Assembly: GCA_013177935.1 (NCBI GenBank)
Contig: JABLXZ010000004.1
Location: 62,001 to 126,000 of the forward strand
Direction of reading: 5' to 3'
DNA length: 64,000 bases
DNA from: a candidate division WOR-3 bacterium
Lineage (GTDB): Bacteria > Hydrothermota > Tepidihabitantia > Tepidihabitantales > Tepidihabitantaceae
Below the pieces are notes generated by a model. The model was not told the DNA's origin, did no database searches, and was given only the letters and a program-made list of their open reading frames with translations. Shown piece after piece: positions 1-64,000 of this stretch. Positions within the stretch are counted from its first letter, which is position 1. Every line of letters begins with the position of its first letter. Position numbers and translations under genes: made by a program.

Positions 1-1
1 C

Positions 2-694
2 TCCGGCACCATCCGGCTGGAGATTGACGGCAAAACTGTGCTCGCCAATCTAACTCTTCCCCGTACCATCGTCGTCCATAAAACCCGGCACGGCTGGAAA
101 ATAGGTCCAATTCGAACCGCAAAACTTCACAAAACCCCGGAACTTTACGGTCCGGCAAAACAGGTAATGATGAAGCCGTTTACCATCGTGTATGGCACAC
201 AGAATCCCGAAGTTGCTGACTTTTTGCATCACGCGGCAAATCAGGAGGCGCTGCGCTGGTTTTTAATTGGCAACGGCAACACCGAAATCGTCCCGGACAC
301 CGCACCCATCCCCTTGAACCGTAACCTGATTCTGTTGGGCGGACCAGAAGAAAACCGGTTCACCAGCCGCATTGCCAAGCAGTTGCCGCTAACCGTCAGG
401 GATGGCAAACTGCGCTCTTCTCTACCCGGTCTGCAAGAAGAAAGTGTTGCGGTTGTTCTCTCCTATCCCAATCCGCTCAACCCGGAAAAACTTGTCCTTA
501 TCCGGATGGGCACTGACCCGCAATCAACCAAACTGTCCTTTTTCTGGGGTGTAATCGGTTCCGGCACCGCAATCCCTGACTTTTTGGTTTTCGACCGCCG
601 GGTAAGAAGGTACGGCTGGGCAGGAGTTCGGGCTGCCGGCTTCTTTGACCCGGACTGGAAGTTTGACCCAAAGACCACATTTATCGGAAAATAG
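2..694 (+). CDS. C-terminal part of a prolyl-oligopeptidase-like hydrolase (5' end outside window)
   Basis: The frame is open from base 2, so the gene begins upstream of the window and the GTG at 38 need not be its start. The visible 230 residues resemble the C-terminal tail of large secreted alpha/beta-hydrolase or S9-type proteins. In those, a segment around GPAKQVMMKPFTIVYGTQ introduces the last domain and is followed by short hydrophobic strands such as NRNLILLGGPEEN. The tail also has VVLSYPNPLNPEKLVLI and ends in FDPDWKFDP. No catalytic Ser or His motif is visible in this part, so the enzymatic role is unproven. The gene abuts ispE directly: its stop TAG at 692-694 is followed by the ispE ATG. 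The family assignment is tentative; being coding and 5'-truncated is firm. Confidence 0.6.
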   Translation, partial: SGTIRLEIDGKTVLANLTLPRTIVVHKTRHGWKIGPIRTAKLHKTPELYGPAKQVMMKPFTIVYGTQNPEVADFLHHAANQEALRWFLIGNGNTEIVPDTAPIPLNRNLILLGGPEENRFTSRIAKQLPLTVRDGKLRSSLPGLQEESVAVVLSYPNPLNPEKLVLIRMGTDPQSTKLSFFWGVIGSGTAIPDFLVFDRRVRRYGWAGVRAAGFFDPDWKFDPKTTFIGK

Positions 695-1588
695 ATGGAA
701 CAGGTCACACTTTTAGCACCGGCGAAACTCAATCTTGGATTATGGGTTGGCAAGAAGCGAAGCGACGGGTTTCATGAGATTGTGACCACTATGGTACCGC
801 TTGAATTCGGGGATACGGTGCAAATTAAAAAGAACCGCTCCGGACTCACATTGAAAATCACGGGCATCCAGTTAAACATCACGCCGGAACAGAACCTTGC
901 ATACAGGGCGGCAAACCTGTTTTTTCGGCAAATAAAAATCCCGCCCTGCTGTTCCATTAAAATCCACAAGCGCATCCCACCCGGTTCCGGCCTTGGTGGT
1001 GGTTCCAGCGATGCCGCTGCCGTACTACTCGGGCTGTCTGCGCTGTTTGATTTCCCCATCGCACCGAAAACCCTGCACCGCCTTGCTTCCCAGCTGGGCA
1101 GTGATGTCCCATTTTTTCTGCGCGGTTCCGCCTGTGTTGCCCGGGGCAGAGGCGAACGGCTACGAAAAATCCGCCTTCCCCTGTTGAACTTCATGCTCTT
1201 AATCCCCAAATTTGGCATCAATACCGCCTGGGCTTATCAGGCTCTTGACCGGCAACGGCGACATTTGACACCATCGCCGATTTCCCCTAAAATACTGGCG
1301 TTAAAGTTGAGGCGCAATGAACCGGCAGGGGTCGCAGCGCAACTTTACAACAGTTTTGAACCGGTAGTTTGCCGCCGGTTTCCAGAACTGAAACGGGCAA
1401 AAGCCCTGCTTTTAAAAAAAGGCGCCTGTGCGGCAAGCCTGTCCGGTTCCGGCAGTACGGTCTATGGCCTGTTTATAGGACCTGACCCGATGGCCGTGTT
1501 GAAGTTGACGAAACGAGAACTCGCTAGTTTCTCCGCAATTTTCACCCGGTCAAGACCGAATTGCCGCAACAATTGGGGTGTTGTCTAA
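695..1588 (+). CDS. ispE: 4-diphosphocytidyl-2-C-methyl-D-erythritol kinase
   Basis: This GHMP-superfamily kinase phosphorylates CDP-methylerythritol at the 2-hydroxyl in the MEP isoprenoid pathway; it is cytoplasmic. The N-terminus LLAPAKLNLGLWVGKKRSDG is the family's first motif. The glycine-rich ATP loop PPGSGLGGGSSDAAAVL lies near residues 93-109, and the GHMP C-terminal motif SLSGSGSTVYGLF near residues 248-260. At 297 residues it has normal length. The ATG lies immediately after the upstream stop. The last 15 bases, including the stop, overlap the 5' end of a tRNA-Gln gene, so its C-terminus (NNWGVV) is partly dictated by the tRNA acceptor sequence. The ispE / prs / ctc / pth / ychF neighbourhood is common in bacteria and supports the call. 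Confidence 0.95.
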   Translation: MEQVTLLAPAKLNLGLWVGKKRSDGFHEIVTTMVPLEFGDTVQIKKNRSGLTLKITGIQLNITPEQNLAYRAANLFFRQIKIPPCCSIKIHKRIPPGSGLGGGSSDAAAVLLGLSALFDFPIAPKTLHRLASQLGSDVPFFLRGSACVARGRGERLRKIRLPLLNFMLLIPKFGINTAWAYQALDRQRRHLTPSPISPKILALKLRRNEPAGVAAQLYNSFEPVVCRRFPELKRAKALLLKKGACAASLSGSGSTVYGLFIGPDPMAVLKLTKRELASFSAIFTRSRPNCRNNWGVV

Positions 1589-1645
1589 CTGGCAGGACAC
1601 AGGACTTTGGATCCTGGCGTGAAGGTTCGACTCCTTCCACCCCAG
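1574..1645 (+). tRNA. tRNA-Gln (anticodon TTG)
   Basis: A cloverleaf can be drawn. The acceptor stem TGGGGTG (1574-1580) pairs with CACCCCA (1638-1644), with discriminator G1645. The D arm contains TAACTGGCAGGA. The anticodon stem CAGGA/TCCTG encloses loop CTTTGGA with anticodon TTG (reads CAA/CAG, Gln). The T arm is GAAGG-TTCGACT-CCTTC. The CCA end is not encoded (GCG follows). The T loop TTCGACT and the short variable loop are typical of class I tRNAs. The 5' end lies inside the last codons of ispE, so both genes share 15 bases and probably one transcript that needs RNase P cleavage to release the tRNA. Confidence 0.95.
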
Positions 1646-1681
1646 CGTACTAAACCGTAAACCCGGTTGCGGGAGGAAAGG

Positions 1682-2620
1682 ATGGCAGAAGAGTTGAAAC
1701 TGTTTTCGGGACGGGCAAACCGGCCCCTGGCAGAAAAGATTTCCCGGCATCTTGATATTCCTCTCGGTGCCGCTGAGATAACTAACTTTGCCGATGGTGA
1801 AATCCGTATCACCATCAATGAGAATGTTCGAGGTAAAGATGTGTTTGTTCTTCAACCGACCCCGCCGCCTGGAGACAACATCCTCGAACTACTTCTGATG
1901 GTTGACGCCCTGAAGCGCGCCTCAGCCCGCCGTATCACCGCGGTTATCCCTTATTACGGTTATGCCCGACAGGACCGAAAAGACAAACCCCGGGTTCCGC
2001 TTTCGGCAAAACTGATTGCCAATCTGTTAACCCGTGCCGGTATCGACCGGCTGTTGACGATGGATCTGCACGCCGACCAGATTCAGGGGTATTTTGACAT
2101 CCCGGTAGACCATCTCTTTTCCACGCCCGTTTTGGTTAAACATTTTGCCTCCCGGACCGAAAATCTTGTTGTGGTTGCGCCCGACACCGGTCGGGCAAAT
2201 CGGGCAAGAGGCTTTGCCGAACGCCTGGGAGACAAGATTCCCATCGCCATCATCGACAAACGCCGCGCCGCTCCGAACCAGAGCGAGGCGCTGCGGGTGG
2301 TCGGTGATGTTGACGGAATGGATGCGCTCATCTTTGACGATATGATTGACACCGGTGGCACTTTACTCCGCGCTGCTGCGGCGCTGCTCAACGCTGGCGC
2401 CCGTTCGGTCAGTGCCACCGCAACCCATGGTATCTTTTCCCGTAATGCGGTACAACTTATCGGTGAATCACCACTTACCGAGGTGGTGATAACCGACACC
2501 ATTTACCAACCGCCGGAAAAGAACCATCCCAAAATCAAGGTGCTTTCCGTTTCCGCGTTACTGGCGGAAGCAATTTTAAGAATTCACCGCGAGGAGTCGG
2601 TAAGTTCACTTTTTATATAA
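1682..2620 (+). CDS. prs: Ribose-phosphate pyrophosphokinase
   Basis: It makes PRPP from ribose 5-phosphate and ATP for purine, pyrimidine, His and NAD synthesis. The 312-residue protein has normal length. It starts MAEELKLFSGRANRPLAEKI, contains the ATP-loop region YYGYARQDRKDKPR, and carries the PRPP-binding signature LIFDDMIDTGGTL near residue 220. The C-terminus keeps HPKIKVLSVSALLAEAI. I chose the ATG at 1682 because GGGAGGAAAGG lies 5-10 nt upstream; a TTG at 1667 would sit before that ribosome-binding site. It directly follows tRNA-Gln and precedes rplY by 9 nt, with AGGAGAG between them. Confidence 0.96.
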   Translation: MAEELKLFSGRANRPLAEKISRHLDIPLGAAEITNFADGEIRITINENVRGKDVFVLQPTPPPGDNILELLLMVDALKRASARRITAVIPYYGYARQDRKDKPRVPLSAKLIANLLTRAGIDRLLTMDLHADQIQGYFDIPVDHLFSTPVLVKHFASRTENLVVVAPDTGRANRARGFAERLGDKIPIAIIDKRRAAPNQSEALRVVGDVDGMDALIFDDMIDTGGTLLRAAAALLNAGARSVSATATHGIFSRNAVQLIGESPLTEVVITDTIYQPPEKNHPKIKVLSVSALLAEAILRIHREESVSSLFI

Positions 2621-2629
2621 AGGAGAGTT

Positions 2630-3343
2630 ATGGCACAAATCAAGGCAAAAATCAGACTTGAAACTGGAAAATCAAAAGTGCGCAAAATGCGCCGGGCAGG
2701 ACAGCTGCCCGCAGTAATGTATGGCCACGGCGACCCGTCAACGCTTCTGACCCTGTCCGCCCACGAATTTCAGCAGGTACTCCGCGATTTGAAAGGACGT
2801 ACGCCGATTGTTGACCTCGAAATTGACGGTCAGGGTGTTGTCCGCTGTGTCATCAAAACGATTCAGCGCAACCCGATCAACAACACCTTCCTCCACATCG
2901 ACTTCCAGAAGGTTCACGCCGATGAGAAGATTACGATGAATGTACCGGTTCTGCTCCACGGCACCGCCATTGGTGTAAAACAGGGTGGGATGCTCGAACT
3001 CCTGCTCCACGAAATCCCGGTGCGGGCAACTATTGATAAAATCCCCGAGCATATTGACATCGACATCACCAACCTGAAAATGGGACACTCAATCCACATC
3101 TCCGACCTGAAGTACGAAGGAATTGAATTTCTCCTGCCGGCTGAATCGGCAATCGTCACCATCCTTACACCTCGTAAACTTGCCGCGGCAATTGAAACCC
3201 CGGCGCCCACTGAAGCCGTGGCGGAACCCGAAGTGATTAAGGAAAAGAAGAAAGAGGAAGGTGAAGAAGAGGCGACCCCAGAGAAAGGTAAGGCGGGTGA
3301 GGAAAAGAAGGAGAAAAAAGAGGAAAAGAAGAAGGAAAAGTAA
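2630..3343 (+). CDS. rplY: 50S ribosomal protein bL25, long Ctc form
   Basis: This 5S rRNA-binding protein of the large subunit is 237 residues. The N-terminal L25 domain (about 1-92) has the typical KSKVRKMRRAGQLPAVMYG segment. The C-terminal TL5/Ctc beta domain (about 93-185) contains VPVLLHGTAIGVKQGG and the LLHEIPVRATIDKIPEHIDI motif. After residue 190 a tail of almost only Glu and Lys replaces ordered sequence; such tails occur in other Ctc proteins and are probably disordered. The ATG has AGGAGAG just upstream. The gene is sandwiched between prs and pth, as in many bacteria where ctc is next to pth. The stop is 1 nt before the pth ATG, so translation is likely coupled. Confidence 0.94.
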   Translation: MAQIKAKIRLETGKSKVRKMRRAGQLPAVMYGHGDPSTLLTLSAHEFQQVLRDLKGRTPIVDLEIDGQGVVRCVIKTIQRNPINNTFLHIDFQKVHADEKITMNVPVLLHGTAIGVKQGGMLELLLHEIPVRATIDKIPEHIDIDITNLKMGHSIHISDLKYEGIEFLLPAESAIVTILTPRKLAAAIETPAPTEAVAEPEVIKEKKKEEGEEEATPEKGKAGEEKKEKKEEKKKEK

Positions 3344-3344
3344 G

Positions 3345-3935
3345 ATGACCATCTTCGGCCTGGGGAACCCGGGAACGCGTTACGCCCAGACGCGGCACAA
3401 CATCGGGTTTATGACCCTTGATACGCTTGCCCGACGTCTGGGTGTAAAGTTCCATCACCAACCAGGCAGGTTCCTGTCACGTGCCCGCTGTGGTGAAAGC
3501 GAACTAATCTTGGTCAAACCACTCCTCTATATGAACGAATCGGGTGTCGTGGTCAAGGAACAACTAACAACCCAGCCCGATGAATTCCTTGTGGTCGTCG
3601 ATGACCTTGCCCTGCCCTTTGGCATGCTCCGGCTGCGGCCCAAAGGTTCGGATGGTGGCCACAAAGGCCTTGCCTCAATAATCTATCACCTGAACCGAAA
3701 CGACTTTCCCCGTCTGCGCATCGGCATCGGTGCCCCGCAGGGAATGGATGCGGTACAATATGTCCTTTCGCCCTTTACTCCGGAGGAAACAAAACTCCTG
3801 CCCGAAATCCTCGAACGTGCCGCTAACGCCTGCATCTCCGTGGTTACCGATGGCTTACAAAAGGCGATGAATCGAATTAACGCCCCTGCCCCGTGTGAAC
3901 TAACCCGGCAAACATCTTCTACCGAGGGATTATGA
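3345..3935 (+). CDS. pth: Peptidyl-tRNA hydrolase
   Basis: It releases tRNA from peptidyl-tRNA that drops off ribosomes. The 196-residue protein begins MTIFGLGNPGTRYAQTRHNI; the His of TRHNIGF is the catalytic His of the family. It then has the conserved KPLLYMNESGVVV segment, VVVDDLALPFGMLRLRPKGS with the catalytic Asp region, and the signature GSDGGHKGLASI. The ATG at 3345 gives the family's N-terminus; a longer reading from 3261 would add an Arg/Lys-rich stretch that is only the rplY tail read in another frame. The stop overlaps the ychF start in an ATGA arrangement. Confidence 0.95.
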   Translation: MTIFGLGNPGTRYAQTRHNIGFMTLDTLARRLGVKFHHQPGRFLSRARCGESELILVKPLLYMNESGVVVKEQLTTQPDEFLVVVDDLALPFGMLRLRPKGSDGGHKGLASIIYHLNRNDFPRLRIGIGAPQGMDAVQYVLSPFTPEETKLLPEILERAANACISVVTDGLQKAMNRINAPAPCELTRQTSSTEGL

Positions 3936-4984
3936 AGGTCGGAATTGTCGGCTTACCCAATGTCGGTAAAACTTCGCTATTTAACATCCTGACCGGTGCC
4001 CATGCCCGCGTTGACCTGTTTCCCTTCACCACGATTGAAAAGAATGTCGGAGTCGTAACCGTCCCGGATGAAAGGCTGGAAACGCTTGCCCGGATAATAA
4101 AACCCCGGAAAGTCACACCGGCGCACATCGACTTTGTTGACATCGCCGGATTGGTAAAAGGTGCCAGTCAGGGTGAAGGACTGGGCAACAAATTTCTTGC
4201 CCACATCCGGGAGTCGCATCTCATCCTCCACCTCGTGCGCAATTTCACCGCCCCTGACATCACCCATATCTTTGACACCGTGGACCCGGAACGGGATGTG
4301 GCGGTTGTGGAAAGCGAACTGGCGCTCGCCGACCTCGCAATTGTCGAACGCCGCCTTGCCAGCGCCCGCAAAGAGCCGGCAACACCGGAAAGAGACACCC
4401 TCATTTCAGCACTCGAGAAATTAAGCGCGGCACTCAGCCAGGGTTTTGACGCACCGCCGCTCACCGCCGAGGAAAGACAGGTGGTAAAAGAGTTCAACCT
4501 GTTTATCCTCAAACCGGTTGTCTACTGTATCAACTGCAGCGATGAACAGCCTGCCGACCCCAATAAATTCCCCCGGCTTGCCACTCGCACCAACCTGCTC
4601 TTCTCTGCTGCCCTGGAACAGGAGATTGCCGAACTTCCAGAACCAGACAAACGCGAGTTGCGTTCCAGTCTCAACCTTGCGCCCGAAGGACCAGCGGGCA
4701 TCGTCCGTCAATGTTTCGCAGCATTGAACCTCATCCGTTTCTACACGGTCAAAGGCGAAGAGTCACGTGCTTGGTCTGCGCCCCGTGGTACCACTGCGCT
4801 TGAAGCCGCCTATATGATTCACACCGACATTGGCAAGGGTTTTATCAAAGCGGAGGTCGTATCCTATCAGGACCTTGTTGCCGCGGGTGGTTTCAAAACA
4901 GCCCATGAGGCAGGTAAGGTGAAAATTGAAGGAAAAAATTATCAAATACAGGACGGCGATGTCCTGTTAATCAGATTTAAATAA
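3932..4984 (+). CDS. ychF: Ribosome-binding ATPase YchF (Obg-like)
   Basis: This is a universally conserved Obg-family P-loop protein that prefers ATP and associates with ribosomes. The protein is 350 residues. It has the G1 motif GLPNVGKTSLFN at 6-17 and G3-like DIAGLVKGASQGEGLGNKFL. The region where most GTPases carry NKxD has VVYCINCSD. The C-terminal TGS-like domain includes the family's characteristic AWSAPRGTTALEAAYMIHTD and ends GDVLLIRFK. The start overlaps the pth stop. The pth-ychF pairing is widespread. It is followed 12 nt later by rpsF. Confidence 0.95.
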   Translation: MKVGIVGLPNVGKTSLFNILTGAHARVDLFPFTTIEKNVGVVTVPDERLETLARIIKPRKVTPAHIDFVDIAGLVKGASQGEGLGNKFLAHIRESHLILHLVRNFTAPDITHIFDTVDPERDVAVVESELALADLAIVERRLASARKEPATPERDTLISALEKLSAALSQGFDAPPLTAEERQVVKEFNLFILKPVVYCINCSDEQPADPNKFPRLATRTNLLFSAALEQEIAELPEPDKRELRSSLNLAPEGPAGIVRQCFAALNLIRFYTVKGEESRAWSAPRGTTALEAAYMIHTDIGKGFIKAEVVSYQDLVAAGGFKTAHEAGKVKIEGKNYQIQDGDVLLIRFK

Positions 4985-4996
4985 AAAGGAGGACCT

Positions 4997-5368
4997 GTGA
5001 ACAATTATGAACTAACATTAATCGTTAACCCCAACCTCTCGGAAAAAGATGGAGAGCGGCTTCAAGAGGAGCTGGTTAACCTCTTGAAAAACCACGGTGC
5101 CGGGAAGTTCTACGACATTCGCACCGAACGCCGCGCCCTCGCCTATCCGGTTCGTAAACACCGCGAAGGCATCTACTTCTTCATCACCTTTCTTGGTCCT
5201 GCCGACCTACCGGAAAAGGTTCGCCAGGACCTGATGCACCGCGAGGAGATTCTCCGGTTGTCATTTTTCCGTCTGCCCCATCCACCTGCCGGCACCGAAC
5301 CAGCAACCCAGCCCGGCGCTTCGGCTCCATCCGAAGCTGCCACACCCGGTGAGGTGTCCAATGAATGA
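4997..5368 (+). CDS. rpsF: 30S ribosomal protein bS6
   Basis: This small-subunit protein binds the central domain of 16S rRNA together with bS18. The 123 residues start MNNYELTLIVNPNLSEKDGE and contain YDIRTERRALAYPVRKHREG and an REEILRLSFFRL strand typical of S6. After residue 95 there is a Pro/Ala/Thr-rich acidic tail. The GTG start at 4997 is preceded by AAAAAGGAGG with 5-6 nt spacing. The stop overlaps the ssb start. The usual bacterial order is rpsF-ssb-rpsR-rplI; here rpsR and rplI do not follow. Confidence 0.95.
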   Translation: MNNYELTLIVNPNLSEKDGERLQEELVNLLKNHGAGKFYDIRTERRALAYPVRKHREGIYFFITFLGPADLPEKVRQDLMHREEILRLSFFRLPHPPAGTEPATQPGASAPSEAATPGEVSNE

Positions 5369-5828
5369 ACAATCCCGTAACAGTTCAGGCAATCTGCGGC
5401 TCGGCTATCTCAACACCGTGATTATTATGGGAAGACTCACCGCTGATGCCGACCTCCGCTACACGCCCAAGGGCACGCCGGTCTGTTCCTTTCGCATTGC
5501 GGTCAACCGCCGCTTCAAAGAGAACGACGAAAACTGGAAAGACGAAACTTACTTCTTCAGTGTTACTATCTGGGCAAAACTGGCAGAGCGCCTTAGTGAA
5601 CGGCTCAAAAAGGGAACCGCGGTATTGATCAATGGTGAGTTACGCAGCCGCAGCTGGGAAACCCCAACCGGTGAAAAACGGAGTGAGGTCAACATCTACG
5701 GACGCAATGTGCAGATTCTCGACCGCAGTGCCGCACCCGGTCCCGAGGAAACAGATATCGACGCCATTCCACCCGTTGATGAAGAACCCGACATCCCGAA
5801 AGACCAGCTCGATGACATCCCCTTCTGA
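5361..5828 (+). CDS. ssb: Single-stranded DNA-binding protein
   Basis: This protein coats single-stranded DNA in replication, repair and recombination. The 155 residues contain an OB fold with NTVIIMGRLTADADLRYTPK, VCSFRIAVNRRF and TYFFSVTIWAKLAERL. A disordered acidic linker leads to DQLDDIPF, the conserved acidic tip used by SSB partner proteins. The start was set at ATG 5361, which has GGTGAGG 6-12 nt upstream and overlaps the end of rpsF; a GTG at 5349 would place that ribosome-binding site inside the gene. It is followed by a gap with a perfect promoter for rplM. Confidence 0.94.
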   Translation: MNEQSRNSSGNLRLGYLNTVIIMGRLTADADLRYTPKGTPVCSFRIAVNRRFKENDENWKDETYFFSVTIWAKLAERLSERLKKGTAVLINGELRSRSWETPTGEKRSEVNIYGRNVQILDRSAAPGPEETDIDAIPPVDEEPDIPKDQLDDIPF

Positions 5829-5866
5829 AACCTAAAAGTGGCGTTTGGGCTTCAACAAGGCAAAGA

Positions 5867-5895
5867 TTGACAAAGGGTAATATTTCTGGTATAAA
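5867..5895 (+). promoter_or_regulatory. Consensus sigma70-type promoter for the rplM operon
   Basis: TTGACA (5867-5872), a 17-nt spacer and TATAAA (5890-5895) form a near-perfect promoter in the ssb-rplM gap. Initiation about 7 nt after the -10 box would leave a leader of only a few bases before the rplM ATG at 5906. No Shine-Dalgarno sequence is seen there. Confidence 0.75.
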
Positions 5896-5905
5896 GATTG
5901 TTACG

Positions 5906-6337
5906 ATGAAAACTTCGATAGCAAAAAAGTCGGAAATAAAAGGCGAATGGTATCTGATTGATGCCAACAAGCAGGTTCTGGGCCGGCTGGCAACCCGCAT
6001 CGCCCGCCTGCTTATGGGCAAACACCGCCCGAACTACACCCCGCATATCGATGCTGGAGACCATGTGGTGGTAATCAACGCCGGCGGTATTCGGTTAACC
6101 GGTAATAAAACAGAGCAGAAGATGTACTACCGACACTCCACCCTGCCGGGAAAACTGAAGGTGCGAACCTACCGGCAGGTGGTTGAACGATTTCCCACCC
6201 GTCCTCTGCAACTGGCGGTGCGCCGCATGCTACCGAAAAACCGCCTTCAGGCAAAACGGATTCGCCGTCTCCACATCTATGTCGGTGCTGAGCATCCTCA
6301 CCAGGCACAGAAACTTATACCGGTAACCATAGAATAA
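5906..6337 (+). CDS. rplM: 50S ribosomal protein uL13
   Basis: This early-assembly protein of the large subunit has 143 residues. It contains WYLIDANKQVLGRLATRIA and LLMGKHRPNYTPHIDAGDHV, the family's central YYRHSTLPG segment, and MLPKNRLQAKRIRRLHIYVG near the end. The ATG at 5906 matches the usual N-terminus; a TTG at 5867 is actually the -35 box of the promoter. The gene lacks a recognisable ribosome-binding site and should be translated from a near-leaderless transcript. It is followed after one base by rpsI, the conserved rplM-rpsI pair. Confidence 0.95.
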   Translation: MKTSIAKKSEIKGEWYLIDANKQVLGRLATRIARLLMGKHRPNYTPHIDAGDHVVVINAGGIRLTGNKTEQKMYYRHSTLPGKLKVRTYRQVVERFPTRPLQLAVRRMLPKNRLQAKRIRRLHIYVGAEHPHQAQKLIPVTIE

Positions 6338-6338
6338 T

Positions 6339-6728
6339 ATGAACCAAGTATACTTTGCAACTGGCTCGCGCAAAACCGCCGTCGCCAAAGTCCGGCTTAT
6401 CCCGGGCACCACGGAAAGCACGGTCAATGGCAAACCGTTTGAAACCTACTTTGGCCGCAACGACTTGGTGCGCGTGGCTTTCGCGCCCCTTGAGATAACC
6501 GGCACTCGTGGTACATTTGGAATCAAATGTACCGTAGAAGGCGGCGGATTATCCGCTCAGGCTGGAGCGGTAGCGCTGGGTGCGGCACGGGCATTGTTGA
6601 CCTACAACCCGGAACTGCGCGCCCAGCTTAAGGCGGCAGCGCTGCTAAAGCGCGACCCGCGAGAAAAAGAAAGAATGAAGTATGGATTGGCAAAAAGAAG
6701 GAAGCGGTTCCAGTGGACCAAACGTTAA
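6339..6728 (+). CDS. rpsI: 30S ribosomal protein uS9
   Basis: This small-subunit protein has a C-terminal tail that reaches the decoding centre. The 129 residues start [20 protein letters not shown], contain [20 protein letters not shown], and finish with the conserved basic tail [19 protein letters not shown]. The family normally ends in SKR; here TKR. The ATG is 1 nt after the rplM stop, and the last 16 bases are shared with rpsB in another frame. Confidence 0.95.
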
Positions 6729-7441
6729 ACATTAAACAACTACTTGAAGCCGGGCTCCATTTCGGACATCACTCCCGGCGTTGGAACCCGAAGATGAAAC
6801 CCTACATCTTCGGGAAAAGAAATGGTATCTTCATCATCGACCTCGAAAAGACGCTCGAGCGGTTACGCACCGCCTACGATGTCGTACGTTCGATAACCGA
6901 ATCCGGCAAAGAGATTATCTTCGTCGGCACCAAACCCCAGGCAAAACCGATAATCGAAGAAGAGGCAAAACGCTGTAACTCCTGCTATGTTACCGAACGC
7001 TGGGTCGGCGGCATCCTTACCAACTTTGAGGTCATCGCCACCCGTATTAGCCGACTGGCAAAACTTGAGCAGTTGCTCAATCAACCGCAGCTCAATGCCA
7101 CAAAGAAAGAGGCGCTGCGCCTGCAACGGGAGTACCGGAAACTGGCAAAACTGTTCGCCGGTCTCCAGCAACTGGACCGGCTGCCCGGAGCGATATTTGT
7201 TGTCGACCCGGTACGGGAAGCCACCGCCGTGGCAGAAGCCCGTCGGATGAAAATTCCGATTATCGCCCTGATTGACACCAATGGCGACCCGGAACTGATT
7301 GACTATCCGATACCGGGGAATGACGATGCGCTGCGCTCCATCAGACTGGTGACAAGCATCATCGCCAATGCGGTAATGGAAGGCAAAAAACAATTTGAAA
7401 CTGAAGGTATGGGGGCAGAGGAACAATCAAGGGAGGTATGA
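6713..7441 (+). CDS. rpsB: 30S ribosomal protein uS2
   Basis: This small-subunit protein needs bS1 loading and ribosome maturation. The 242 residues include [60 protein letters not shown] and the [20 protein letters not shown] signature, ending near [18 protein letters not shown]. The GTG at 6713 is the only start that gives the full N-terminus (the family begins shortly before LLEAG). It overlaps rpsI by 16 nt, so translation is probably coupled. It is followed by tsf, the classic rpsB-tsf pair. Confidence 0.95.
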
Positions 7442-7443
7442 GT

Positions 7444-8037
7444 ATGGCTCAACCGATGGAAAAAGTTGTCGAACTGCGCCGCCGAACCGGTGCCGGAGTT
7501 ATGGACTGCAAAACTGCGCTGGAAGAGGCGCAGGGCAACATTGACCATGCGATTGAAATTTTACGCAAAAGAGGCATCGCCAAAGCAGCGAAAAAGGCAG
7601 AACGCCCTACGGCGGCGGGTGTTGTTGATGCCTACATTCACCCCGGGGAGCGACTTGGCGTTTTAGTGGAAGTTGACACCGAAACCGACTTCGTTGCCCG
7701 CAACCAGGAATTCCGGCGCTTTGTCCGGGACATTGCAATGCATATCGCCGCCTGTGACCCAATCGCCATCGATCGCACTCAGGTACCTCAGGAAGTGATT
7801 GAACGGGAAAAACGCATCTATCAGGAACAGGCCGCCCAGACTGGAAAACCGGCACCGGTTGTCGAAAAAATTGTTCAGGGCAAGGTCGAGAAGTTTTACG
7901 CTGAAGTGTGCCTTCTGGAGCAGCAATTTGTTAAAGCACCGGAAAAAACTGTCGGTGACTATCTAAAAGAAAACATCGCCAAGTTCGGCGAAAACATCGT
8001 CATCCGACGTTTCGCCCGGTTCAAACTGGGTGAGTAG
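7444..8037 (+). CDS. tsf: Elongation factor Ts
   Basis: This is the nucleotide exchange factor for EF-Tu. At 197 residues it is the short form of the family, as in Thermus, rather than the 280-residue E. coli form. It has the N-terminal UBA-like signature VVELRRRTGAGVMDCKTALE, the AKKAERPTAAGVVDAYIHPG loop and the core motif VEVDTETDFVARNQEF. The start at ATG 7444 is preferred because GGGAGG is 8 nt upstream; ATG 7438, two codons earlier, lies only 2 nt from it and overlaps the rpsB stop. Its end overlaps pyrH by 8 nt. Confidence 0.93.
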   Translation: MAQPMEKVVELRRRTGAGVMDCKTALEEAQGNIDHAIEILRKRGIAKAAKKAERPTAAGVVDAYIHPGERLGVLVEVDTETDFVARNQEFRRFVRDIAMHIAACDPIAIDRTQVPQEVIEREKRIYQEQAAQTGKPAPVVEKIVQGKVEKFYAEVCLLEQQFVKAPEKTVGDYLKENIAKFGENIVIRRFARFKLGE

Positions 8038-8710
8038 CCGCTACCACCGCGTCCTTTTAAAACTGTCCGGCGAATGTTTCGAGCGTGAGGCGCTTGTTGC
8101 CGACCTCGTGCGTCAGTTGAGCCGGGCTCACAAAAAAGGGGTAAAACTGGCAGTAGTTCTGGGCGGTGGTAATATCATCCGCGGCCGCAGTGCCCGGCAA
8201 CTGGACCAGGTTGCTGCAGACCAATCTGGGATGCTCGCCACTGTAATAAACGGCATTATTCTTACCGAACGACTGAAACAGAAGGTCCCAACCTGTCATC
8301 TTGCCGCTTTCCCGGTGGGAAAATTTGTCCCCCAGTACAACATCGCCCGGGCACGACTACTCCTTGAAGAAGGTAAAATTCTCATCCTTTCCGGAGGCAC
8401 TGGAAACCCATTCTTTTCCACCGACTCGGCGGCTGCTCTGCGCGCCCTGGAACTCAAAATGGAAATTATCCTCAAAGGAACCAATGTCCCGGGCATCTTT
8501 TCCACTGACCCCAAGATGGACCCGAACGCACAATTCTACCCCCGCCTTAGCTATGAAAAGGCTTTAGCCGAAGGACTAAAGATAATGGACCAGACGGCAT
8601 TTGCCCTCTGTCGGGAACATCGAATTCCCATTGTCGTGTTTGACATCAGTCAACCTGATGCTATTCTAAAAATAATCGGAGGTAAAAAAATCGGGAGTTG
8701 TGTATGTTAG
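8030..8710 (+). CDS. pyrH: Uridylate (UMP) kinase
   Basis: It phosphorylates UMP to UDP; it is a hexameric member of the amino-acid kinase family. The 226 residues contain RVLLKLSGECF, VLGGGNIIRGR, GMLATVINGIILTERL, LILSGGTGNPFFSTDSAAAL (the family signature) and GTNVPGIFSTDPKMDP. The GTG at 8030 lies inside the end of tsf. The C-terminus runs 7 nt past the frr ATG. The rpsB-tsf-pyrH-frr order is one of the most conserved bacterial clusters. Confidence 0.95.
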   Translation: MSSRYHRVLLKLSGECFEREALVADLVRQLSRAHKKGVKLAVVLGGGNIIRGRSARQLDQVAADQSGMLATVINGIILTERLKQKVPTCHLAAFPVGKFVPQYNIARARLLLEEGKILILSGGTGNPFFSTDSAAALRALELKMEIILKGTNVPGIFSTDPKMDPNAQFYPRLSYEKALAEGLKIMDQTAFALCREHRIPIVVFDISQPDAILKIIGGKKIGSCVC

Positions 8711-9261
8711 AAAAACTTTACAACGAATGTCGTGCCAAGATGACAAAAGCGCTCGAAGTACTTGCCGGTGAATTCGCCCGTATCCGTACCGCCCGTGCCA
8801 ATCCGGCGATTCTCGATGGCATCAAAGTAAACTACTACAACACGCCGACGCCTTTAAGACAGGTTGCCAACATTTCGGTCCCTGAGCCCCGACAACTGGT
8901 AGTTCAACCCTGGGACCGCACGATTCTGCCTGAGATTGAAAAGGCGATTCTCAAAGCCGAGCTTGGACTTACGCCAAAGGTCGAAGCCAATCTCGTCCGC
9001 ATTCCCATCCCACCGCTCAGCGAAGAACGCCGCCGGGAACTGGGCAAACTCTGCGCCAAACTTGCCGAAGATACCCGCGTCGCCATCAGGGCGGTACGCC
9101 GTGATTTCAACGAAGAGGCAAAAAAACTGGAAAAGGAGAAGAAAATCTCCGAAGACGACGCCAAACTCGCCCAGAAGAAAATCCAGGAGATTACCGACGA
9201 GTTCATAAAAAAGGTTGATGAACTGCTTGAGAAAAAACAGGCTGAAATAATGGAGCGGTAA
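8704..9261 (+). CDS. frr: Ribosome recycling factor
   Basis: With EF-G it splits post-termination ribosomes. The 185 residues have the expected length and motifs: GEFARIRTARANPAILDGI, PLRQVANISVPEPRQLVVQP, PIPPLSEERRRELGKLC, and a long helix of Lys/Glu repeats at the C-terminus. The ATG at 8704 follows GGGAG (8693-8697). A TTG at 8698 would add only two residues and sits too close to that site. The uppS gene follows after 48 nt. Confidence 0.95.
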   Translation: MLEKLYNECRAKMTKALEVLAGEFARIRTARANPAILDGIKVNYYNTPTPLRQVANISVPEPRQLVVQPWDRTILPEIEKAILKAELGLTPKVEANLVRIPIPPLSEERRRELGKLCAKLAEDTRVAIRAVRRDFNEEAKKLEKEKKISEDDAKLAQKKIQEITDEFIKKVDELLEKKQAEIMER

Positions 9262-9309
9262 ACACGAGACGCCTCAGCCCGTTCCGATAAGTCAAACAAA
9301 AACAGGATA

Positions 9310-10026
9310 ATGACTAAACTGCGTATTCCGGTTCACATCGCCGCAATAATGGACGGCAATGGCCGCTGGGCAAAACGCCGGGGACTACCGCGCACCTTTG
9401 GTCATCGCCAGGGCGTAAAGGCTTTGCGTGAAATTGTTGAGACCTGCGGTGAGATTGGCGTGCGCTTTCTCACCGTCTTTACATTCTCAACCGAGAACTG
9501 GTATAGGCCCAAGAAAGAAGTTGACAACCTGATAAAATTGATTGACCGGGCGGTAGATGAACAGCGGGATGATATGATAAAAAACAATGTCCGCTTTCGT
9601 GCCATTGGCCGGTTAACCGACTTTCCCGAAACGGTCCAGAAAAAAGTAAGTGCGCTTATGGCTGATACCCAACACAACACCGGTGTGACATTTACCATCG
9701 CTTTGAGTTATGGGGGAAGAACCGAAATAATCGACGCCTGCCAGCGTATCTGGGCACTGGGTAAAAAGGGTACAATCGCCACCCCACCCGATTCCGAAGA
9801 CCAGTTTCGTCGTTTCCTCTATGACCCGGAACTACCCGACATCGACCTCCTGATTCGCACCGGTGGCGAAAAACGCATATCCAACTTTCTCCTCTGGCAC
9901 CTCGCTTATGCGGAACTGTATTTTACCGAAACCCTCTGGCCCGATTTCCGGCGCAAGCAACTAATTGAAGCAATTGAGGAGTTCTCAAGAAGGGAACGCC
10001 GCTTTGGCCGTATTAAAGAAGAATAG
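9310..10026 (+). CDS. uppS: Isoprenyl transferase (undecaprenyl diphosphate synthase)
   Basis: This cis-prenyltransferase condenses isopentenyl diphosphate units to make the C55 lipid carrier for peptidoglycan. The 238 residues have the catalytic start HIAAIMDGNGRWAKRRGLPR with the key Asp, then GVKALREIVE, FSTENWYRP, the IALSYGGRTEI motif, and the closing signature DLLIRTGGEKRISNFLLW. The family usually reads RTSGE; here RTGGE. The ribosome-binding site is weak (AACAGGATA). It is followed by cdsA, which overlaps its 3' end, as in the common uppS-cdsA pair. Confidence 0.95.
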   Translation: MTKLRIPVHIAAIMDGNGRWAKRRGLPRTFGHRQGVKALREIVETCGEIGVRFLTVFTFSTENWYRPKKEVDNLIKLIDRAVDEQRDDMIKNNVRFRAIGRLTDFPETVQKKVSALMADTQHNTGVTFTIALSYGGRTEIIDACQRIWALGKKGTIATPPDSEDQFRRFLYDPELPDIDLLIRTGGEKRISNFLLWHLAYAELYFTETLWPDFRRKQLIEAIEEFSRRERRFGRIKEE

Positions 10027-10825
10027 TCTTGCCGGTCGAATCGTTATCGGCACGGCTCTTGCCGTGGCGGTGGCGGGCATCATCCTTTACACCAGACCCG
10101 AAGTCCTCACCATTCTCGTTATCATCTGGGTTCTTCTGGCAACGGTGGAGTTCGTTAACCTTTTGCGCATTGCCGAAATCAATCTGAATCTATGGTTGCT
10201 CACCTTTCTTAACCTGACAATTGCCCTTGCTGCCCATTTTAAACTTTTACCCCAATTCCTCATCGCACCCATCGCAATTGTCTTCCTCTGGGCTACAACC
10301 CAGCGTCAGCCCTTGCCCCGCATCCCGGTCTACAGCCTCTTCACCCTGATTTACCTTGGCTTTCTACCATCGCACCTGATTCTCATCCGCAGCGTCGTCC
10401 AGGATAAAAACCTGTCACCATGGCTCACCCTCTTTCCTCTGATATTAACCTGGACCAATGATACCGCCGCTTACGCCCTGGGACGACTCTTTGGCAGGCA
10501 TAAACTCGCACCGCTCCTCAGCCCCAACAAAACAGTAGAAGGTTTCTTCTCGGGAATCGTTTTCTCCGGTATCCTCAGCGGCTTGTGGCTACCCAAATTG
10601 GCACCATTTTGCCGGTATTCAGCCGGCATTGCCGTACTATTAGGAGCCGTGCTGGGCGCCATCGCTCAAGCCGGTGACCTGTTTGAATCGCTCTTCAAAA
10701 GAGCGGTGGGAACAAAAGACAGTTCCACCATCCTTGGAGCGCACGGTGGCTTTTTAGACCGAATCGATAGCCTCTTATTCACCATTCCGGCGTTCTATTA
10801 TATTCTCTTACTCTTCCTTCGATGA
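10004..10825 (+). CDS. cdsA: Phosphatidate cytidylyltransferase
   Basis: This integral membrane enzyme makes CDP-diacylglycerol from phosphatidate and CTP. The 273 residues form several hydrophobic segments (for example AVAVAGIILYTRP, LTILVIIWVLLATVEF, LWLLTFLNLTIALAAHF). The C-terminal catalytic region has TWTNDTAAYALGRLFGRH, SPNKTVEGFFSG, GDLFESLFKRAVGTKDSS and HGGFLDRIDSLLF, the CDS signature. No ATG or GTG lies near the expected N-terminus. TTG 10004, inside the end of uppS, has AGAAGGGA about 8 nt upstream and is my choice. TTG 9965 and TTG 9974 are alternatives. In many bacteria dxr follows; here a UPF0282 gene does. Confidence 0.92.
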   Translation: MAVLKKNSLAGRIVIGTALAVAVAGIILYTRPEVLTILVIIWVLLATVEFVNLLRIAEINLNLWLLTFLNLTIALAAHFKLLPQFLIAPIAIVFLWATTQRQPLPRIPVYSLFTLIYLGFLPSHLILIRSVVQDKNLSPWLTLFPLILTWTNDTAAYALGRLFGRHKLAPLLSPNKTVEGFFSGIVFSGILSGLWLPKLAPFCRYSAGIAVLLGAVLGAIAQAGDLFESLFKRAVGTKDSSTILGAHGGFLDRIDSLLFTIPAFYYILLLFLR

Positions 10826-11841
10826 AGTTCACCGACCCGGTTATTATTCGCGAAGGTCCTGCCCTTACGCTGCACTGCATCGCCTTTGACTCCCTCGGTG
10901 TAAAAGGGATGTGCACCCGCATCGAAACCCCTGATATTGTGGCAACCATCGACCCTGGAGTCTCAGCACAGACCGACGAATTTCCCCTGCCCGAAGAACA
11001 GCGCCTGAAACTTTTAACCCGATTCCAGCAACTGGTCCGCGAATCCTGTGTCCGCTCCCAAATTCTAATAATTTCTCACTACCATCTCGACCATTTCATC
11101 GATAACCGGGACCCGGAAATCTATTCAGGAAAGGTCATATTTGCCAAGGCGATTAACGACCTTCCCAAAAAACAGCAGGAAACTGCGCGCCGCTTTTTCC
11201 AGACGATTGACGGTTTACCTAAAGAAATCATCTGGGCAGATGGCAGACGTTTCAAGTTTAAGAAAACCGAAATTGGCTTCTCCGCTCCCCTCTGGCACGG
11301 CAAGGCACAAGCGGAACCGGGCAAGGTAATCATGACCGATGTCCGAAGGGGCAAAGAGTCTGTTTTGATATCATCCGATGTCGCCGGACCGATTGATGAT
11401 GAGGTTACGACAGCAATCTGCCAGCTCAACCCCCAGCAAGCGGTGATTGATGGCTACCCCAGTTTTTTGCAAGGTGACCCTGTTACCGACATCGACCTGT
11501 TAAAAAGTATCATCAACCTCTGTCGCATTCTATCCCTGCCGGCGCTTAAAACATTAATCCTTGACCATCACATTGCCCGTGACTACCGTTACCCGGCACT
11601 TTTCAAACTGCTCTACGACAAGGCAAAAAAACTTAAAAAACAGTTCGGGACTGTCGCCGAACTTACCGGACAAAATAGCGTTGTTATCGATGCGCTAAAG
11701 AACTATGGCACAACCCGCTGGCATCGCTGGCAGCCAATTGAATTGGAAACCGCTCGCACCAGCCTTGAAAAGGCACTAACCAGGGGCAAACTAACCCCGG
11801 AATGGCTCAACGCCTTTAACCGCTGGATCTTAAACCCCTGA
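10822..11841 (+). CDS. UPF0282 metallo-beta-lactamase-fold hydrolase
   Basis: This 339-residue protein belongs to UPF0282, predicted metallohydrolases described mainly from archaea. It has the metal-binding HYHLDHF motif near residue 91 (a variant of HxHxDH), an ordered beta-rich scaffold with FDSLGVKGMCTRIETPDIVA at the N-terminus, a SSDVAGP Asp-containing loop, an AVIDGYPSFL segment and a DHHIARDYRY motif near residue 250. Substrate and role are unknown. The ATG overlaps the cdsA stop by 4 nt (ATGA), so it belongs to the ribosome-and-envelope operon. It is well preserved and probably expressed. The family call is fairly sure; any function would be a guess. Confidence 0.8.
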   Translation: MKFTDPVIIREGPALTLHCIAFDSLGVKGMCTRIETPDIVATIDPGVSAQTDEFPLPEEQRLKLLTRFQQLVRESCVRSQILIISHYHLDHFIDNRDPEIYSGKVIFAKAINDLPKKQQETARRFFQTIDGLPKEIIWADGRRFKFKKTEIGFSAPLWHGKAQAEPGKVIMTDVRRGKESVLISSDVAGPIDDEVTTAICQLNPQQAVIDGYPSFLQGDPVTDIDLLKSIINLCRILSLPALKTLILDHHIARDYRYPALFKLLYDKAKKLKKQFGTVAELTGQNSVVIDALKNYGTTRWHRWQPIELETARTSLEKALTRGKLTPEWLNAFNRWILNP

Positions 11842-11889
11842 TTCGCAACTCAATTCCCATAACCCAGAATCCTGTCAGAGGCGTGACAG

Positions 11890-11919
11890 TTGACATTAAA
11901 TCCAGTTGTTGCATATAAT
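11890..11919 (+). promoter_or_regulatory. Consensus promoter, leaderless arrangement
   Basis: TTGACA (11890-11895), an 18-nt spacer and TATAAT (11914-11919) are both perfect hexamers. Only 6 nt separate the -10 box from the ATG at 11926, so transcription should start at the start codon. There is no Shine-Dalgarno sequence. Confidence 0.8.
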
Positions 11920-11925
11920 AATCCA

Positions 11926-12195
11926 ATGCCAAAGGGAAAAATTGAAATACATAAATTTGATGAAGACCTGAGCCGGGTTGAGTTTGAAGAACTGGAACGG
12001 GCAAAACGCCGTTATCGCCGAATCGGAAACACTATCCTGTTCCTCTTGATTCTCGCGGGACTTTTCTGGCTGGGTTGGCGCCTCTATCTCCACTATCGAA
12101 AACCCGCTCCTTCTCCCGAATCAACTGAAGTCGAAAGCCCGAACCTCTGGATTCCGGGTATCGACTACAAACCAAACCAGGAAGAAGGCGAGTAG
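11926..12195 (+). CDS. Small single-pass membrane protein of unknown function
   Basis: This is an 89-residue protein I do not recognise. The N-terminal 40 residues are charged and probably cytoplasmic (IEIHKFDEDLSRVEFEELER), followed by the basic stretch AKRRYRR. One transmembrane helix spans about 43-62 (TILFLLILAGLFWLGWRLYL). The short outside segment is Pro/Glu-rich and ends in NQEEGE. Base use resembles neighbouring genes. The start is fixed by the promoter: TATAAT ends 6 nt before this ATG. The TTG at 11890 belongs to the -35 box. No partner genes suggest a role. Confidence 0.7.
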   Translation: MPKGKIEIHKFDEDLSRVEFEELERAKRRYRRIGNTILFLLILAGLFWLGWRLYLHYRKPAPSPESTEVESPNLWIPGIDYKPNQEEGE

Positions 12196-12262
12196 CCGGT
12201 ATCATCGGCTCAGCAGAAATTAAAACCCTTTGAATAAAAGACAAAAGACTTAGAAAGCATTT

Positions 12263-12607
12263 TTACTCTTTTGCCCAGATGCCAATCCGACAACCGCACG
12301 GGTCGCGGAAAAAAGCGTAATACCCGAACTCGTTGCCGATTTCAGTTTTGGGTCTCTCAATCTTCCCGCCCAGTTCTTCGACTCTCTTCAGCGTCGCCGG
12401 GATGTCCGCCACTTTGATATAAACATCAATTGCCGGTTCCGGCATTTCCGATACTTTATAAATCCCGCCCCCGATTCCGTCTTCGACATCAAACATAATA
12501 TAGTTTTCGCCTGACTCGCTCATCTTCCAGCCAAACAATCGGGCATAAAACTCCGCCGACCGTTTAATATCGGTTGATGGGATTTCCCAGTAACATAAAC
12601 TATTCAT
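12263..12607 (-). CDS. VOC-family (glyoxalase/bleomycin-resistance fold) protein
   Basis: The 114-residue single-domain VOC protein starts MNSLCYWEIPSTDIKRSAEF. It contains FYARLFGWKM, the YIMFDVEDGIGGGIY strand, YIKVADIPATLKRVEELGG and the terminal FGYYAFFRDPCGCRIGIW. This resembles the CFP32/lactoylglutathione-lyase-like subgroup often annotated only as VOC family. Substrate unknown. The ATG has AAAGGAGAAAAGA upstream and overlaps the end of hutI by 8 nt, so the two are cotranscribed. No relation to histidine degradation is evident. Confidence 0.85.
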   Translation of the reverse strand: MNSLCYWEIPSTDIKRSAEFYARLFGWKMSESGENYIMFDVEDGIGGGIYKVSEMPEPAIDVYIKVADIPATLKRVEELGGKIERPKTEIGNEFGYYAFFRDPCGCRIGIWAKE

Positions 12608-13820
12608 TCTTTTCTCCTTTTTGATAAATGACTTTACCCGTATGAATCACGACCCGCACCGGGTTGTGGCCCAACCGGTAGGCAAGATGCCGATAGTCAG
12701 GAACATCGGTAATAACGATGTCCGCCCGTTTACCCGGTTCAATCGTACCGATTTCTAAATCCCGTCTCAATGCCCGCGCCGCATTGACTGTTACCCCTCT
12801 TATCGCTTCAACAATACTCAAGCCGTAGTGAATACAGCCCAGCTGCAATGTCAGAGGTGGAGCCAGAAGCGTCGAAGAACCCGGGTTAAAGTCACTGCCC
12901 AGTGCAATAGTTATCCCTAATTCCCGCATTCTTCTCACCGGTGGTTTGTGCGTGTCCTGTAAAAAGAAGCAGGTCCCGGGCAGAAGCACCGCAATCACCC
13001 CGGCTTTTGCCATTGCCTCAAGTCCAGCATCAGAAGGCTTTAAAAGATGGCTGGCAGAAATTGCCCCGACTTCAGCCGCAACTTGAGCGCCACCCGAAGA
13101 CTCAATCTCATCGGCATGAATCGTGGGTAACAAACCAAACTCTTTACCGGCTTGAAGAATCTGGCGGCTCTCGTCCGCGTCAAACACAAAGTTCTCACAG
13201 AACACATCGCAGAACCGTGCCAGCCCAGCCTTAGCAACTGCTGGCAACATCCCTTCAATTACTAACCGCACATAATCCTGCTTTGCGACCCCTGTGGGCA
13301 CCGAATGGGCACCGAGAAATGTTGGTACAATCTCAACCAATCCCATCTGCCCCAGCCGCTGTGCCACCCGTAAAATCTTAAGTTCGGTTTCTGTGTCCAG
13401 ACCATAGCCCGACTTCACCTCCACCGCAGTTGCGCCCCAGGAAACCATCTCTTTCACAAACTCGAGCGCCCTTGTGTAAAGTTCCTCTTCGGATGCCTGA
13501 CGGGTAGCGCGCACCGTGGACAAAATTCCGCCCCCTGCCTGAGCAATCTCCTTGTAACTTTTTCCTGCCAGTCGCATCTCAAACTCGTCTGCCCGCCAGC
13601 CACCAAAAACCAGATGGGTGTGCGGGTCAACAAAACCCGGTAAAACTACACATCCTTTCGCATCGAGCACCTCTTCACCAGCCTGAAGTCGTAAATCCGT
13701 ACCCACCTCAACAATCTTTTCGCCCCGGATGCGAACCGCCCCATTGTAAATTATGCCCAGTTCCGAACCAGTAAGCGTCAGAATCTGACCACAGTTTGTG
13801 ATTAACATCCCGTCGTTCAT
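12600..13820 (-). CDS. hutI: Imidazolonepropionase
   Basis: This amidohydrolase-family enzyme converts imidazolone-5-propionate to N-formimino-glutamate in histidine breakdown. The 406 residues contain PGFVDPHTHLVFGGWRADEF with the metal-binding HxH, the RLAGKSYKEIAQAGGGILST motif, EVKSGYGLD, TFLGAHSVP, a late IHADEIESSGGA metal ligand region and GSDFNPGS. It matches HutI closely in order and length. No hutH, hutU or hutG lies nearby; only the VOC gene follows. A promoter whose -10 box ends 7 nt before this ATG suggests a leaderless mRNA. A second in-frame ATG is four codons downstream. Confidence 0.93.
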   Translation of the reverse strand: MNDGMLITNCGQILTLTGSELGIIYNGAVRIRGEKIVEVGTDLRLQAGEEVLDAKGCVVLPGFVDPHTHLVFGGWRADEFEMRLAGKSYKEIAQAGGGILSTVRATRQASEEELYTRALEFVKEMVSWGATAVEVKSGYGLDTETELKILRVAQRLGQMGLVEIVPTFLGAHSVPTGVAKQDYVRLVIEGMLPAVAKAGLARFCDVFCENFVFDADESRQILQAGKEFGLLPTIHADEIESSGGAQVAAEVGAISASHLLKPSDAGLEAMAKAGVIAVLLPGTCFFLQDTHKPPVRRMRELGITIALGSDFNPGSSTLLAPPLTLQLGCIHYGLSIVEAIRGVTVNAARALRRDLEIGTIEPGKRADIVITDVPDYRHLAYRLGHNPVRVVIHTGKVIYQKGEKNE

Positions 13821-13827
13821 TATAGTT

Positions 13828-13855
13828 ATTATCTCAAAACTTATTGATAAATCAA
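13828..13855 (-). promoter_or_regulatory. Probable promoter of hutI, leaderless arrangement
   Basis: On the minus strand, TTGATT (13855-13850), a 16-nt spacer and GATAAT (13833-13828) precede the hutI ATG by 7 nt. The -35 box matches the consensus in four of six bases. A TATAAT string also overlaps the ATG itself, so the exact -10 is uncertain. Confidence 0.45.
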
Positions 13856-13874
13856 ATTTTACCGGATGTCAACC

Positions 13875-13902
13875 TTGACATCAACCTTTTCCGGGGTAAA
13901 AT
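13875..13902 (+). promoter_or_regulatory. Promoter for the secreted protein at 13991
   Basis: TTGACA (13875-13880), a 16-nt spacer and TAAAAT (13897-13902). This would give a leader of about 80 nt before ATG 13991, which has its own GAGGAAAGG ribosome-binding site. It diverges from the hutI promoter 20 nt away. Confidence 0.6.
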
Positions 13903-13990
13903 CTAACACCTGCATTTACCGAAACGCCAGGGTCCAGTTGTCCTGAGCCTTTCCGTAATGTGGGAAAAAAAGAGTAACAGGAGGAAAGGT

Positions 13991-14485
13991 ATGAAACGGT
14001 TAATGCCACTCTGTGTAATCCTGCTAATTTCTTTGCTGTATCCATCATACGGTAAGGACTGCAGCCAGTGGATTAAAGCACAACTCGACTCCATGGAAAC
14101 ATCATACACCATAACCGAAGATGGTACATTCAAGTTGGAATTTCCTGTGGAATTTTCTGTCGATGGGCGTACCCAATTGGTATTTATTGACTCAAAAACA
14201 GAGAGTTTTCTTGCAAACGATGTTCTGGAAATTTGGTCTCCTGTCTTCTGCTGTGAAGGTCCGTTATCAGCAGAAATTGCCAATATGTTGTTAAAAGACA
14301 ACTCCGAGAATTTGGTCGGATTCTGGCAAATAAATACATCCTCTTCGGGTAAATCGTATGTGATATTCAAAATGGTTTATGACGCTGAGAACATTAAGAA
14401 ACTGCTCTCGCTTTATCTATTTACTGTGGCAAGCGCTGCCGATGATATGGAAAAGAAGCTAACCAACGGCGGCGACCAGTACTAA
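13991..14485 (+). CDS. Secreted protein of unknown function
   Basis: A 164-residue protein with a clear signal peptide (MKRLMPLCVILLISLLYPSY, cleavage probably after SYG). The mature part begins KDCSQWIKAQLDSME and is mostly polar, with FKLEFPVEFSVDGRTQLVFI suggesting beta strands. It has three Cys in the mature part (KDCSQ, FCCEG). I do not recognise a family. ATG 13991 was chosen because GAGGAAAGG lies just before it; an earlier ATG at 13958 would hide the signal peptide behind a charged extension. It converges with the C39-like gene, whose end is 8 nt away. Confidence 0.7.
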   Translation: MKRLMPLCVILLISLLYPSYGKDCSQWIKAQLDSMETSYTITEDGTFKLEFPVEFSVDGRTQLVFIDSKTESFLANDVLEIWSPVFCCEGPLSAEIANMLLKDNSENLVGFWQINTSSSGKSYVIFKMVYDAENIKKLLSLYLFTVASAADDMEKKLTNGGDQY

Positions 14486-14493
14486 CGTCAGTT

Positions 14494-16635
14494 TCAGTTT
14501 AGCAAAATCAACTTTCGGGTTCCAGCCGCTTCTTGCCCGCGGACCCGAATAAAGTATAAACCTGTCGATACCCTAATACCTTTCTCGTCGGTCAGGTCCC
14601 AGTAAACACTCCCCGAACCCTGTCCCGGCAGAGGTCGCACCAATTTCCCGGTGGCGTCGTATATCTCAACTTCAGTCCCCGAGATTGAACCAAATTCTAT
14701 CCTGCCCGCCTTCGATGCCCGAACCGTCGGTCCTGACCAGAAACTGTGAGCACGCTGGTCCGGTCTTTCTTCCACTCCGGGGTTAAATCTAATCCGGAAG
14801 TCTGCCGGTGCCGAAAACGCACCCCAGCCAAACCGATTGTGGGCTTTGCAGGTCCATTTGTAACTGCGATTATAGACGAAAATCGTATCAGGGAGCGAAC
14901 AGTAGGGCACGGTTTTTGTTTCCCGCCAGATGGTGTCACTCAAACCGTAATAAACCCGGAAACAAAAACTGTCAACATTACGCAGGGTGGTATCAACCAG
15001 GAGCACAACCGGTGGATTAAGAATCTGCGAGCCGGCACGCGGGGAAAGCAGAGTCGGTGGTAACGGTTCCCGAATCAACCGAAAACAACCAAATGTCCCA
15101 TCGTTTGCGGTCAACACCCCATTGTGATACTGCCGGAACCGCAACCGCACCGACTCGCAAGGAACCAGCGTTGGATTGAGATACCAGCGATACAAACCGG
15201 TATCAGGAACACTGTCAAGAAGCGACCAGGTTTTGCCCGCGTTGAAAGAAATGTCCATCGCCACCCAGGTTCCGGGGTTGCCAAAGTTGTCCCAGCGGAC
15301 ATCAATCGTATCCCCGACCTGTAAAACCTCACCTCTGCCAAAGGAGTTGTAAAATGTATCGCCCATCGGGTAACGTACCTCAAGTTTGTGGGCATCGCCG
15401 CCGCGCGGATGGGGCGAAGCAACATGGGACTGACCATCTCCTGAGTAATGCCACCATTCAGCCGGTGTCCACCAGGTGTTATGAACATAAAGGTCCTTAT
15501 CCGGTGTCCGGTAGCCATACGCAGCGAGTGAATGAATCGCCCAGATTGCCGACCAGACAAAGGCATAACCAGCGTCAATCTCGGCTACTATTGTATTCCA
15601 CGCCCAGTCATTGCCTGAAGAGCCATAATCCTCAACCATCTCAAAGTCGTAGCCATTGTCATAGCCAACAAGGTAGAGCCCCTGGGCTATTGCACCAAGA
15701 TATGTTCCACCGCTTGTTGTATCGGTGAACATCCTTAAGGCGCACTCCCGCTGAACATTGGGAATCTGCTTGTCCCATTCGCCTTCCACCATATCCCATC
15801 GCTGCCAGAACCAGTCAACCAGCCGACCATAATCCTGAGTTCGGTCAATGTAACCTAAAACCATCGCTGCGGAAGTAGGTGTGCAGCCATAACTCCAGTC
15901 ATAAAACGGCGCCCGTCCTGCATTCGGGACATACACCTCATTGAACTGAGAAAAGTCCCTCTGGAGCACTTGTTCCCACTCCTGCCGGTAATGAGCCGCT
16001 GCGACCGGGTCTTCATCCTGAACCCCTGCCGCCGTCTTCTGCTGCCGGATATCGTTGACAAACTCTGCGCGGGAGCGCCACATCCGTTCAAAATGGTTAC
16101 TGAATATCACCCTATCACCGTTTGAACTGGAAAACTCCAGAAATGTCATTGGCGCAACAAAGTAAATCCGGGAAAGGAAAACCGGCGTACCAAGAACCTC
16201 CTCTGCCCGCCTTTGCCCTTCACGCCCGATTGCGTAGAACTCCGATGCTCCATACCCATAGCAAACTATCGGCGCCCGGTCGTAGCGGGCGGAGATTAAA
16301 ACATGGGCATAATTTGAGCGCCAGCGGGTCAAATCGGTATTAACTGTGAGGTTTTCCCGCTCGGCAAAAATGTCCTCCACCACCTGTTCATAATCAGGAA
16401 ACTCCTTGCCATCGGTTCGGAAATGAAACATATAGCCCGCGGTATAACCGTTCTCGTCCACATAGGGCACAACCACACCTAAACGACAGCCGCGCCACTC
16501 GGCCGCTGCCTTGCGCAACGCCAAATCCTTAATCGTCTCAAAAGGCACCGCCTGAGCCGGAGTCATGCCCGCCTCGGGTAAATTGAGCGCCCCTACTGCA
16601 CTCCAGTAAAAAACCAATACAAAAAACATCTTCAT
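14494..16635 (-). CDS. Secreted C39-like cysteine-peptidase-fold protein with T9SS-type C-terminal sorting domain
   Basis: This 713-residue exported protein has a signal peptide at 1-16 (MKMFFVLVFYWSAVGA). A globular N-terminal region of about 200 residues is followed by a papain-like C39 segment: SYGCTPTSAAMVLGY with candidate nucleophile C251, AIHSLAAYGY with candidate H368, and LYVHNTWW with a candidate Asn. Beta-rich Ig-like repeats follow (HWD-type strands such as VAMDISFNAGKTWSLLDSVP). The C-terminus VSTGLYFIRVRGQEAAGTRK then LILLN is a Por-secretion sorting domain by pattern. The start at ATG 16635 has AAAGGAG 5 nt upstream. Peptidase activity is inferred, not shown. Confidence 0.8.
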   Translation of the reverse strand: MKMFFVLVFYWSAVGALNLPEAGMTPAQAVPFETIKDLALRKAAAEWRGCRLGVVVPYVDENGYTAGYMFHFRTDGKEFPDYEQVVEDIFAERENLTVNTDLTRWRSNYAHVLISARYDRAPIVCYGYGASEFYAIGREGQRRAEEVLGTPVFLSRIYFVAPMTFLEFSSSNGDRVIFSNHFERMWRSRAEFVNDIRQQKTAAGVQDEDPVAAAHYRQEWEQVLQRDFSQFNEVYVPNAGRAPFYDWSYGCTPTSAAMVLGYIDRTQDYGRLVDWFWQRWDMVEGEWDKQIPNVQRECALRMFTDTTSGGTYLGAIAQGLYLVGYDNGYDFEMVEDYGSSGNDWAWNTIVAEIDAGYAFVWSAIWAIHSLAAYGYRTPDKDLYVHNTWWTPAEWWHYSGDGQSHVASPHPRGGDAHKLEVRYPMGDTFYNSFGRGEVLQVGDTIDVRWDNFGNPGTWVAMDISFNAGKTWSLLDSVPDTGLYRWYLNPTLVPCESVRLRFRQYHNGVLTANDGTFGCFRLIREPLPPTLLSPRAGSQILNPPVVLLVDTTLRNVDSFCFRVYYGLSDTIWRETKTVPYCSLPDTIFVYNRSYKWTCKAHNRFGWGAFSAPADFRIRFNPGVEERPDQRAHSFWSGPTVRASKAGRIEFGSISGTEVEIYDATGKLVRPLPGQGSGSVYWDLTDEKGIRVSTGLYFIRVRGQEAAGTRKLILLN

Positions 16636-16669
16636 TCTAACTCCTTTCACAATAAATGGTAGATTGTAA

Positions 16670-16699
16670 ATTTTACCGCGGTTTTTTTCTTCTGTCCAA
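16670..16699 (-). promoter_or_regulatory. Promoter of the C39-like secreted protein gene
   Basis: On the minus strand, TTGGAC (16699-16694), an 18-nt spacer and TAAAAT (16675-16670). The leader would be about 28 nt and contains the GGAG site used by ATG 16635. Confidence 0.5.
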
Positions 16700-16758
16700 T
16701 GCTTCGTTTAACCCCAAAAGAGCGACAAGCCCGAACCGTTGGCGAAAAATTTAAAAAA

Positions 16759-17199
16759 CTACTTTGCTCTCAATCGCAACTTCAACTTACCATCTTCCCC
16801 CGAAAAGCCCCAGGTTACTACCCAAAAAGAAAACCAGTTTACCCTTTTCATCATACAGCGAAACCCCTCTTTCGTTAATCGAAGCCGCTCTCTTGCATCA
16901 TCTCCGAATATTACGATGTACCGGGCTGAAATCTTCAATCGCATCTTTCCCTCCCTGTTGTAAACTTCGAGCCCAGTGGTGTCCTGGTCTTTGTTCAACA
17001 CGACGATACCATCACCATCACTATCATAGAGTAAAATATCAGGTTCATTCTCCTCTGCGGTTATGTCAATCTGCACTCTACCGTTTTCGTCTTCCACCTC
17101 AACCCAGCGTGTACGAATCACGCCCTCCTGCCTCTCTGGTACATCGGCAAAACTGGCCACGATTATTGCAAGAAGGAGAGTCATAAAAACTATTCTCAT
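16759..17199 (-). CDS. Secreted protein of unknown function
   Basis: A 146-residue protein with a signal peptide (MRIVFMTLLLAIIVASFADV) and no recognised domain. The mature part alternates short acidic turns and beta strands (VQIDITAEENEPDILLYDSD, GDGIVVLNKDQDTTGLEVYN, KMRLKISARYIVIFGDDARE), which could be an imperfect internal repeat of about 25-30 residues. AGGAGG lies just before the ATG. It is 32 nt downstream of lnt on the same strand and is probably the last gene of the purN-Gfo-lnt operon. Confidence 0.7.
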   Translation of the reverse strand: MRIVFMTLLLAIIVASFADVPERQEGVIRTRWVEVEDENGRVQIDITAEENEPDILLYDSDGDGIVVLNKDQDTTGLEVYNREGKMRLKISARYIVIFGDDARERLRLTKEGFRCMMKRVNWFSFWVVTWGFSGEDGKLKLRLRAK

Positions 17200-17231
17200 A
17201 AGACCTCCTATTTTAATTCAATGGTTCCACT

Positions 17232-18680
17232 TCACATCCGGCGAGCAAAAATCGCCCGGCGTTCCCGCAAACGGCGTCGCCCACGCCGCTGCATAATCAG
17301 ACCCAAAAGAATGCCTATCGGATAGATTATCAAACTCCAGTCCCCGAACCGCCGGTAAAATGTCGGACCAATCGCCTGCGGCACCTGACCGATGAGCACA
17401 TCCTGAATGAACAGTTTTGTCTTTTTGATAACCCTGCCATACGGGTCAATAATAAATGAGATGCCGTTGTTTGCGGAACGAACCATCGGCACCCCATTTT
17501 CCACGGTGCGCATTACCGCCAGTTCCGCATGCTGATGAGCACCGGGCAAAGTGCCAAACCAGCCATCATTGGTCACAACCACCAGGAGTTTTGCACCCCT
17601 TGCGCAAAACTCCCGTGCCAGGTCTGGGAATATCGCCTCAAAGCAGATGAGGCCGGACAGTTTGCCCACCCTGGACTCAAACACGGTATAGTTCCAGCCC
17701 CGGTCCCAGTTTCCCATATCCGCAGTGCCGATCAACTTCCGGATAACTGGCAGTTCATCGGCATAGGGAATTTTTTCGGAAAATGGCACCAGCCGCATCT
17801 TATAATAACGCTGGGTTATTCCAACCCCGGGACGGATTAAGACCGCACCATTGTGCCAGGTGCGATGGTCATCATCGTAAATCGGGGTACCGGTAAATAT
17901 CTCAATGTTCAATGAGTCGGCAAGCGCCCGCAGTGCCGGTCCCATCGTTGTTGAATGCAAAACATCGACCAGTGTTGCCGTCTCAGGATAAATCACCAAA
18001 TCGGGTGTATCCTTTGCCGCCTCTTTTGTTAACCGAATCAAGTCCGACTGAATCCGCTCCCTGGAATCCCAATCACCCTTATCAAACGGTGAAACATTTG
18101 GCTGGACAATTGCCACCCGAAACCAGGGCGCAAGTGGCTTGATATGTGCGCGACTGTACACTAATGGAATTAAAAAAGCAACAACCAGACCGAGAGCATA
18201 ACCTATCCTTTGCCGGGAAAAAAGCAGGCGATAAATCAACAGATTCACCAGCACCACCCAGGCAGAAACAAGATAAACCCCACCCAGTGCTGCCAGTTGA
18301 ATAAAAGGTACGTAAGGGGTCATTGCATAACCGAGCAAATCCCAGGGAAAGGCAATCTGGGTTCGGGAACGGGCAAACTCAAGCAGGGGCAGGACAAGCG
18401 GTGCTGACCACAACCCGAACCGCCGCACCAGAATGCTAAACACACCCGTATAGAGCCCGAGATAGCCAAACAGCAAAACAACGCCGATATTCAGTAACAG
18501 CCGGGTTATCAGCTGCACCGGTACAACCAGAAACCATAGCCACCAGAGATGAAACCCCGCAGCGAAAAATCCAAAAAGCCAGCCCCAGAAAAACACCTTG
18601 CTGCCCTTTTCTATTATCCAGAAGAGCGGTATCAACGCAAAAAACGCTAAAAACCGCAACGGGAATGGTGCAAACGCCAA
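17232..18680 (-). CDS. lnt: Apolipoprotein N-acyltransferase
   Basis: This inner-membrane enzyme adds the third acyl chain to lipoproteins, a step needed for Lol sorting in diderms. The N-terminal half has several transmembrane helices. The nitrilase-like periplasmic domain carries VIYPETAT (Glu), RYYKMRLVPFSEKIPY (Lys) and GLICFEAIFPDLAREF (Cys), the expected catalytic triad. A TM helix and an Arg-rich tail follow. The first usable standard start is TTG 18680, but coding-like sequence (RRFLILFSAALCLGLAF) continues upstream to about 18725 without ATG, GTG or TTG. The true start may be a non-standard codon (ATC 18725-18723, with GGAAGG 4 nt before it). Confidence 0.9.
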   Translation of the reverse strand: MAFAPFPLRFLAFFALIPLFWIIEKGSKVFFWGWLFGFFAAGFHLWWLWFLVVPVQLITRLLLNIGVVLLFGYLGLYTGVFSILVRRFGLWSAPLVLPLLEFARSRTQIAFPWDLLGYAMTPYVPFIQLAALGGVYLVSAWVVLVNLLIYRLLFSRQRIGYALGLVVAFLIPLVYSRAHIKPLAPWFRVAIVQPNVSPFDKGDWDSRERIQSDLIRLTKEAAKDTPDLVIYPETATLVDVLHSTTMGPALRALADSLNIEIFTGTPIYDDDHRTWHNGAVLIRPGVGITQRYYKMRLVPFSEKIPYADELPVIRKLIGTADMGNWDRGWNYTVFESRVGKLSGLICFEAIFPDLAREFCARGAKLLVVVTNDGWFGTLPGAHQHAELAVMRTVENGVPMVRSANNGISFIIDPYGRVIKKTKLFIQDVLIGQVPQAIGPTFYRRFGDWSLIIYPIGILLGLIMQRRGRRRLRERRAIFARRM

Positions 18681-18709
18681 GCCCAGACAAAGTGCCGCGG
18701 AAAAAAGTA

Positions 18710-19801
18710 TCAGGAACCGGCGGATGGTGCCTTCCTTTCTTCAGTAAGTTCTACCTCTTGACCGGAAGCATTAGACCGGTAAAAACCATCCGTAATCCGG
18801 GAAATTGTCAGGGCATCGGCAACGGTTTCCGCCGGTGGCAAATCCTGTAAAAGCGCATCGACCCACAGTTCAATCAACCGCCTGTACGCCTCGCGCAAAA
18901 GCCCCTTCTCCGGAATCTGGGGTGTGATGTTCACCAGCCTGCCATGCATCTCCTTGTTGATGGTAATCGGATTCAACAACGCTGCACCCGAAGTGCCAAA
19001 CAGATTGAAATAGACAAAGTCCCGCTCCATCAACAAACTCCAGCCCACCTCAACCGTCAAAACCACATCGGAATCGAACCTGATTAAGGCAAATGCAGTG
19101 TCTTCCACCGCAGAACGGGCATTTCGCTTTGCCGCCACACCATAAATCCGCACCGGTTTTGCCGGCTTCAAAACCCAGAGTGCCGAATCAAGCAACGCCG
19201 AACCAAGCGTTAAGAACGCACCGCCACCGGCGCGCCGCGGCTCATACCACCAGCCTGTTGGTGACCAGGAGTCGCGACCACGCAGCCAGCCTGTCTTGCA
19301 ATAGTACACCTTGCCCAGTTCCCGACCGTCAACAAAGTTCTTGACGGTCTGGACATCAGGCCTTAAACGGGTCACCAGACAGGGCATCAAACGACGCCGG
19401 GTCCGTTCTGCTACTGCGACCATCTGCTCCGCCTCGTGATAATTGAGTGCCAGCGGCATTTCGCACAAAACATCCTTACCGTACTCCATCGCCGCAATCG
19501 CCATCGGTGCATGCAGATAATTGGGGGTTGCGAGTACTAACGCCTGAACCTCCTCATCCTCCTTTAACCGGTCAAAGTCGGTGTAATACCTCTTTACCCC
19601 GTGCAACGAAGCGAGATGACGCAACTTCCGGACATCATTATCGCACAACGCCACCAGTTCAATACAGGGGTTTGCCTTCAATGCCGGAATAAGCACCAGT
19701 TGTGCCTGGGCACCACAACCGACAACCGCAACCCGGAGCCGGGTAGTTAGCGGGAGCGCACCAGCACCCGCCGCCCTTGTATTTCCAGCCTGTCCTCGCA
19801 A
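18710..19801 (-). CDS. Gfo/Idh/MocA-family NAD(P)-dependent oxidoreductase
   Basis: A 363-residue Rossmann-fold dehydrogenase. The dinucleotide motif is VAVVGCGAQAQLVL near residue 24, followed by LATPNYLHAPMAIAAMEYGK and the CEMPLALNYHEAEQMVAVAE stretch. In this family the latter holds the EKP motif, here EMP, so the catalytic Lys is replaced by Met. The C-terminal domain has GGGAFLTLGSALLDSALWVL with LGSALLD in the usual metal/substrate His position. Substrate unknown. The start is TTG 19801, with GAGGT just upstream, giving a 55-nt overlap with purN; no ATG or GTG is nearer. It is probably cotranscribed with purN and lnt. Confidence 0.85.
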   Translation of the reverse strand: MRGQAGNTRAAGAGALPLTTRLRVAVVGCGAQAQLVLIPALKANPCIELVALCDNDVRKLRHLASLHGVKRYYTDFDRLKEDEEVQALVLATPNYLHAPMAIAAMEYGKDVLCEMPLALNYHEAEQMVAVAERTRRRLMPCLVTRLRPDVQTVKNFVDGRELGKVYYCKTGWLRGRDSWSPTGWWYEPRRAGGGAFLTLGSALLDSALWVLKPAKPVRIYGVAAKRNARSAVEDTAFALIRFDSDVVLTVEVGWSLLMERDFVYFNLFGTSGAALLNPITINKEMHGRLVNITPQIPEKGLLREAYRRLIELWVDALLQDLPPAETVADALTISRITDGFYRSNASGQEVELTEERKAPSAGS

Positions 19802-20373
19802 AACAACCTCACCGCCTCAGGATATGCCTGATGCTCCTCAACCAGCACCCGCAAAGAAAGCGACTCCGGCGTATCCACATCCCGCACCGGTATTGCCCTT
19901 TGCACGATTATTGGCCCGCAATCAACGTCTGCGGTCACAAAGTGCACAGTGCAGCCGGTAATTTTCACCCCATAATTAATCACCGCTTCATGAACCTGAA
20001 TCCCCTGTAAACCGGCAAAAGCGGGCAGGAGCGAAGGGTGAATGTTCATTATCCGCATCGGATACCGCTCAAGAAACTTTTGCGATAGAATCCGGTTGAA
20101 CCCGGCAAGACAAACCAGGTCAATTTGATGTGGCTCAAGCGCCCTGATTACCTCTTCCTCAAACGCCGCACGGCAGGAAAAGTTACGGTGGTCAATTGTT
20201 ACAGTTGGAATCCGAAAAGTAGCGGCACGATTCAAGACCGGAGCCTCTGGCACATTGACAACTAAAATTCTAATCTCCGCAGGAAAGTCCGGCCGTTCAC
20301 AACTGCGGGCTAAAGCCTCAAAATTTGTCCCGCGCCCTGAAGCCAGAACCGCAATCCCCTTTTTGACTTTCAT
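19747..20373 (-). CDS. purN: Phosphoribosylglycinamide formyltransferase
   Basis: It transfers a formyl group from 10-formyl-THF to GAR in de novo purine synthesis. The 208 residues have GIAVLASGRGTNFEALA, the catalytic LVCLAGFNRILS and MRIMNIHPSLLPAFAG with conserved Asn/His, and GCTVHFVTADVDCGPIIVQR with the catalytic Asp. The length is normal for GARTfase. The ATG at 20373 is preceded at 6 nt by a TACAAT -10 box and lacks a Shine-Dalgarno site, so its mRNA is likely leaderless. No other pur genes lie here; it heads an operon with a Gfo/Idh gene and lnt. Confidence 0.94.
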   Translation of the reverse strand: MKVKKGIAVLASGRGTNFEALARSCERPDFPAEIRILVVNVPEAPVLNRAATFRIPTVTIDHRNFSCRAAFEEEVIRALEPHQIDLVCLAGFNRILSQKFLERYPMRIMNIHPSLLPAFAGLQGIQVHEAVINYGVKITGCTVHFVTADVDCGPIIVQRAIPVRDVDTPESLSLRVLVEEHQAYPEAVRLFCEDRLEIQGRRVLVRSR

Positions 20374-20379
20374 ACTACG

Positions 20380-20407
20380 ATTGTAATTATTCGCTGGTGG
20401 TTGTCAA
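20380..20407 (-). promoter_or_regulatory. Promoter of purN operon, leaderless arrangement
   Basis: Minus strand: TTGACA (20407-20402), a 16-nt spacer and TACAAT (20385-20380), then 6 nt to the ATG. Both boxes are close to consensus, and no ribosome-binding site fits between them and the start. Confidence 0.75.
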
Positions 20408-20538
20408 AACAAACAACACACCTCAAAAATAATCTCTTTGAAATGGCTTTGTTTTGAGGGAACTATCGCAGGGCAAAACTATTTTTGCTAAATTCTACCG
20501 TTAAAATTCATTTGTCCTAATTGCGAACATCACTCTTT

Positions 20539-22041
20539 CTATCGCACCAGCACCACCTTTTTCACCACTCTTGTATCAGGCACCTCAAGTTGGATAAAGT
20601 GCACCCCGCAAGCTATATCATCCGGGAGTTTGACCATATATCTGCCCGGCTCTTTATATCCAGCAACAAGCAACCGCTCCTGCCTGCCCATAACATCATA
20701 AACACCCAGCCGGACAAAGCCCACCCTTTTCAAATTGAACTCACATTCTCCTCTTGGACTAACTTTAAGCGCTGTAAAACCGGACTGCACCCGCTCTTTC
20801 CAACTCCTCCCCTGCGGACCGGGCGCACCATGCTTAAAGTAAATCTGGAAGGTATCGCCACTGTTCGCGCCCGTCATATTCCAGATAAAATATAGATGGT
20901 CTGGGTTTGGTCCATCACCACCGCTCGTAAAACCGGAGAAATAATAGCGGTGAAGGGAATCACCCGGTCTTACTAAATACCTTTGACCCCACTCACCATT
21001 CCTGTTCCGCTCACGATACCAGTAATAAACAACATGTCGGGTAAGGATTCCCATAAAAAATATACCATAACCAATTCCGTTCCTGGTAAATGTGAAGTTG
21101 TCGCATCCACCTATTGTGTCACCGCCTGTTATATACAGTGTTTCTCTTGGCTGCCAGATGCCATTAGACCTCCAGGAGTGGTAACTGCCACCGCTTTGAT
21201 AAAAAATTATATGTGATTCACCGGTGAAGGGATTGACTCGCAGCCAATATGGGACTTCACTGGTGGGGAAGGTATCGGCTCCAGCGTGAATCAACTCCCT
21301 TGGACTCCAGACCGTGCCATTCCGACAGCGATAGATATATCTGCTGATGCCGCCACCCTGAAGTAGATAAACCACATGGACCCGATTGTCAGGTCCAGCA
21401 GCCAAATAAGGTAAAGCAATTCCCGAATCAGGACCAACGCTGTCCAGAACAAGAGGCGGCTGCCAAACCCCGCCAACCTTTTCCCGATACACAAGCCAGG
21501 TGCCGTAAAGGTGATAAGACTCCTTCCAGAGCGTATGAATATGACCATCCGGACTGCAGGAAACAAGAACCCCTCCCCGTGGTAGTGTGCCCGAACCAAC
21601 CGAGATTAAAGTTGACACACTGTCCCAGACACCATCAGCCCGGCGCATCTTATACCAGATGTGATAGCCACGATACTCCTGCCAGACAGTATGGATGTTG
21701 CCCTGCGAGTCACAGGCAATCTCCGGATAGCAGCATTTGTGCCATTGCGCCAAATCGGCGCTGATGCAGGTGTCCGGAGTCCAGCTCACATCAGGAACAA
21801 ACCGCTTGTAATAAACCTGAGGTTGTAGTGGGTCGCTGGTACGGTAAGAACCCCAGACGATGTGTATCTGACCATCCGGAGAGACAACAATCGGGTTATA
21901 AGGACATTCAAGGGGGTTGTTATAAGGGGGCGCGGTCAGGCAGGTTTCAGGGTCCCAGACGATTTGCGGATGAAACATCGTGTTTAACTCTTGCCTATTG
22001 ACTGGGGTAAGGGAAATTAAAACAATTAAGAGAACTGTCAC
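20539..22041 (-). CDS. Secreted beta-propeller-like protein with T9SS-type sorting domain
   Basis: A 500-residue exported protein. The body contains repeated strands of the type SPDGQIHIVW, DSQGNIHTVWQEYRG, SPDGHIHTLWKE, GPDNRVHVVYLLQ and NPFTGESHIIFYQ, spaced about 50 residues apart, as in sialidase-like propellers. The C-terminal 80 residues end with DIACGVHFIQLEVPDTRVVK then KVVLVR, a Por/T9SS-type sorting domain. I set the start at GTG 22041, which has GAGGT 4-5 nt upstream and gives the signal peptide MTVLLIVLISLTPVNRQ; TTG 22065 would add eight charged residues. No enzymatic motif was recognised. It lies directly downstream of the 138-residue secreted protein and is likely cotranscribed with it. 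Confidence 0.75.
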   Translation of the reverse strand: MTVLLIVLISLTPVNRQELNTMFHPQIVWDPETCLTAPPYNNPLECPYNPIVVSPDGQIHIVWGSYRTSDPLQPQVYYKRFVPDVSWTPDTCISADLAQWHKCCYPEIACDSQGNIHTVWQEYRGYHIWYKMRRADGVWDSVSTLISVGSGTLPRGGVLVSCSPDGHIHTLWKESYHLYGTWLVYREKVGGVWQPPLVLDSVGPDSGIALPYLAAGPDNRVHVVYLLQGGGISRYIYRCRNGTVWSPRELIHAGADTFPTSEVPYWLRVNPFTGESHIIFYQSGGSYHSWRSNGIWQPRETLYITGGDTIGGCDNFTFTRNGIGYGIFFMGILTRHVVYYWYRERNRNGEWGQRYLVRPGDSLHRYYFSGFTSGGDGPNPDHLYFIWNMTGANSGDTFQIYFKHGAPGPQGRSWKERVQSGFTALKVSPRGECEFNLKRVGFVRLGVYDVMGRQERLLVAGYKEPGRYMVKLPDDIACGVHFIQLEVPDTRVVKKVVLVR

Positions 22042-22065
22042 ATTTACCTCACTTTTACTTTTCAA

Positions 22066-22482
22066 TCATTGTCTTCGTGGAATCGCTGGTCTTGTGGTTG
22101 GGTACTGAAGGTACAGGTCAAAGGTGTCACAGACCGTGTTATCCGGATATGATGTCCAGTCGGTGTAGTCGGAAAATAAAGTATCGTTATTTTCCAGACG
22201 CCAGCCAATAAATGTGTAGTCCCAGCCATAATCAAGCGGCGGTTCTCCGCCATTCCACCAGTGAAGGTATTCGGGATAGGTGGGAGACATAGGGTTGTAG
22301 GCCAAGGTGGCGTACCGTTCTGGACTTGGTGACTGGTTGTTTGCACGCCAGCATTCAATATAACCAGAAACTTGTTGTATTGTGTCCTTTCTCATTACAT
22401 TCCGGGTGAAAAAGCCCTCTTCGGCATAGATGAGCAGTGGCAGGATAAAGAGAATTGTTATCAAAGTTTGTGCCCTTTTCAT
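22066..22482 (-). CDS. Secreted protein of unknown function
   Basis: A 138-residue protein with signal peptide MKRAQTLITILFILPLLIYA. The mature part is rich in Trp, Tyr and Pro (ECWRANNQSPSPERYATLAY, LHWWNGGEPPLDYGWDYTFI). No known domain was recognised. It ends TTRPAIPRRQ and its stop lies close to the start of the propeller gene. AAGGAGG precedes the ATG. The upstream region is copy 1 of the duplicated promoter-leader, shared with the Cys-rich secreted protein at 24221. Confidence 0.65.
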   Translation of the reverse strand: MKRAQTLITILFILPLLIYAEEGFFTRNVMRKDTIQQVSGYIECWRANNQSPSPERYATLAYNPMSPTYPEYLHWWNGGEPPLDYGWDYTFIGWRLENNDTLFSDYTDWTSYPDNTVCDTFDLYLQYPTTRPAIPRRQ

Positions 22483-22696
22483 CTTAAACCTCCTTACTTT
22501 TTATTCTTGTTGCCACATTAAATAAGTTTAACTCCAGCCCAATTCTGGACCGGAGGCGCACCCTGCCACCAATCACCTCACCGGATTTGTTGTAAAACCA
22601 GAAATCACAGGATAGAAAGAGTAGAGTAGACTCGTCATCGTAGACTCTGTAAAAATATACAGCAAAAAACCTGTTTTGTCAAGTCGCCGGCATCTT
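22483..22696 (-). repeat. Duplicated promoter-leader element, copy 1
   Basis: This region, directly upstream of the 138-residue secreted protein, is nearly the same as 24950-25174. The best-conserved part is 22532-22696 against 25006-25174; weaker similarity runs on to both start codons and their AAGGAGGTT sites. Differences are few: one A more and a GAGTA unit fewer than copy 2. It contains a promoter and a leader of about 165 nt with a possible small hairpin (TCCAG 22533-22537 with CTGGA 22545-22549). One minus-strand frame is open for 64 codons (22678-22484) without ATG and ends in TAA at 22486-22484. Confidence 0.85.
22654..22682 (-). promoter_or_regulatory. Promoter in repeat copy 1, overlapping a CTG-N10-CAG palindrome
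   Basis: Minus strand: TTGACA (22682-22677), a 17-nt spacer and TATATT (22659-22654). The palindrome CTGTA-N6-TACAG (22647-22662) covers the -10 box and has the CTG-N10-CAG pattern of the E. coli LexA box. Whether a LexA-type repressor acts here is unknown. Confidence 0.6.
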
Positions 22697-22846
22697 TACG
22701 GACAAACAAAGCGACGATGCCATCAGTAATACCCAAAAGGAAAAAGTACTCTTAAAATAAATCAGAAAAAATATTTGCCAATCGGGTCAGGTAACAGATG
22801 AAGAAACGCACCGCGTAGGTCGAAACCAAGTAAGCCAATCCCTCCA
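22697..22846. other. Non-coding gap between repeat copy 1 and the HELGH lipoprotein
   Basis: About 150 nt, AT-rich. No gene or terminator could be supported. With repeat copy 1 it makes the 364-nt space 22483-22846. Confidence 0.5.
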
Positions 22847-24037
22847 TTACAATAATATTTTCAAACCAAATCTGAGCCAAGCGGTTGCGTTATATGGCAA
22901 CCCTTGAAGATACCCCGTGGTTTTAGCACCTGCGGCAATTAGTAAGATGCTCTTGGCGGTGATTATTCCCACCTCTGTTTCCAGAGCACAACCCCATGGT
23001 CTTCCTGTCCAACCGTGGAGGTCAAAAGAGAACCGAACTTTATCATAAGGAATATTTCCCACATAAACTCCAGAACAGATTGCATCCGGTTGGGAAATCC
23101 GCCAGAGGTGGCCAATATAACCACTGCCAAATAGCGAGTCGCCACGCCAGTACACCTCAAAATACCGTTCTGTACCGAGTGAAGTCAGTCCGTATGAAAA
23201 TGCGGGCATAATCTGAACTTTCCCAATTTTAAACATCGCAACCTTCACCTGAACCGAATCTAAAAATAACAACTTGAACGTGTAATACAAGGACTGATAA
23301 AAAGGTGGATTAAGCAGGGAAAAAATACACGACTCTTTTCGGATATTTCGGTAAAGCTTCTCTCTTTCATCAAAGGATGGAATAGAATCGTCAGTCTTGA
23401 GGGCAACCATATCCCACAACCAATTCGAGACATCGCCCCCATCACCTATCTTTGTCTTGAGGACATAAAATGATGTCCCTTGTTCATAAAGCGCTGCCCA
23501 GAGAAAATCTGTACCCCTAACCGGCGATATTCCATAAAACTTCTTTCTGAGAAATCGCGCCGCCACTCTTTCTGCTTCCAAACCTCCAACTGTAAACATT
23601 GCCCTTTCTTCTTCCCCAGATTTACTACTATCTGACTCAACATCCCATACTTCAAATGTCCATGCGCTCCGTAACCCAAGCCAAGGAGAAAAAGGCAGGT
23701 AGTTATACGGGATGTAATAACCAACGCTCCATCCATTTTCCACGGCCCGCTGTCCGTGTCCAAGTTCATGGACAACAGTTCCCAACCAGTTTATATTTGA
23801 AATGTCCCAGAGGAGTAACTTGGCAAAGCGATATAAAGGCCCGTTTAGTTTAAGTGGTGCCAGCCCTTCATAAACCGCATAGTCAAGGAAGTTATAAAAA
23901 GATATAAAGTTCGCGGCGGTTTCGGTCATCCCCATCTCCGGCGGTGGATGGCTGGGGTTGATGTAAAACTGAAGTTGAGACTCACTGTTGATAGAAACGC
24001 ATCCAACGAATAAAGAAATTATCAAAAGTTGGCACAT
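22847..24037 (-). CDS. Putative lipoprotein with HELGH zinc-metallopeptidase-like motif
   Basis: A 396-residue protein I cannot place in a named family. The N-terminus MCQLLIISLFVGCVS has a lipobox-like LFVGC, so export as a lipoprotein is likely. WLGTVVHELGHGQRAVENGW near residue 90 contains HExxH followed by GxR and looks like a zinc-binding site. A further Glu lies in VGGLEAERVAARFLRK, a position where gluzincins can have their third ligand. The C-terminal half has alternating strands (YFEVYWRGDSLFGSGYIGHL) that could form a beta-barrel or beta sheet. No ribosome-binding site or promoter is close to the ATG, so it may be the second gene of the 24949 transcript. Function unknown. Confidence 0.65.
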   Translation of the reverse strand: MCQLLIISLFVGCVSINSESQLQFYINPSHPPPEMGMTETAANFISFYNFLDYAVYEGLAPLKLNGPLYRFAKLLLWDISNINWLGTVVHELGHGQRAVENGWSVGYYIPYNYLPFSPWLGLRSAWTFEVWDVESDSSKSGEEERAMFTVGGLEAERVAARFLRKKFYGISPVRGTDFLWAALYEQGTSFYVLKTKIGDGGDVSNWLWDMVALKTDDSIPSFDEREKLYRNIRKESCIFSLLNPPFYQSLYYTFKLLFLDSVQVKVAMFKIGKVQIMPAFSYGLTSLGTERYFEVYWRGDSLFGSGYIGHLWRISQPDAICSGVYVGNIPYDKVRFSFDLHGWTGRPWGCALETEVGIITAKSILLIAAGAKTTGYLQGLPYNATAWLRFGLKILL

Positions 24038-24162
24038 TTTTTAGAGCAAAGAGAAGGAAACGTGAGCAATGTTTGAGCAAGGGAATGAGATTGCCAAGTT
24101 TGGCGCGCAGACTTGTAATGAGGGTTTTGTTCTTCATCCCCAGTTTTGGTATTTCGTTTAAT

Positions 24163-24197
24163 AAGGGAGAGGCGCCCATTTATGGCGCCCATCCCTT
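24163..24197. terminator. Interrupted stem-loop between two minus-strand secreted-protein genes
   Basis: AAGGGA-GA-GGCGCC (24163-24176), loop CATTTAT, GGCGCC-CA-TCCCTT (24184-24197). This is two 6-bp stems separated by a 2x2 mismatch. It lies 24 nt after the stop of the gene ending at 24221. No U-run follows on either strand, so it may reduce read-through or protect mRNA rather than terminate outright. Confidence 0.4.
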
Positions 24198-24220
24198 TCT
24201 CATTAACCACGCTTTTTATT

Positions 24221-24949
24221 CTAAGGTTGGAACGGGTAAAAGACCCAACCATCACCCGAAAAAGTAATGGTATTACTATCAAAGTCAACGTTTCCGTTCA
24301 AATCGAGCTCGTATTCCACAGGTGTTGCTTCGGGATATATTAAGTTGCTGAGATTACCGGAAACTTTGCCGACAAATGTATTATCTGCCAGATTGAGTGT
24401 TCCATTGATGTTCCAATTTGCGGTATTAGGTCCGGTAGATATTGTACCCCATTGCATTGAAGGCCCAAGTTCGATAGCGATGATGTTAAATGTTATGGTA
24501 TTTTCGCTTTCATTATAGGTAAGGGCGTACTGCCCAGCAAACGATGTAAAGTTAAACCAATTCACCATATTCCCAAAAGGATCAGCGGTTACAGCGGTGA
24601 CCAATGGCGCTTCAGTCGCGTTAACCGTAAAGTTCCCTTCTTTAGAACCGTTGCTTTTAACTTCATTGATTAACCCCAGAAGCTGGAAACTTGGATGGTA
24701 ATTACCGCTATAACTCTTGCCTCCTCCTTGTTGACAATCAACGAGTGTCCACCATTTACCCCGTTGATAAGTTCGCCTCGGGCATTGCTCGCCCTGGGGA
24801 CAGTTTGCCCCTGGTAAGTTGCAGTTACTACAAGAAGCAAAAGCCACAGCCGTACCGCTTTGGTACTTGCATTGGTAGCCAATTACTACTGATGGTAACA
24901 AAAGCGAAGATGCAACCACTATTGCTAATGCGGCTTTAAAGTTTCTCAT
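24221..24949 (-). CDS. Secreted protein with Cys-rich N-terminal region
   Basis: A 242-residue protein with signal peptide MRNFKAALAIVVASSLLLPS. The mature N-terminus has seven Cys within 50 residues (YQCKY, SCSNCNLPGANCPQGEQCPR, DCQQGG), suggesting disulfides. The remainder is beta-rich with repeated Asn/Thr strands (TYNESENTITFNIIAIELG, NVDFDSNTITFSGDGWVFY). No recognised family; the strand pattern recalls small lipocalin-like or pepsin-inhibitor-like folds but that is a guess. AAAGGAGGTTG precedes the ATG. It shares its promoter and leader with the gene at 22066. Confidence 0.65.
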   Translation of the reverse strand: MRNFKAALAIVVASSLLLPSVVIGYQCKYQSGTAVAFASCSNCNLPGANCPQGEQCPRRTYQRGKWWTLVDCQQGGGKSYSGNYHPSFQLLGLINEVKSNGSKEGNFTVNATEAPLVTAVTADPFGNMVNWFNFTSFAGQYALTYNESENTITFNIIAIELGPSMQWGTISTGPNTANWNINGTLNLADNTFVGKVSGNLSNLIYPEATPVEYELDLNGNVDFDSNTITFSGDGWVFYPFQP

Positions 24950-25174
24950 TTTTCAACCTCCTTTCTTTTTGTTTATCCCTAATTGCCGCATTAATTGATT
25001 TGAGCCTCCAGCCCAATTCTGGACCGGAGGCGCACCCTGCCACCAATCACCTCACCGGACTTGTTGTAAAACCAGAAATCACAGGATAGAAAGAGTAGAG
25101 TAGAGTAAACTCGTCATCGTAGACTCTATAAAAATATACAGCAAAAACCTGTTTTGTCAAGACGCTGGCATCTT
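24950..25174 (-). repeat. Duplicated promoter-leader element, copy 2
   Basis: Copy of the element at 22483-22696, also directly upstream of a secreted-protein gene in the same orientation. It carries a tandem GAGTA insertion (GAGTAGAGTAGAGTA against GAGTAGAGTA) that shifts the open frame seen in copy 1. The core 25006-25174 keeps the promoter, the TCCAG/CTGGA mini-hairpin and the GGTGAGGTGATTGGTGGCAG stretch. Confidence 0.85.
25133..25160 (-). promoter_or_regulatory. Promoter in repeat copy 2
   Basis: Minus strand: TTGACA (25160-25155), a 16-nt spacer and TATATT (25138-25133). The CTG-N10-CAG palindrome of copy 1 is imperfect here (CTG-N10-TAG, 25141-25126). It drives the Cys-rich secreted protein at 24949. 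Confidence 0.6.
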
Positions 25175-25584
25175 GCATATTTTCTTACCCTATATTCATA
25201 TACGAAAAGATAAGGAAAAGTGACAAATTTGACCCCCTCCCCTGTCCGGGGGCAATCCCCGGGATAGTCTTAACCACCCCATCATTCACCGCCTCTTATA
25301 CCACCCTTCCTGTCGTTTCTGAACCTATTCCGTAAACCATTAGATTACCTATATTATTGACAATCCATAATGTTATACTTAAAACCGACCTGAATTCTAT
25401 CTTCTGTAAAAACTCCCGGTTAACACCTCTCTGGATCCTTAATAAAACCCCTTAAACTCTTTCCACCCGAGATCTCAATACTTATTGCCCGATGGTATCT
25501 TACCCCCTACCATCGATAAATTAGACCCCAAAAATCGGCTGAATTAACGGTGTCCTGTTTTTAAGGAAACAAACCTGAATCGGC
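25175..25584. other. Non-coding 410-nt region with two inverted repeats
   Basis: No open frame with coding character was seen. It contains CCGGGG-GCAAT-CCCCGG near 25243-25262 and an 8-bp perfect inverted repeat CGATGGTA / TACCATCG (25490-25497 and 25508-25515, loop 10 nt). The latter could serve the 3' end of rimO, 70 nt away, but no T-run follows. Base composition is more AT-rich than neighbouring genes. Confidence 0.5.
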
Positions 25585-26817
25585 TCAAACCTTTTCGGCG
25601 GTCAGGTCGTATGTTGAACTGGCAACAATCTTCACATTGATGAAGGTGCCCGGAGAAGCCTTTTCCCCGCGCAATTGCACCACACCATCAATCTCCGGTG
25701 CATCCCATTCGGTTCTGCCCTCATTAGGAAAATCCATCAACACCTCTGTATTCTGTCCCACCATTGAACGCAGTTTGGCACGCGAAATCCGCGCCTGGGT
25801 TTGCATAATCCGGCGCAGCCGCAACTGTGCGGTCTGTTTATCAACCTGACCAGACAAGGTAGAAGCCCGGGTACCGGGTTCCGGTGAAAAAACATAGCCC
25901 GAAAGCCGGTCAAACTGCGTCTGTTTGACGAACTGCAAAAGTTCCTCAAACTCCGCTTCAGTCTCACCCGGAAAACCGGTAATAACCGTTGTCCGCACCC
26001 GCATCTCAGGTACTGTTCTTAACCGACCAAGCAGTTTTTCCACATCCCTTCGGGTATAACGCCGGTTCATCAGCGCCAATATCCGGTCTGATATGTGTTG
26101 AATGGGCAGGTCAATGTACCGACACAGTTTGGAGTTTGAGCCGAACTGCTCAATCACATCCTCCTGAAGATGTGCCGGATGGGTGTACAACAACCGAACC
26201 CATCGTAAACCTTTAATCTGTTCCAGTTTCGAGAGTAACCGTGCCAGCGCTGGTGCGCCATAAACATCTTTGCCATACAGCGTTGTATCCTGGGCGATAA
26301 GAATCAACTCCTTAACCCCGGCACTAGCAAGCGCCTCAGCCTCGGCAACAATTTCTTCGATGCGCCGGGAACGAAACTTACCCCTGATATCAGGAATCAA
26401 ACAGTAACTGCATCGATTGTCACATCCATCCGCAATCTTCAAATAGGCGTAGTGGCTCGGCGTCGAAATCAACCGGGCATCTTTGCCGGGCAAAAATCGG
26501 TTCATCTCTTTCAGCGTAAGCCAGCGGTCAACACCAGGGAATCGCTTCTTTAAACTTCTGCCATACCTTTCAACCAGACAACCGGCAACGAAGAGTTTTA
26601 AAGACGGGTTATTTTCCTTCAACCGCACCAGATTTCTTATCGCATCCTCGGTCTCCTGAACCGCCGAAGAGAGAAAGGCGCAGGTAGTGAGGACAATTAG
26701 GTCTGCTTCAGGTAGAGTTTCGGTCAGTTCGTAACCGGCGTCAAGAAACGCTCCAAGGAGATGTTCGGAATCAACCCGGTTTTTGGGACAGCCAAGTGCC
26801 ACCACCGCTGCCCGCAC
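25585..26817 (-). CDS. rimO: Ribosomal protein S12 methylthiotransferase RimO
   Basis: This radical-SAM enzyme methylthiolates an Asp of ribosomal protein uS12. The 410 residues consist of an N-terminal UPF0004 domain (VALGCPKNRVDSEHLLG with the first cluster Cys, LTTCAFLSSA, VAGCLVERYG), the radical-SAM Cys triad in DGCDNRCSYCLIPDIRG, and a C-terminal TRAM domain (about 345-410). LGCPKNRVDSE separates RimO from MiaB, which has NTCGCQMN-type sequence. The GTG start is 3 nt after the thioesterase stop. It is third gene of the lolA operon. Confidence 0.94.
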   Translation of the reverse strand: MRAAVVALGCPKNRVDSEHLLGAFLDAGYELTETLPEADLIVLTTCAFLSSAVQETEDAIRNLVRLKENNPSLKLFVAGCLVERYGRSLKKRFPGVDRWLTLKEMNRFLPGKDARLISTPSHYAYLKIADGCDNRCSYCLIPDIRGKFRSRRIEEIVAEAEALASAGVKELILIAQDTTLYGKDVYGAPALARLLSKLEQIKGLRWVRLLYTHPAHLQEDVIEQFGSNSKLCRYIDLPIQHISDRILALMNRRYTRRDVEKLLGRLRTVPEMRVRTTVITGFPGETEAEFEELLQFVKQTQFDRLSGYVFSPEPGTRASTLSGQVDKQTAQLRLRRIMQTQARISRAKLRSMVGQNTEVLMDFPNEGRTEWDAPEIDGVVQLRGEKASPGTFINVKIVASSTYDLTAEKV

Positions 26818-26820
26818 CGT

Positions 26821-27216
26821 CTACACCTTCCACAGTTTGCCTGTTGCCTCTGCCAGAACAACGCCTGCGCTGTCCACGAGCCGGCTTTTGGTGTAAACGA
26901 TTCTCCCTTCCTCACCGGTTATCCAGCCTGAACCGGAAATCTCTTTTCCCACCGGCACCGGCTTGCGAAAACGCACGCTCATCTCGGCGGTAACGGTGTT
27001 GTAACCTCTGGGCTTAACCGTCCACGCCATCAATTCATCAAGCAGGGTCGCAACAATGCCACCGTGGACAATCCCGTGCCAGCCCTGATAGCGCTCGGCA
27101 ATTACATACCTTTCAAACCGGGCGCCCTGCTCATCTGCCACAATCGGCAACTGCAGCCCCTCCGGGTTCTGCCGGCCACAGGCAAAACAGGTGTCCCGAT
27201 TCTCCAGCCGCGGCAT
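26821..27216 (-). CDS. PaaI/hotdog-fold thioesterase
   Basis: A 131-residue hotdog-fold protein. The start MPRLENRDTCFACGRQNPEG is typical of PaaI-like proteins with the CFACG head, and YQGWHGIVHGGIVATLLDEL is the active-site HGG and Asp/Glu helix. VTAEMSVRFRKPVPVGKEI follows. It probably hydrolyses an acyl-CoA thioester; substrate unknown. The start was chosen at ATG 27216, one base after the lolA stop; a start at 27252 would add a segment encoded inside lolA. It is followed 3 nt later by rimO. Confidence 0.88.
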   Translation of the reverse strand: MPRLENRDTCFACGRQNPEGLQLPIVADEQGARFERYVIAERYQGWHGIVHGGIVATLLDELMAWTVKPRGYNTVTAEMSVRFRKPVPVGKEISGSGWITGEEGRIVYTKSRLVDSAGVVLAEATGKLWKV

Positions 27217-27217
27217 A

Positions 27218-27859
27218 CTAATATTCAATCGTTGTGCCCGCAGGCGGCACAAATTGAAAAAGTTTTGGTGCCAGCACCGGATTCCACTTTTGACCCTTTA
27301 AAACAAACCGGCACCAGTTGCCCCAGTCGTCGTAAAAAGAGAAACCATCAACCCTTAACCCGCTCTGGTCCAGTTCCAGCCTCATATCCCGGAAAATTGA
27401 CCCATCATCATCCTGAATTAAAAGCACCTTTGTGCCATCAGGCAGGTTCTCTTCGGTTATTGTGCCAGTTGTGTCCAGAAGCGGGGTGATAAATGCCAGC
27501 AAAGGAAACGGCTCGCGCCGCTTCTGCATCACCGCCCGTTTCTCCGCGGGAAGATAAAACCAGACAATCGAATCATTGCCCACAATCACCTGCCGCATCG
27601 GTTTCGTGACCTCAAGCCGGAACCGATTGGGCATCTGGAAATAAAAACTGCCGGCAAAAAAGGTCGTCTCTTCACTCATCTCTGACACCAGCGTCTCAGT
27701 AAAACCGCCGCTGAGCGATTTCAACCCGAGATACCGTTGCCGCAACTTTATCCAGCTGGTATTTTGACCAGTTTCACCCCGCTGGTCTCCAGAGCCGGCA
27801 AAAAGCGAAGCGGTAATAAACGGAAAACACAAGATGATAAAAAATAACCCACGCTTCAT
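27218..27859 (-). CDS. lolA: Outer-membrane lipoprotein carrier protein LolA
   Basis: This periplasmic chaperone ferries lipoproteins from the Lol ABC complex to the outer membrane. The 213 residues include signal peptide MKRGLFFIILCFPFITASLF and the family's strands: LKSLSGGFTETLVSE, FAGSFYFQMPNRFRLEVTKP, QVIVGNDSIVWFYLPAEKRA and VLLIQDDDGSIFRDMRLELD. The match is by pattern to LolA/LolA-like proteins, which are divergent. With Lnt it supports a diderm envelope. A promoter with TATGAT ends 6 nt before the ATG, so this operon mRNA is probably leaderless. Confidence 0.85.
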   Translation of the reverse strand: MKRGLFFIILCFPFITASLFAGSGDQRGETGQNTSWIKLRQRYLGLKSLSGGFTETLVSEMSEETTFFAGSFYFQMPNRFRLEVTKPMRQVIVGNDSIVWFYLPAEKRAVMQKRREPFPLLAFITPLLDTTGTITEENLPDGTKVLLIQDDDGSIFRDMRLELDQSGLRVDGFSFYDDWGNWCRFVLKGQKWNPVLAPKLFQFVPPAGTTIEY

Positions 27860-27865
27860 CGCTAA

Positions 27866-27893
27866 ATCATAATGTTCCTTACATCTCAGTCAA
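27866..27893 (-). promoter_or_regulatory. Promoter of lolA operon, leaderless arrangement
   Basis: Minus strand: TTGACT (27893-27888), a 16-nt spacer and TATGAT (27871-27866), then 6 nt to the lolA ATG. It lies back to back with the pstS1 upstream region. Confidence 0.7.
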
Positions 27894-27963
27894 TAAGAGC
27901 CACCGTCGCCTTCCATTATCCAAACTTGACCCGATGGGAATAATCGTTAACTTTTAATACCCG

Positions 27964-28767
27964 GTGCGGAACTTTATTATCAAACTTGCCGTCCTGTTTC
28001 CTGTCATCCTCATTTGCTTTGCGGGTTGTCGCCGGAGCGCCAAAACCAGCCTGACCATCGCCGGTTCAACCTCAGTTCAACCATTTGCTGAACTCCTTGC
28101 CGAGCGCTATATGATGGAACACCCGGGCGTGGAAATCAATGTCCAGGGCGGCGGCTCCAGCGCTGGTATCCGTGCGGTTCAGAACCGCATCTGCGACATC
28201 GGAATGTCCTCCCGACCATTAACGCCCGAGGAACAAAACCTTCAGCAGTGGACAATCGCCCTTGATGGTATCGTCCTGATTGTCCACAAACAAAACCCGG
28301 TAAGAAACATCACACTAAAACAGTTACAGGATGTCTTCTCGGGCAAAATTCGCAACTGGCAGGAGCTGGGGGGTCCAGACCAGAAAATCACCGTCATCAC
28401 CCGCGAAGAGGGGTCAGGTACACGGGGTTGTTTTGAAGAAATCGTAATGAAAGATGTACACTTCGCCGCGGATGCGCTTGTTCAGGATTGTAATGGTGCG
28501 GTGCGCGAAATCGTTGCCAGCGACCCGGCAGCAATCGGCTACATCTCATTCGGACTGGTAGATGAACGGGTCCAGCCTTTGACTGTAGATGGTATCACCC
28601 CTTCTGAGTCAACCATCACCGCCCATATCTATCCTCTTGCCCGCAAATTCCTTTTCCTCACCAATGGTGAACCCAGTACCCTTGCCCGTTCCTTTCTTGA
28701 TTTCGTACTGGGACCGGAAGGGCAAAAAACGCTTGCTGACGAAGGGCTGATAAAGGTGGCGCCTTGA
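27964..28767 (+). CDS. pstS: Phosphate ABC transporter substrate-binding lipoprotein (system 1)
   Basis: This extracytoplasmic phosphate-binding protein has 267 residues. The signal is lipoprotein-type (VILICFAGCRRS, Cys 21). Ligand-loop motifs of the PstS family follow: TIAGSTSVQPFAELLAERY, GGGSSAGIRAVQNRICDIGM, ALDGIVLIVHKQNPV, FSGKIRNWQELGG and TREEGSGTRGCFEEIV. It starts with GTG 27964 and shows no ribosome-binding site. TTGACC at 27926 and TTAAC/TTTAAT just upstream suggest a promoter, but spacing is poor. It heads pstS-C-A-B1-B2. Confidence 0.93.
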   Translation: MRNFIIKLAVLFPVILICFAGCRRSAKTSLTIAGSTSVQPFAELLAERYMMEHPGVEINVQGGGSSAGIRAVQNRICDIGMSSRPLTPEEQNLQQWTIALDGIVLIVHKQNPVRNITLKQLQDVFSGKIRNWQELGGPDQKITVITREEGSGTRGCFEEIVMKDVHFAADALVQDCNGAVREIVASDPAAIGYISFGLVDERVQPLTVDGITPSESTITAHIYPLARKFLFLTNGEPSTLARSFLDFVLGPEGQKTLADEGLIKVAP

Positions 28768-29603
28768 AAGAGAAGTTTTTTGAAAAAATTTTACTCCTCT
28801 GCGCCCTTTCCGCGATCGCCGCCTTGTTCCTGATTGCCCTTTTCATCTTTTATGAAGGTCTGCCGCTCATCTTCCGCATTGGACCCCAGAACTTCATTTT
28901 CTCATCAACCTGGGCGCCAACCAAAGGACATTTTGGGATTTTGCCAATGATTGTCGGCTCGCTTGAAGTTACCATCCTCGCCTTAATCCTCGGCGGCACG
29001 CTTGGTCTCGCCTGTGCAATGTTCCTTGCCGAATTTGCCCCACGCTGGAGTGTCCGCATCCTCAAACCGTTGATTGAACTTCTCGCCGGTATCCCTTCAG
29101 TCGTCTATGGTTTCATCGGCGTTCTGGTCCTGGTGCCCTTAATTAGAAGGACGCTCGGCGGACCAGGATTTTCGGTCCTTGCCGCCGGCATCATCCTCGG
29201 GATTATGATTCTACCCACGGTCATCGCTATATCACTTGACGCCCTGAACGCGGTTCCGCTCAGTTACAAAGAAGGGTCGCTCGCAGTTGGTGCCACCCGC
29301 TGGCAGACGCTCTATCGGCTAACCCTGCCCGCGGCGAAAAGCGGTATTATCGCCAGTTTGATTCTTGCGATGGGACGAGCCGTCGGCGAAACGATGGCGG
29401 TGATAATGGTTGCGGGCAACGCCCTCATCATCCCAAAATCACCCCTTGAACCGGTCCGCACCCTGACCTCCAACATCGCTTTGGAAATGGGCTATGCCTC
29501 GGGCACTCATCAAGAGGCGCTTTTTGCCACCGGCGTCGTTCTGTTCATTATCGTCGCCCTCTTGAACACCTTTGCCCTTTTTGCCCTGCGGAGAAAAGTA
29601 TGA
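28764..29603 (+). CDS. pstC: Phosphate ABC transporter permease PstC (system 1)
   Basis: A 279-residue membrane permease with six hydrophobic segments. It has the family's KGHFGILPMIVGSLEVTILA start, the FLAEFAPRWSVRILKPLIEL loop, LAGIPSVVYGFIGV, and the ABC-permease EAA-type loop YKEGSLAVGATRWQTLYRLT followed by LILAMGRAVGETMAVIMVAG. The TTG 28764 start overlaps the pstS stop by 4 nt. It pairs with PstA 1 and with the two PstB subunits below. Confidence 0.93.
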   Translation: MKEKFFEKILLLCALSAIAALFLIALFIFYEGLPLIFRIGPQNFIFSSTWAPTKGHFGILPMIVGSLEVTILALILGGTLGLACAMFLAEFAPRWSVRILKPLIELLAGIPSVVYGFIGVLVLVPLIRRTLGGPGFSVLAAGIILGIMILPTVIAISLDALNAVPLSYKEGSLAVGATRWQTLYRLTLPAAKSGIIASLILAMGRAVGETMAVIMVAGNALIIPKSPLEPVRTLTSNIALEMGYASGTHQEALFATGVVLFIIVALLNTFALFALRRKV

Positions 29604-30436
29604 GCAACCGCCCCCTGATAACTCAGCGCCTGATCTGGCTCATCCTTGCCCTTCTCACACTTTTCACCCTGACCATTCTTTTCTTTATCATCGGCTACAT
29701 AACCGCCAAAGGTGCACCGGCCTTAACTCCGGAATTTCTCTTCGGAATGCCCGAGCGGATGGGCAAGGAAGGCGGGATCCTGCCCACAATCATCGCCACT
29801 ATCTATCTCGCCCTGCTCGCCATTGTCATAGCCACACCACTGGGCGTGGGTACGGCAGTTTACCTGACCGAATACACCAGGGAGTCAACATTAACCCGAA
29901 TTATCCGCTTCGGTGCTGATGCCCTTGCCGGTGTTCCTTCAATTATCTTTGGCTTATTTGGGTTTATTCTCTTTGTCATCCGCTTAAAGATGGGCTGGTC
30001 GATTCTTGCCGGCAGCCTCACTCTGGCGGTGATGATTCTCCCGACCATCATCCGCACCAGCGAAGAGGCAATTCGCACTGTGCCCTATGCCTTTCGGGAG
30101 GTCAGTTACTCGCTGGGCGGTACAAAATCCCAGACAATTCTCAATGTCGTACTGCCCAATGCCCTGCCCGGTATCCTTACGGGAGTTATCCTTGGTTTGG
30201 GCAGGAGTGTTGCGGAAACCGCGGCGGTAATATTCACCGCTGGCTCCTCGCTCCGCATTCCCCGCTCTATTTTTGACCCGGCGCGCACCATGGCGGTTCA
30301 CTTCTACATCCTTGCCCGTGAGGGTATCTCAATGCCCCGCGCCTACGGCACCGCTTTGCTCTTAATCATCTCCATCCTTTTAATCAACGCTATCGCCTAT
30401 ATCTTATTGTTCAGACTAACCCGACGCTTCCGATAG
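29600..30436 (+). CDS. pstA: Phosphate ABC transporter permease PstA (system 1)
   Basis: A 278-residue membrane permease. The sequence has KEGGILPTIIATIYLALLAI, VYLTEYTRESTLTRIIRFGA, LAGVPSIIFGLFGFILF, the EAA loop FREVSYSLGGTKSQTILNVV and GLGRSVAETAAVIFTAGSS. The typical PstA loop reads REGALALGATKW; here REVSYSLGGTKS, a mild divergence in the segment that contacts the ATPase, which may matter given its unusual PstB partners. ATG overlaps the pstC stop by 4 nt. The next gene follows without a gap. Confidence 0.93.
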   Translation: MSNRPLITQRLIWLILALLTLFTLTILFFIIGYITAKGAPALTPEFLFGMPERMGKEGGILPTIIATIYLALLAIVIATPLGVGTAVYLTEYTRESTLTRIIRFGADALAGVPSIIFGLFGFILFVIRLKMGWSILAGSLTLAVMILPTIIRTSEEAIRTVPYAFREVSYSLGGTKSQTILNVVLPNALPGILTGVILGLGRSVAETAAVIFTAGSSLRIPRSIFDPARTMAVHFYILAREGISMPRAYGTALLLIISILLINAIAYILLFRLTRRFR

Positions 30437-31186
30437 ATGAAAGAGAAAATCACCCTTGAGCACCTCACCGTCACCGCCGATGGCAAATCGATTCTCACCG
30501 ACATCAACCTCACCATCTTTGAACATGAAATTTTCTCTATTATCGGTCCGGCACATTCGGGCAAAACCACCCTTTTAAGAACCATTAACCGGCTGATTGA
30601 AACCAACCCCGGTTTTACCCGCACCGGCAAACTACTGCTTGACGGCAAAGATGTCTGGAACTGGGACATTGACACTTTACGACGCCGGGTCGGGCTCATC
30701 TTCGCCACCCCGATTCCGCTCCCGGGCACAATCTTTGACAATATCGCGTACGGACCTCGACTCAAAGGCATCCGCAACCTAAGAAAACTAACCGAAATCG
30801 TGGAACAGAGCCTCCGTGCCGCCTTCCTCTGGGACGAAGTAAAAGACCGACTATTCACCTCTGCCCTCCGGCTCTCTGGTGGTCAACAGCAACGGCTCTG
30901 CATCGCCCGGGCTCTGGCACTTGACCCTGAGGTGGTGATGATGGACGAACCCTGTTCCGGACTGGACCCCATTTCCACAGCCCAGATTGAGGATGCGATG
31001 CGCCAGTTGAAAACCCGCTATACTTTCATCCTTGTAACCAACAATGTAAAACAGGCGGCACGGGTATCGGACCGGGTTGCCTTTTTTCTTGCCGGTCAAC
31101 TGATTGAGGTGAACACCGCGGAAATCATCTTTACCCGGCCGGCAGATCAACGAACCGACGACTACATCTCGGGACGCATCGGTTAA
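30437..31186 (+). CDS. pstB: PstB1: phosphate ABC ATPase with degenerate Q- and H-loops
   Basis: A 249-residue PstB homologue. Walker A is GPAHSGKT (37-44; PstB usually GPSGCGKS). The Q-loop reads LIFATPIP, with Ala90 where Gln is expected. The signature LSGGQ is intact (146-150). Walker B is VVMMDE with catalytic E171, and the D-loop is SGLD. The H-loop reads LVTNNV: Asn202 replaces the switch His. It should bind ATP but be a poor ATPase on its own. It starts right after the pstA stop and is 10 nt before PstB2, which has the opposite defect. Codon use looks like its neighbours and the frame is intact, so it is not a pseudogene. Confidence 0.9.
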
Positions 31187-31196
31187 GGAGTGCAAG

Positions 31197-31958
31197 ATGC
31201 TTGATACCTGCAACACGAAACTACAGACCCAAAACCTCAATGTGTATTACGGCAACTTCCGGGCGGTGCAGGATGTCAACATCAACTTTCCATCCTGCGC
31301 CATCACTGCAATTATCGGTCCCTCAGGCTGTGGCAAATCCACCCTCTTACGCAGTTTTAACCGGATGAATGAACTGATTGAAGGCGCCCGCATTCAGGGA
31401 GAAATACTCCTTGACGGCGTCAACATTTACCGGCTCAATGTCCTGGAACTGCGAAAGCGGGTCGGAATGGTGTTTCAGCGACCCAACGCCTTCCCATTTT
31501 CGGTATTTGACAATGTTGCCTATGGTCCCCGGATTCATGGTGAACGGCGTCACTCCCGGCTTGCGGAAATCGTGGAACGCAGTCTGCGTGCGGTCCGGCT
31601 CTGGGACGAACTCAAAGACCAATTGAACAAGAACGCCTTAACCCTTACCGACGAACAGCGCCAGCGCCTTTGTATCGCCCGATTACTGGCAGTCGAGCCC
31701 GAAGTCCTGCTTCTTGACGAGCCCTGTTCAGCACTCGACCCGATTGCCACCCTGCACATCGAAGAACTCCTGCGCCAGCTCCGGGAAAAATACACCATCA
31801 TTATCGTCACCCACAATATGCAGCAAGCCGCCCGCGTATCAGATTTTACCGGATTTATGCTACTCGGCCGCTTGATTGAATTTGGCACTACCAGCCAGAT
31901 TTTTACCAAACCTAAACAACCCGACACCGAAAACTACATCTCGGGTAAATTTGGCTAA
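31197..31958 (+). CDS. pstB: PstB2: phosphate ABC ATPase with degenerate signature motif
   Basis: A 253-residue PstB homologue. It has a consensus Walker A GPSGCGKS (41-48), Q-loop VFQRP with Gln94, Walker B LLLDE with E175, D-loop SALD and H-loop VTHN with H206. The signature motif is LTDEQ (150-154) instead of LSGGQ: the Ser and both Gly are lost. In an ABC dimer each ATP sits between Walker A of one subunit and LSGGQ of the other. A PstB1-PstB2 heterodimer would therefore form one complete site (PstB2 Walker/Q/H with PstB1 LSGGQ) and one degenerate site. AAGGAG precedes the ATG. This dimer is an inference from sequence. Confidence 0.9.
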
Positions 31959-32018
31959 TTGATCGATAATTAGTTAGTTAGAGAAATTTCGCCCAAATAC
32001 CCTATACCACCATTTGAG

Positions 32019-32078
32019 TTAACGAAAAATTAACCAAACGGTTATACCTGTTTAACTTTCTGCCCCTACCATTTTAAC
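32019..32078 (+). promoter_or_regulatory. TTAAC repeats in 11-bp register: candidate Pho box upstream of porin-pstS2
   Basis: TTAAC occurs at 32019, 32030, 32052 and 32074: spacings of 11, 22 and 22, all multiples of 11 bp. GTTAT at 32041 fills one of the missing positions partially. PhoB/PhoP-type winged-helix regulators bind direct repeats spaced 11 bp, and a PhoB-type regulator is encoded 5.4 kb downstream. TTAACG (32019-32024) with TTATAC (32042-32047), spacer 17, could be promoter boxes inside the array. Confidence 0.6.
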
Positions 32079-32109
32079 GATGTTTAAAAACCCAAAAAAG
32101 GAGGCAACT

Positions 32110-33300
32110 TTGTCGCGTAAATCTATCGTCCTGTTTGGGGTGGCAATTTTGGCCACCGTGCTGTTCGCCCTGGAACCAGGGCAAACCGAACTGGAGCATA
32201 ACGGCTGGTTCCGCTACACCAACCAATCGTCGGGGTTCAAGATTACCGACCCGAGCATCAGCCGCTTCTCTCTGGAGCGGGGCTATCTCCGATTCTCGTA
32301 CCAGTGGTCGCCGGCATTCTTCACCAAAATGACCGTGGACATCTTCTCTTCGGATAAATATCCCGAAGGCGCCACCGTCCGTCTTAAAGAGGCTTATGCC
32401 GACATCGCACTGCCCGGTGTGCGCGACTTCAACCTCACCGCCGGCTTGCAGAAGCACTACTTCGGTCTTATCTACTCCTGGGATTACACCCATCCGGAAA
32501 AGTCACTTGCCGACGACCAGAGTGTTTGCGCCTCAGCCGACTACGGATTGACCATTAATGGCTATCTACCTTCCGGTCTGGGAGAACTGCAACTCGGTGT
32601 CTACAACGGCGAAGGGTATAAGTATGCAGGCAAGTATGTCAACACGTCACCCGAACTTCTCGGTAACATCCGGCTCACGCCATTCCCGGGCATCGCGCTG
32701 GGCGTCTCAATGTTCACCAATGCTGCTGACCAGAGCCATTACAAAAACGATAAAAAGGGTAGAATAACCCAATCCGGTAGCACCTTCTTTATGAATGCCG
32801 ATACCACAAATAAGAACCGTTTTGCCCTTGCCCCAATGTTCAAACTGGCTTTTGGTCCGGTCTCGTTGCTCGGTGAGTACATCAGTTACAGCTACACTCG
32901 CTACTTCAGTTACTACAAAATAAACTTTGACAGCGCTGGTGCTGTCACCGACTCCACTTTAACCGAAAAGACCAAGAAATACTCGTTCAGTGGATTAGAC
33001 CTTGTGCCAACGGTTACTCTGGCAAAGCGTAGTTTAGAAATCTTCGGCCGTTTTTCAATCTGGGACCGTAAAGAGGAACACGACAGCGAAACGGAACTCA
33101 ATAAAGACAAAAGTTTCATCCGCTATGGTGCGGGTTTTAACTACCATTTAATCCGACGCGAGAAAGGTAAGCCCGGTCTTGAGTTCCAGTTTGCCTGGAC
33201 CAGGACCCAGCCTAAAAACAGCGCAATAAAACCGACCGATGCACTTCTTGCCCAGGTCCGGTTTGAGTGGAGTACATTGATAAATAAACCAGAACTGTAA
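32110..33300 (+). CDS. Outer-membrane porin-like beta-barrel, phosphate-regulon linked
   Basis: A 396-residue exported protein with alternating amphipathic strands and aromatic belts (GYLRFSYQWSPAFFTKMTVD, EAYADIALPGVRDFNLTAGL, GLEFQFAWTRTQPKN) and a terminal LLAQVRFEWSTL strand. This matches the general look of phosphate-selective porins O/P, though it is a pattern-level call. The start is TTG 32110: AAGGAGG ends 5 nt before it and it gives signal peptide MSRKSIVLFGVAILATVLFA. An ATG at 32080 would leave the ribosome-binding site inside the coding region. It is 14 nt from pstS2, and the Pho-box array lies upstream, so it likely carries phosphate (or another anion) across the outer membrane. 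Confidence 0.75.
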   Translation: MSRKSIVLFGVAILATVLFALEPGQTELEHNGWFRYTNQSSGFKITDPSISRFSLERGYLRFSYQWSPAFFTKMTVDIFSSDKYPEGATVRLKEAYADIALPGVRDFNLTAGLQKHYFGLIYSWDYTHPEKSLADDQSVCASADYGLTINGYLPSGLGELQLGVYNGEGYKYAGKYVNTSPELLGNIRLTPFPGIALGVSMFTNAADQSHYKNDKKGRITQSGSTFFMNADTTNKNRFALAPMFKLAFGPVSLLGEYISYSYTRYFSYYKINFDSAGAVTDSTLTEKTKKYSFSGLDLVPTVTLAKRSLEIFGRFSIWDRKEEHDSETELNKDKSFIRYGAGFNYHLIRREKGKPGLEFQFAWTRTQPKNSAIKPTDALLAQVRFEWSTLINKPEL

Positions 33301-33314
33301 ATAAAGGAGGTAAA

Positions 33315-34178
33315 ATGAAAAAAGTACTTTCATTAATAACAGCGTTAGCACTGAGCACATCGCTCATTGCCGGCGAGATGATTATCGTCAAAGGTTCAGA
33401 TACGATGCTAAACCTCGTACAGCGGCTTGCCGAGGGGTTCTCAGCGGTCCGGGGTGATGTCACCGTCTCGGTCGCAGGTGGTGGTTCCGGAGTCGGCATC
33501 ACCGCAATCACCAACGGGGAGGTCGACATCGCCAACGCCTCACGCGCGATCAAATCAAAGGAAATCTCGGCGGCGCGCGCCCAGGGTGTAAACCCGGTGG
33601 AAATCGTCATCGCCCTTGATGGTCTGGCGGTAATCGTCAACAGCAAGAACCCGGTAAAGAACCTTACCGTCCAGCAAATCGGTGCCATCTACCGGGGTGA
33701 AATCAAAAACTGGAAAGATGTTGGCGGACCGAATAAAAAAATCGTCCTCTATGGTCGACAGCCAAATTCCGGAACATTCGTCTTCTTCCGGGAAGAAGTG
33801 GTTCAGGGAGAGTACGCATCTTATATGCGCCAGATGAACGGCAGCGCCCAGATTGTTGATGCGGTTAAAACCGACGAAGGCGGGATTGGTTATGTTGGTC
33901 TGGGCTACTTCCGCAATGTTGAAGGAATAAAACCATTGGCGGTGGCAAAAACTTCCAATGACCGCTACATTTCACCGGAGAACGAAGCCGATGTTAAAAG
34001 CGGTGCCTATCCCTTAACCCGACCGCTTTATCAGTACACCAACGGTAAACCCAAAGGCGCGGCACTCGATTTTATCCGGTTTGAATTGAGTCCGGAAGGC
34101 CAGAAAATTGTCGAAGAAGAAGGGTTTGTCGCAGTTACCCAACCGTACATCGAAAAGAACAACAAAATACTGCAGTGA
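33315..34178 (+). CDS. pstS: Phosphate ABC transporter substrate-binding protein (system 2)
   Basis: A 287-residue periplasmic binding protein with signal peptide MKKVLSLITALALSTSLIAG and no lipobox, unlike PstS1. The phosphate-loop motifs differ slightly: IVKGSDTMLNLVQRLAEGF, AGGGSGVGITAITNGEVDIA, VIALDGLAVIVNSKNPVKNL, YRGEIKNWKDVGGP, GRQPNSGTFVFFREEVV. It matches the PstS_2/PBP-like group that takes phosphate. AAAGGAGG precedes the ATG. It is followed by pstC2 after 28 nt. The two PstS proteins (lipoprotein and soluble) suggest different affinities or locations. Confidence 0.92.
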   Translation: MKKVLSLITALALSTSLIAGEMIIVKGSDTMLNLVQRLAEGFSAVRGDVTVSVAGGGSGVGITAITNGEVDIANASRAIKSKEISAARAQGVNPVEIVIALDGLAVIVNSKNPVKNLTVQQIGAIYRGEIKNWKDVGGPNKKIVLYGRQPNSGTFVFFREEVVQGEYASYMRQMNGSAQIVDAVKTDEGGIGYVGLGYFRNVEGIKPLAVAKTSNDRYISPENEADVKSGAYPLTRPLYQYTNGKPKGAALDFIRFELSPEGQKIVEEEGFVAVTQPYIEKNNKILQ

Positions 34179-34206
34179 ACAACGGTAAAAGTAAAAGAAG
34201 GTCCCT

Positions 34207-35133
34207 GTGAGAATGCGCAAAAAGATTGACCGACTCGCAGGAATAACCTTCCTCATCAATGCGGTATTGGCCGCCGGGGTCTTGTTTGGCATCCTTCTCT
34301 TTCTGTTCTCTTACGGCGTACGTGCTTTCATTCCTGCACCGGGAACAGACCCCGGCGACCCAGAATCTCAGCCGCTGACGGTTTTCGGGTTTCTATTTGG
34401 TACGGTTTGGAATCCGGATGCTTACGGACAGCCGCGCTACGGGTTAATCCCTTTATTTCTGGGCAGTTTTTTAACAACGCTCATCGCCCTTATCATTTCG
34501 GTTCCGGTGGGTATTGCCGGTGCCCTATTTATCGCCGAAAGACTTACCGGTTGGGTGCGCATTGCTGTAAAAATGGTCGTGGAACTGTTTGCCGGATTTC
34601 CCTCTGTCGTTATCGGCCTGTTCGGGCTTGTGGTCCTGGCCCCATTTATCGCACGCATTTTTAACCTGCCCTCGGGCTTAAACCTGCTCACCGCCAGTGT
34701 CATCCTCGCACTGATGTCTCTCCCTACAATCATCTCGGTATCCGAAGATGCCCTGCGCGTGGTTCCTCACTCCTACCGGGAAGCCGCGTATGCTCTGGGA
34801 GCATCACCCTGGACAACCGCAATCAAAGTAATTCTACCGGCAGCGCGTTCCGGTATTCTGGCAGCAGTGATGCTCGGCTTTGGTCGGGCAATTGGTGAAA
34901 CCATGGCGGTTTTGATGGTAGCGGGGAATGCGCCCATCATTCCCCGCTCCCTATTTGACCCGGTTCGCACCATCACTACTACCCTTGCCATTGAACTGGG
35001 TGAAACCGCGGCCAATTCTATCCACTTCTTTAGCCTTTTTGCCCTGGGTTTTGTTCTCTTTGTCATCGCCTTAGCGACTAACATTATCGCCGAATCGTTA
35101 ATCAGACGGGAAAAAAGGAGTTTTACTTTATGA
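34207..35133 (+). CDS. pstC: Phosphate ABC transporter permease PstC (system 2)
   Basis: A 308-residue permease with a long periplasmic insertion after the first helix (APGTDPGDPESQPLTVFGFL). It has the conserved GLIPLFLGSFLTTLIALIIS, FIAERLTGWVRIAVKMVVEL, FAGFPSVVIGLFGLVVL, the EAA loop YREAAYALGASPWTTAIKVI and GFGRAIGETMAVLMVAGNAP. The GTG start has AGAAGG just upstream. The stop overlaps the pstA2 start by 4 nt. Confidence 0.93.
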   Translation: MRMRKKIDRLAGITFLINAVLAAGVLFGILLFLFSYGVRAFIPAPGTDPGDPESQPLTVFGFLFGTVWNPDAYGQPRYGLIPLFLGSFLTTLIALIISVPVGIAGALFIAERLTGWVRIAVKMVVELFAGFPSVVIGLFGLVVLAPFIARIFNLPSGLNLLTASVILALMSLPTIISVSEDALRVVPHSYREAAYALGASPWTTAIKVILPAARSGILAAVMLGFGRAIGETMAVLMVAGNAPIIPRSLFDPVRTITTTLAIELGETAANSIHFFSLFALGFVLFVIALATNIIAESLIRREKRSFTL

Positions 35134-36029
35134 ACAAACCGTTACCACCGCCTGAAAATTACCGCCACCTTCCCAGAAAGCGTTTTACCAGTAACATCGG
35201 TTTTGTCATCCTCGCCATTCCTTTAATAATTTTCATTCTATTTATTGGGTTTATGGTTTTCTACCTGTTCAAGAACGGTATCAATGTCATTTCCTGGAAA
35301 TTTCTCACGCAGCCACCGGAAAAAGGAATGACCGCCGGCGGAATTTTCCCCTGTATCGTCGGTACAATGTATGTAACCCTGATTTCGCTTCTATTTTCGG
35401 TGCCCGTCGGGTTATTTTCCGGTATTTACCTTGCTGAGTACGCACCCAACAACATCTTTACTCAGGTAATGCGCAGCTCGATTCGCGCCCTTGCCGGAAT
35501 TCCGAGTATTGTCTACGGGCTCTTTGGAGTTGCCCTATTCATTCGCGCCTTCCAGATCGGCCTTTCGGTTCTCGCGTCAGGATTAACTCTCGGGCTGATG
35601 AGCCTGCCCTGGATTATCACAACTGTGGAAGAGTCTATTACAGCAATACCCAACTCTTTCCGGGAAGGAGCACTTGCCCTGGGCGCAACGAAATGGGAGT
35701 CAATCCGGAGTAATGTTTTACCTTACGCATTTCCGGGCATTCTTACCGGCGTTCTTCTTGCCATCGCCCGCACCGTGGGTGAAACAGCACCCATTCTGTT
35801 CACCGGCGTAACCTATTTTACCCGGCAGATTCCGCGCACACCTTTGGAGAAATTTATGGCACTGCCTTATCACATTTTCGTTCTGGCAACTCAACACGAC
35901 CAGTTAACGAAAGTTCGCCCCATCGCATTTGGCACCGCGGTGGTATTACTGATTTTCGTGCTCGCGTTTGACATTATCGCCTTTTTTACCAGAATGCGTT
36001 TTGCCACAACTAACAAGTGGCAGGTTTAA
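35130..36029 (+). CDS. pstA: Phosphate ABC transporter permease PstA (system 2)
   Basis: A 299-residue permease with KGMTAGGIFPCIVGTMYVTL, IYLAEYAPNNIFTQVMRSSI, LAGIPSIVYGLFGVALFI, the canonical PstA EAA loop FREGALALGATKWESIRSNV and ARTVGETAPILFTGVTYF. The EAA loop is canonical, in contrast to PstA1. It is followed by pstB3 after three bases. Confidence 0.93.
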   Translation: MNKPLPPPENYRHLPRKRFTSNIGFVILAIPLIIFILFIGFMVFYLFKNGINVISWKFLTQPPEKGMTAGGIFPCIVGTMYVTLISLLFSVPVGLFSGIYLAEYAPNNIFTQVMRSSIRALAGIPSIVYGLFGVALFIRAFQIGLSVLASGLTLGLMSLPWIITTVEESITAIPNSFREGALALGATKWESIRSNVLPYAFPGILTGVLLAIARTVGETAPILFTGVTYFTRQIPRTPLEKFMALPYHIFVLATQHDQLTKVRPIAFGTAVVLLIFVLAFDIIAFFTRMRFATTNKWQV

Positions 36030-36032
36030 ATT

Positions 36033-36791
36033 ATGGAAAAGGGACACATTGAGTTCAAGAATCTGAACCTCTGGTTCGGTACAAACCACATCCTTAAAAA
36101 CATTTCATTTACCATCTTACCCCGGACCGTAACCGCCATTATGGGTCCCTCCGGCTGCGGCAAATCTACCCTGCTGCGCAGCATTAACCGGATGAACGAC
36201 CTCATATCCGAAACCAGAATCACCGGTAGTATTTTGATTGATGGAGAAGATATTTACCGTGAGAAAATTGATGTCATTGAACTACGCAAAAGGGTTGGAA
36301 TGGTCTTCCAGAAACCGAACCCATTCCCAAAATCAATCTTCGAAAATGTTGCTTTCGGGATAAAAATTCACAATCTGGCATCGGGAATTGAATTACAACG
36401 GCGCGTAAAGGAAGCGCTTCAATTAGCTAACCTTTGGGAGGAAGTGCAGCATCGACTTTGGGACAACGCCTTTTCGCTCTCCGGCGGACAACAACAACGC
36501 CTCTGCATCGCCCGCTGTCTGGCTGTTGGCCCAGAAATAATTCTACTCGACGAACCAGCGTCTGCTCTCGACCCAATTTCAACGGCAAAACTGGAAGAAC
36601 TGATTGTCCAGCTGAAGAAGTATTACACCATCGTCATCGTTACCCACAATCTGCAACAGGCTGCTCGGGTATCAGAATACTGTGCCTTTTTGATGCTGGG
36701 TGAACTCGTAGAATTTGGACCAACTGAACGAATCTTTACAAAACCGCAAGATAAGCGCACGGAAGATTTCCTAACCGGGAAATTTGGATAA
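36033..36791 (+). CDS. pstB: Phosphate ABC transporter ATPase PstB (system 2, canonical)
   Basis: A 252-residue ATPase with all motifs intact: Walker [10 protein letters not shown]-loop VFQKPNPFP, signature LSGGQQQR, Walker B IILLDE, D-loop SALD and H-loop VTHN. It serves as an internal control for the altered PstB1 and PstB2 4.9 kb upstream. It is presumed to work as a homodimer under PstC2/PstA2. It ends 65 nt before phoU, with a probable separate promoter between them. Confidence 0.95.
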
Positions 36792-36800
36792 TGTCGGCAC

Positions 36801-36828
36801 TTGTCCAGCGAAAAAATTTAGTTATCAT
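36801..36828 (+). promoter_or_regulatory. Probable promoter of phoU-phoB-phoR
   Basis: TTGTCC (36801-36806), a 16-nt spacer and TATCAT (36823-36828). A TTAAC at 36830 lies next to the -10 box but without the 11-bp array seen upstream of the porin. The leader would be about 20 nt and carries AGAGGAAAT before the phoU ATG. Confidence 0.5.
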
Positions 36829-36856
36829 TTTAACAGAAACAGAGAGGAAATAATCA

Positions 36857-37525
36857 ATGACCCTACTTGAAGAGAAAATCGCAAATTTGAAAGAGAAACT
36901 GCTGGCAATGGCAGCGGCAGTAGAAAAGATGGTCGATATCAGTATCCAGTCACTGGTGAAAAGAGACCACCTTTTAGCAGAGCAGGTAATTAACGACCTC
37001 GAGCCCAAAATCAACCAGGCTGAGATTGAAATTGAAGATACCGCCATTAATCTCATTGCCCTTCATCAACCCGAAGCATCTAACCTCCGCACTATAACCA
37101 TGGTGATTAAAATCAACAACGACCTTGAGCGGATCGGCGACCATGCAGTCAATATCGCCGAAGCAGCGTTGTTCCTTATCCCCCGCCCGCCGGTAAAACC
37201 ACTAATTGACCTTCCTCGAATGGCACAACACACAATTCAAATGCTGCGTGACAGCCTCGACGCCTTTACTAAAAAAGATGTCGAACTGGCACGCCGCGTG
37301 TGTGCCCGTGACTCAATAGTTGACTCCTTAAAAGACCAGATTAACCGTGAACTTATCACTTATATGACCAGTGACGCCACCACTATTGACCGGGCTTTGA
37401 AACTGATGCTTATCTCTCTGAATCTGGAACGGATTGCCGACCTCGCAACCAATATCTCCGAAGATGTGGTTTATGCCGTGACGGGCGAGGTAATCAAACA
37501 TGGCAAATGTGAACCCGTCACCTGA
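36857..37525 (+). CDS. phoU: Phosphate signalling accessory protein PhoU
   Basis: A 222-residue protein of two PhoU three-helix repeats (about 8-98 and 112-205), each with the metal-binding E/DxxxD-type signature, for example NDLERIGDHAVNIAEAALF and SLNLERIADLATNISEDVVY. PhoU links the Pst transporter to the PhoR kinase and signals phosphate sufficiency. It lies after pstB3 and its last 26 bases overlap the regulator gene, so both are translated from one mRNA. Confidence 0.95.
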   Translation: MTLLEEKIANLKEKLLAMAAAVEKMVDISIQSLVKRDHLLAEQVINDLEPKINQAEIEIEDTAINLIALHQPEASNLRTITMVIKINNDLERIGDHAVNIAEAALFLIPRPPVKPLIDLPRMAQHTIQMLRDSLDAFTKKDVELARRVCARDSIVDSLKDQINRELITYMTSDATTIDRALKLMLISLNLERIADLATNISEDVVYAVTGEVIKHGKCEPVT

Positions 37526-38234
37526 AAAACCTCCAGAACAAACACTGCATGCACGAAGCAAATTAATCGCGATAGTTGACGATGAGCCTGATATTCTCGA
37601 ACTACTATCCCTTCATCTGACAAAATCGGGGTTTAGCGTTAAGAAGATGACAAGCGGCGGGGAGCTTTATCAGTTCCTTGAAAAAGTAACCCCCAATCTG
37701 ATAATCCTTGACCTAATGCTCCCTGATGTCGATGGCATTGATATCTGCCGTTTTCTCAAACAGGAGCCACGATTTGCCTCAATTCCGATAATTATGCTTA
37801 CTGCGCGGGGAGAAGAATCGGACCGGATTATCGGTTTAGAATTAGGTGCTGATGACTACATTACCAAACCGTTTTCCCCGAAAGAGGTTGTTGCCCGTGT
37901 CCGTGCTGTGTTGCGACGACAAGAACAAATGACGACTGACGAAAAAATTACTATTGACACGGATTTGATTATTTACCCCAAAAAGCATGAAGTAACAGCG
38001 GCGGGTAGGAAAATTGACCTCACTGCTACCGAGTTCCGCATTTTAATGATACTGGCATCAAAACCGGGCTGGGTTTTCACTCGGGACCAGATTATTGACG
38101 AACTGTGGGGATATGATAAACCGATATTAGACCGCACCATTGATGTCCATATCCAGCACCTTCGCAAGAAATTGGGCAAATTCGGTGAATTAATCCGAAA
38201 CATTCGGGGGGTTGGTTATAAACTCGAATTCTGA
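37500..38234 (+). CDS. PhoB/PhoP-type response regulator (OmpR family)
   Basis: A 244-residue two-domain regulator. A receiver domain (about 20-135) has acidic pair DDEP, phospho-acceptor D71 in IILDLMLP, Thr in MLTARG and Lys in YITKPF. The C-terminal winged helix (about 145-244) contains LTATEFRILMILASKPGWVF, DRTIDVHIQHLRKKLG and the GVGYKLEF end. By position after phoU and before the PhoR-like kinase it most likely controls the phosphate regulon and would bind the TTAAC array. The 20-residue N-terminal extension is unusual. ATG 37500 is within phoU; GAGGTAATC precedes it. Confidence 0.92.
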   Translation: MANVNPSPEKPPEQTLHARSKLIAIVDDEPDILELLSLHLTKSGFSVKKMTSGGELYQFLEKVTPNLIILDLMLPDVDGIDICRFLKQEPRFASIPIIMLTARGEESDRIIGLELGADDYITKPFSPKEVVARVRAVLRRQEQMTTDEKITIDTDLIIYPKKHEVTAAGRKIDLTATEFRILMILASKPGWVFTRDQIIDELWGYDKPILDRTIDVHIQHLRKKLGKFGELIRNIRGVGYKLEF

Positions 38235-38243
38235 GTCAACGGC

Positions 38244-39590
38244 ATGAATATCAGGCCAGAGAAACAACTCTTTCTTTATATTGTCGGTAGTTACCTTCTC
38301 ATTGCCGGTTGTCCGGTCATTATTTTGTTGGTTCTTTTGCTTTTAAAAATACCTCGTACAACCGCTTTCTTATCTGCCATCGGTGTTCTCATAATCTTCT
38401 CTATTCTTATCGCCTTGAAAGTTTTTTCTCGGTTTCAAACTCTGGTTTTAGAAATTGAAACCATCTGCCACCGTATCGACTCCGGTCAACCTCCTATTCA
38501 ATCGGCTCCGGTTAAATTGAAAATTGCATCTCAACTCTTAAATTTGTTAAACCGCACCGCTGCTCGCATCAATAAAGACATCACCCAGCTGCGAGAGAAA
38601 GAAGAGTGGTTGAATGCCATACTTGGCTCATTGCAAGAAGGATTATTGATTCTTGACCCCCAGGGTAAAGTTCTGATTGTCAACAACAAGTTTCAGCAGT
38701 TTCTGAATGTCGAACGGGTCGTCGGCAAGTTCTACTGGGAGGTCATTCGTACCCCCCAACTGGCAAATCTTATTCAACAGTTGAATCAAGAAAATTCCAA
38801 CCTCAACGCCGAGGTTCAAATCAACTCCAGGACATTTCTCTGTTGCGCGATTTATTTACCTACTACTGGACAGCGTCTCCTGACCTTTAACGATATTACT
38901 GAACTCATCGAGGCCGAAAAAATGAAAAAGGAGTTTATCGCCAGTGTCTCGCACGAACTAAAAACGCCATTAACAGCAATCAAGGGATATATTGAAACAA
39001 TGGAAGAAACCGCCGATGAAGATAATGCTGTTTACCTGCAGATTGTTCGCCGCCATACCGAACGCTTAATCAACCTCGTCCAGGACCTGTTAAACCTCTC
39101 TGCTTTGGAAAATCCGGATGCCAAACTCTTTTGGGAAGATGTCAACCTGAAAACCCTCGCAACTAATGTTCTCGCTATCTTTGAGAACTCGGCAAAAAAG
39201 AAAGGTTTGAAACTAACGCATGAACTACCCGAACCACCTCCCGTAATAAAAGGTGACGGGCTTCGGCTTGAACAGGCACTTATCAACCTGCTGGATAACG
39301 CTATCAAATATACCGAAAAAGGCACTGTGTCTCTCGCTGTTAAAGTCGTAAATGACCAGGTAGTAATTTCGATTCAGGACACTGGTATCGGCATTGCCGC
39401 CGAACACATCCCGAGAATTTTTGAGCGATTTTATGTTGTTGACCGCTCTCGCTCAAGACAAAGCGGCGGAACCGGTTTGGGACTGGCGATTGTCAAACAT
39501 ATTGTCGAACTCCACCAGGGTAAGGTTTTGGTAGAAAGCACTCCAGGCACGGGCTCAAAATTTTCCGTAATCCTTCCAATGAACAGATGA
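38244..39590 (+). CDS. PhoR-type sensor histidine kinase
   Basis: A 448-residue kinase with two N-terminal transmembrane helices (about 10-34 and 41-60) and almost no periplasmic loop between them, as in PhoR, which senses through Pst/PhoU. A PAS domain (about 122-215) follows, then HisKA with phospho-acceptor H237 in FIASVSHELKTPLTAIKGYI and HATPase_c (NLLDNAIKYTEKG, DTGIGIAAEHIPRIFERFYV, GTGLGLAIVKHIVELHQG). It is 9 nt after the regulator. Phosphate as the signal is inferred from the neighbourhood. Confidence 0.93.
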   Translation: MNIRPEKQLFLYIVGSYLLIAGCPVIILLVLLLLKIPRTTAFLSAIGVLIIFSILIALKVFSRFQTLVLEIETICHRIDSGQPPIQSAPVKLKIASQLLNLLNRTAARINKDITQLREKEEWLNAILGSLQEGLLILDPQGKVLIVNNKFQQFLNVERVVGKFYWEVIRTPQLANLIQQLNQENSNLNAEVQINSRTFLCCAIYLPTTGQRLLTFNDITELIEAEKMKKEFIASVSHELKTPLTAIKGYIETMEETADEDNAVYLQIVRRHTERLINLVQDLLNLSALENPDAKLFWEDVNLKTLATNVLAIFENSAKKKGLKLTHELPEPPPVIKGDGLRLEQALINLLDNAIKYTEKGTVSLAVKVVNDQVVISIQDTGIGIAAEHIPRIFERFYVVDRSRSRQSGGTGLGLAIVKHIVELHQGKVLVESTPGTGSKFSVILPMNR

Positions 39591-40324
39591 AATCGCCTTT
39601 TACCATCGCTCATATATCTGACCTGCATCTCGGTGGCTCTTATTTTGTTCCTGAATTGGGGAATAAACTGGTCGATTTGCAGAATCGGCTCATGCCTGAT
39701 GTCATAGTTATCACCGGTGACCTCACCACCGAAGGTCATATTCATGAGTATGACCAGGTAGTAACATATTTAAAGCGCTTTCAATCTAAACAACGAATCG
39801 TCGTTCCGGGAAACCACGATGCCCGCAACGAAGGATATGTAATTTTTGAAGAAATTTTTGGTACCCGTTATCCTTTCTACCAAAAAGGTAACATAGCAAT
39901 ATTTGGTGTAGACTCAAGCCAGCCTGACATTGATGACGGACACATTGGCCGGGCTAATTATCCGATAATCACGCAAAAATTGAGTAACCCGACACAAATT
40001 AAAATTATGGCAATGCATCATCACCTTGTGCCGATACCCGGCACCGGTCGAGAACGCCACATACCCACTGACGCCGGAGATGTTTTAAAACTTTGCATCG
40101 ACCTTGATATTCGTATAATACTCTCCGGCCACAAGCATCGGCCCTGGGTCTGGCTCCTCGAAAAAACCTGGCTCATTACTGGAGGCACCGCTACCTCACA
40201 GCGCCTGAAAGGTCGGTCTTATCCCTCGTTTAACATCTTGAAAATATTTAAAAGACAATTCACTTTAACAGAGATAAATGTGGCTACTAGGATAGTTCAG
40301 AAAAAACTAAAAGCGACCCTTTAA
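39587..40324 (+). CDS. Calcineurin-like metallophosphoesterase
   Basis: A 245-residue enzyme with the complete dimetal core: TIAHISDLHLGG (D-x-H), DVIVITGDLTTEG (GD), VVPGNHDARN (GNHD), IMAMHHHLVPIP and ILSGHKHRPW (GHxH). It is related to CpdA-like cyclic-nucleotide/phosphodiester hydrolases; substrate is not determined. The ATG overlaps the phoR stop by 4 nt, so it is the last gene of the phosphate island and may release phosphate from phosphodiesters. Its 3' end overlaps the convergent large secreted protein gene by 18 nt. Confidence 0.9.
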   Translation: MKSPFTIAHISDLHLGGSYFVPELGNKLVDLQNRLMPDVIVITGDLTTEGHIHEYDQVVTYLKRFQSKQRIVVPGNHDARNEGYVIFEEIFGTRYPFYQKGNIAIFGVDSSQPDIDDGHIGRANYPIITQKLSNPTQIKIMAMHHHLVPIPGTGRERHIPTDAGDVLKLCIDLDIRIILSGHKHRPWVWLLEKTWLITGGTATSQRLKGRSYPSFNILKIFKRQFTLTEINVATRIVQKKLKATL

Positions 40325-43300
40325 GCCACCTGTAACGACAACTTTTTTAACTCGTAAAGACTGCACCCTCCGCTCTCCCAATATTATAAAATAAACCCCG
40401 GGCTTTAACCTCTCATTAACCCGCATCCGGCCCGAAGCATCAAAAATGAGTGGCTGTAATTGACCGCGACCATTCCCCTGTTTTTGTAAAGTCAAATCGA
40501 ATAAACCTTCTGGCTCCCGGTTCGGATACCCTTGCTCGTGATTACTTCTATTGGTATCCCTGTTTTGTAAGTTGGCATCTCTTTGAAGCATTGTGGCATC
40601 GTAACTCCAGAACTCCCGGGAACCGCCGCCTTTAAGCGCATAAACTTTTCCTTCTACAAACGCCAGTCCTGCACCAGACCCAACTCGTCGCCACCGTGTC
40701 CCTACTGGGATATTTTCCAATTCCTCCCAGGTATCCGCCTGTATATCGTAGCGCCAGAATTCAACCGTCCGCCCACCTTTAAAGGCATAGATATAACTAA
40801 CACCATCACTGGCAAGCGCCGCTCCGTCCTTACAACGCCGCAAACCGTTGCTACCTGAAAAAGGCAATGATGCACATCCCCGCCAGCTGTCCCGGCTGAT
40901 TAGATACTCATAGAACTCATTAGTAGAACCTTTCAAACAGAATATTCGCTGCCCCACTGCCACAATTGCACTGCCCCTTTTCACCGGTTTGTTTAGCACC
41001 CCACGTGGTACCGGCCTTCGCGAATGCCATTCACCCTTTTCCACTAAATAAAATAGAAAGTCGTTTGTTCCCGTACCTTTCAGACAGTACACCCTACCGC
41101 TGTCTCGTTTAGGAACGAATGCCAATCCAGCACCGTATCGGACATTTCTCGTCCCGTCCGGTAGACCGGGCAGTTCTCGCCAGGAGTCTTTGCTTATCTC
41201 ATAACACCAAAACTCTCTGGTGTTTCCACCTTTTAAAAGATAGATTCTGTCACTTCGGTCCCAGCAAACTGCGGCACCACTCTTGGGCTTCCTGTTTTTT
41301 AAACCACCCGGCACCGGTCTTCGCACCAACCAGCTACCTGCATACTCATCATAACAGTACCACTCATCAGACCTGCCTTTTAGGGCAAAAACCTTATCGC
41401 TTGTTCCTACTAAACACCCTCCCGCCCGCACCGTAAGACTTCTTGGCCCAGCGGGAATCGAAAGCTCCTCTTGCCATCGCTGGTAAACAATTGATTCAAC
41501 GGTCACAACCTTCTGGAGAGAGTCGTTGCACGGGTTTTCGTCACCGGATAAATCACAACGGGCAAAAGTCAAATACTCTCCTGATGTTGCTCGCCACTGG
41601 CGGAAACAAACCTCTCTCTGGGCACCAGGTTCAACCATTGCGCTCGATGAGTCAACATACTCAAAATCCACGTCGGCTCCCATCCTACTAATTGCAAAAT
41701 ATACCCACATCTCCGCCGATTCCTCACCATAATTTGCCACCACCACCGCTGGCTCAATCACCCCTTCTGGCACAGTATCCTGGGGAGCCGCGATTCTGAT
41801 TATCGCGCCGTCTCTTCTAACAACGCGAAACTGCAGGCGGATTGAATCGTTATCTCTCCTTAAATCGCCATTTAGCATCGTTCCCACCCAAATCGTATAA
41901 AAACCGCCGCTTGCCCGCCAGATGGAGAACGATACCAATCCGGAACTGTCCGATGGTAGCAAGGTTTCAAGCGAATCGCAATAAACCATTACCTCAGCGC
42001 TGTCGTAAATCTCACATCGCACCCAGAAACTCGCTATCTCATTACCAAAATTCTGGACCAACGCCTCAGGTTGAATCTCCCCCGGATTAACAACTTCGCC
42101 CGGACTCGTAATCTGAACCGTTCCCACATCCTTAACTCGAACAAACACCGTCTCCCTTACCGCATCGTTGTTATGGTTATGGTCGTTATTCAGTTGCGTT
42201 GAACAGCAGACCGAATTCCAACCCCTTGTTCTTGCCTCCCATCTGGAAAATGTTGTGTCAATACTGTCGCCTGATGCCAGCCCTTGGATAATTAAAGAGT
42301 CGCGATAATCAACCCCGCTGCGAAACAACACTTGAAAACTTTCAGTTTCACTTCCAAAGTTTTTTATCACCGCCCTTGGTGAACCACAAAACCCGGAATC
42401 CACAACATTAACCGGAAAAACAACCCGCGCTACACCAACATCGTGTCTAATTACCGTAAACTCACAACTCATTGTATCATTTTCCGGATGCATATCTTTG
42501 GATAATACCGTGCGGACCCGTATCACATAATCACCAACCTGAGCATTCCATTGTGTGAATCCGGTGTCGCGGCTAACATTAGCACCAAGCGTAATTCTAA
42601 TACTATCATTGTAAATCAAGGAGCCGGTTCGGGTTAAAATCGAGCAAACAACACCGAACATCGCACTATCATTACCCCGATTCCACACTTTAACCCTTGG
42701 TCTGATTAAACCCTCAGGTACTCTTCCGTTGGGTGTTAATATCTCCTCTGCCACTACATCCTGTACCCGGACAAACACACTATCGCATAAAGTGTTATTT
42801 CTTTCATCTATGTCTCCGGCAACATAAACTGAACAGGCCACAGCTACCCACTCCCGGTCATGAACAGCAATTGAATCAAACACTACCCGCACCGAATCCC
42901 CAGGTGCAATACTGTCAAGAAAATGGCACATCACTGAATCACCTACTGCAAACAATACTCGAACCGAGTCTACAAAGTCTCCAAAGTTACCAATCCAGGC
43001 AGCAGGAACAAATACCGAGCCCGAATCAATTACACTTTGAGGTAACTCAATCCTCATCACTCCAACATCATGCGCCCGCATCTTACGCCGCGCCCGAACC
43101 GCCCAATTAAAAGTACCCACCTGTTCACTCCACACCACCTGAACCGTTCCCATCCGGGCCGTGATTGAAATCCGGTCCTTTTGATTTCCCCCTTCTGTCA
43201 AAGTTCTGAACTCCTCCCAGATGCCATTATTAGTTCGTTTCTGATAACAGACCTGCTTGTGGCGCTGGGAGGTAGAGTCTTCATTTACCCAGACAAAATG

Positions 43301-44212
43301 AAGATTGCCACTATCATCTGCAGCAACACTGGGTGAGAACTTTGCCCCTGTCCAGAGCCCAAATCTTATGGTATCGCTCCACCCTGCCGCTGTTCGGGCA
43401 CGCCACATGATAGAGTTATTACCAGCAATCCAGACAACATTAAAAGTGGAATCATACCAGTTCCAGGTCACACAAGGAGAGACCGCATTTACCCGGCTGT
43501 AAACTGTTTCTACCTCACCCCAGACACCGTTAACCTTCAATTTTGCCAAAATCATTTTAGTAAAACTTTCTATCATCTGATGCCAGACTACTATCAAATT
43601 ACCGCCTGGTGTACAGGCAATCGATGGGTGAATTAATATAAATTCATTCCCAATACGGGCAATGGTATCGCAATCACCCCATCCACTGTCGTAATAAACA
43701 TAGTATAACCATTGTTGCATTCCGGAGCCCAATCTCACCCAGGTGAGATGTACCACTCCGTCTTTATCAATCGCAATCGATACCGCACTATCTCTATCGC
43801 TACCAGTTCTAAATGTGTCCTCTAATTGCCATTCCCCGGAAGAGAAACCACGACGTTTGAGTTTGAGAACGCCAGCAGTTATCCAAGCAACATAAAGGTT
43901 ACCCAGTGAATCGCAACCGATTGTTGGGTCACCAGCACCGTTCAACTCATTTGACAAAATCGTATCCTCCGACCATTCTCCTGTTAATCTATCCCAGCAG
44001 GAGTACCAGACCTGATAAACCCCAGCGACATTTCCCCGCCAGGTGAGATGGATATTTCCATTCGGACTAATCACAACACTCCGGGCGCTACTGTAACAGG
44101 TCAAATCCGAAAATCCCGAACGATTGGTGATTGACTCCACAGGCAACCAAATCCCATACCCCATACTGACCGTAGAGATAAAGATTAAGAATGCCGTTTT
44201 CTTAAAATCCAC
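40307..44212 (-). CDS. Large secreted protein: propeller, five CARDB-like repeats and Kelch-like repeats, T9SS-type end
   Basis: A 1301-residue exported protein with signal peptide about 1-20 (KKTAFLIFISTVSMGYG). Residues about 30-370 have propeller-like strands (SPNGNIHLTWRG, DKDGVVHLTW, DDSGNLHFVW). Residues about 370-930 contain five repeats of about 95-100 residues starting DVGVMRIELPQ, DVVAEEILTP, DVGVARVVFP, DVGTVQITSP and DGAIIRIAAP, resembling CARDB domains. Residues about 960-1230 have six Kelch-like units with the core LKGxxxEFWxY. The end LKPGVYFIILGERRVQSLRV then KKVVVTG is a T9SS-type sorting signal. GTG start; the promoter ends 7 nt before it. Probably surface-exposed; function unknown. 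Confidence 0.8.
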   Translation of the reverse strand: MDFKKTAFLIFISTVSMGYGIWLPVESITNRSGFSDLTCYSSARSVVISPNGNIHLTWRGNVAGVYQVWYSCWDRLTGEWSEDTILSNELNGAGDPTIGCDSLGNLYVAWITAGVLKLKRRGFSSGEWQLEDTFRTGSDRDSAVSIAIDKDGVVHLTWVRLGSGMQQWLYYVYYDSGWGDCDTIARIGNEFILIHPSIACTPGGNLIVVWHQMIESFTKMILAKLKVNGVWGEVETVYSRVNAVSPCVTWNWYDSTFNVVWIAGNNSIMWRARTAAGWSDTIRFGLWTGAKFSPSVAADDSGNLHFVWVNEDSTSQRHKQVCYQKRTNNGIWEEFRTLTEGGNQKDRISITARMGTVQVVWSEQVGTFNWAVRARRKMRAHDVGVMRIELPQSVIDSGSVFVPAAWIGNFGDFVDSVRVLFAVGDSVMCHFLDSIAPGDSVRVVFDSIAVHDREWVAVACSVYVAGDIDERNNTLCDSVFVRVQDVVAEEILTPNGRVPEGLIRPRVKVWNRGNDSAMFGVVCSILTRTGSLIYNDSIRITLGANVSRDTGFTQWNAQVGDYVIRVRTVLSKDMHPENDTMSCEFTVIRHDVGVARVVFPVNVVDSGFCGSPRAVIKNFGSETESFQVLFRSGVDYRDSLIIQGLASGDSIDTTFSRWEARTRGWNSVCCSTQLNNDHNHNNDAVRETVFVRVKDVGTVQITSPGEVVNPGEIQPEALVQNFGNEIASFWVRCEIYDSAEVMVYCDSLETLLPSDSSGLVSFSIWRASGGFYTIWVGTMLNGDLRRDNDSIRLQFRVVRRDGAIIRIAAPQDTVPEGVIEPAVVVANYGEESAEMWVYFAISRMGADVDFEYVDSSSAMVEPGAQREVCFRQWRATSGEYLTFARCDLSGDENPCNDSLQKVVTVESIVYQRWQEELSIPAGPRSLTVRAGGCLVGTSDKVFALKGRSDEWYCYDEYAGSWLVRRPVPGGLKNRKPKSGAAVCWDRSDRIYLLKGGNTREFWCYEISKDSWRELPGLPDGTRNVRYGAGLAFVPKRDSGRVYCLKGTGTNDFLFYLVEKGEWHSRRPVPRGVLNKPVKRGSAIVAVGQRIFCLKGSTNEFYEYLISRDSWRGCASLPFSGSNGLRRCKDGAALASDGVSYIYAFKGGRTVEFWRYDIQADTWEELENIPVGTRWRRVGSGAGLAFVEGKVYALKGGGSREFWSYDATMLQRDANLQNRDTNRSNHEQGYPNREPEGLFDLTLQKQGNGRGQLQPLIFDASGRMRVNERLKPGVYFIILGERRVQSLRVKKVVVTGGLKGRF

Positions 44213-44219
44213 CGACTAA

Positions 44220-44247
44220 ATTACACCCCGGATAGCATAGAAGTCAA
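44220..44247 (-). promoter_or_regulatory. Promoter of the 1301-residue secreted protein gene, leaderless arrangement
   Basis: Minus strand: TTGACT (44247-44242), a 16-nt spacer and TGTAAT (44225-44220), then 7 nt to GTG 44212. No ribosome-binding site is present. Confidence 0.6.
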
Positions 44248-44267
44248 ACGATAACACCCGCATAAAT

Positions 44268-44295
44268 TTGACAAACCGGTATTGCCTATTACACT
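44268..44295 (+). promoter_or_regulatory. Probable promoter of the PAS kinase gene at 44375
   Basis: TTGACA (44268-44273), a 16-nt spacer and TACACT (44290-44295). The leader of about 73 nt contains a short palindrome TGCGG-TAAT-CCGCA near 44324-44337. No clear Shine-Dalgarno site precedes ATG 44375. Confidence 0.5.
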
Positions 44296-44374
44296 TCTAA
44301 CCGGGCTATATGGACCAGGTTATCTGCGGTAATCCGCACTAAAAAATATTGGTCTTGTGCCCTGATGGTGTGTT

Positions 44375-45859
44375 ATGAAGAAAATAAAACCCTATGAAGA
44401 TTTCCTCAAAGACCCGGACTTTTTGAACACCCTCCAGGAAGGGGTGTGGGTCGCGGACAACGAAGGGCGCATCGTATTTGCCAATCGCGGGTTGGCACGG
44501 ATTCTGGGTTATGAAATCCCGGAAAGGATTATCGGTAGACTCTGGCGTGAATTCTTTCCACCGGCTGAAGCCGCGCGCATCGGTAAAATTCGCCCTGATA
44601 TCGAAACCGCCACAGCTGCGCCCATTGAAAGACGCATCATCACACAAACAAGAATCATCGGCAGAGACAGTCGCCAGATTCCTGTTTCCGCCACTCTTAT
44701 CCGTAAGACGCTCGACGGCTCGGACTGGTACATTGGCACCGTAATCGAATCCCCGGTATTCACCAGCACTATCGGTATAACTGAAAGTATGTCTCGCTGG
44801 GTGATGGAAAATTCTGTCGATGGTATCTGTGTTATTGAAAACGGACAACTCATCTATGCCAATCGTCGGCTGGAAGAGTTAACCGGGTACAGCGCACCCC
44901 AGTTAGGCAGAATGAATCTTGAACAACTGTTGAGCCCGGATTACCGTGCAACCATTGCCCCGATTTTCACCGACCCCCACCGACTCTTAGGTCCAGTTCA
45001 CCACGAAGTGAAACTGCAGAATCGGACCGGTCGTGAAATTGAATGCCAGTTACGGGTTGTACCGGTTGAAGAAGGCACGCGCCGTGCCCTTGTTTGCTAT
45101 CTCCGCGACATCTCAGAACTTAAACAGGCAGAGCGGATTCGCACTGAGTTCATCGCTATGGTCTCTCATGACCTTCGCACCCCGCTTGCCGCAATAAAAG
45201 AGGCAATCGCTCTACTCGCTGACACCGCTGCCCGCCGGCTTGAAGATAAACAGCTCCGTTATCTTTCAATCGCCCGCGAAGAAATGGACCGGCTCAACCG
45301 TATGATTGACAACCTGATTGAAGTGGCACGAATGGAAACCGGCAAGGTTATCCTTAACCTTGAAGCGGTCGATTTAAACCAGGTCATTAATATTGCGCTC
45401 GAGAGCCTCGGACTGTTGATCAGCAAAAATAATTTAAAGATTGAACGCCGTGCCCCGGCAAAACTGCCGCCCGTACTTGGCGACCGTGACCGGTTGCTAC
45501 GGGTATTCAATAACCTCCTTGATAACGCCATAAAATATTCGCCCGAAGGCGGTACGATCCGAATTGAAATCGACTTTGTTGACCCGGAAGCCCCGGTACT
45601 TTCCGAAAGTGGCATCCTTGCCAACACCGGCTACCTTGAAGTTACCATCACCGATCAGGGCCCTGGTATCCCTGCGGAATTCCTTGACCGGATATTTGGG
45701 AAATTTGAGAGGGTTGACCCGCACGGTCCGGGTATCGGATTGGGACTGGCGATTGTTCGGTCAATTGTTGAACTGCATCACGGTAAAGTTTGGGCTCGTT
45801 CCACACTTGGGGAAGGAACCAGTTTTAGCGTGATTTTACCAATTAAAGAGGAAGGATAA
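44375..45859 (+). CDS. Cytoplasmic PAS-PAS sensor histidine kinase
   Basis: A 494-residue kinase without transmembrane helices. It has PAS 1 (about 15-125; NTLQEGVWVADNEGRIVFAN), PAS 2 (about 140-250; SVDGICVIENGQLIYANRRL), HisKA with phospho-acceptor H265 in FIAMVSHDLRTPLAAIKEAI, and HATPase_c (NLLDNAIKYSPEGG, DQGPGIPAEFLDRIFGKFER, IGLGLAIVRSIVELHHGKVW). Its signal is unknown and presumably intracellular. It is immediately followed by a receiver-only regulator with which it probably pairs. It may feed a cytoplasmic phosphorelay rather than a DNA-binding regulator. Confidence 0.92.
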   Translation: MKKIKPYEDFLKDPDFLNTLQEGVWVADNEGRIVFANRGLARILGYEIPERIIGRLWREFFPPAEAARIGKIRPDIETATAAPIERRIITQTRIIGRDSRQIPVSATLIRKTLDGSDWYIGTVIESPVFTSTIGITESMSRWVMENSVDGICVIENGQLIYANRRLEELTGYSAPQLGRMNLEQLLSPDYRATIAPIFTDPHRLLGPVHHEVKLQNRTGREIECQLRVVPVEEGTRRALVCYLRDISELKQAERIRTEFIAMVSHDLRTPLAAIKEAIALLADTAARRLEDKQLRYLSIAREEMDRLNRMIDNLIEVARMETGKVILNLEAVDLNQVINIALESLGLLISKNNLKIERRAPAKLPPVLGDRDRLLRVFNNLLDNAIKYSPEGGTIRIEIDFVDPEAPVLSESGILANTGYLEVTITDQGPGIPAEFLDRIFGKFERVDPHGPGIGLGLAIVRSIVELHHGKVWARSTLGEGTSFSVILPIKEEG

Positions 45860-46381
45860 ATGGAAACCAACGCAAAGAAAATTCTCCTTGTCGAAGATGA
45901 GGTCAATCTCCGGGAACTGGTCAAGGCAAGATTAGAGGAAAATGGATATGAGGTGACCATTGCAGGTGATGGTTATCAGGCAATATTTCAGGCTCGCCGG
46001 GTAAAACCCGACTTGATTATCCTTGATTTGATGATACCCCGCCTCGACGGCTATACCGTTTGCCGCACTCTTAAAGCGTCCAGCGACCTTGCCACCGTCC
46101 CGATAATAATGTTTACCGCCCGTTCCTCACCCGACGATATGCGTCGGGGTATGGATATGGGTGCTGATGCCTATGTGACTAAACCGTTTGACCCGGCGAC
46201 TCTTCTGGCGAAAATCGAGGAATTACTCAAACTCAGAACCACGGTTCAAGAAGAACCACCCTCGCCTTCAAGCACGACACCTTCAGATGCGGAAAAAGCC
46301 CACGCCGAACAACGCAAACTGGCAGAAGAACAGAGTCGCAAAGAGGCAGAGGCACGCGCCGAACAAGACAAACAAAATTAG
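45860..46381 (+). CDS. Receiver-only response regulator with charged tail
   Basis: A 173-residue protein with one receiver domain (about 6-125): VEDEVNLREL acidic pocket, phospho-acceptor D56 in IILDLMIP, Thr in MFTARS and Lys in VTKPFDP. The remaining 50 residues are a low-complexity tail (EEPPSPSSTTPSD then many Ala/Glu/Lys/Arg/Gln) with no DNA-binding or enzymatic domain. Such proteins act through protein contacts. GAGGAAGGA precedes the ATG, one base after the kinase stop. It is followed by nadC, which appears unrelated. Confidence 0.9.
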   Translation: METNAKKILLVEDEVNLRELVKARLEENGYEVTIAGDGYQAIFQARRVKPDLIILDLMIPRLDGYTVCRTLKASSDLATVPIIMFTARSSPDDMRRGMDMGADAYVTKPFDPATLLAKIEELLKLRTTVQEEPPSPSSTTPSDAEKAHAEQRKLAEEQSRKEAEARAEQDKQN

Positions 46382-46392
46382 GGACAACCATT

Positions 46393-47211
46393 ATGACTAC
46401 CAGCCAACTAATCAAAGCCGCCCTTGCTGAAGACATCGGCAAAGGTGACATTACCTCCAACCTAATCGTCCCGGAAAAGACGAAAATAACCGCCCATATC
46501 GTTGCCCACTCCACTGGTATCCTTGCTGGTATTAAAATCTGCGCCCAGGTGTTTAAGACTGTTGACCGCCGCATCCGGTTTGAGGCGCTCTATCAGGACC
46601 GAAGCCGATTCCGCGCCGGTGCGGTTTTAGCAATGGTCACCGGTCCAGCACGGAGTATTCTCGCAGCGGAGCGCACAGCCCTTAACTTCCTGTGCCGGCT
46701 CTGCGGTATCGCCACACTAACCGACAAATTTGTCTCCCGGGTCAAGGGCACCAAAGCGGTAATCATTGACACCCGGAAAACAACCCCGGTCTTGCGGGAA
46801 CTGGAGAAGTATGCAGTGCGTTGCGGGGGCGGGAAAAATCACCGCCGGGGTCTATACGATATGATACTAATCAAAGACAACCATCTTGCCATAACCGGTT
46901 CTATTACCGAAGCACTGGCGCGGGTCAAGACCAGCCGCCTGCCCGTCGAAATTGAAGTGCAAACCCTTGATGAACTCCGTGTCGCTCTCGCCGCTGGTGC
47001 CCGCCGCATTATGCTTGACAATATGACGGTACCGCAACTGCGCCGCGCTGTTCAGATTACCGCTGGACGGGCAATTCTCGAAGCCTCAGGCGGTGTCAGT
47101 CTGAAAAATGTTCAGCGCATCGCCCGTACCGGAGTTGATTACATCTCGATTGGTTGCCTCACCCATTCGGCACCGGCCGCCGATATCAGTCTGGAAATTG
47201 TTCGCTCTTAA
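46393..47211 (+). CDS. nadC: Quinolinate phosphoribosyltransferase (decarboxylating)
   Basis: It makes nicotinate mononucleotide from quinolinate and PRPP in NAD biosynthesis. The 272 residues include IKAALAEDIGKGDITSNLIV, RTALNFLCRLCGIATLTDKF, IDTRKTTPVLRELEKYAVRC, GGGKNHRRGLYDMILIKDNH, VEIEVQTLDELRVALAAGA and LEASGGVSLKNVQRIARTGV. All substrate-binding Arg/Lys/His motifs are present. No nadA or nadB is nearby. It follows the receiver gene by 11 nt and converges on dprA with a 4-nt overlap. Confidence 0.95.
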   Translation: MTTSQLIKAALAEDIGKGDITSNLIVPEKTKITAHIVAHSTGILAGIKICAQVFKTVDRRIRFEALYQDRSRFRAGAVLAMVTGPARSILAAERTALNFLCRLCGIATLTDKFVSRVKGTKAVIIDTRKTTPVLRELEKYAVRCGGGKNHRRGLYDMILIKDNHLAITGSITEALARVKTSRLPVEIEVQTLDELRVALAAGARRIMLDNMTVPQLRRAVQITAGRAILEASGGVSLKNVQRIARTGVDYISIGCLTHSAPAADISLEIVRS

Positions 47212-48284
47212 TCTCCCTGAACATAAAACTTACCGGGCAACTGCTTGACCAGACCTTTAACCTCTAATTGAAACAAGAGGTTCAACAGCTCAGCCATTGG
47301 CATTCCCACCAGTTCACAGATTTCGTCGATGTGCTTTGGCTCTGAATCAATCACCTTTAGCACCGGTTTCTCCTCATCCGCAACTGGAATTACTGCCCGC
47401 TCTTCCTGTTGTGCCTTCACTCCTAACCATTCCAGCACATCGTTGGTATCAGTAACAATTTTCGCCCCATCCCGAATCAGTCGATTCGTCCCCCGACTGC
47501 GCTCATCGCCAATCCTACCGGGAACTGCAAAGACCTCACGCCCCTGCTCTCTTGCCCATGCACAAGTATTCAAAACTCCCGATTTTTCTCCGGCTTCCAC
47601 TGCGACGACCGCCTTCGATAGTGCTGAGATCACTCGATTACGTTTGGGAAAATTCATCGCCAGCGGCTCCATTCCCAAAGGATACTCACTTACCACCGCT
47701 CCCTGTTTAACAATCTCCTCAAACAATGGGCGATTTTCGGGCGGATAATAAACATCAATCCCGCAACCCAGCACTGCTATTGTTCTGCCTCCGGCTTCAA
47801 GTACGCCCCGATGTGCCATGGTATCAACACCCCTTGCCAATCCGCTAACTATCGTCACACCACCACGGGCAAGCTCCTGGCCCAGCCGCTTTGCCACCTG
47901 GGCGCCATAAAAAGACGGAACTCTTGTACCTACTACCGCCACTGCGAGTCGGTCCTGCTCACGGATTTCTCCCCGGATGAAAAGCACCGGCGGCATGTGT
48001 GGTACTCCCTTAAGGTTTTCCGGATATCCCTCCTCAAGATAACAAAAGACCTTAACACCTAACCGCTGTGCCTCATCGATTCGTCTCTGGAGTTCAGGCG
48101 GGCGCTGATAAGACGCAATCAGGCGCGCCAGATTCTCGTTGACGCCATCCACTTGCACTAACTCATCAACCTCAGCACCTAATATCCCTTCTGGACTGCC
48201 AAACTTTGCCAAAAGATTTTTCAATCGGAACTCCGTCATCCCGGGCACCGAGTAAAGGTCAAAGAAAAACTCTTTCCCCTTCAT
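47208..48284 (-). CDS. dprA: DNA-processing protein DprA
   Basis: This single-stranded-DNA-binding recombination mediator loads RecA in natural transformation. The 358 residues consist of an N-terminal helix-hairpin-helix-like region, a central Rossmann fold (VAVVGTRVPSFYGAQVAKRL, VSGLARGVDTMAHRGVLEAG, IAVLGCGIDVYYPPENRPLF, SEYPLGMEPLAMNFPKRNRV) and a C-terminal winged-helix domain (about 300-355). Full length and intact. It is the last gene of the rsmD-coaD-obgE-dprA operon, overlapping the obgE stop by 4 nt. Its presence alone does not show competence. Confidence 0.93.
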   Translation of the reverse strand: MKGKEFFFDLYSVPGMTEFRLKNLLAKFGSPEGILGAEVDELVQVDGVNENLARLIASYQRPPELQRRIDEAQRLGVKVFCYLEEGYPENLKGVPHMPPVLFIRGEIREQDRLAVAVVGTRVPSFYGAQVAKRLGQELARGGVTIVSGLARGVDTMAHRGVLEAGGRTIAVLGCGIDVYYPPENRPLFEEIVKQGAVVSEYPLGMEPLAMNFPKRNRVISALSKAVVAVEAGEKSGVLNTCAWAREQGREVFAVPGRIGDERSRGTNRLIRDGAKIVTDTNDVLEWLGVKAQQEERAVIPVADEEKPVLKVIDSEPKHIDEICELVGMPMAELLNLLFQLEVKGLVKQLPGKFYVQGD

Positions 48285-49258
48285 ACAGCATTATTTTTAG
48301 GAAAGACGCGGCCAATAACTTCTTGCAAATCTGCCAAACCCGTACCGGTTAAGGCTGAAACCCAGACCACCGGCAAGTTAGCATTAATTCGGGGACGGTT
48401 ATCACCCATCAAGTCGATTTTATTTACCACCAGTACCGCTGGCTTTTTTAGTAGTTCCGAATTGTACTGCCTCAACTCCGCCTGCAGGAGATTAAAATCT
48501 TGTTCTAATTTCCCTTGTGACCCATCAACTACATACAAAATCATCTTCGTCCGCTCAATATGGCGTAAGAACTGCAATCCCAGACCTTTTCCCTGATGAG
48601 CACCGGCAATGATACCCGGCATATCTGCAACCGTAAATCGCACCTGTCCATTATCAAGTACTCCTAAATTCGGGGCAATAGTTGTAAAAGGATAATCGGC
48701 AATTTTGGGCTTTGCTGCGGTCAAAGCCCTCAACAGTGTTGACTTTCCCGCATTCGGTAAACCAACCAGCCCAATGTCTGCGAGCAGGCGTAAAACCAAT
48801 CGTAGCGTCCGCTCCTCACCAGGAGCACCGGGTTCTGCCTTGCGTGGCGCTCGCTCAACAGGCGTGGCAAAATGAGTATTACCCCAGCCTCCTCTTCCTC
48901 CTTTTGCCACAATCAATCGCTCACCAGGTTTAACCACCTCCCCCAGTTTTTCTCCGGTAACAGCATCGTACACATCAGTGCCCAGAGGCACTGGCAAAAT
49001 CACATCTTCACCACTTTTCCCGTGGCGATTCTTACCCATCCCGTGCTGGCCGCGCTTCGCCTGATATCGACGCCGGTAAACAAAATCGGCAAGCGTCTGG
49101 AGGTGCTCATCACCAACAAGAATTACCGAACCGCCATCACCGCCATCACCGCCATCTGGACCACCTCGCGGTACAAACTTCTCTCTCCGGAACGAAACAC
49201 AGCCATCTCCGCCCTCCCCGGCACGCACATAAATCAACGCCTCGTCAACAAATCGCAT
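48281..49258 (-). CDS. obgE: GTPase ObgE
   Basis: This ribosome-assembly GTPase has 325 residues. A glycine-rich Obg domain (about 1-157; SFRREKFVPRGGPDGGDGGD, GGRGGWGNTHFATP) precedes the G domain with G1 GLPNAGKSTLLRAL, G3 DMPGIIAGAHQGKGLG, G4 VNKID and G5 VSALTGTGL. There is no C-terminal OCT domain, as in shorter Obg proteins. The gene runs between coaD and dprA. Confidence 0.94.
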   Translation of the reverse strand: MRFVDEALIYVRAGEGGDGCVSFRREKFVPRGGPDGGDGGDGGSVILVGDEHLQTLADFVYRRRYQAKRGQHGMGKNRHGKSGEDVILPVPLGTDVYDAVTGEKLGEVVKPGERLIVAKGGRGGWGNTHFATPVERAPRKAEPGAPGEERTLRLVLRLLADIGLVGLPNAGKSTLLRALTAAKPKIADYPFTTIAPNLGVLDNGQVRFTVADMPGIIAGAHQGKGLGLQFLRHIERTKMILYVVDGSQGKLEQDFNLLQAELRQYNSELLKKPAVLVVNKIDLMGDNRPRINANLPVVWVSALTGTGLADLQEVIGRVFPKNNAV

Positions 49259-49264
49259 CGAGTA

Positions 49265-49789
49265 TCAGTACTTGCCAAGCTTCTTCTTTAATGCTGCGAC
49301 CACCGGCTCAGGCGCGAAACAGGACACCTCGCCTCCAGCACGCGCCAGTTCCCGTACCAACGATGAACTTAGATAAAAGTATCGCTCCGATGGCACAAAA
49401 AAAATCGTCTCCATCTCCGGCGCCAATTTCCGATTGGTCAACGCCATCTGAAACTCATAGTCAAAATCCATCACCGCTCGCAGTCCGCGTACCACCGCTT
49501 TCGCTCCCATTTCCCGTACAAAATCCACCAGAAGCCCGTCAAACCCCTCAACCTGAACTCGTTTCATCCCTGAGGTCACCTTTCTGACAAGTGCTATACG
49601 CTCCTCCCAGGTAAAAAGCGGATTTTTCTCCTCTCTCTTAGCCACACCAACAATCACCCGGTCAAAAAGGTGGCATGCCCGTTCAATCACATCAAGATGC
49701 CCAAGTGTAATCGGGTCAAAACTCCCCGGATAAACTGCAACCTTGTCTCTCTGCCTCCTATTCTGTTTCTCTTGCTCCGGGCTTTTCAT
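49265..49789 (-). CDS. coaD: Pantetheine-phosphate adenylyltransferase
   Basis: It makes dephospho-CoA from phosphopantetheine and ATP. The 174 residues contain VAVYPGSFDPITLGHLDVIE with the nucleotidyltransferase TxGH motif, KNPLFTWEERIALVR, VVRGLRAVMDFDYEFQMA and YLSSSLVRELARAGG. The N-terminus carries about 14 extra charged residues. The ATG overlaps the rsmD stop by 4 nt; rsmD-coaD is a common pair. Confidence 0.95.
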   Translation of the reverse strand: MKSPEQEKQNRRQRDKVAVYPGSFDPITLGHLDVIERACHLFDRVIVGVAKREEKNPLFTWEERIALVRKVTSGMKRVQVEGFDGLLVDFVREMGAKAVVRGLRAVMDFDYEFQMALTNRKLAPEMETIFFVPSERYFYLSSSLVRELARAGGEVSCFAPEPVVAALKKKLGKY

Positions 49790-50319
49790 AAAAACCTCCT
49801 GAAAAATGTTAGGACACTTTCACCATACCGCTCCTGGCGTTCCATTTTCCCTTGTAGGGGTACAATAAAATCCTCCCTAACACTATGCTCTAACACCAAC
49901 ACACCTCCCACCCTTAAAACCTCATACTTTAAAACCGCATCCACTACTTTCTGCCCCAACCCTTTTTGATAAGGTGGGTCCGCAAACACAATATCAAAAC
50001 CGGCACCTCTAAGCTTCGGCACTACCCGCAACACATCACCTCTAATTATCCTGGTGCCGTCCAGTTCGGCAACATTCTCCTGAAGACATTTCAGCACTAT
50101 CGCGCTCCTTTCAACAAAAACCGCCTCTTTTGCCCCGCGGGAAACCGCCTCAATTCCCAGGGCGCCACCACCGGCAAACAAATCACACACTCGCGCTCCT
50201 TCAACCTCATTACCGAGGATATTAAAAATCGCCTGGCGGACAATATCCTTTGTCGGACGGATTCCGGACCGAGGATAAACCAACCTGCGGCCTTTAAGCT
50301 TACCACCACTTATCCGCAT
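49786..50319 (-). CDS. rsmD: 16S rRNA (guanine966-N2)-methyltransferase
   Basis: A 177-residue SAM-dependent methyltransferase. MRISGGKLKGRRLVYPRSGI is the typical head, IRPTKDIVRQAIFNIL follows, then the SAM motif VCDLFAGGGALGIEAVSRGA and catalytic DPPY (VFADPPYQKGL). It is first in the operon. The ATG has no Shine-Dalgarno site, and TAATAT ends 7 nt upstream, suggesting a leaderless mRNA. Confidence 0.93.
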   Translation of the reverse strand: MRISGGKLKGRRLVYPRSGIRPTKDIVRQAIFNILGNEVEGARVCDLFAGGGALGIEAVSRGAKEAVFVERSAIVLKCLQENVAELDGTRIIRGDVLRVVPKLRGAGFDIVFADPPYQKGLGQKVVDAVLKYEVLRVGGVLVLEHSVREDFIVPLQGKMERQERYGESVLTFFRRFL

Positions 50320-50326
50320 TCAGGCA

Positions 50327-50354
50327 ATATTAAAAACCTTTCTCAATCTGTCAC
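50327..50354 (-). promoter_or_regulatory. Promoter of rsmD operon, leaderless arrangement
   Basis: Minus strand: GTGACA (50354-50349), a 16-nt spacer and TAATAT (50332-50327), then 7 nt to the ATG of rsmD. Confidence 0.55.
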
Positions 50355-50418
50355 TACACTGCCCGTATCGCTCGCTTTATCCGGTCCGTATTATCAACTC
50401 AATGGCTCTCGTCTTCGC

Positions 50419-53379
50419 TTACCGCAGCAAGAGCACGCGTTCTTGCACCACCCCTTCCGAACTCTCAAACCGAATAAAGTACACACCGGGACCCAGCCCT
50501 TTCGGCTGCCAGACAATCTGCCCCTCGCCCGCGGGTACAACTTTATTCATCACCTGTTCAACAACTCGACCCGTAACATCAACCGCTTCAATTCGCACCC
50601 TTCCGGAACCAGAAACCTGATAACGCACAACTGCCCGATTTCGGCTGGGGTTAGGCAAAATCTCTATCCCAGGATTAGTCATTAAGGTCGACAACTTGCT
50701 TCTATCTCGCGGGTCTTCGTGAAAACCAATATAACGGTGATACCAGGCACGGGCACTATCGGCATTAACCAGTACCTCATCTTCATTCGCGCCGCCGACA
50801 AACGCCACTGCAAAACGCCGGATACCAAATGGGTTTATTGTGAATGGTCCGGCGGCAGCAACCACCGCCCAGTTGTCCTGACGCGCTGGGTTCAGTAACT
50901 GAATCGCCCCGCTTAAAAACCGCCACTTCTGGGCATCTCGAAAAGCGGAGTCGGGTAGGTAGTAAATCTGCGGGTCAATCGCACTCAAATGGACACCAGA
51001 ATCCGGCTCTAACACTCTAATACCGACCACTGGTCCCGAATCAACCCCTGGCAACAGATAAATGAAATGTCGTATTGTATCAGCTCGGCAGACATCGCCC
51101 GTCGTATCAATCGTAAAGTCGGCAAAAATGCCGGGATGAAAATTGTCGACACGCGAAGTACCATTGTTCTGGACATCAAATACCATTACCACAAAGTTTC
51201 GGTACCCGCTTCTGCCATCGGCATACGAATTCTGTGTAGTAACAAGATAACGCTGACGGGGATGATTGCGGTCTGAATACCACGCACGAAAATGCTCATC
51301 GCCCTTCAAGGGTGGATAGATATTGCGCACACTGTCCACCAGATAAAACTCGGTGTCGGGCGGTGCGGTAACCGGCTGGGTATAATATCGGTCAACGACA
51401 TAGTTGGTGTCGGTCCCGAACGCAAAAGAGGCGTACCGCAGGACACTTGCGCTGTTTTTCGGATAACAAAATCCGCTTCCTTCACTGTCCGGGGCCAGAT
51501 AGCCAATAGTCCCTTGGCAGGTAACGCTCAACCGGCAGTTATTGGTATCGTGGTCAATTACGAGTCTTCCTGGCATCCCGATCAGAAGCTCAAATCCCAG
51601 CGTAGTCGCATAATCGGTACTGTCTCCACTTACAAAAAGACTGCAGCGCACCACTGTACCCCGAACGAGTGCGGTATCAGCCAGGACCAAAAAACGGTCA
51701 CTAAAATTGGCAACACTTTCCTGGCGAACCACCATCCCCCAGGTCCCGAGCGAATCAACAACCCTCAGTCGACTATCATACGAAAGTAATCGTGCCACCG
51801 TATTGGCACAATTGGCATTGCCCTCATTGAAAAGCCATGCCGCCAATGAAGCAGTTTCTCCCGGGTCAATATAGCCATCGTTGTTACCGGTCGAATCGCC
51901 AACAATTACCCGGCGCAGTTTTAACACCGGGCCACGGGGAACCGCTTGCACCGCCGCGAGGGCGTCGATTCTGCCGGCACCAAAGTCGTTGTCCTTGCCC
52001 GAAGGACCAAGGTCAACCGCGGTCACCTCAAGTATCGAATCCACCACCGCCGGCATCAAATTCGGATTCTTCGACAACATCAGGCAAACCGTACCCGCCA
52101 CATGGGGCGTCGCCATCGATGTCCCATCCATCAAAGTATAACCACCACCCCGCAGACAGGACTTCACCGCTACACCGGGCGCACTCACATCCGGCTTGGT
52201 CAATCCCGGCGGATACACATAGTCGTTGTAGGGCGCTACCGTCTGCCAGGTCACAGGTCCCGGACTGGAAAAGTAGGCAATCGCATCCAGCGAGTCGGTC
52301 GCACCAATCGATATTATCCCGGATAAACTACCACTGCCCGTGTTCTGCGGATTCCACCAGGGCGGCGGCACATTGCCCGGACAACGCAACGCATTGGGCG
52401 GCGTGGCACTCTGCCGCTCATTGCCCGCCGCAACAATCTGAATCACTCCCGCCGCATTCACATTGTCCGCCACCTGACGCCAGGTCGCCTGATGCGGCGC
52501 CCACGCAATCATCCAGCCCAGTGACATCGTGTACAAATCCGCACCATTGCCCGGCGACAAGGGCGGCGCTACCACAAACTGCATCGCCTGCCAGCACTGA
52601 CTCTCTGCCACCGAATCCGCCACCGTGCGCACCCGACAAACCATTATCCGCGCATCCGGCGCCACTCCACACTGACTGCCACTCGTCCCATCACTCGCCA
52701 CCGTGCCCGCCGTATGCGTACCATGACCCTGCACATCCATCGGGTCGTTGGTGTTGTTCTCAAAGTTCCAGCCATATCGAGGATAGTTGGGGTCTTCCCA
52801 CATGTGGTCGGCAAGGTCCGGATGGGTGTAATCACAACCGGTGTCTATGTGACCACACACCACACCAGCACCGGTAAATCCCTGCGCCCACACCTCAGGC
52901 GCCCGTATCTTACGCACACCCCAGGCAATCTCATCACCTCCATCAACCTCAATCTGCGGGTCAAGCAAATCTGGACACTGCACCAGGTCGTAGTTCACAT
53001 AGTGCACATCCGCACGCGCCGCAATCCGCCGAATCACCTCCGGCGTCGCCTCACAGTACACCGCATTCACTATCCACATCGGCCTGATGTCCGCCACCGC
53101 TCCCGACTCCACATAAGCGTTGAGTTCCTTCAGCAAATCCGCCTGCTCCCGCGCCGCAAAATCACTCAATATCCGCGCCACCTCCACCCGCCGCTCGCGC
53201 CGCGGCATACCATCAACCAAAGAGTACAGCAAATCACGGTCAAACTGCCGCTTCAACACAATCTGCACCGGCAGACGACCACCATCCGCCTCAGCCAAAC
53301 GCCGCTCTAAGTCCGGACTGATTAGCCCGAAACTTGCAGCGATGACAGTCGTTACCAACAACAACGTTGCTTTTTTCAT
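50419..53379 (-). CDS. Secreted subtilisin-family serine protease with T9SS-type sorting domain
   Basis: A 986-residue S8 protease with signal peptide 1-17. An inhibitor-I9-like prosegment (about 30-150) is followed by the catalytic domain with Asp179 (CGHIDTGCDYTHPDL), His219 (QGHGTHTAGT), oxyanion Asn320 (IVAAGNE) and Ser421 (DGTSMATPHVAG). Over 500 residues of beta-sandwich-like linker follow, and the end LGPGVYFIRFESSEGVVQER then VLLLR is a Por/T9SS sorting domain. It is presumably exported and cell-surface-attached or released. AGGAGG precedes the ATG; the promoter ends about 30 nt upstream. Confidence 0.93.
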   Translation of the reverse strand: MKKATLLLVTTVIAASFGLISPDLERRLAEADGGRLPVQIVLKRQFDRDLLYSLVDGMPRRERRVEVARILSDFAAREQADLLKELNAYVESGAVADIRPMWIVNAVYCEATPEVIRRIAARADVHYVNYDLVQCPDLLDPQIEVDGGDEIAWGVRKIRAPEVWAQGFTGAGVVCGHIDTGCDYTHPDLADHMWEDPNYPRYGWNFENNTNDPMDVQGHGTHTAGTVASDGTSGSQCGVAPDARIMVCRVRTVADSVAESQCWQAMQFVVAPPLSPGNGADLYTMSLGWMIAWAPHQATWRQVADNVNAAGVIQIVAAGNERQSATPPNALRCPGNVPPPWWNPQNTGSGSLSGIISIGATDSLDAIAYFSSPGPVTWQTVAPYNDYVYPPGLTKPDVSAPGVAVKSCLRGGGYTLMDGTSMATPHVAGTVCLMLSKNPNLMPAVVDSILEVTAVDLGPSGKDNDFGAGRIDALAAVQAVPRGPVLKLRRVIVGDSTGNNDGYIDPGETASLAAWLFNEGNANCANTVARLLSYDSRLRVVDSLGTWGMVVRQESVANFSDRFLVLADTALVRGTVVRCSLFVSGDSTDYATTLGFELLIGMPGRLVIDHDTNNCRLSVTCQGTIGYLAPDSEGSGFCYPKNSASVLRYASFAFGTDTNYVVDRYYTQPVTAPPDTEFYLVDSVRNIYPPLKGDEHFRAWYSDRNHPRQRYLVTTQNSYADGRSGYRNFVVMVFDVQNNGTSRVDNFHPGIFADFTIDTTGDVCRADTIRHFIYLLPGVDSGPVVGIRVLEPDSGVHLSAIDPQIYYLPDSAFRDAQKWRFLSGAIQLLNPARQDNWAVVAAAGPFTINPFGIRRFAVAFVGGANEDEVLVNADSARAWYHRYIGFHEDPRDRSKLSTLMTNPGIEILPNPSRNRAVVRYQVSGSGRVRIEAVDVTGRVVEQVMNKVVPAGEGQIVWQPKGLGPGVYFIRFESSEGVVQERVLLLR

Positions 53380-53408
53380 AAACGCCTCCTGAGAAAGTTA
53401 TCGAAAAA

Positions 53409-53436
53409 ATTATATTCCCCATACCTGTCGGGTCAA
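53409..53436 (-). promoter_or_regulatory. Promoter of the subtilase gene
   Basis: Minus strand: TTGACC (53436-53431), a 16-nt spacer and TATAAT (53414-53409). The short leader of about 23 nt carries AGGAGG. Confidence 0.65.
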
Positions 53437-53534
53437 TGAAAACAACTTTTACAACATTGACTTGCCATAATGCATACGGCAAATTAACCCCACATCCCTT
53501 CTTATTTGGGCATTCAACCCTGATAATAAACTTC

Positions 53535-53562
53535 TTGACAACAGCGGTTGGATGCTTAAAAT
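53535..53562 (+). promoter_or_regulatory. Promoter of the lipoprotein cluster
   Basis: TTGACA (53535-53540), a 16-nt spacer and TAAAAT (53557-53562). Transcription from about 53569 would give a leader of about 110 nt that contains the 12-bp hairpin at 53608-53640. Confidence 0.6.
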
Positions 53563-53607
53563 TATCACCAAAGCAGGCTAAGAGGTTTGTCTGGTTTTGA
53601 AAAGTAC

Positions 53608-53640
53608 TTAAGATGACTCTTTAGCGGCGAGTCATCTTAA
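53608..53640 (+). other. Perfect 12-bp stem-loop in the leader of the lipoprotein genes
   Basis: TTAAGATGACTC (53608-53619), loop of 9 nt (TTTAGCGGC), GAGTCATCTTAA (53629-53640). It lies 38 nt before the GTG of the first lipoprotein. The following bases are A-rich, not T-rich, so it is not a classic terminator. It could stabilise the mRNA or bind a protein as a DNA palindrome. Confidence 0.7.
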
Positions 53641-53678
53641 AAATAGGAAAATAAAATAAACCTAAAAAGGAGGATACT

Positions 53679-53927
53679 GTGAAAAAACTGATAGCCGCTT
53701 GTGCAATCGTCGCGTTAATCTTCGTCCTCGGCTGCCCGAGCAAGCCGGCAGAAGAGAAACCCAAACCGACTGCAGCGGAAAGTACGATGCAGGCACCGGC
53801 ACCGGAGAGTGCGGCAACCCAGACGCCCGCGGAATCAACCGTGGCGCCAACACCCGCACCGACTCCAGCGCCTGCACCTGCACCGACACCCGAGCCAACT
53901 GGTAAACCTCCAAAGACCGGTCGTTAA
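53679..53927 (+). CDS. Small Pro/Ala/Thr-rich lipoprotein
   Basis: An 82-residue protein with lipoprotein signal MKKLIAACAIVALIFVLGCP (lipobox VLGC, Cys19). The rest is a disordered stretch with Pro-Ala-Pro-Thr runs, suited to spanning part of the cell wall. It ends GKPPKTGR, nearly the same ending as the next lipoprotein. AAAAAGGAGG precedes the GTG. No family recognised; structural or anchoring role is a guess. Confidence 0.7.
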   Translation: MKKLIAACAIVALIFVLGCPSKPAEEKPKPTAAESTMQAPAPESAATQTPAESTVAPTPAPTPAPAPAPTPEPTGKPPKTGR

Positions 53928-53942
53928 AAGGGAGGGTTTCGT

Positions 53943-54224
53943 ATGAAGAAACTCGCTGCCCTATTTCTGGTTGCTTCAATCCTGTTAGTCATTGGCTGCC
54001 AGGAGTCAGCCCAGGTTAAGGCACAGCGAGAACAGATGGCCACGCAGATAAAAACCCTCGAAGAAAAGGTCTCTACGCTCGAAACGAAAGTTGAGCAACT
54101 AACTGCGGACTTCACCAAACATATGGACGAGTTCCATAAGAAAGCACCGGCGAAAACCACGACCACGCCTAAATCCCAGACCGGTTCGCCATCTTCAGGA
54201 AAGCCAACAAAAGTTGGAAGGTAG
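53943..54224 (+). CDS. Small coiled-coil lipoprotein (Lpp-like)
   Basis: A 93-residue lipoprotein: MKKLAALFLVASILLVIGCQ with lipobox VIGC. Then a coiled coil about 20-65 (REQMATQIKTLEEKVSTLET, KVEQLTADFTKHMDEFHKKA) with heptad Leu/Val, then a Thr/Ser/Pro tail ending GKPTKVGR. Architecture recalls Braun's lipoprotein or alanine-zipper proteins; homology is not shown. AAAAGGGAGG precedes the ATG. It follows the previous lipoprotein by 15 nt in the same transcript. Confidence 0.7.
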   Translation: MKKLAALFLVASILLVIGCQESAQVKAQREQMATQIKTLEEKVSTLETKVEQLTADFTKHMDEFHKKAPAKTTTTPKSQTGSPSSGKPTKVGR

Positions 54225-54249
54225 GCTTATAAAAATAAAGGGAGGTTAT

Positions 54250-55059
54250 ATGAAAAAACTGTTACCGATTCTCAGCGCCCTTTTATGGGTGCTGATAGTC
54301 GTTATCTCGGCTGGCTCGGACTGCGCGAGTATCATCGGTGGTACACCTACCAATCTGAAGACCGCTGCTGAGACCGACAGTACAGTAAAACTAACCTGGA
54401 CCGCTCCGGTTGAAGGAACACCGGACAAGTACATCGTCTACTTCAAAGCGGTTGATGCCAGCGCTTATGAAATGGTTGCCAATAATGTAACCACGACTGA
54501 GTTCGTCCACAACCCCAGCGGCAAGACCGGCACATACAAAGTTGCTGCCAAGTTCGGCTCTGAAGAGTACGAATCCCAGACCGTCTCAACCGTTCCGGTA
54601 GCAACATCAGCGGTAACCGTTGCCGAACTAAACGCGACGGGCAACTCCGGTTACGGCTGGGATAGGACCAGTGGTACCGGCTCTTCTTACTCAATGACTC
54701 AGGCAGCAAATGCCGCGCTTGTTGACTTCTACATCACTGACTTCCAGACAACTACCTATTCCATAGCCAGCCCTGACCAAGGTCCAAGCGATCCGGGCAA
54801 TGTGGTACCTACCGGTTCATGGCGGGTCAACGCCATTGCCGGTCCTTTGACGAGCGAACAAAACCCCTTACCCGCGCACAGTAGCACCATCTACTTTAAC
54901 TACCAGGACATCACCCAGACACCATTCCTTGCTGCCATCTACACGCAGGATGGTTACTACGCACTCGCCAAACTGGATGGCTTCAATTCCGGTGACAAAA
55001 CCTATCAAGTTTCTGGCTGGTTCCAGCTCGTCAAAGGGTTACGGTTAATCCAGCACTAA
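54250..55059 (+). CDS. Secreted fibronectin-III-like protein, paralogue A
   Basis: A 269-residue protein. ATG 54250 follows GGGAGGTTAT, giving the signal peptide MKKLLPILSALLWVLIVVIS; whether the Cys in GSDCASI is lipidated is unclear. A domain of about 85 residues (PTNLKTAAETDSTVKLTWTA, KYIVYFKAVDASAYEMV) has FN3-type strands. A second domain begins about residue 125 with TVAELNATGNSGYGWDRTSG and ends GWFQLVKGLRLIQH. The next gene but for a terminator encodes a clear paralogue with the same plan. Function unknown; binding or scaffold role is a guess. Confidence 0.75.
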   Translation: MKKLLPILSALLWVLIVVISAGSDCASIIGGTPTNLKTAAETDSTVKLTWTAPVEGTPDKYIVYFKAVDASAYEMVANNVTTTEFVHNPSGKTGTYKVAAKFGSEEYESQTVSTVPVATSAVTVAELNATGNSGYGWDRTSGTGSSYSMTQAANAALVDFYITDFQTTTYSIASPDQGPSDPGNVVPTGSWRVNAIAGPLTSEQNPLPAHSSTIYFNYQDITQTPFLAAIYTQDGYYALAKLDGFNSGDKTYQVSGWFQLVKGLRLIQH

Positions 55060-55075
55060 CACCGAAAAGAATCTA

Positions 55076-55106
55076 AAAGCCTCCGGACCAACCGGAGGCT
55101 TTTTTA
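55076..55106 (+). terminator. Rho-independent terminator after paralogue A
   Basis: AAAGCCTCCGG (55076-55086), loop ACCAA, CCGGAGGCTTT (55092-55102) followed by more T. A strong GC-rich stem plus a T-run directly after the coding region ends the lipoprotein operon. Confidence 0.92.
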
Positions 55107-55158
55107 TTGTTGACAAGTGCCCGTTCTATCGTTAGCCTGATTTGTAAAAGGAGGATTT

Positions 55159-55992
55159 ATGAAAAAGTATCTGGTTTTGCCTATAACGAGTTTCGCCCTT
55201 GTTTGTACCCTGCTTTTCGGGTGCGGTGTTATTGGTGGTCCACCCGCAAATCCGCAAATCGCGGCTGCCACCGACAGTACTGTACAACTTGTGTGGACCA
55301 CACCGGCAGAAGGGATGCCTGACAGTTTTCTCATCTACTTTTGCCCTGCCGGTGAGTCACTCTTCACCGTAATCGGCGACACCACCGGAACCGGTTACAT
55401 CCACAACCCTCAGGGTTTAACTGGCAAATACCAGATTAGCGCCATCTTTTCGGGCAAGGAGTACAAATCATCTATCATCCTTAGCACCATTCCGGTTTAC
55501 ACCGGCTCCAAGACCATCGCGGAACTGGACGGTGTTGGCAATGCCGGGTTTGGCTGGGACCGGGACTCAGGAACCGGCAGGACCTATTCAATCCGTCAGC
55601 GTGAAAATGTTGAAAAGATAGACTTCTACATAACCGACTTTACTACCGGTTCCACCTTGCCTTTCCACATCGCCAGTCCGGATATGGGACCATCTGACCC
55701 TTCCGGTGTTGTCCCAGCAGACTCCTGGCGCCGCAATGGATTTACCAACCCCCTGACTGATGAAAACAACCCGCTTCCTTCTGCCGCCGTGACAACCGAC
55801 ACATTTTACTTTACTTACACCACCATCCCATCAACCCTTCCCGCAATTTTCGGCTGTTATATCGCCGCTGACCACCACTACGCCCTGATTAAAGTCAAAC
55901 AAGTTAACACCGCCAATTCCACTGTGGAAGTGGAAACCTGGTTTCAATTGATACCAAACCTGAGGTTAATCTACCACGCCTCCCAGCAATGA
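55159..55992 (+). CDS. Fibronectin-III-like lipoprotein, paralogue B
   Basis: A 277-residue protein with lipoprotein signal MKKYLVLPITSFALVCTLLF, lipobox LFGC. The FN3-like domain (NPQIAAATDSTVQLVWTTPA, DSFLIYFCPAGESLFTVIGD) and C-terminal domain (TIAELDGVGNAGFGWDRDSG, then WFQLIPNLRLIYH) match paralogue A along the whole length. AAAGGAGG precedes the ATG. TTGACA at 55110 may be its promoter, with a poor -10. The stop overlaps the next start by 4 nt, linking it to the division genes. Duplicated in tandem with A. Confidence 0.75.
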   Translation: MKKYLVLPITSFALVCTLLFGCGVIGGPPANPQIAAATDSTVQLVWTTPAEGMPDSFLIYFCPAGESLFTVIGDTTGTGYIHNPQGLTGKYQISAIFSGKEYKSSIILSTIPVYTGSKTIAELDGVGNAGFGWDRDSGTGRTYSIRQRENVEKIDFYITDFTTGSTLPFHIASPDMGPSDPSGVVPADSWRRNGFTNPLTDENNPLPSAAVTTDTFYFTYTTIPSTLPAIFGCYIAADHHYALIKVKQVNTANSTVEVETWFQLIPNLRLIYHASQQ

Positions 55993-56195
55993 AAACTAAC
56001 TTTCAACCCGACAAACGGTTGGTTAAGGAGTTTGATGCCCTTGAACAGAAAATCGATGCGGCAATCGAACTCATCAACCAACTACGTAAAGAAAATGAGC
56101 AACTGCGGGCAAAGATAATTGAACTGGAAAATCTCCAAAAAGTCGCCCGGGAAAAAATCAACAACATTCTTGACAGAATAGATACTCTGCTGTAA
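55989..56195 (+). CDS. Small coiled-coil protein, ZapB-like
   Basis: A 68-residue protein that is nearly all helical, with heptads through ALEQKIDAAIELINQLRKEN and EQLRAKIIELENLQKVAREK. This matches the look of ZapB, an FtsZ-ring-associated coiled-coil protein of 70-80 residues, and the next gene is zapA. Assignment rests on this pattern and location only. It overlaps the lipoprotein stop by 4 nt. Confidence 0.65.
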   Translation: MKTNFQPDKRLVKEFDALEQKIDAAIELINQLRKENEQLRAKIIELENLQKVAREKINNILDRIDTLL

Positions 56196-56215
56196 AGTTA
56201 AGAAACTGGGAGCCT

Positions 56216-56482
56216 ATGCAGAACTTTGTTGTTACTATCTTTGGCAGTGAATACAATATCAAAGCCGACCGAGACGGCGAATATGTTTTGAAAGTTGCTG
56301 AAGTGGTTGACAAGAAAATGCGGGAAATCAGCCACCAGTACCATCAGCCCACTCCGGTCCGCACCGCGGTGCTGGCATGTATGAACCTGGTTGATGAATC
56401 CCTGCGCCAAAATGAAGCCGAAACCGAGTGGATGCGCCGTCGGGTAGGTTCGCTCATTGAAAAACTGGCAAAAGTGGTCTGA
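56216..56482 (+). CDS. zapA: Cell division protein ZapA
   Basis: An 88-residue FtsZ-ring stabiliser. It starts with the family's VVTIFGSEYNIKADRDGEYV and has the central VAEVVDKKMREISHQ and the helix TAVLACMNLVDESLRQ. A zapA-6S RNA-rny order as seen here supports the call, since zapA is often next to ssrS. The ATG is preceded by TGGGAG. Confidence 0.88.
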   Translation: MQNFVVTIFGSEYNIKADRDGEYVLKVAEVVDKKMREISHQYHQPTPVRTAVLACMNLVDESLRQNEAETEWMRRRVGSLIEKLAKVV

Positions 56483-56492
56483 AATTTATAGG

Positions 56493-56660
56493 CTCCCTGC
56501 AGTGCCCGTGATAGTGGCTGAGTCTTGAGCCAACACCTGTAGACTGGGTGCCACGATAGAAAGGTGGAGTGCGCCCTCGGGCAGCGCGAAACCTTTCTGA
56601 GGCTCCCCCCTGTCTTATGGGTTCAGAGACTGCACTACACGACACTCGCAGGGTTTTGTT
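56493..56660 (+). ncRNA. ssrS: 6S RNA
   Basis: A 165-nt non-coding sequence between zapA and rny. The closing stem is CCCTGC-AGTG (56495-56504) with CACT-C-GCAGGG (56643-56653). Arms on each side pair around a central open region, as in 6S RNA, which mimics an open promoter and binds the sigma70 holoenzyme. TTTATA at 56485-56490 is a likely -10 box placing the 5' end near 56496. T-rich sequence follows the 3' end. Location next to zapA is typical. No covariance model was run. Confidence 0.85.
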
Positions 56661-56677
56661 TTGTCTGAGGAGGAGAT

Positions 56678-58246
56678 ATGAACTGGAATATCGTTTTGAC
56701 CATCGGGATTCCGGTGGTTTTGGGAGTTATCGGTTTTTGGATTGGGTTTCTTATCAATCGGGCAACGGCGCGGCGTTTTCTCGCTGCCCGGGAAAGTGAT
56801 GCTGCGGCAATAATCGCCCAAGCGCATCGCCAGGCAGAGGAAATCCGGCAACGGGCTGAGATTGATGCCAAGGAGAGCTGGGAACGAGAGCGGGTTAAAT
56901 TTGAAGCCCAGACCCAGGCAACACGCCGGGAACTGGAGCGTCTGGAAAGCAAAATCACCGAACGTGAAGCCTTTCTCGCCCGTCGGGAAAGCATCCTCAC
57001 CCAGAAAGAGGTTGACCTGATTCGTAAGGACCGAGAACTGTCCGCCCGGGAAAAACTCACCCGGGCAAAAATGGAGCGACTTGACCAGTTAATTGAGCAA
57101 CAAAACACCCGTCTGGAAAGAATTGCAGGAATGTCGTCCGAGGAAGCACGCCGCGAGTTGCTCCGTAACCTTGAGAACGAAGCCCGACTTGAAGCCGCAC
57201 GGATGATGCGGGAGATAAAAGAAGAGGCGAAAGCGCGGGCTGAAGCCGAGGCACGAGAGGTCATCGCCGCGGCAATCCAGCGCTGTGCCATCTCCCATGT
57301 TGCGGAAACCACGGTATCAGTGGTAAATCTGCCCTCAGACGAACTCAAGGGCAGAATCATTGGCCGGGAAGGAAGAAACATCAGAACATTTGAATCCCTC
57401 ACCGGAGTTGAAGTGATGATTGATGATACCCCGGGCGCAATCATCATCTCGGGCTTTGACCCGGTCCGCCGCGAAGTTGCCCGTCGGGCAATGGAACGGC
57501 TGGTTTCGGACGGCAGAATTCACCCGGCACGGATTGAAGAGGTCGTTGCACGGACCCAGCAGGAAATGGAAGAGATAATCAAAAACACCGGTGAAGAGGC
57601 GATTCTGGAACTGGGCATAGTTGGTCTCCATCCGGAACTGGTAAAGCTTCTGGGTCGGTTGCGCTACCGCACCAGTTATGGGCAGAATGTCCTTCTGCAC
57701 AGCAGGGAGGTTGCCTACCTTGCCTCCTTGATGGCTCAGGAACTGGACCTGGACCCGGCAATCGCCAAACGTGCCGGACTCCTGCACGACATCGGTAAAG
57801 CCGCTGACCAGACAATGGAAGGTACCCATGCCCGCATCGGTGCTGAACTTGCCCGGCGTTACGGCGAAGAGCCGCTCGTCATCAATGCTATAGCCGCGCA
57901 CCACGAAGAAACGACACTCGACTCACCTTATGCCTTCCTGGTTGCGGCTGCCGATTCGGTTTCCGGTTCCCGTCCTGGAGCCCGCAGGGAAAGTTTTGAA
58001 ACCTACATCAAACGGATTGAAGGGCTGGAAGCGATTGCCGCCTCATTCCCTGGAGTGGAAAAGGCTTATGCGGTTCAGGCAGGGCGTGAGATTCGGGTCC
58101 TGGTCGAACCGGACAAGGTTGGTGACCAGGATGCGGCAGAACTTGCCGCCCGGATTGCCGCACAAATTGAGACCGAAATGAAGTATCCGGGCCAAATAAA
58201 AGTAATGGTCATCCGGGAAACACGAGCGGTTGACTATGCCCATTAA
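56678..58246 (+). CDS. rny: Ribonuclease Y
   Basis: This membrane-anchored endoribonuclease starts mRNA decay. The 522 residues comprise one N-terminal transmembrane helix (IVLTIGIPVVLGVIGFWIGF), a long charged coiled coil (about 30-205), a KH domain (GRIIGREGRNIRTFESLTGV) and an HD domain (HSREVAYLASLMAQELDLDP, RAGLLHDIGKAADQ with catalytic HD). GGAGGAGAT precedes the ATG. It is followed by ymdB, the same pairing as in Bacillus subtilis. Confidence 0.96.
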   Translation: MNWNIVLTIGIPVVLGVIGFWIGFLINRATARRFLAARESDAAAIIAQAHRQAEEIRQRAEIDAKESWERERVKFEAQTQATRRELERLESKITEREAFLARRESILTQKEVDLIRKDRELSAREKLTRAKMERLDQLIEQQNTRLERIAGMSSEEARRELLRNLENEARLEAARMMREIKEEAKARAEAEAREVIAAAIQRCAISHVAETTVSVVNLPSDELKGRIIGREGRNIRTFESLTGVEVMIDDTPGAIIISGFDPVRREVARRAMERLVSDGRIHPARIEEVVARTQQEMEEIIKNTGEEAILELGIVGLHPELVKLLGRLRYRTSYGQNVLLHSREVAYLASLMAQELDLDPAIAKRAGLLHDIGKAADQTMEGTHARIGAELARRYGEEPLVINAIAAHHEETTLDSPYAFLVAAADSVSGSRPGARRESFETYIKRIEGLEAIAASFPGVEKAYAVQAGREIRVLVEPDKVGDQDAAELAARIAAQIETEMKYPGQIKVMVIRETRAVDYAH

Positions 58247-58261
58247 CACCTGAATTAAACC

Positions 58262-59062
58262 GTGCTGATTCGTATCCTATTTCTCGGCGATGTGTGCGGT
58301 GAACCAGGCCGCCACGCCGTATCACTTCTGCTTCCTGCACTGCGCTCCGAACTGAAACTTGATTTCATCGTCATCAATGCGGAAAATGCGGCAGGTGGCT
58401 ACGGTATCACCCGGCGCCTTGCCGAAGAACTCTTCTCGGCTGGCGCCCACTGCCTCACCACCGGTGACCACGCCTTTGACCGAAAGGAGTCCTGGGAGTT
58501 TCTGTCCACCGAACCGCGTATCCTCCGGCCCTTAAATCTGCCCTCAACCGCACCGGGCAGAGGCTGGGGCGTCTATCAGTTACCCAATAATAATCGTCCT
58601 GTTGTCGTCATAAACCTTTTGGGCAGAGTGTTTATGAAACCGGCAGACTGCCCATTTCAACGGATAAAGCAGGTGCTAACAGAAATCGAGCCGCTTAACG
58701 CCATTACCATCGTCGACTTTCATGCTGAAGCGACCGCGGAAAAACAGGCGCTGGGCTATTTCCTTGACGGCAGAGTGTCCGCGGTCATCGGCACGCACAC
58801 CCACATCCAAACCGCGGACGAACGCATCCTGCCCCGCGGTACTGCTTTTATTGCCGATGCTGGAATGTGCGGTGCGTTTGACTCCATCCTCGGAATGGAT
58901 AAAGAATCGTCCCTGCGCCGCCTGATTGAACTGGTGCCGGTGCGTCTCCAGCCCGCAACCGGCGACATTCGGATTAGCGGTGTCGTCATTGACATCGATG
59001 CAGAAACCGGTCAGGCACAAAAAATCGAGCGGCTCAATCGGCCTTTAACCGGTTCGGCTTAA
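58262..59062 (+). CDS. ymdB: YmdB-family metallophosphoesterase (TIGR00282)
   Basis: This 266-residue phosphodiesterase of the YmdB family was shown in other bacteria to hydrolyse 2',3'- and 3',5'-cyclic nucleotides. It has the core FLGDVCGEPGRHAV, FIVINAENAAGGYGITRRLA, LTTGDHAFDRKE, VDFHAEATAEKQALGYFLDG and VIGTHTHIQTADERILPRGT. The GTG 58262 start is close to the rny stop. Downstream of rny as in Firmicutes. Its 3' end overlaps convergent uvrA by 18 nt. Confidence 0.93.
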   Translation: MLIRILFLGDVCGEPGRHAVSLLLPALRSELKLDFIVINAENAAGGYGITRRLAEELFSAGAHCLTTGDHAFDRKESWEFLSTEPRILRPLNLPSTAPGRGWGVYQLPNNNRPVVVINLLGRVFMKPADCPFQRIKQVLTEIEPLNAITIVDFHAEATAEKQALGYFLDGRVSAVIGTHTHIQTADERILPRGTAFIADAGMCGAFDSILGMDKESSLRRLIELVPVRLQPATGDIRISGVVIDIDAETGQAQKIERLNRPLTGSA

Positions 59063-61888
59063 AAGCGGTTTGAGAAATCTGCCGGTCCAGGATTGGGCAC
59101 AGCGTGCTATTACCTCAGGTGGACCGGCACAAACAACTCTGCCGCCCTCTTCACCACCTTCCGGACCAAGGTCAATTATCCAGTCGGCACATTTGACAAC
59201 CTCAAGGTTGTGCTCAATCACCACCACCGTATTGCCCCGTGCCACCAGCCGGTTCAAAACCCCCAAAAGCAGTCGCACATCCTCAAAATGCAGCCCGGTT
59301 GTCGGCTCATCAAGTAGATAAAGAGTCCGGCCCGTGGCGATTTTGGAAAGTTCCCGTGCCAGTTTGATACGTTGCGCCTCACCGCCGGAAAGGGTTGGTG
59401 CCGGCTGTCCCAATTTTATGTACCCCAGCCCTACATCCTTCAAAAGTTTCAACTTCCGCTCAATCGGCGGGATATTGACAAAAAAGTCGTATGCCTCATC
59501 AACGCTCATCTCCAGTACCTCACTGATGTTCTTGCCCTTGTACTTCACATCAAGCGTCTCCCGATTGTAACGCTTTCCCTTACACACCTCACAGGAAACA
59601 TAAACATCGGGCAGAAAATGCATCTCAACCCGGATAATACCATCGCCGGCGCAGGCTTCACATCTTCCGCCCCGAACATTAAAAGAAAATCGGCCCGGTT
59701 TATACCCGCGCATCCGTGCCTCGGTTGTTCGGGCAAAAAGCTCCCTTATCGGTGAAAACGCATTGGTATAGGTTGCCGGGTTGGAACGGGGGGTTCTGCC
59801 AATTGGTGACTGGTCAATGTTAACAACCTTATCAATCTTATCCAGTCCAACAATTCGGCGATGGGCGCCAGGCTTTTCTGGTGAACCATAGAAGTACCGT
59901 GCCAGCGCCCGATAAAGGATGTCCGAGATTAGAGTACTCTTCCCTGAGCCCGAAACACCGGTGACACAAACAAACAACCCGAGGGGAATCTCAACATCAA
60001 TGTCCTTCAGATTGTTCTCACGACAGCCCTCAATCCTTAGCCAGCCCTGTGCCGGTTTACGCCGCGTTTCGGGCAAATCAATCCGGCGTCGGCCCGAAAG
60101 ATAGGCACCGGTCAAAGACTCCGGACAGGCTTTTATCGCCGCGGGTGGACCCTGTACCACCACCCAGCCACCATTGGCACCGGCACCAGGACCAAGGTCA
60201 ATAACCCAGTCCGCCTCAAGAATCGTCTCCTCATCGTGCTCAACCACAATCACCGTATTCCCGAGGTCGCGCAGACTCTTCAATGTTGCGAGCAGTTTTC
60301 GGTTGTCCCGCTGATGCAGCCCGATTGACGGCTCATCCAGAATATACACTACCCCAACCAACCCTGAACCAATCTGGGTTGCCAATCGCACCCGTTGCGC
60401 CTCACCACCGCCTAAACTTTCAGTTGTCCGGTCCAGGGTTAAATATCCAAGACCAACCGCCTCAAGAAATCCGAGCCGACGCCGCAACTCCTTCACCACC
60501 TCGTGAGCAATCGCCTCATCCTTCTTACTGAGTTTCAACTGGTTGAAAAACCGGTTCGCCTCCTGCACCGAAAACCGGCTCACTTCGGCGATATTCAAGC
60601 CCGCAACCTTCACCGCCAGCGCCTCCGGTTTTAACCTTGCCCCGTTACATTTCGGGCAGGGCAGAACCGACATAAACCGCTCCACCCAATCCCGTCGGGC
60701 ATCAGATTCGGTCTCCCGATAAACCCGCATCAGAAAAGGCACCAGCCCCTCAAAACGGTCCTCCCAGGAGTACTCCCAGCGCTCATCCTCATACTTATAC
60801 TGCAACTCCTCCTCGGTCCCAAAGAGAATCACCCGCCGTGCCGTTGCCGGCAAATCTTTCCAAGGCGTATCGAGCCGGAACCGATACTTCCGGGCAAGCG
60901 CCTCCAGTTTACTCAAAAACCAGCCGCTCTTTTCCTTTGCTTCACCCCAGGGCACGATGGCACCGTCAAGAATTGACCGATTCGGGTCAAGAACCAGCCG
61001 GTCCGGGTCCACCTCCATTTTGCTACCCAGACCATGACACTCCGGACAGGCACCGTAAGGCGAGTTAAACGAAAAAAGCCTGGGCGAAATCTCCTCAAAC
61101 GAAAACCCGCAGTCCGGACAGGCAAACGCGGCGGAAAAGACGCGCTCCTCACTTTGCTCCCCTTTGCCCTTTTGCACTAAGACGATGCACTTTCCCTGCC
61201 CTTCCTTCAAAGCCAGTTCAACCGAATCGGCAATTCGCTTCCTGGCATCCGCTCGCACCGTCACCCGGTCAACAACCAGTTCAATATTGTGCTTCTTATA
61301 CTTCTCCAGAACCGGCACCTCCTCAACCTCGTATATTTCACCGTCAACCCGCATCCGGACATAACCCCTTCGCTTTGCCTGACTCACCAGTTCCCGATAC
61401 TCGCCCTTTCTGCCCCGCACCAGTGGCGCCAGAATAACCAGACCTGTGCCTGCCGGTTCGCTGAGCAGATTGTCAACAATCTGGTCGGTTGTCTGAGAAC
61501 TGATTGGCTTATCACACTTCGGGCAGAAAGGTTTCCCAACCCGGGCAAAAAGCAGCCTTAAATAATCATAAATCTCGGTTGTTGTACCCACGGTTGAACG
61601 CGGATTATGGGCGCTACTCCGCTGCTCAATTGCAATCGCGGGCGAAAGTCCGGTAATCTGGTCGCAATCCGGCTTCTCCAGCATCCCGAGAAACTGTCGG
61701 GCATAGGTTGAGAGCGACTCAATGTAACGGCGCTGACCTTCAGCGTAAATCGTATCAAACGCCAGCGACGACTTTCCCGAACCGGAGATGCCGGTAATCA
61801 CCACCAGTTTATTGCGGGGAATGTCAATATCAATACTCTTAAGGTTATGCTCGCGCGCACCCCGAACCGAAATCACATCGTCCATCAT
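59045..61888 (-). CDS. uvrA: Excinuclease ABC subunit A
   Basis: This DNA damage sensor of nucleotide excision repair has 947 residues. It has two ABC modules: Walker [15 protein letters not shown] and [10 protein letters not shown], signatures [12 protein letters not shown] and [12 protein letters not shown], and H-loops VVEHDE and VIEHNLE. Zinc Cys pairs are present ([14 protein letters not shown] and [30 protein letters not shown]). ATG 61888 or the next ATG matches the family start [18 protein letters not shown]. An upstream frame to 62083 adds 65 residues that cross the promoters and is rejected. Confidence 0.96.
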
Positions 61889-61899
61889 CGCGAATATAA

Positions 61900-61927
61900 A
61901 GTATAAACCCAATGACCTCAGGGTCAA
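61900..61927 (-). promoter_or_regulatory. Promoter of uvrA
   Basis: Minus strand: TTGACC (61927-61922), a 16-nt spacer and TATACT (61905-61900). The -10 box ends 11 nt before ATG 61888, so the leader would be about 5 nt. No ribosome-binding site was seen. Confidence 0.6.
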
Positions 61928-61971
61928 CCCCACCCAAACCGCGCTCTGGTTTGTAAATCTGCCGTTATTAC

Positions 61972-61999
61972 TTGCATTCGGACCGGTTTCAGATAAAAT
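61972..61999 (+). promoter_or_regulatory. Promoter of the TPR gene, leaderless arrangement
   Basis: TTGCAT (61972-61977), a 16-nt spacer and TAAAAT (61994-61999), then 6 nt to ATG 62006. It diverges from the uvrA promoter 45 nt away. Confidence 0.6.
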
Positions 62000-62005
62000 G
62001 AGTTG

Positions 62006-63247
62006 ATGAACAACGCCTCCCAACCCCAGAGTGAACCCACCCGCCTTCCGAAAGAAGGAAATGGGTCCCCGGGTATTGCTCAAGAACTGCTTAAAGAAGC
62101 CCTTGACGCCTTTTACCGGGCCGATGACGAAACCGCACTCGAACTCCTCCTCGGCGTTCTCGAACTAAACCCCGACAACCTGCGCATTCACTATCTTGCT
62201 GCGCTGTGTGCCGCCATTATGACCGATGAGGAGACACTGGAAGATGTTTACCACCAGGCACGGAAAAACAAAACCCGCCATCCTTATGTGGTTGGCTGCG
62301 AGGCGGTGCGGGCGCTCTTCTTTGCCAACTTTGAACGTGCTGAACACCTTTTCAATCTTGCCCTGCGCTCCCTGCCCGACGACATCGACCTGAACCTCGG
62401 GCTTGGTATCCTCTACGACCAGATGGGCGCCGAAGAAAAGAGTGCCGCAATTTACCTCCGGGTTCTGGAACACGCCCCGGACAACATCCGTGCCCGCATC
62501 TCCCTTGGCATCAGTTACGCCTTGAGTGGCGAATATGTCAATGCCCTTGCCCAGTATCAGTACGCCAAACGGCTTGACCCAACGGTTGAAAACCCGCATC
62601 AGCACCTGGGCCGGGACTACTATGCCGAAGGGATGTTTGACGAAGCGGCAAACGAATTTGCCCAGGCAATTACCGAAGAACCCGAACAACCTGCCGCCTA
62701 CTTCTATCTGATGGACTGCTACAAACGGCTGGGGATGCTCGACGACGCCATCGATGTTTACGAAACCATCCGCAGCCGTTTTGCGCACCAGCCCGAAATC
62801 ATCAGCCGCTTTTACGAACACTTCCGGATGTTTACCGAAGCCATCCCCCTGCTTGAGCAACTTTTGAAAAACAACCCGCGCGATGTTGAACTCCTGGTCC
62901 GTCTTACCACCGCCTATCGGGAAACCAGCCGATTAAACGACGCCATCACCACCCTGCAACGGGCGATTGCTGAAGAACCCGAAGGTGCCGCACTCTGGAC
63001 GCTTCTTGCCGAACTGCACTATGCGCGCAACGAATACACCCAGGCGGTTGCTGCGGCACAGCGGGCGATACAACTTGACCCCAACGAAGAAGAGGCTTAC
63101 ACCGTGCTCGCCGATGCCCTGCTCTTTCTGGGTAGAATTGAAGAGGCGGAAAAAGCCGAGCGCCAGATGAACACCATCCGCGACGAAGCCTGGCGCCGGT
63201 ACCAGCAAAAGTTTTCCGGTCAGGACGAAATTGACGAACCGGAATAG
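62006..63247 (+). CDS. TPR-repeat protein
   Basis: A 413-residue protein almost wholly of TPR-like helical repeats (about 11 units; for example ALDAFYRADDETALELLLGV, LNLGLGILYDQMGAEEKSAA, ARISLGISYALSGEYVNALA, ALWTLLAELHYARNEYTQAV). No signal peptide, so probably cytoplasmic scaffold. ATG 62006 was chosen because TAAAAT ends 6 nt before it; TTG 62003, one codon earlier, is equally in frame. Its stop overlaps the convergent DUF559 gene by 28 nt. Confidence 0.85.
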   Translation: MNNASQPQSEPTRLPKEGNGSPGIAQELLKEALDAFYRADDETALELLLGVLELNPDNLRIHYLAALCAAIMTDEETLEDVYHQARKNKTRHPYVVGCEAVRALFFANFERAEHLFNLALRSLPDDIDLNLGLGILYDQMGAEEKSAAIYLRVLEHAPDNIRARISLGISYALSGEYVNALAQYQYAKRLDPTVENPHQHLGRDYYAEGMFDEAANEFAQAITEEPEQPAAYFYLMDCYKRLGMLDDAIDVYETIRSRFAHQPEIISRFYEHFRMFTEAIPLLEQLLKNNPRDVELLVRLTTAYRETSRLNDAITTLQRAIAEEPEGAALWTLLAELHYARNEYTQAVAAAQRAIQLDPNEEEAYTVLADALLFLGRIEEAEKAERQMNTIRDEAWRRYQQKFSGQDEIDEPE

Positions 63248-63651
63248 CCCTGGTCCAGACCGCCCAACTTCGCCACCATCTCCTTAATCAACGCCACGCA
63301 ACCACCAGCATTCCGTCTGATTTCTTTGCCGCTAAACCGCAAAATCCGCCAGCCCGTAACCGTCAGGTAGTTGTCCCGATTCCGGTCCGCCTCAGCGCGC
63401 GCCACCCCGGAATGGTAAAGTGCGCCATCGCACTCCACATCTAACGCACCATCCCGACAGAACAGTGCAAAGTCAAGAAAGTAGCCGTTGGTTTTCCCAC
63501 CCACATAAACCTGACGCTCGGGCGCAAGCCCGGCACGCTTCAACGCCCGGTAAAGTTTGTCCTCAATCGGGCTGGCCAGTAAAGGTCGTTCACCTCTTCT
63601 GCCCGCATCAACCGCTCCAGAGTTGTCGGAATAAACACAATCCGGCGCCAC
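63220..63651 (-). CDS. C-terminal DUF559 (Vsr-like endonuclease fold) part of a frameshifted gene
   Basis: The region from about residue 26 (ASPIEDKLYRALKRAGLAPE) to the end has the DUF559 pattern: ERQVYVGGKTNGYFLDFALF, CRDGALDVECDGALYHSGVA and WRILRFSGKEI, with the D...E-x-D acidic residues of a PD-(D/E)XK-like fold. The first 25 residues (MAPDCVYSDNS...) come from another frame and are probably not real. The adjacent upstream frame (63540-63953) encodes the missing N-terminal part, so a one-base deletion near 63575 splits one gene. Sequencing error cannot be excluded. Confidence 0.7.
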   Translation of the reverse strand: MAPDCVYSDNSGAVDAGRRGERPLLASPIEDKLYRALKRAGLAPERQVYVGGKTNGYFLDFALFCRDGALDVECDGALYHSGVARAEADRNRDNYLTVTGWRILRFSGKEIRRNAGGCVALIKEMVAKLGGLDQGYSGSSISS

Positions 63652-63953
63652 CGTTTACTGGGAACAGACCGGGGCAAAGGCATTAAGTCACTTACCATTA
63701 TCTGATAATAAAACTGGTTTGCCCGGGGATGTCGGCTCTCTTCCGGTAAAATCTCGCTTCGCAACACCCGCCTCATCCCCTTAACTCTGGCATAGTAGTT
63801 CACCGCCCATTTCTCGGCGCCAAAAACTGCGGTCTGATAAAAGGCGAGAAATTGAACCCGGTTTAATCCCTCGGGCGCCTTTTCCACCGGAATCCGATAC
63901 CAGTGCCGCTCCCGGAGAATCTGCCAGTCCTTTCGCCTCGTGACCACTGCCAC
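63540..63953 (-). CDS. N-terminal part of the same frameshifted DUF559 gene
   Basis: Contains WQILRERHWYRIPVEKAPEG, FYQTAVFGAEKWAVNYYARV and EESRHPRANQFYYQIMVSDL, then RRIVFIPTTLERLMRAEEVN followed by DLYW. The usual continuation of this family (SPxE...) is found in the -1 frame of the next entry. After DLYW this frame runs into 12 unrelated residues and stops. GTG 63953 is the first standard start after an in-frame TAA about 30 nt upstream. Role unknown; no toxin/antitoxin or restriction partner is visible within the window. Confidence 0.65.
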   Translation of the reverse strand: MAVVTRRKDWQILRERHWYRIPVEKAPEGLNRVQFLAFYQTAVFGAEKWAVNYYARVKGMRRVLRSEILPEESRHPRANQFYYQIMVSDLMPLPRSVPSKRWRRIVFIPTTLERLMRAEEVNDLYWPARLRTNFTGR

Positions 63954-64000
63954 CAGCGCCGGTGTTTCAACTTTACCGTGACTTATTCTGCCCCAGGGCA

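Follow-up and report, generated by a model that had tools for sequence, protein, structure and literature searches.

As a rule, response regulators of the OmpR family recognise direct repeats of about 10-11 bp. In Bacillus subtilis, the boxes of PhoP consist of TTAACA-like repeats, with the same half-site and 11-bp period as at the locus described here; a literature search on TTAACA together with PhoP returned nothing relevant. In Escherichia coli PhoB, residue R201 reads a base. The upstream sequence of pstS in E. coli K-12 (CTGTCATAAAA CTGTCATATTC CTTACATATAA CTGTCACCTGT TTGTCCTATTTTG) carries units with the half-site GTCAT/GTCAC at offsets 0, 11 and 33, a degenerate slot at 22, and TATTTT from +48.

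PHO boxes are built of 11-nt direct repeat units, two or more in number (PMC4415409). The residues W184, G185, V190 and D192 of E. coli PhoB have been listed as polymerase-binding (PMC3348028), and structural models imply a strict spacing between PhoB and the core promoter (PMC10294691). The Pho box of the cyanobacterial regulator SphR is CTTAACCT, 8 bp with a 3-bp linker (PMC1906773).

Here, we report the analysis of a repeat array in a 64,000-nucleotide stretch of DNA (the window) from a candidate division WOR-3 bacterium. The array lies ahead of an operon for a porin and a second phosphate importer, and provides a predicted, base-resolved phosphate-starvation promoter for an uncultured lineage. 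The array, the operon and the promoter of Pst system 1 are on the + strand.

The TTAAC array in the window and the genome

TTAAC occurs at 32019, 32030, 32052 and 32074, in a gap of 151 bp between the pstB1b stop (31958) and the porin start, and the four copies that the original prediction had placed at multiples of 11 bp between the two Pst systems are all present. Nowhere else in the window do at least three TTAAC share one 11-bp register, and 20,000 dinucleotide shuffles of the gap gave at most two copies in register, against the four observed. On its own, a TTAACN6TTAAC pair carries no signal in the genome: it has six matches (five distinct sites), and the reversed control has eight. The whole array is unusual: in a pattern search with up to three mismatches allowed, the complete element was found at one site in the 1.96-Mb genome; an equal frequency in random intergenic DNA, which would have spoken against the original prediction, is not observed.

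Promoter architecture and conservation among relatives

Comparison with relatives delimits a promoter of 54 bp (32019-32072) that consists of four 11-bp units and a -10 hexamer. Upstream regions were taken from the porin orthologues of the family and order, and class relatives were added by pattern. The 22 promoters align gap-free, with TTAAC at 0 (unit 1), YTAAC at 11 (unit 2), a weaker unit 3 in slot 22, TTRAY at 33 (unit 4) and TAnnnT from 48; the conservation of the units is partly by selection in those members that were found with the unit pattern, and that of the -10 is not affected. Unit 1 (TTAACGAAAAA, 32019-32029) reads TT(A/G/C)AC in all 22 promoters, and the YTnAC of unit 2 (TTAACCAAACG, 32030-32040) is kept in nearly all of them. 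The degenerate unit 3 (GTTATACCTGT, 32041-32051) overlaps the -35 region and reads TTAAT in some class relatives; nTnAT is retained at offsets 23-26 in 21-22 of the 22, and in unit 4 (TTAACTTTCTG, 32052-32062) TT is found at offsets 33-34 in 20-22. The -10 hexamer, TACCAT (32067-32072), starts at exactly +48, with the first base of unit 1 as 0, and 18 of 22 relatives have TAnnnT at this distance. At the array promoter, no -35 hexamer and no sigma70 consensus site were found.

Three of the four TTAAC copies from which the site was originally drawn (32019, 32030 and 32052) are thus conserved; the fourth (32074-32078), between the -10 and the predicted transcription start, falls outside the element, and the degenerate unit at 32041 had been overlooked. 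A ribosome-binding site, GGAGG (32099-32103), can be read from the sequence before the TTG start of the porin gene at 32110, and an AAAGGAG-like site stands ahead of the start in most of the porin upstream regions of relatives.

In 21 further genomes from the family, order and class, the same operon has this element in front of it, and the lack of conservation that would have spoken against the original prediction is not observed. In 15 upstream regions chosen by orthology alone, YTRAC pairs 11, 22 or 33 bp apart number 23 of 36, against 0.19 on average and at most 3 in shuffles. A profile built without the window's genus scores the array site at 25.6 bits, against 4.2 bits for the next site in the window. 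Several class relatives have more distant PstS proteins, and the profile scan found no array near those PstS genes.

The porin-pst operon

The first gene (32110-33300, TTG start) encodes a predicted beta-barrel porin of 396 aa. An in-frame ATG at 32080 was considered as its start and is disfavoured: the TTG at 32110 has the GGAGG site, and the upstream ATG is, by eye, out of frame in one relative (G014). The protein has no Pfam or PDB sequence match; Pfam returned no family at E up to 1, and so no match to Porin_O_P. Its predicted model (mean pLDDT 76) matches solved porins in a fold search, where OprP (2o4v) has the highest query-normalised TM-score among the matches listed (0.60, E 1.4e-9), with OprO (4rjw) at 0.59 and other porins matching as well. 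Judged by this model, the protein is predicted to be OprP-like, with the porin beta-barrel fold.

Downstream lie the genes for PstS2 (33315-34178; TIGR02136, 256.7 bits), PstC2 (34207-35133; TIGR02138, 279 bits), PstA2 (35130-36029; TIGR00974, 260.6 bits) and PstB2 (36033-36791; TIGR00972, 381.8 bits), all above the respective cut-offs, and for PhoU (36857-37525; Pfam PF01895, E 2e-45). The response regulator at 37500-38234, the presumed array binder, is 41% identical to E. coli PhoB. We call it PhoB-like because the PhoB model TIGR02154 is the best of 95 matching models and the best NCBIfam match, but its score of 249.3 bits lies under the curated equivalog cut-off of 296.2; the BaeR and MtrA models also match well. 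At the positions of PhoB W184, G185, V190 and D192 it has W, G, I and D; these polymerase-binding positions are conserved (W, G, I/V, D), which fits the PhoB-type reading. The sensor kinase at 38244-39590 is PhoR-like, with PnpS and PhoR as the best models, both under their cut-offs (PhoR TIGR02966, 304.4 bits against a curated 334.2). A calcineurin-like phosphoesterase (39587-40324; Pfam PF00149, E 9e-18) is probably the last gene of the operon, the gene order of which is kept in five relatives.

Pst system 1 and its promoter

Pst system 1 is preceded by a sigma70-type promoter, TTGACC-N16-TAACTT (27926-27953), and TTGnnn-N16-TAnnnT recurs at the same distance from pstS1 in four relatives (G001, G002, G006 and G010). 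No PhoB array was found in the region upstream of pstS1 in this genus. The system 1 operon has only the one TTAAC (27947) that had been ascribed to it, and this copy overlaps the -10 hexamer of the promoter. In this genus, the conserved promoter without an array supports the proposal that the two Pst systems are regulated differently. In the sister genus g3, pstS1 does have an array (9-19 bits). The predictions that follow are that two Pst importers in one cell would be under different regulation, and that the regulation of system 1 would differ between sister genera.

Two further features of system 1 were observed. The pstS1 gene appears to be nearly leaderless (27948-27966), with a GTG start 10 nt past the -10 and no ribosome-binding site; the distance from -10 to start is equal in G006 and G010, and pstS1 of g3 looks similar. 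The two ATPase subunits, PstB1a (30437-31186) and PstB1b (31197-31958), are degenerate in complementary ways that are conserved in five genomes: PstB1a keeps LSGGQ but lacks both the glutamine of the Q-loop and the histidine of the switch (VTNN), and PstB1b retains these two residues and has LTDEQ in place of LSGGQ. From this pattern, a heterodimer is predicted in which one ATP site works and the other is dead, an arrangement that would be unusual for a phosphate importer.

Extent of the regulon

The array is the only such site found in this genome; with one copy of the complete element, the regulon that can be detected comprises one operon. Genus g3 has the array at further places, ahead of a CYTH and Ppx/GppA pair, a gene for an LMWPc/ArsC-type phosphatase, and the gene for a 112-aa protein. 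The site ahead of the CYTH and Ppx/GppA genes, a PhoB-type array in G013 (L198:3352-5480), suggests that polyphosphate metabolism may belong to the regulon of that genus. The 112-aa protein (L126:2315-2653; also L123 and L127), which belongs to no known Pfam family, has its own PhoB-type array and is encoded just upstream of the porin gene. In two relatives from the order (L197:4638, minus strand, and L209:1501), what follows a good match is a large beta-rich protein, of the surface or secreted, and not a phosphate gene.

Spread of the layout in other phyla

We scanned 2.5 kb upstream of pstS with the full profile at 71 named loci from other phyla. The profile scores above 15 bits at 33 of these 71 loci, several of which are close relatives of one another (for example, among Ignavibacteria), and at none with the reversed profile or on the opposite strand. 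A search with the units only, which holds no information on the -10, found 30 loci, including records from Ignavibacteria, Cloacimonadota, KSB1, Caldisericaceae, Firestonebacteria and Omnitrophota. TAnnnT stands exactly at +48 in 27 of these 30 independent named loci, and no other offset has it in more than eight.

Half-site variants reading TTCAC are found in the Omnitrophota loci, and these link the half-site of the window to that of E. coli. In Ignavibacteria and one Chlorobiota record (L078, L081, L083, L086, L088, L092 and L103), units 1-3 are kept and unit 4 is lost, and the -10, still at +48, reads TAATTTG, which resembles the Bacteroidetes-type -7 motif.

The promoter type is known; what is new is that its spacing recurs ahead of phosphate genes across many uncultured phyla. 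We consider it slightly more likely than not that the four-unit pstS promoter with a -10 at exactly +48 is an ancient bacterial layout, which E. coli and many uncultured phyla would have retained as the half-site (GTCAT, TTCAC, TTTAC, TTAAC, CTAAC) changed along with PhoB's recognition helix.

Proposed mechanism and alternative explanations

The window has at least two 11-nt direct repeat units, a fixed spacing to the -10 without a -35, and a location before phosphate-acquisition genes that recurs in relatives. Together with the -10 spacing of E. coli pstS and phoA and the PhoB/PhoR-like pair in the operon, this 11-bp PHO-box architecture lends support to the PhoB-type reading of the original prediction. 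We consider it very probable, from the sequence comparisons, that the array is a classical PhoB-dependent promoter, acting as a phosphate-starvation switch for the porin and Pst operon. The gene content of the operon, with an OprP-like porin, PstSCAB, PhoU and a PhoB/PhoR-like pair, makes it most likely that this is the operon's own PhoB box. Against this reading stand the scores of the regulator and kinase under the equivalog cut-offs, and the several class relatives in which no array was found near the more distant PstS genes.

The phosphorylated PhoB-like regulator (37500-38234) would bind the four units at 32019-32062 head-to-tail, probably as two dimers. Units 3, over the -35 position, and 4 would position PhoB so that it recruits sigma region 4, and RNA polymerase with it, to the -10 (32067-32072), the bound regulator standing in for the absent -35 hexamer. 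The start of transcription would lie near 32079-32081. The predicted transcript runs through the porin, pstSCAB, phoU, phoB, phoR and phosphoesterase genes; the regulator is encoded within its own transcript and would therefore amplify its own synthesis, with positive feedback on phoB and phoR. Low phosphate would thus turn on the OprP-like porin and the second Pst importer, and system 1 would be transcribed from its ordinary sigma70 promoter.

Another OmpR/PhoB-family regulator, for example, one that is PhoP-, WalR- or BaeR-like, might bind the array in place of the operon's PhoB-like protein. Repeats of this period are common to the family, and the good matches of the BaeR and MtrA models to the regulator fit such a view, but the array goes with phosphate genes in different genera and phyla, its geometry is that of E. 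coli pstS, and the regulator shares its operon with PhoU and the PhoR-like kinase; we regard binding by another regulator as very unlikely. A functional unit at 32074, such that all four named TTAAC would form the site, has in its favour the shared 11-bp register in the window. This copy would fall between the -10 and the start point, though, and in the nearest relative (G001) it is displaced by 1 bp, and in the other relatives it is absent from the register; for these last reasons we take it to be incidental, and its role as a unit to be extremely unlikely. That the repeats came together by chance in AT-rich intergenic DNA would agree with the pair being no commoner in the genome than its reversed control, but three copies in register were never reached in the 20,000 shuffles, and the conservation in 22 genomes, at a fixed distance from the -10, refutes this explanation, the probability of which is negligible.

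Comparison with known systems

The value added here is the exact architecture and its spread. The 54-bp profile finds phosphate regulons in many uncultured phyla, and the constant distance from repeats to -10 is evolutionary evidence in favour of the strict spacing between PhoB and core promoter that is expected from structural models (PMC10294691).

Like the window, cyanobacterial SphR Pho boxes repeat a TTAAC core with an 11-bp period ahead of pst and phoA genes; they belong to another phylum and, in the part of the report consulted, are described as tandem repeats and not as a fixed four-unit layout with a -10 at +48 (PMC1906773). In E. coli phoA, the distance from the last unit to the -10 is 15 bp, as in the window, but there are two units instead of four. 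The closest likeness is to the E. coli K-12 pstS promoter, where PhoB acts at two pho boxes: units at 0, 11 and 33, a degenerate slot at 22 and a -10 at +48, before pstS, are common to both, in an alignment of TTAAC with GTCAT/GTCAC that was chosen by motif similarity and that another choice would shift by 1-2 bp. The window differs in its half-site, which is TTAAC instead of GTCAT/GTCAC, in the porin gene that comes first in the operon, and in phoB and phoR, which sit inside the same operon. The residue corresponding to R201 in the recognition helix of E. coli PhoB is H or N here, a replacement that would fit the changed half-site. In this alignment, the promoter of the window shares its layout with the textbook pstS promoter and differs in the half-site.
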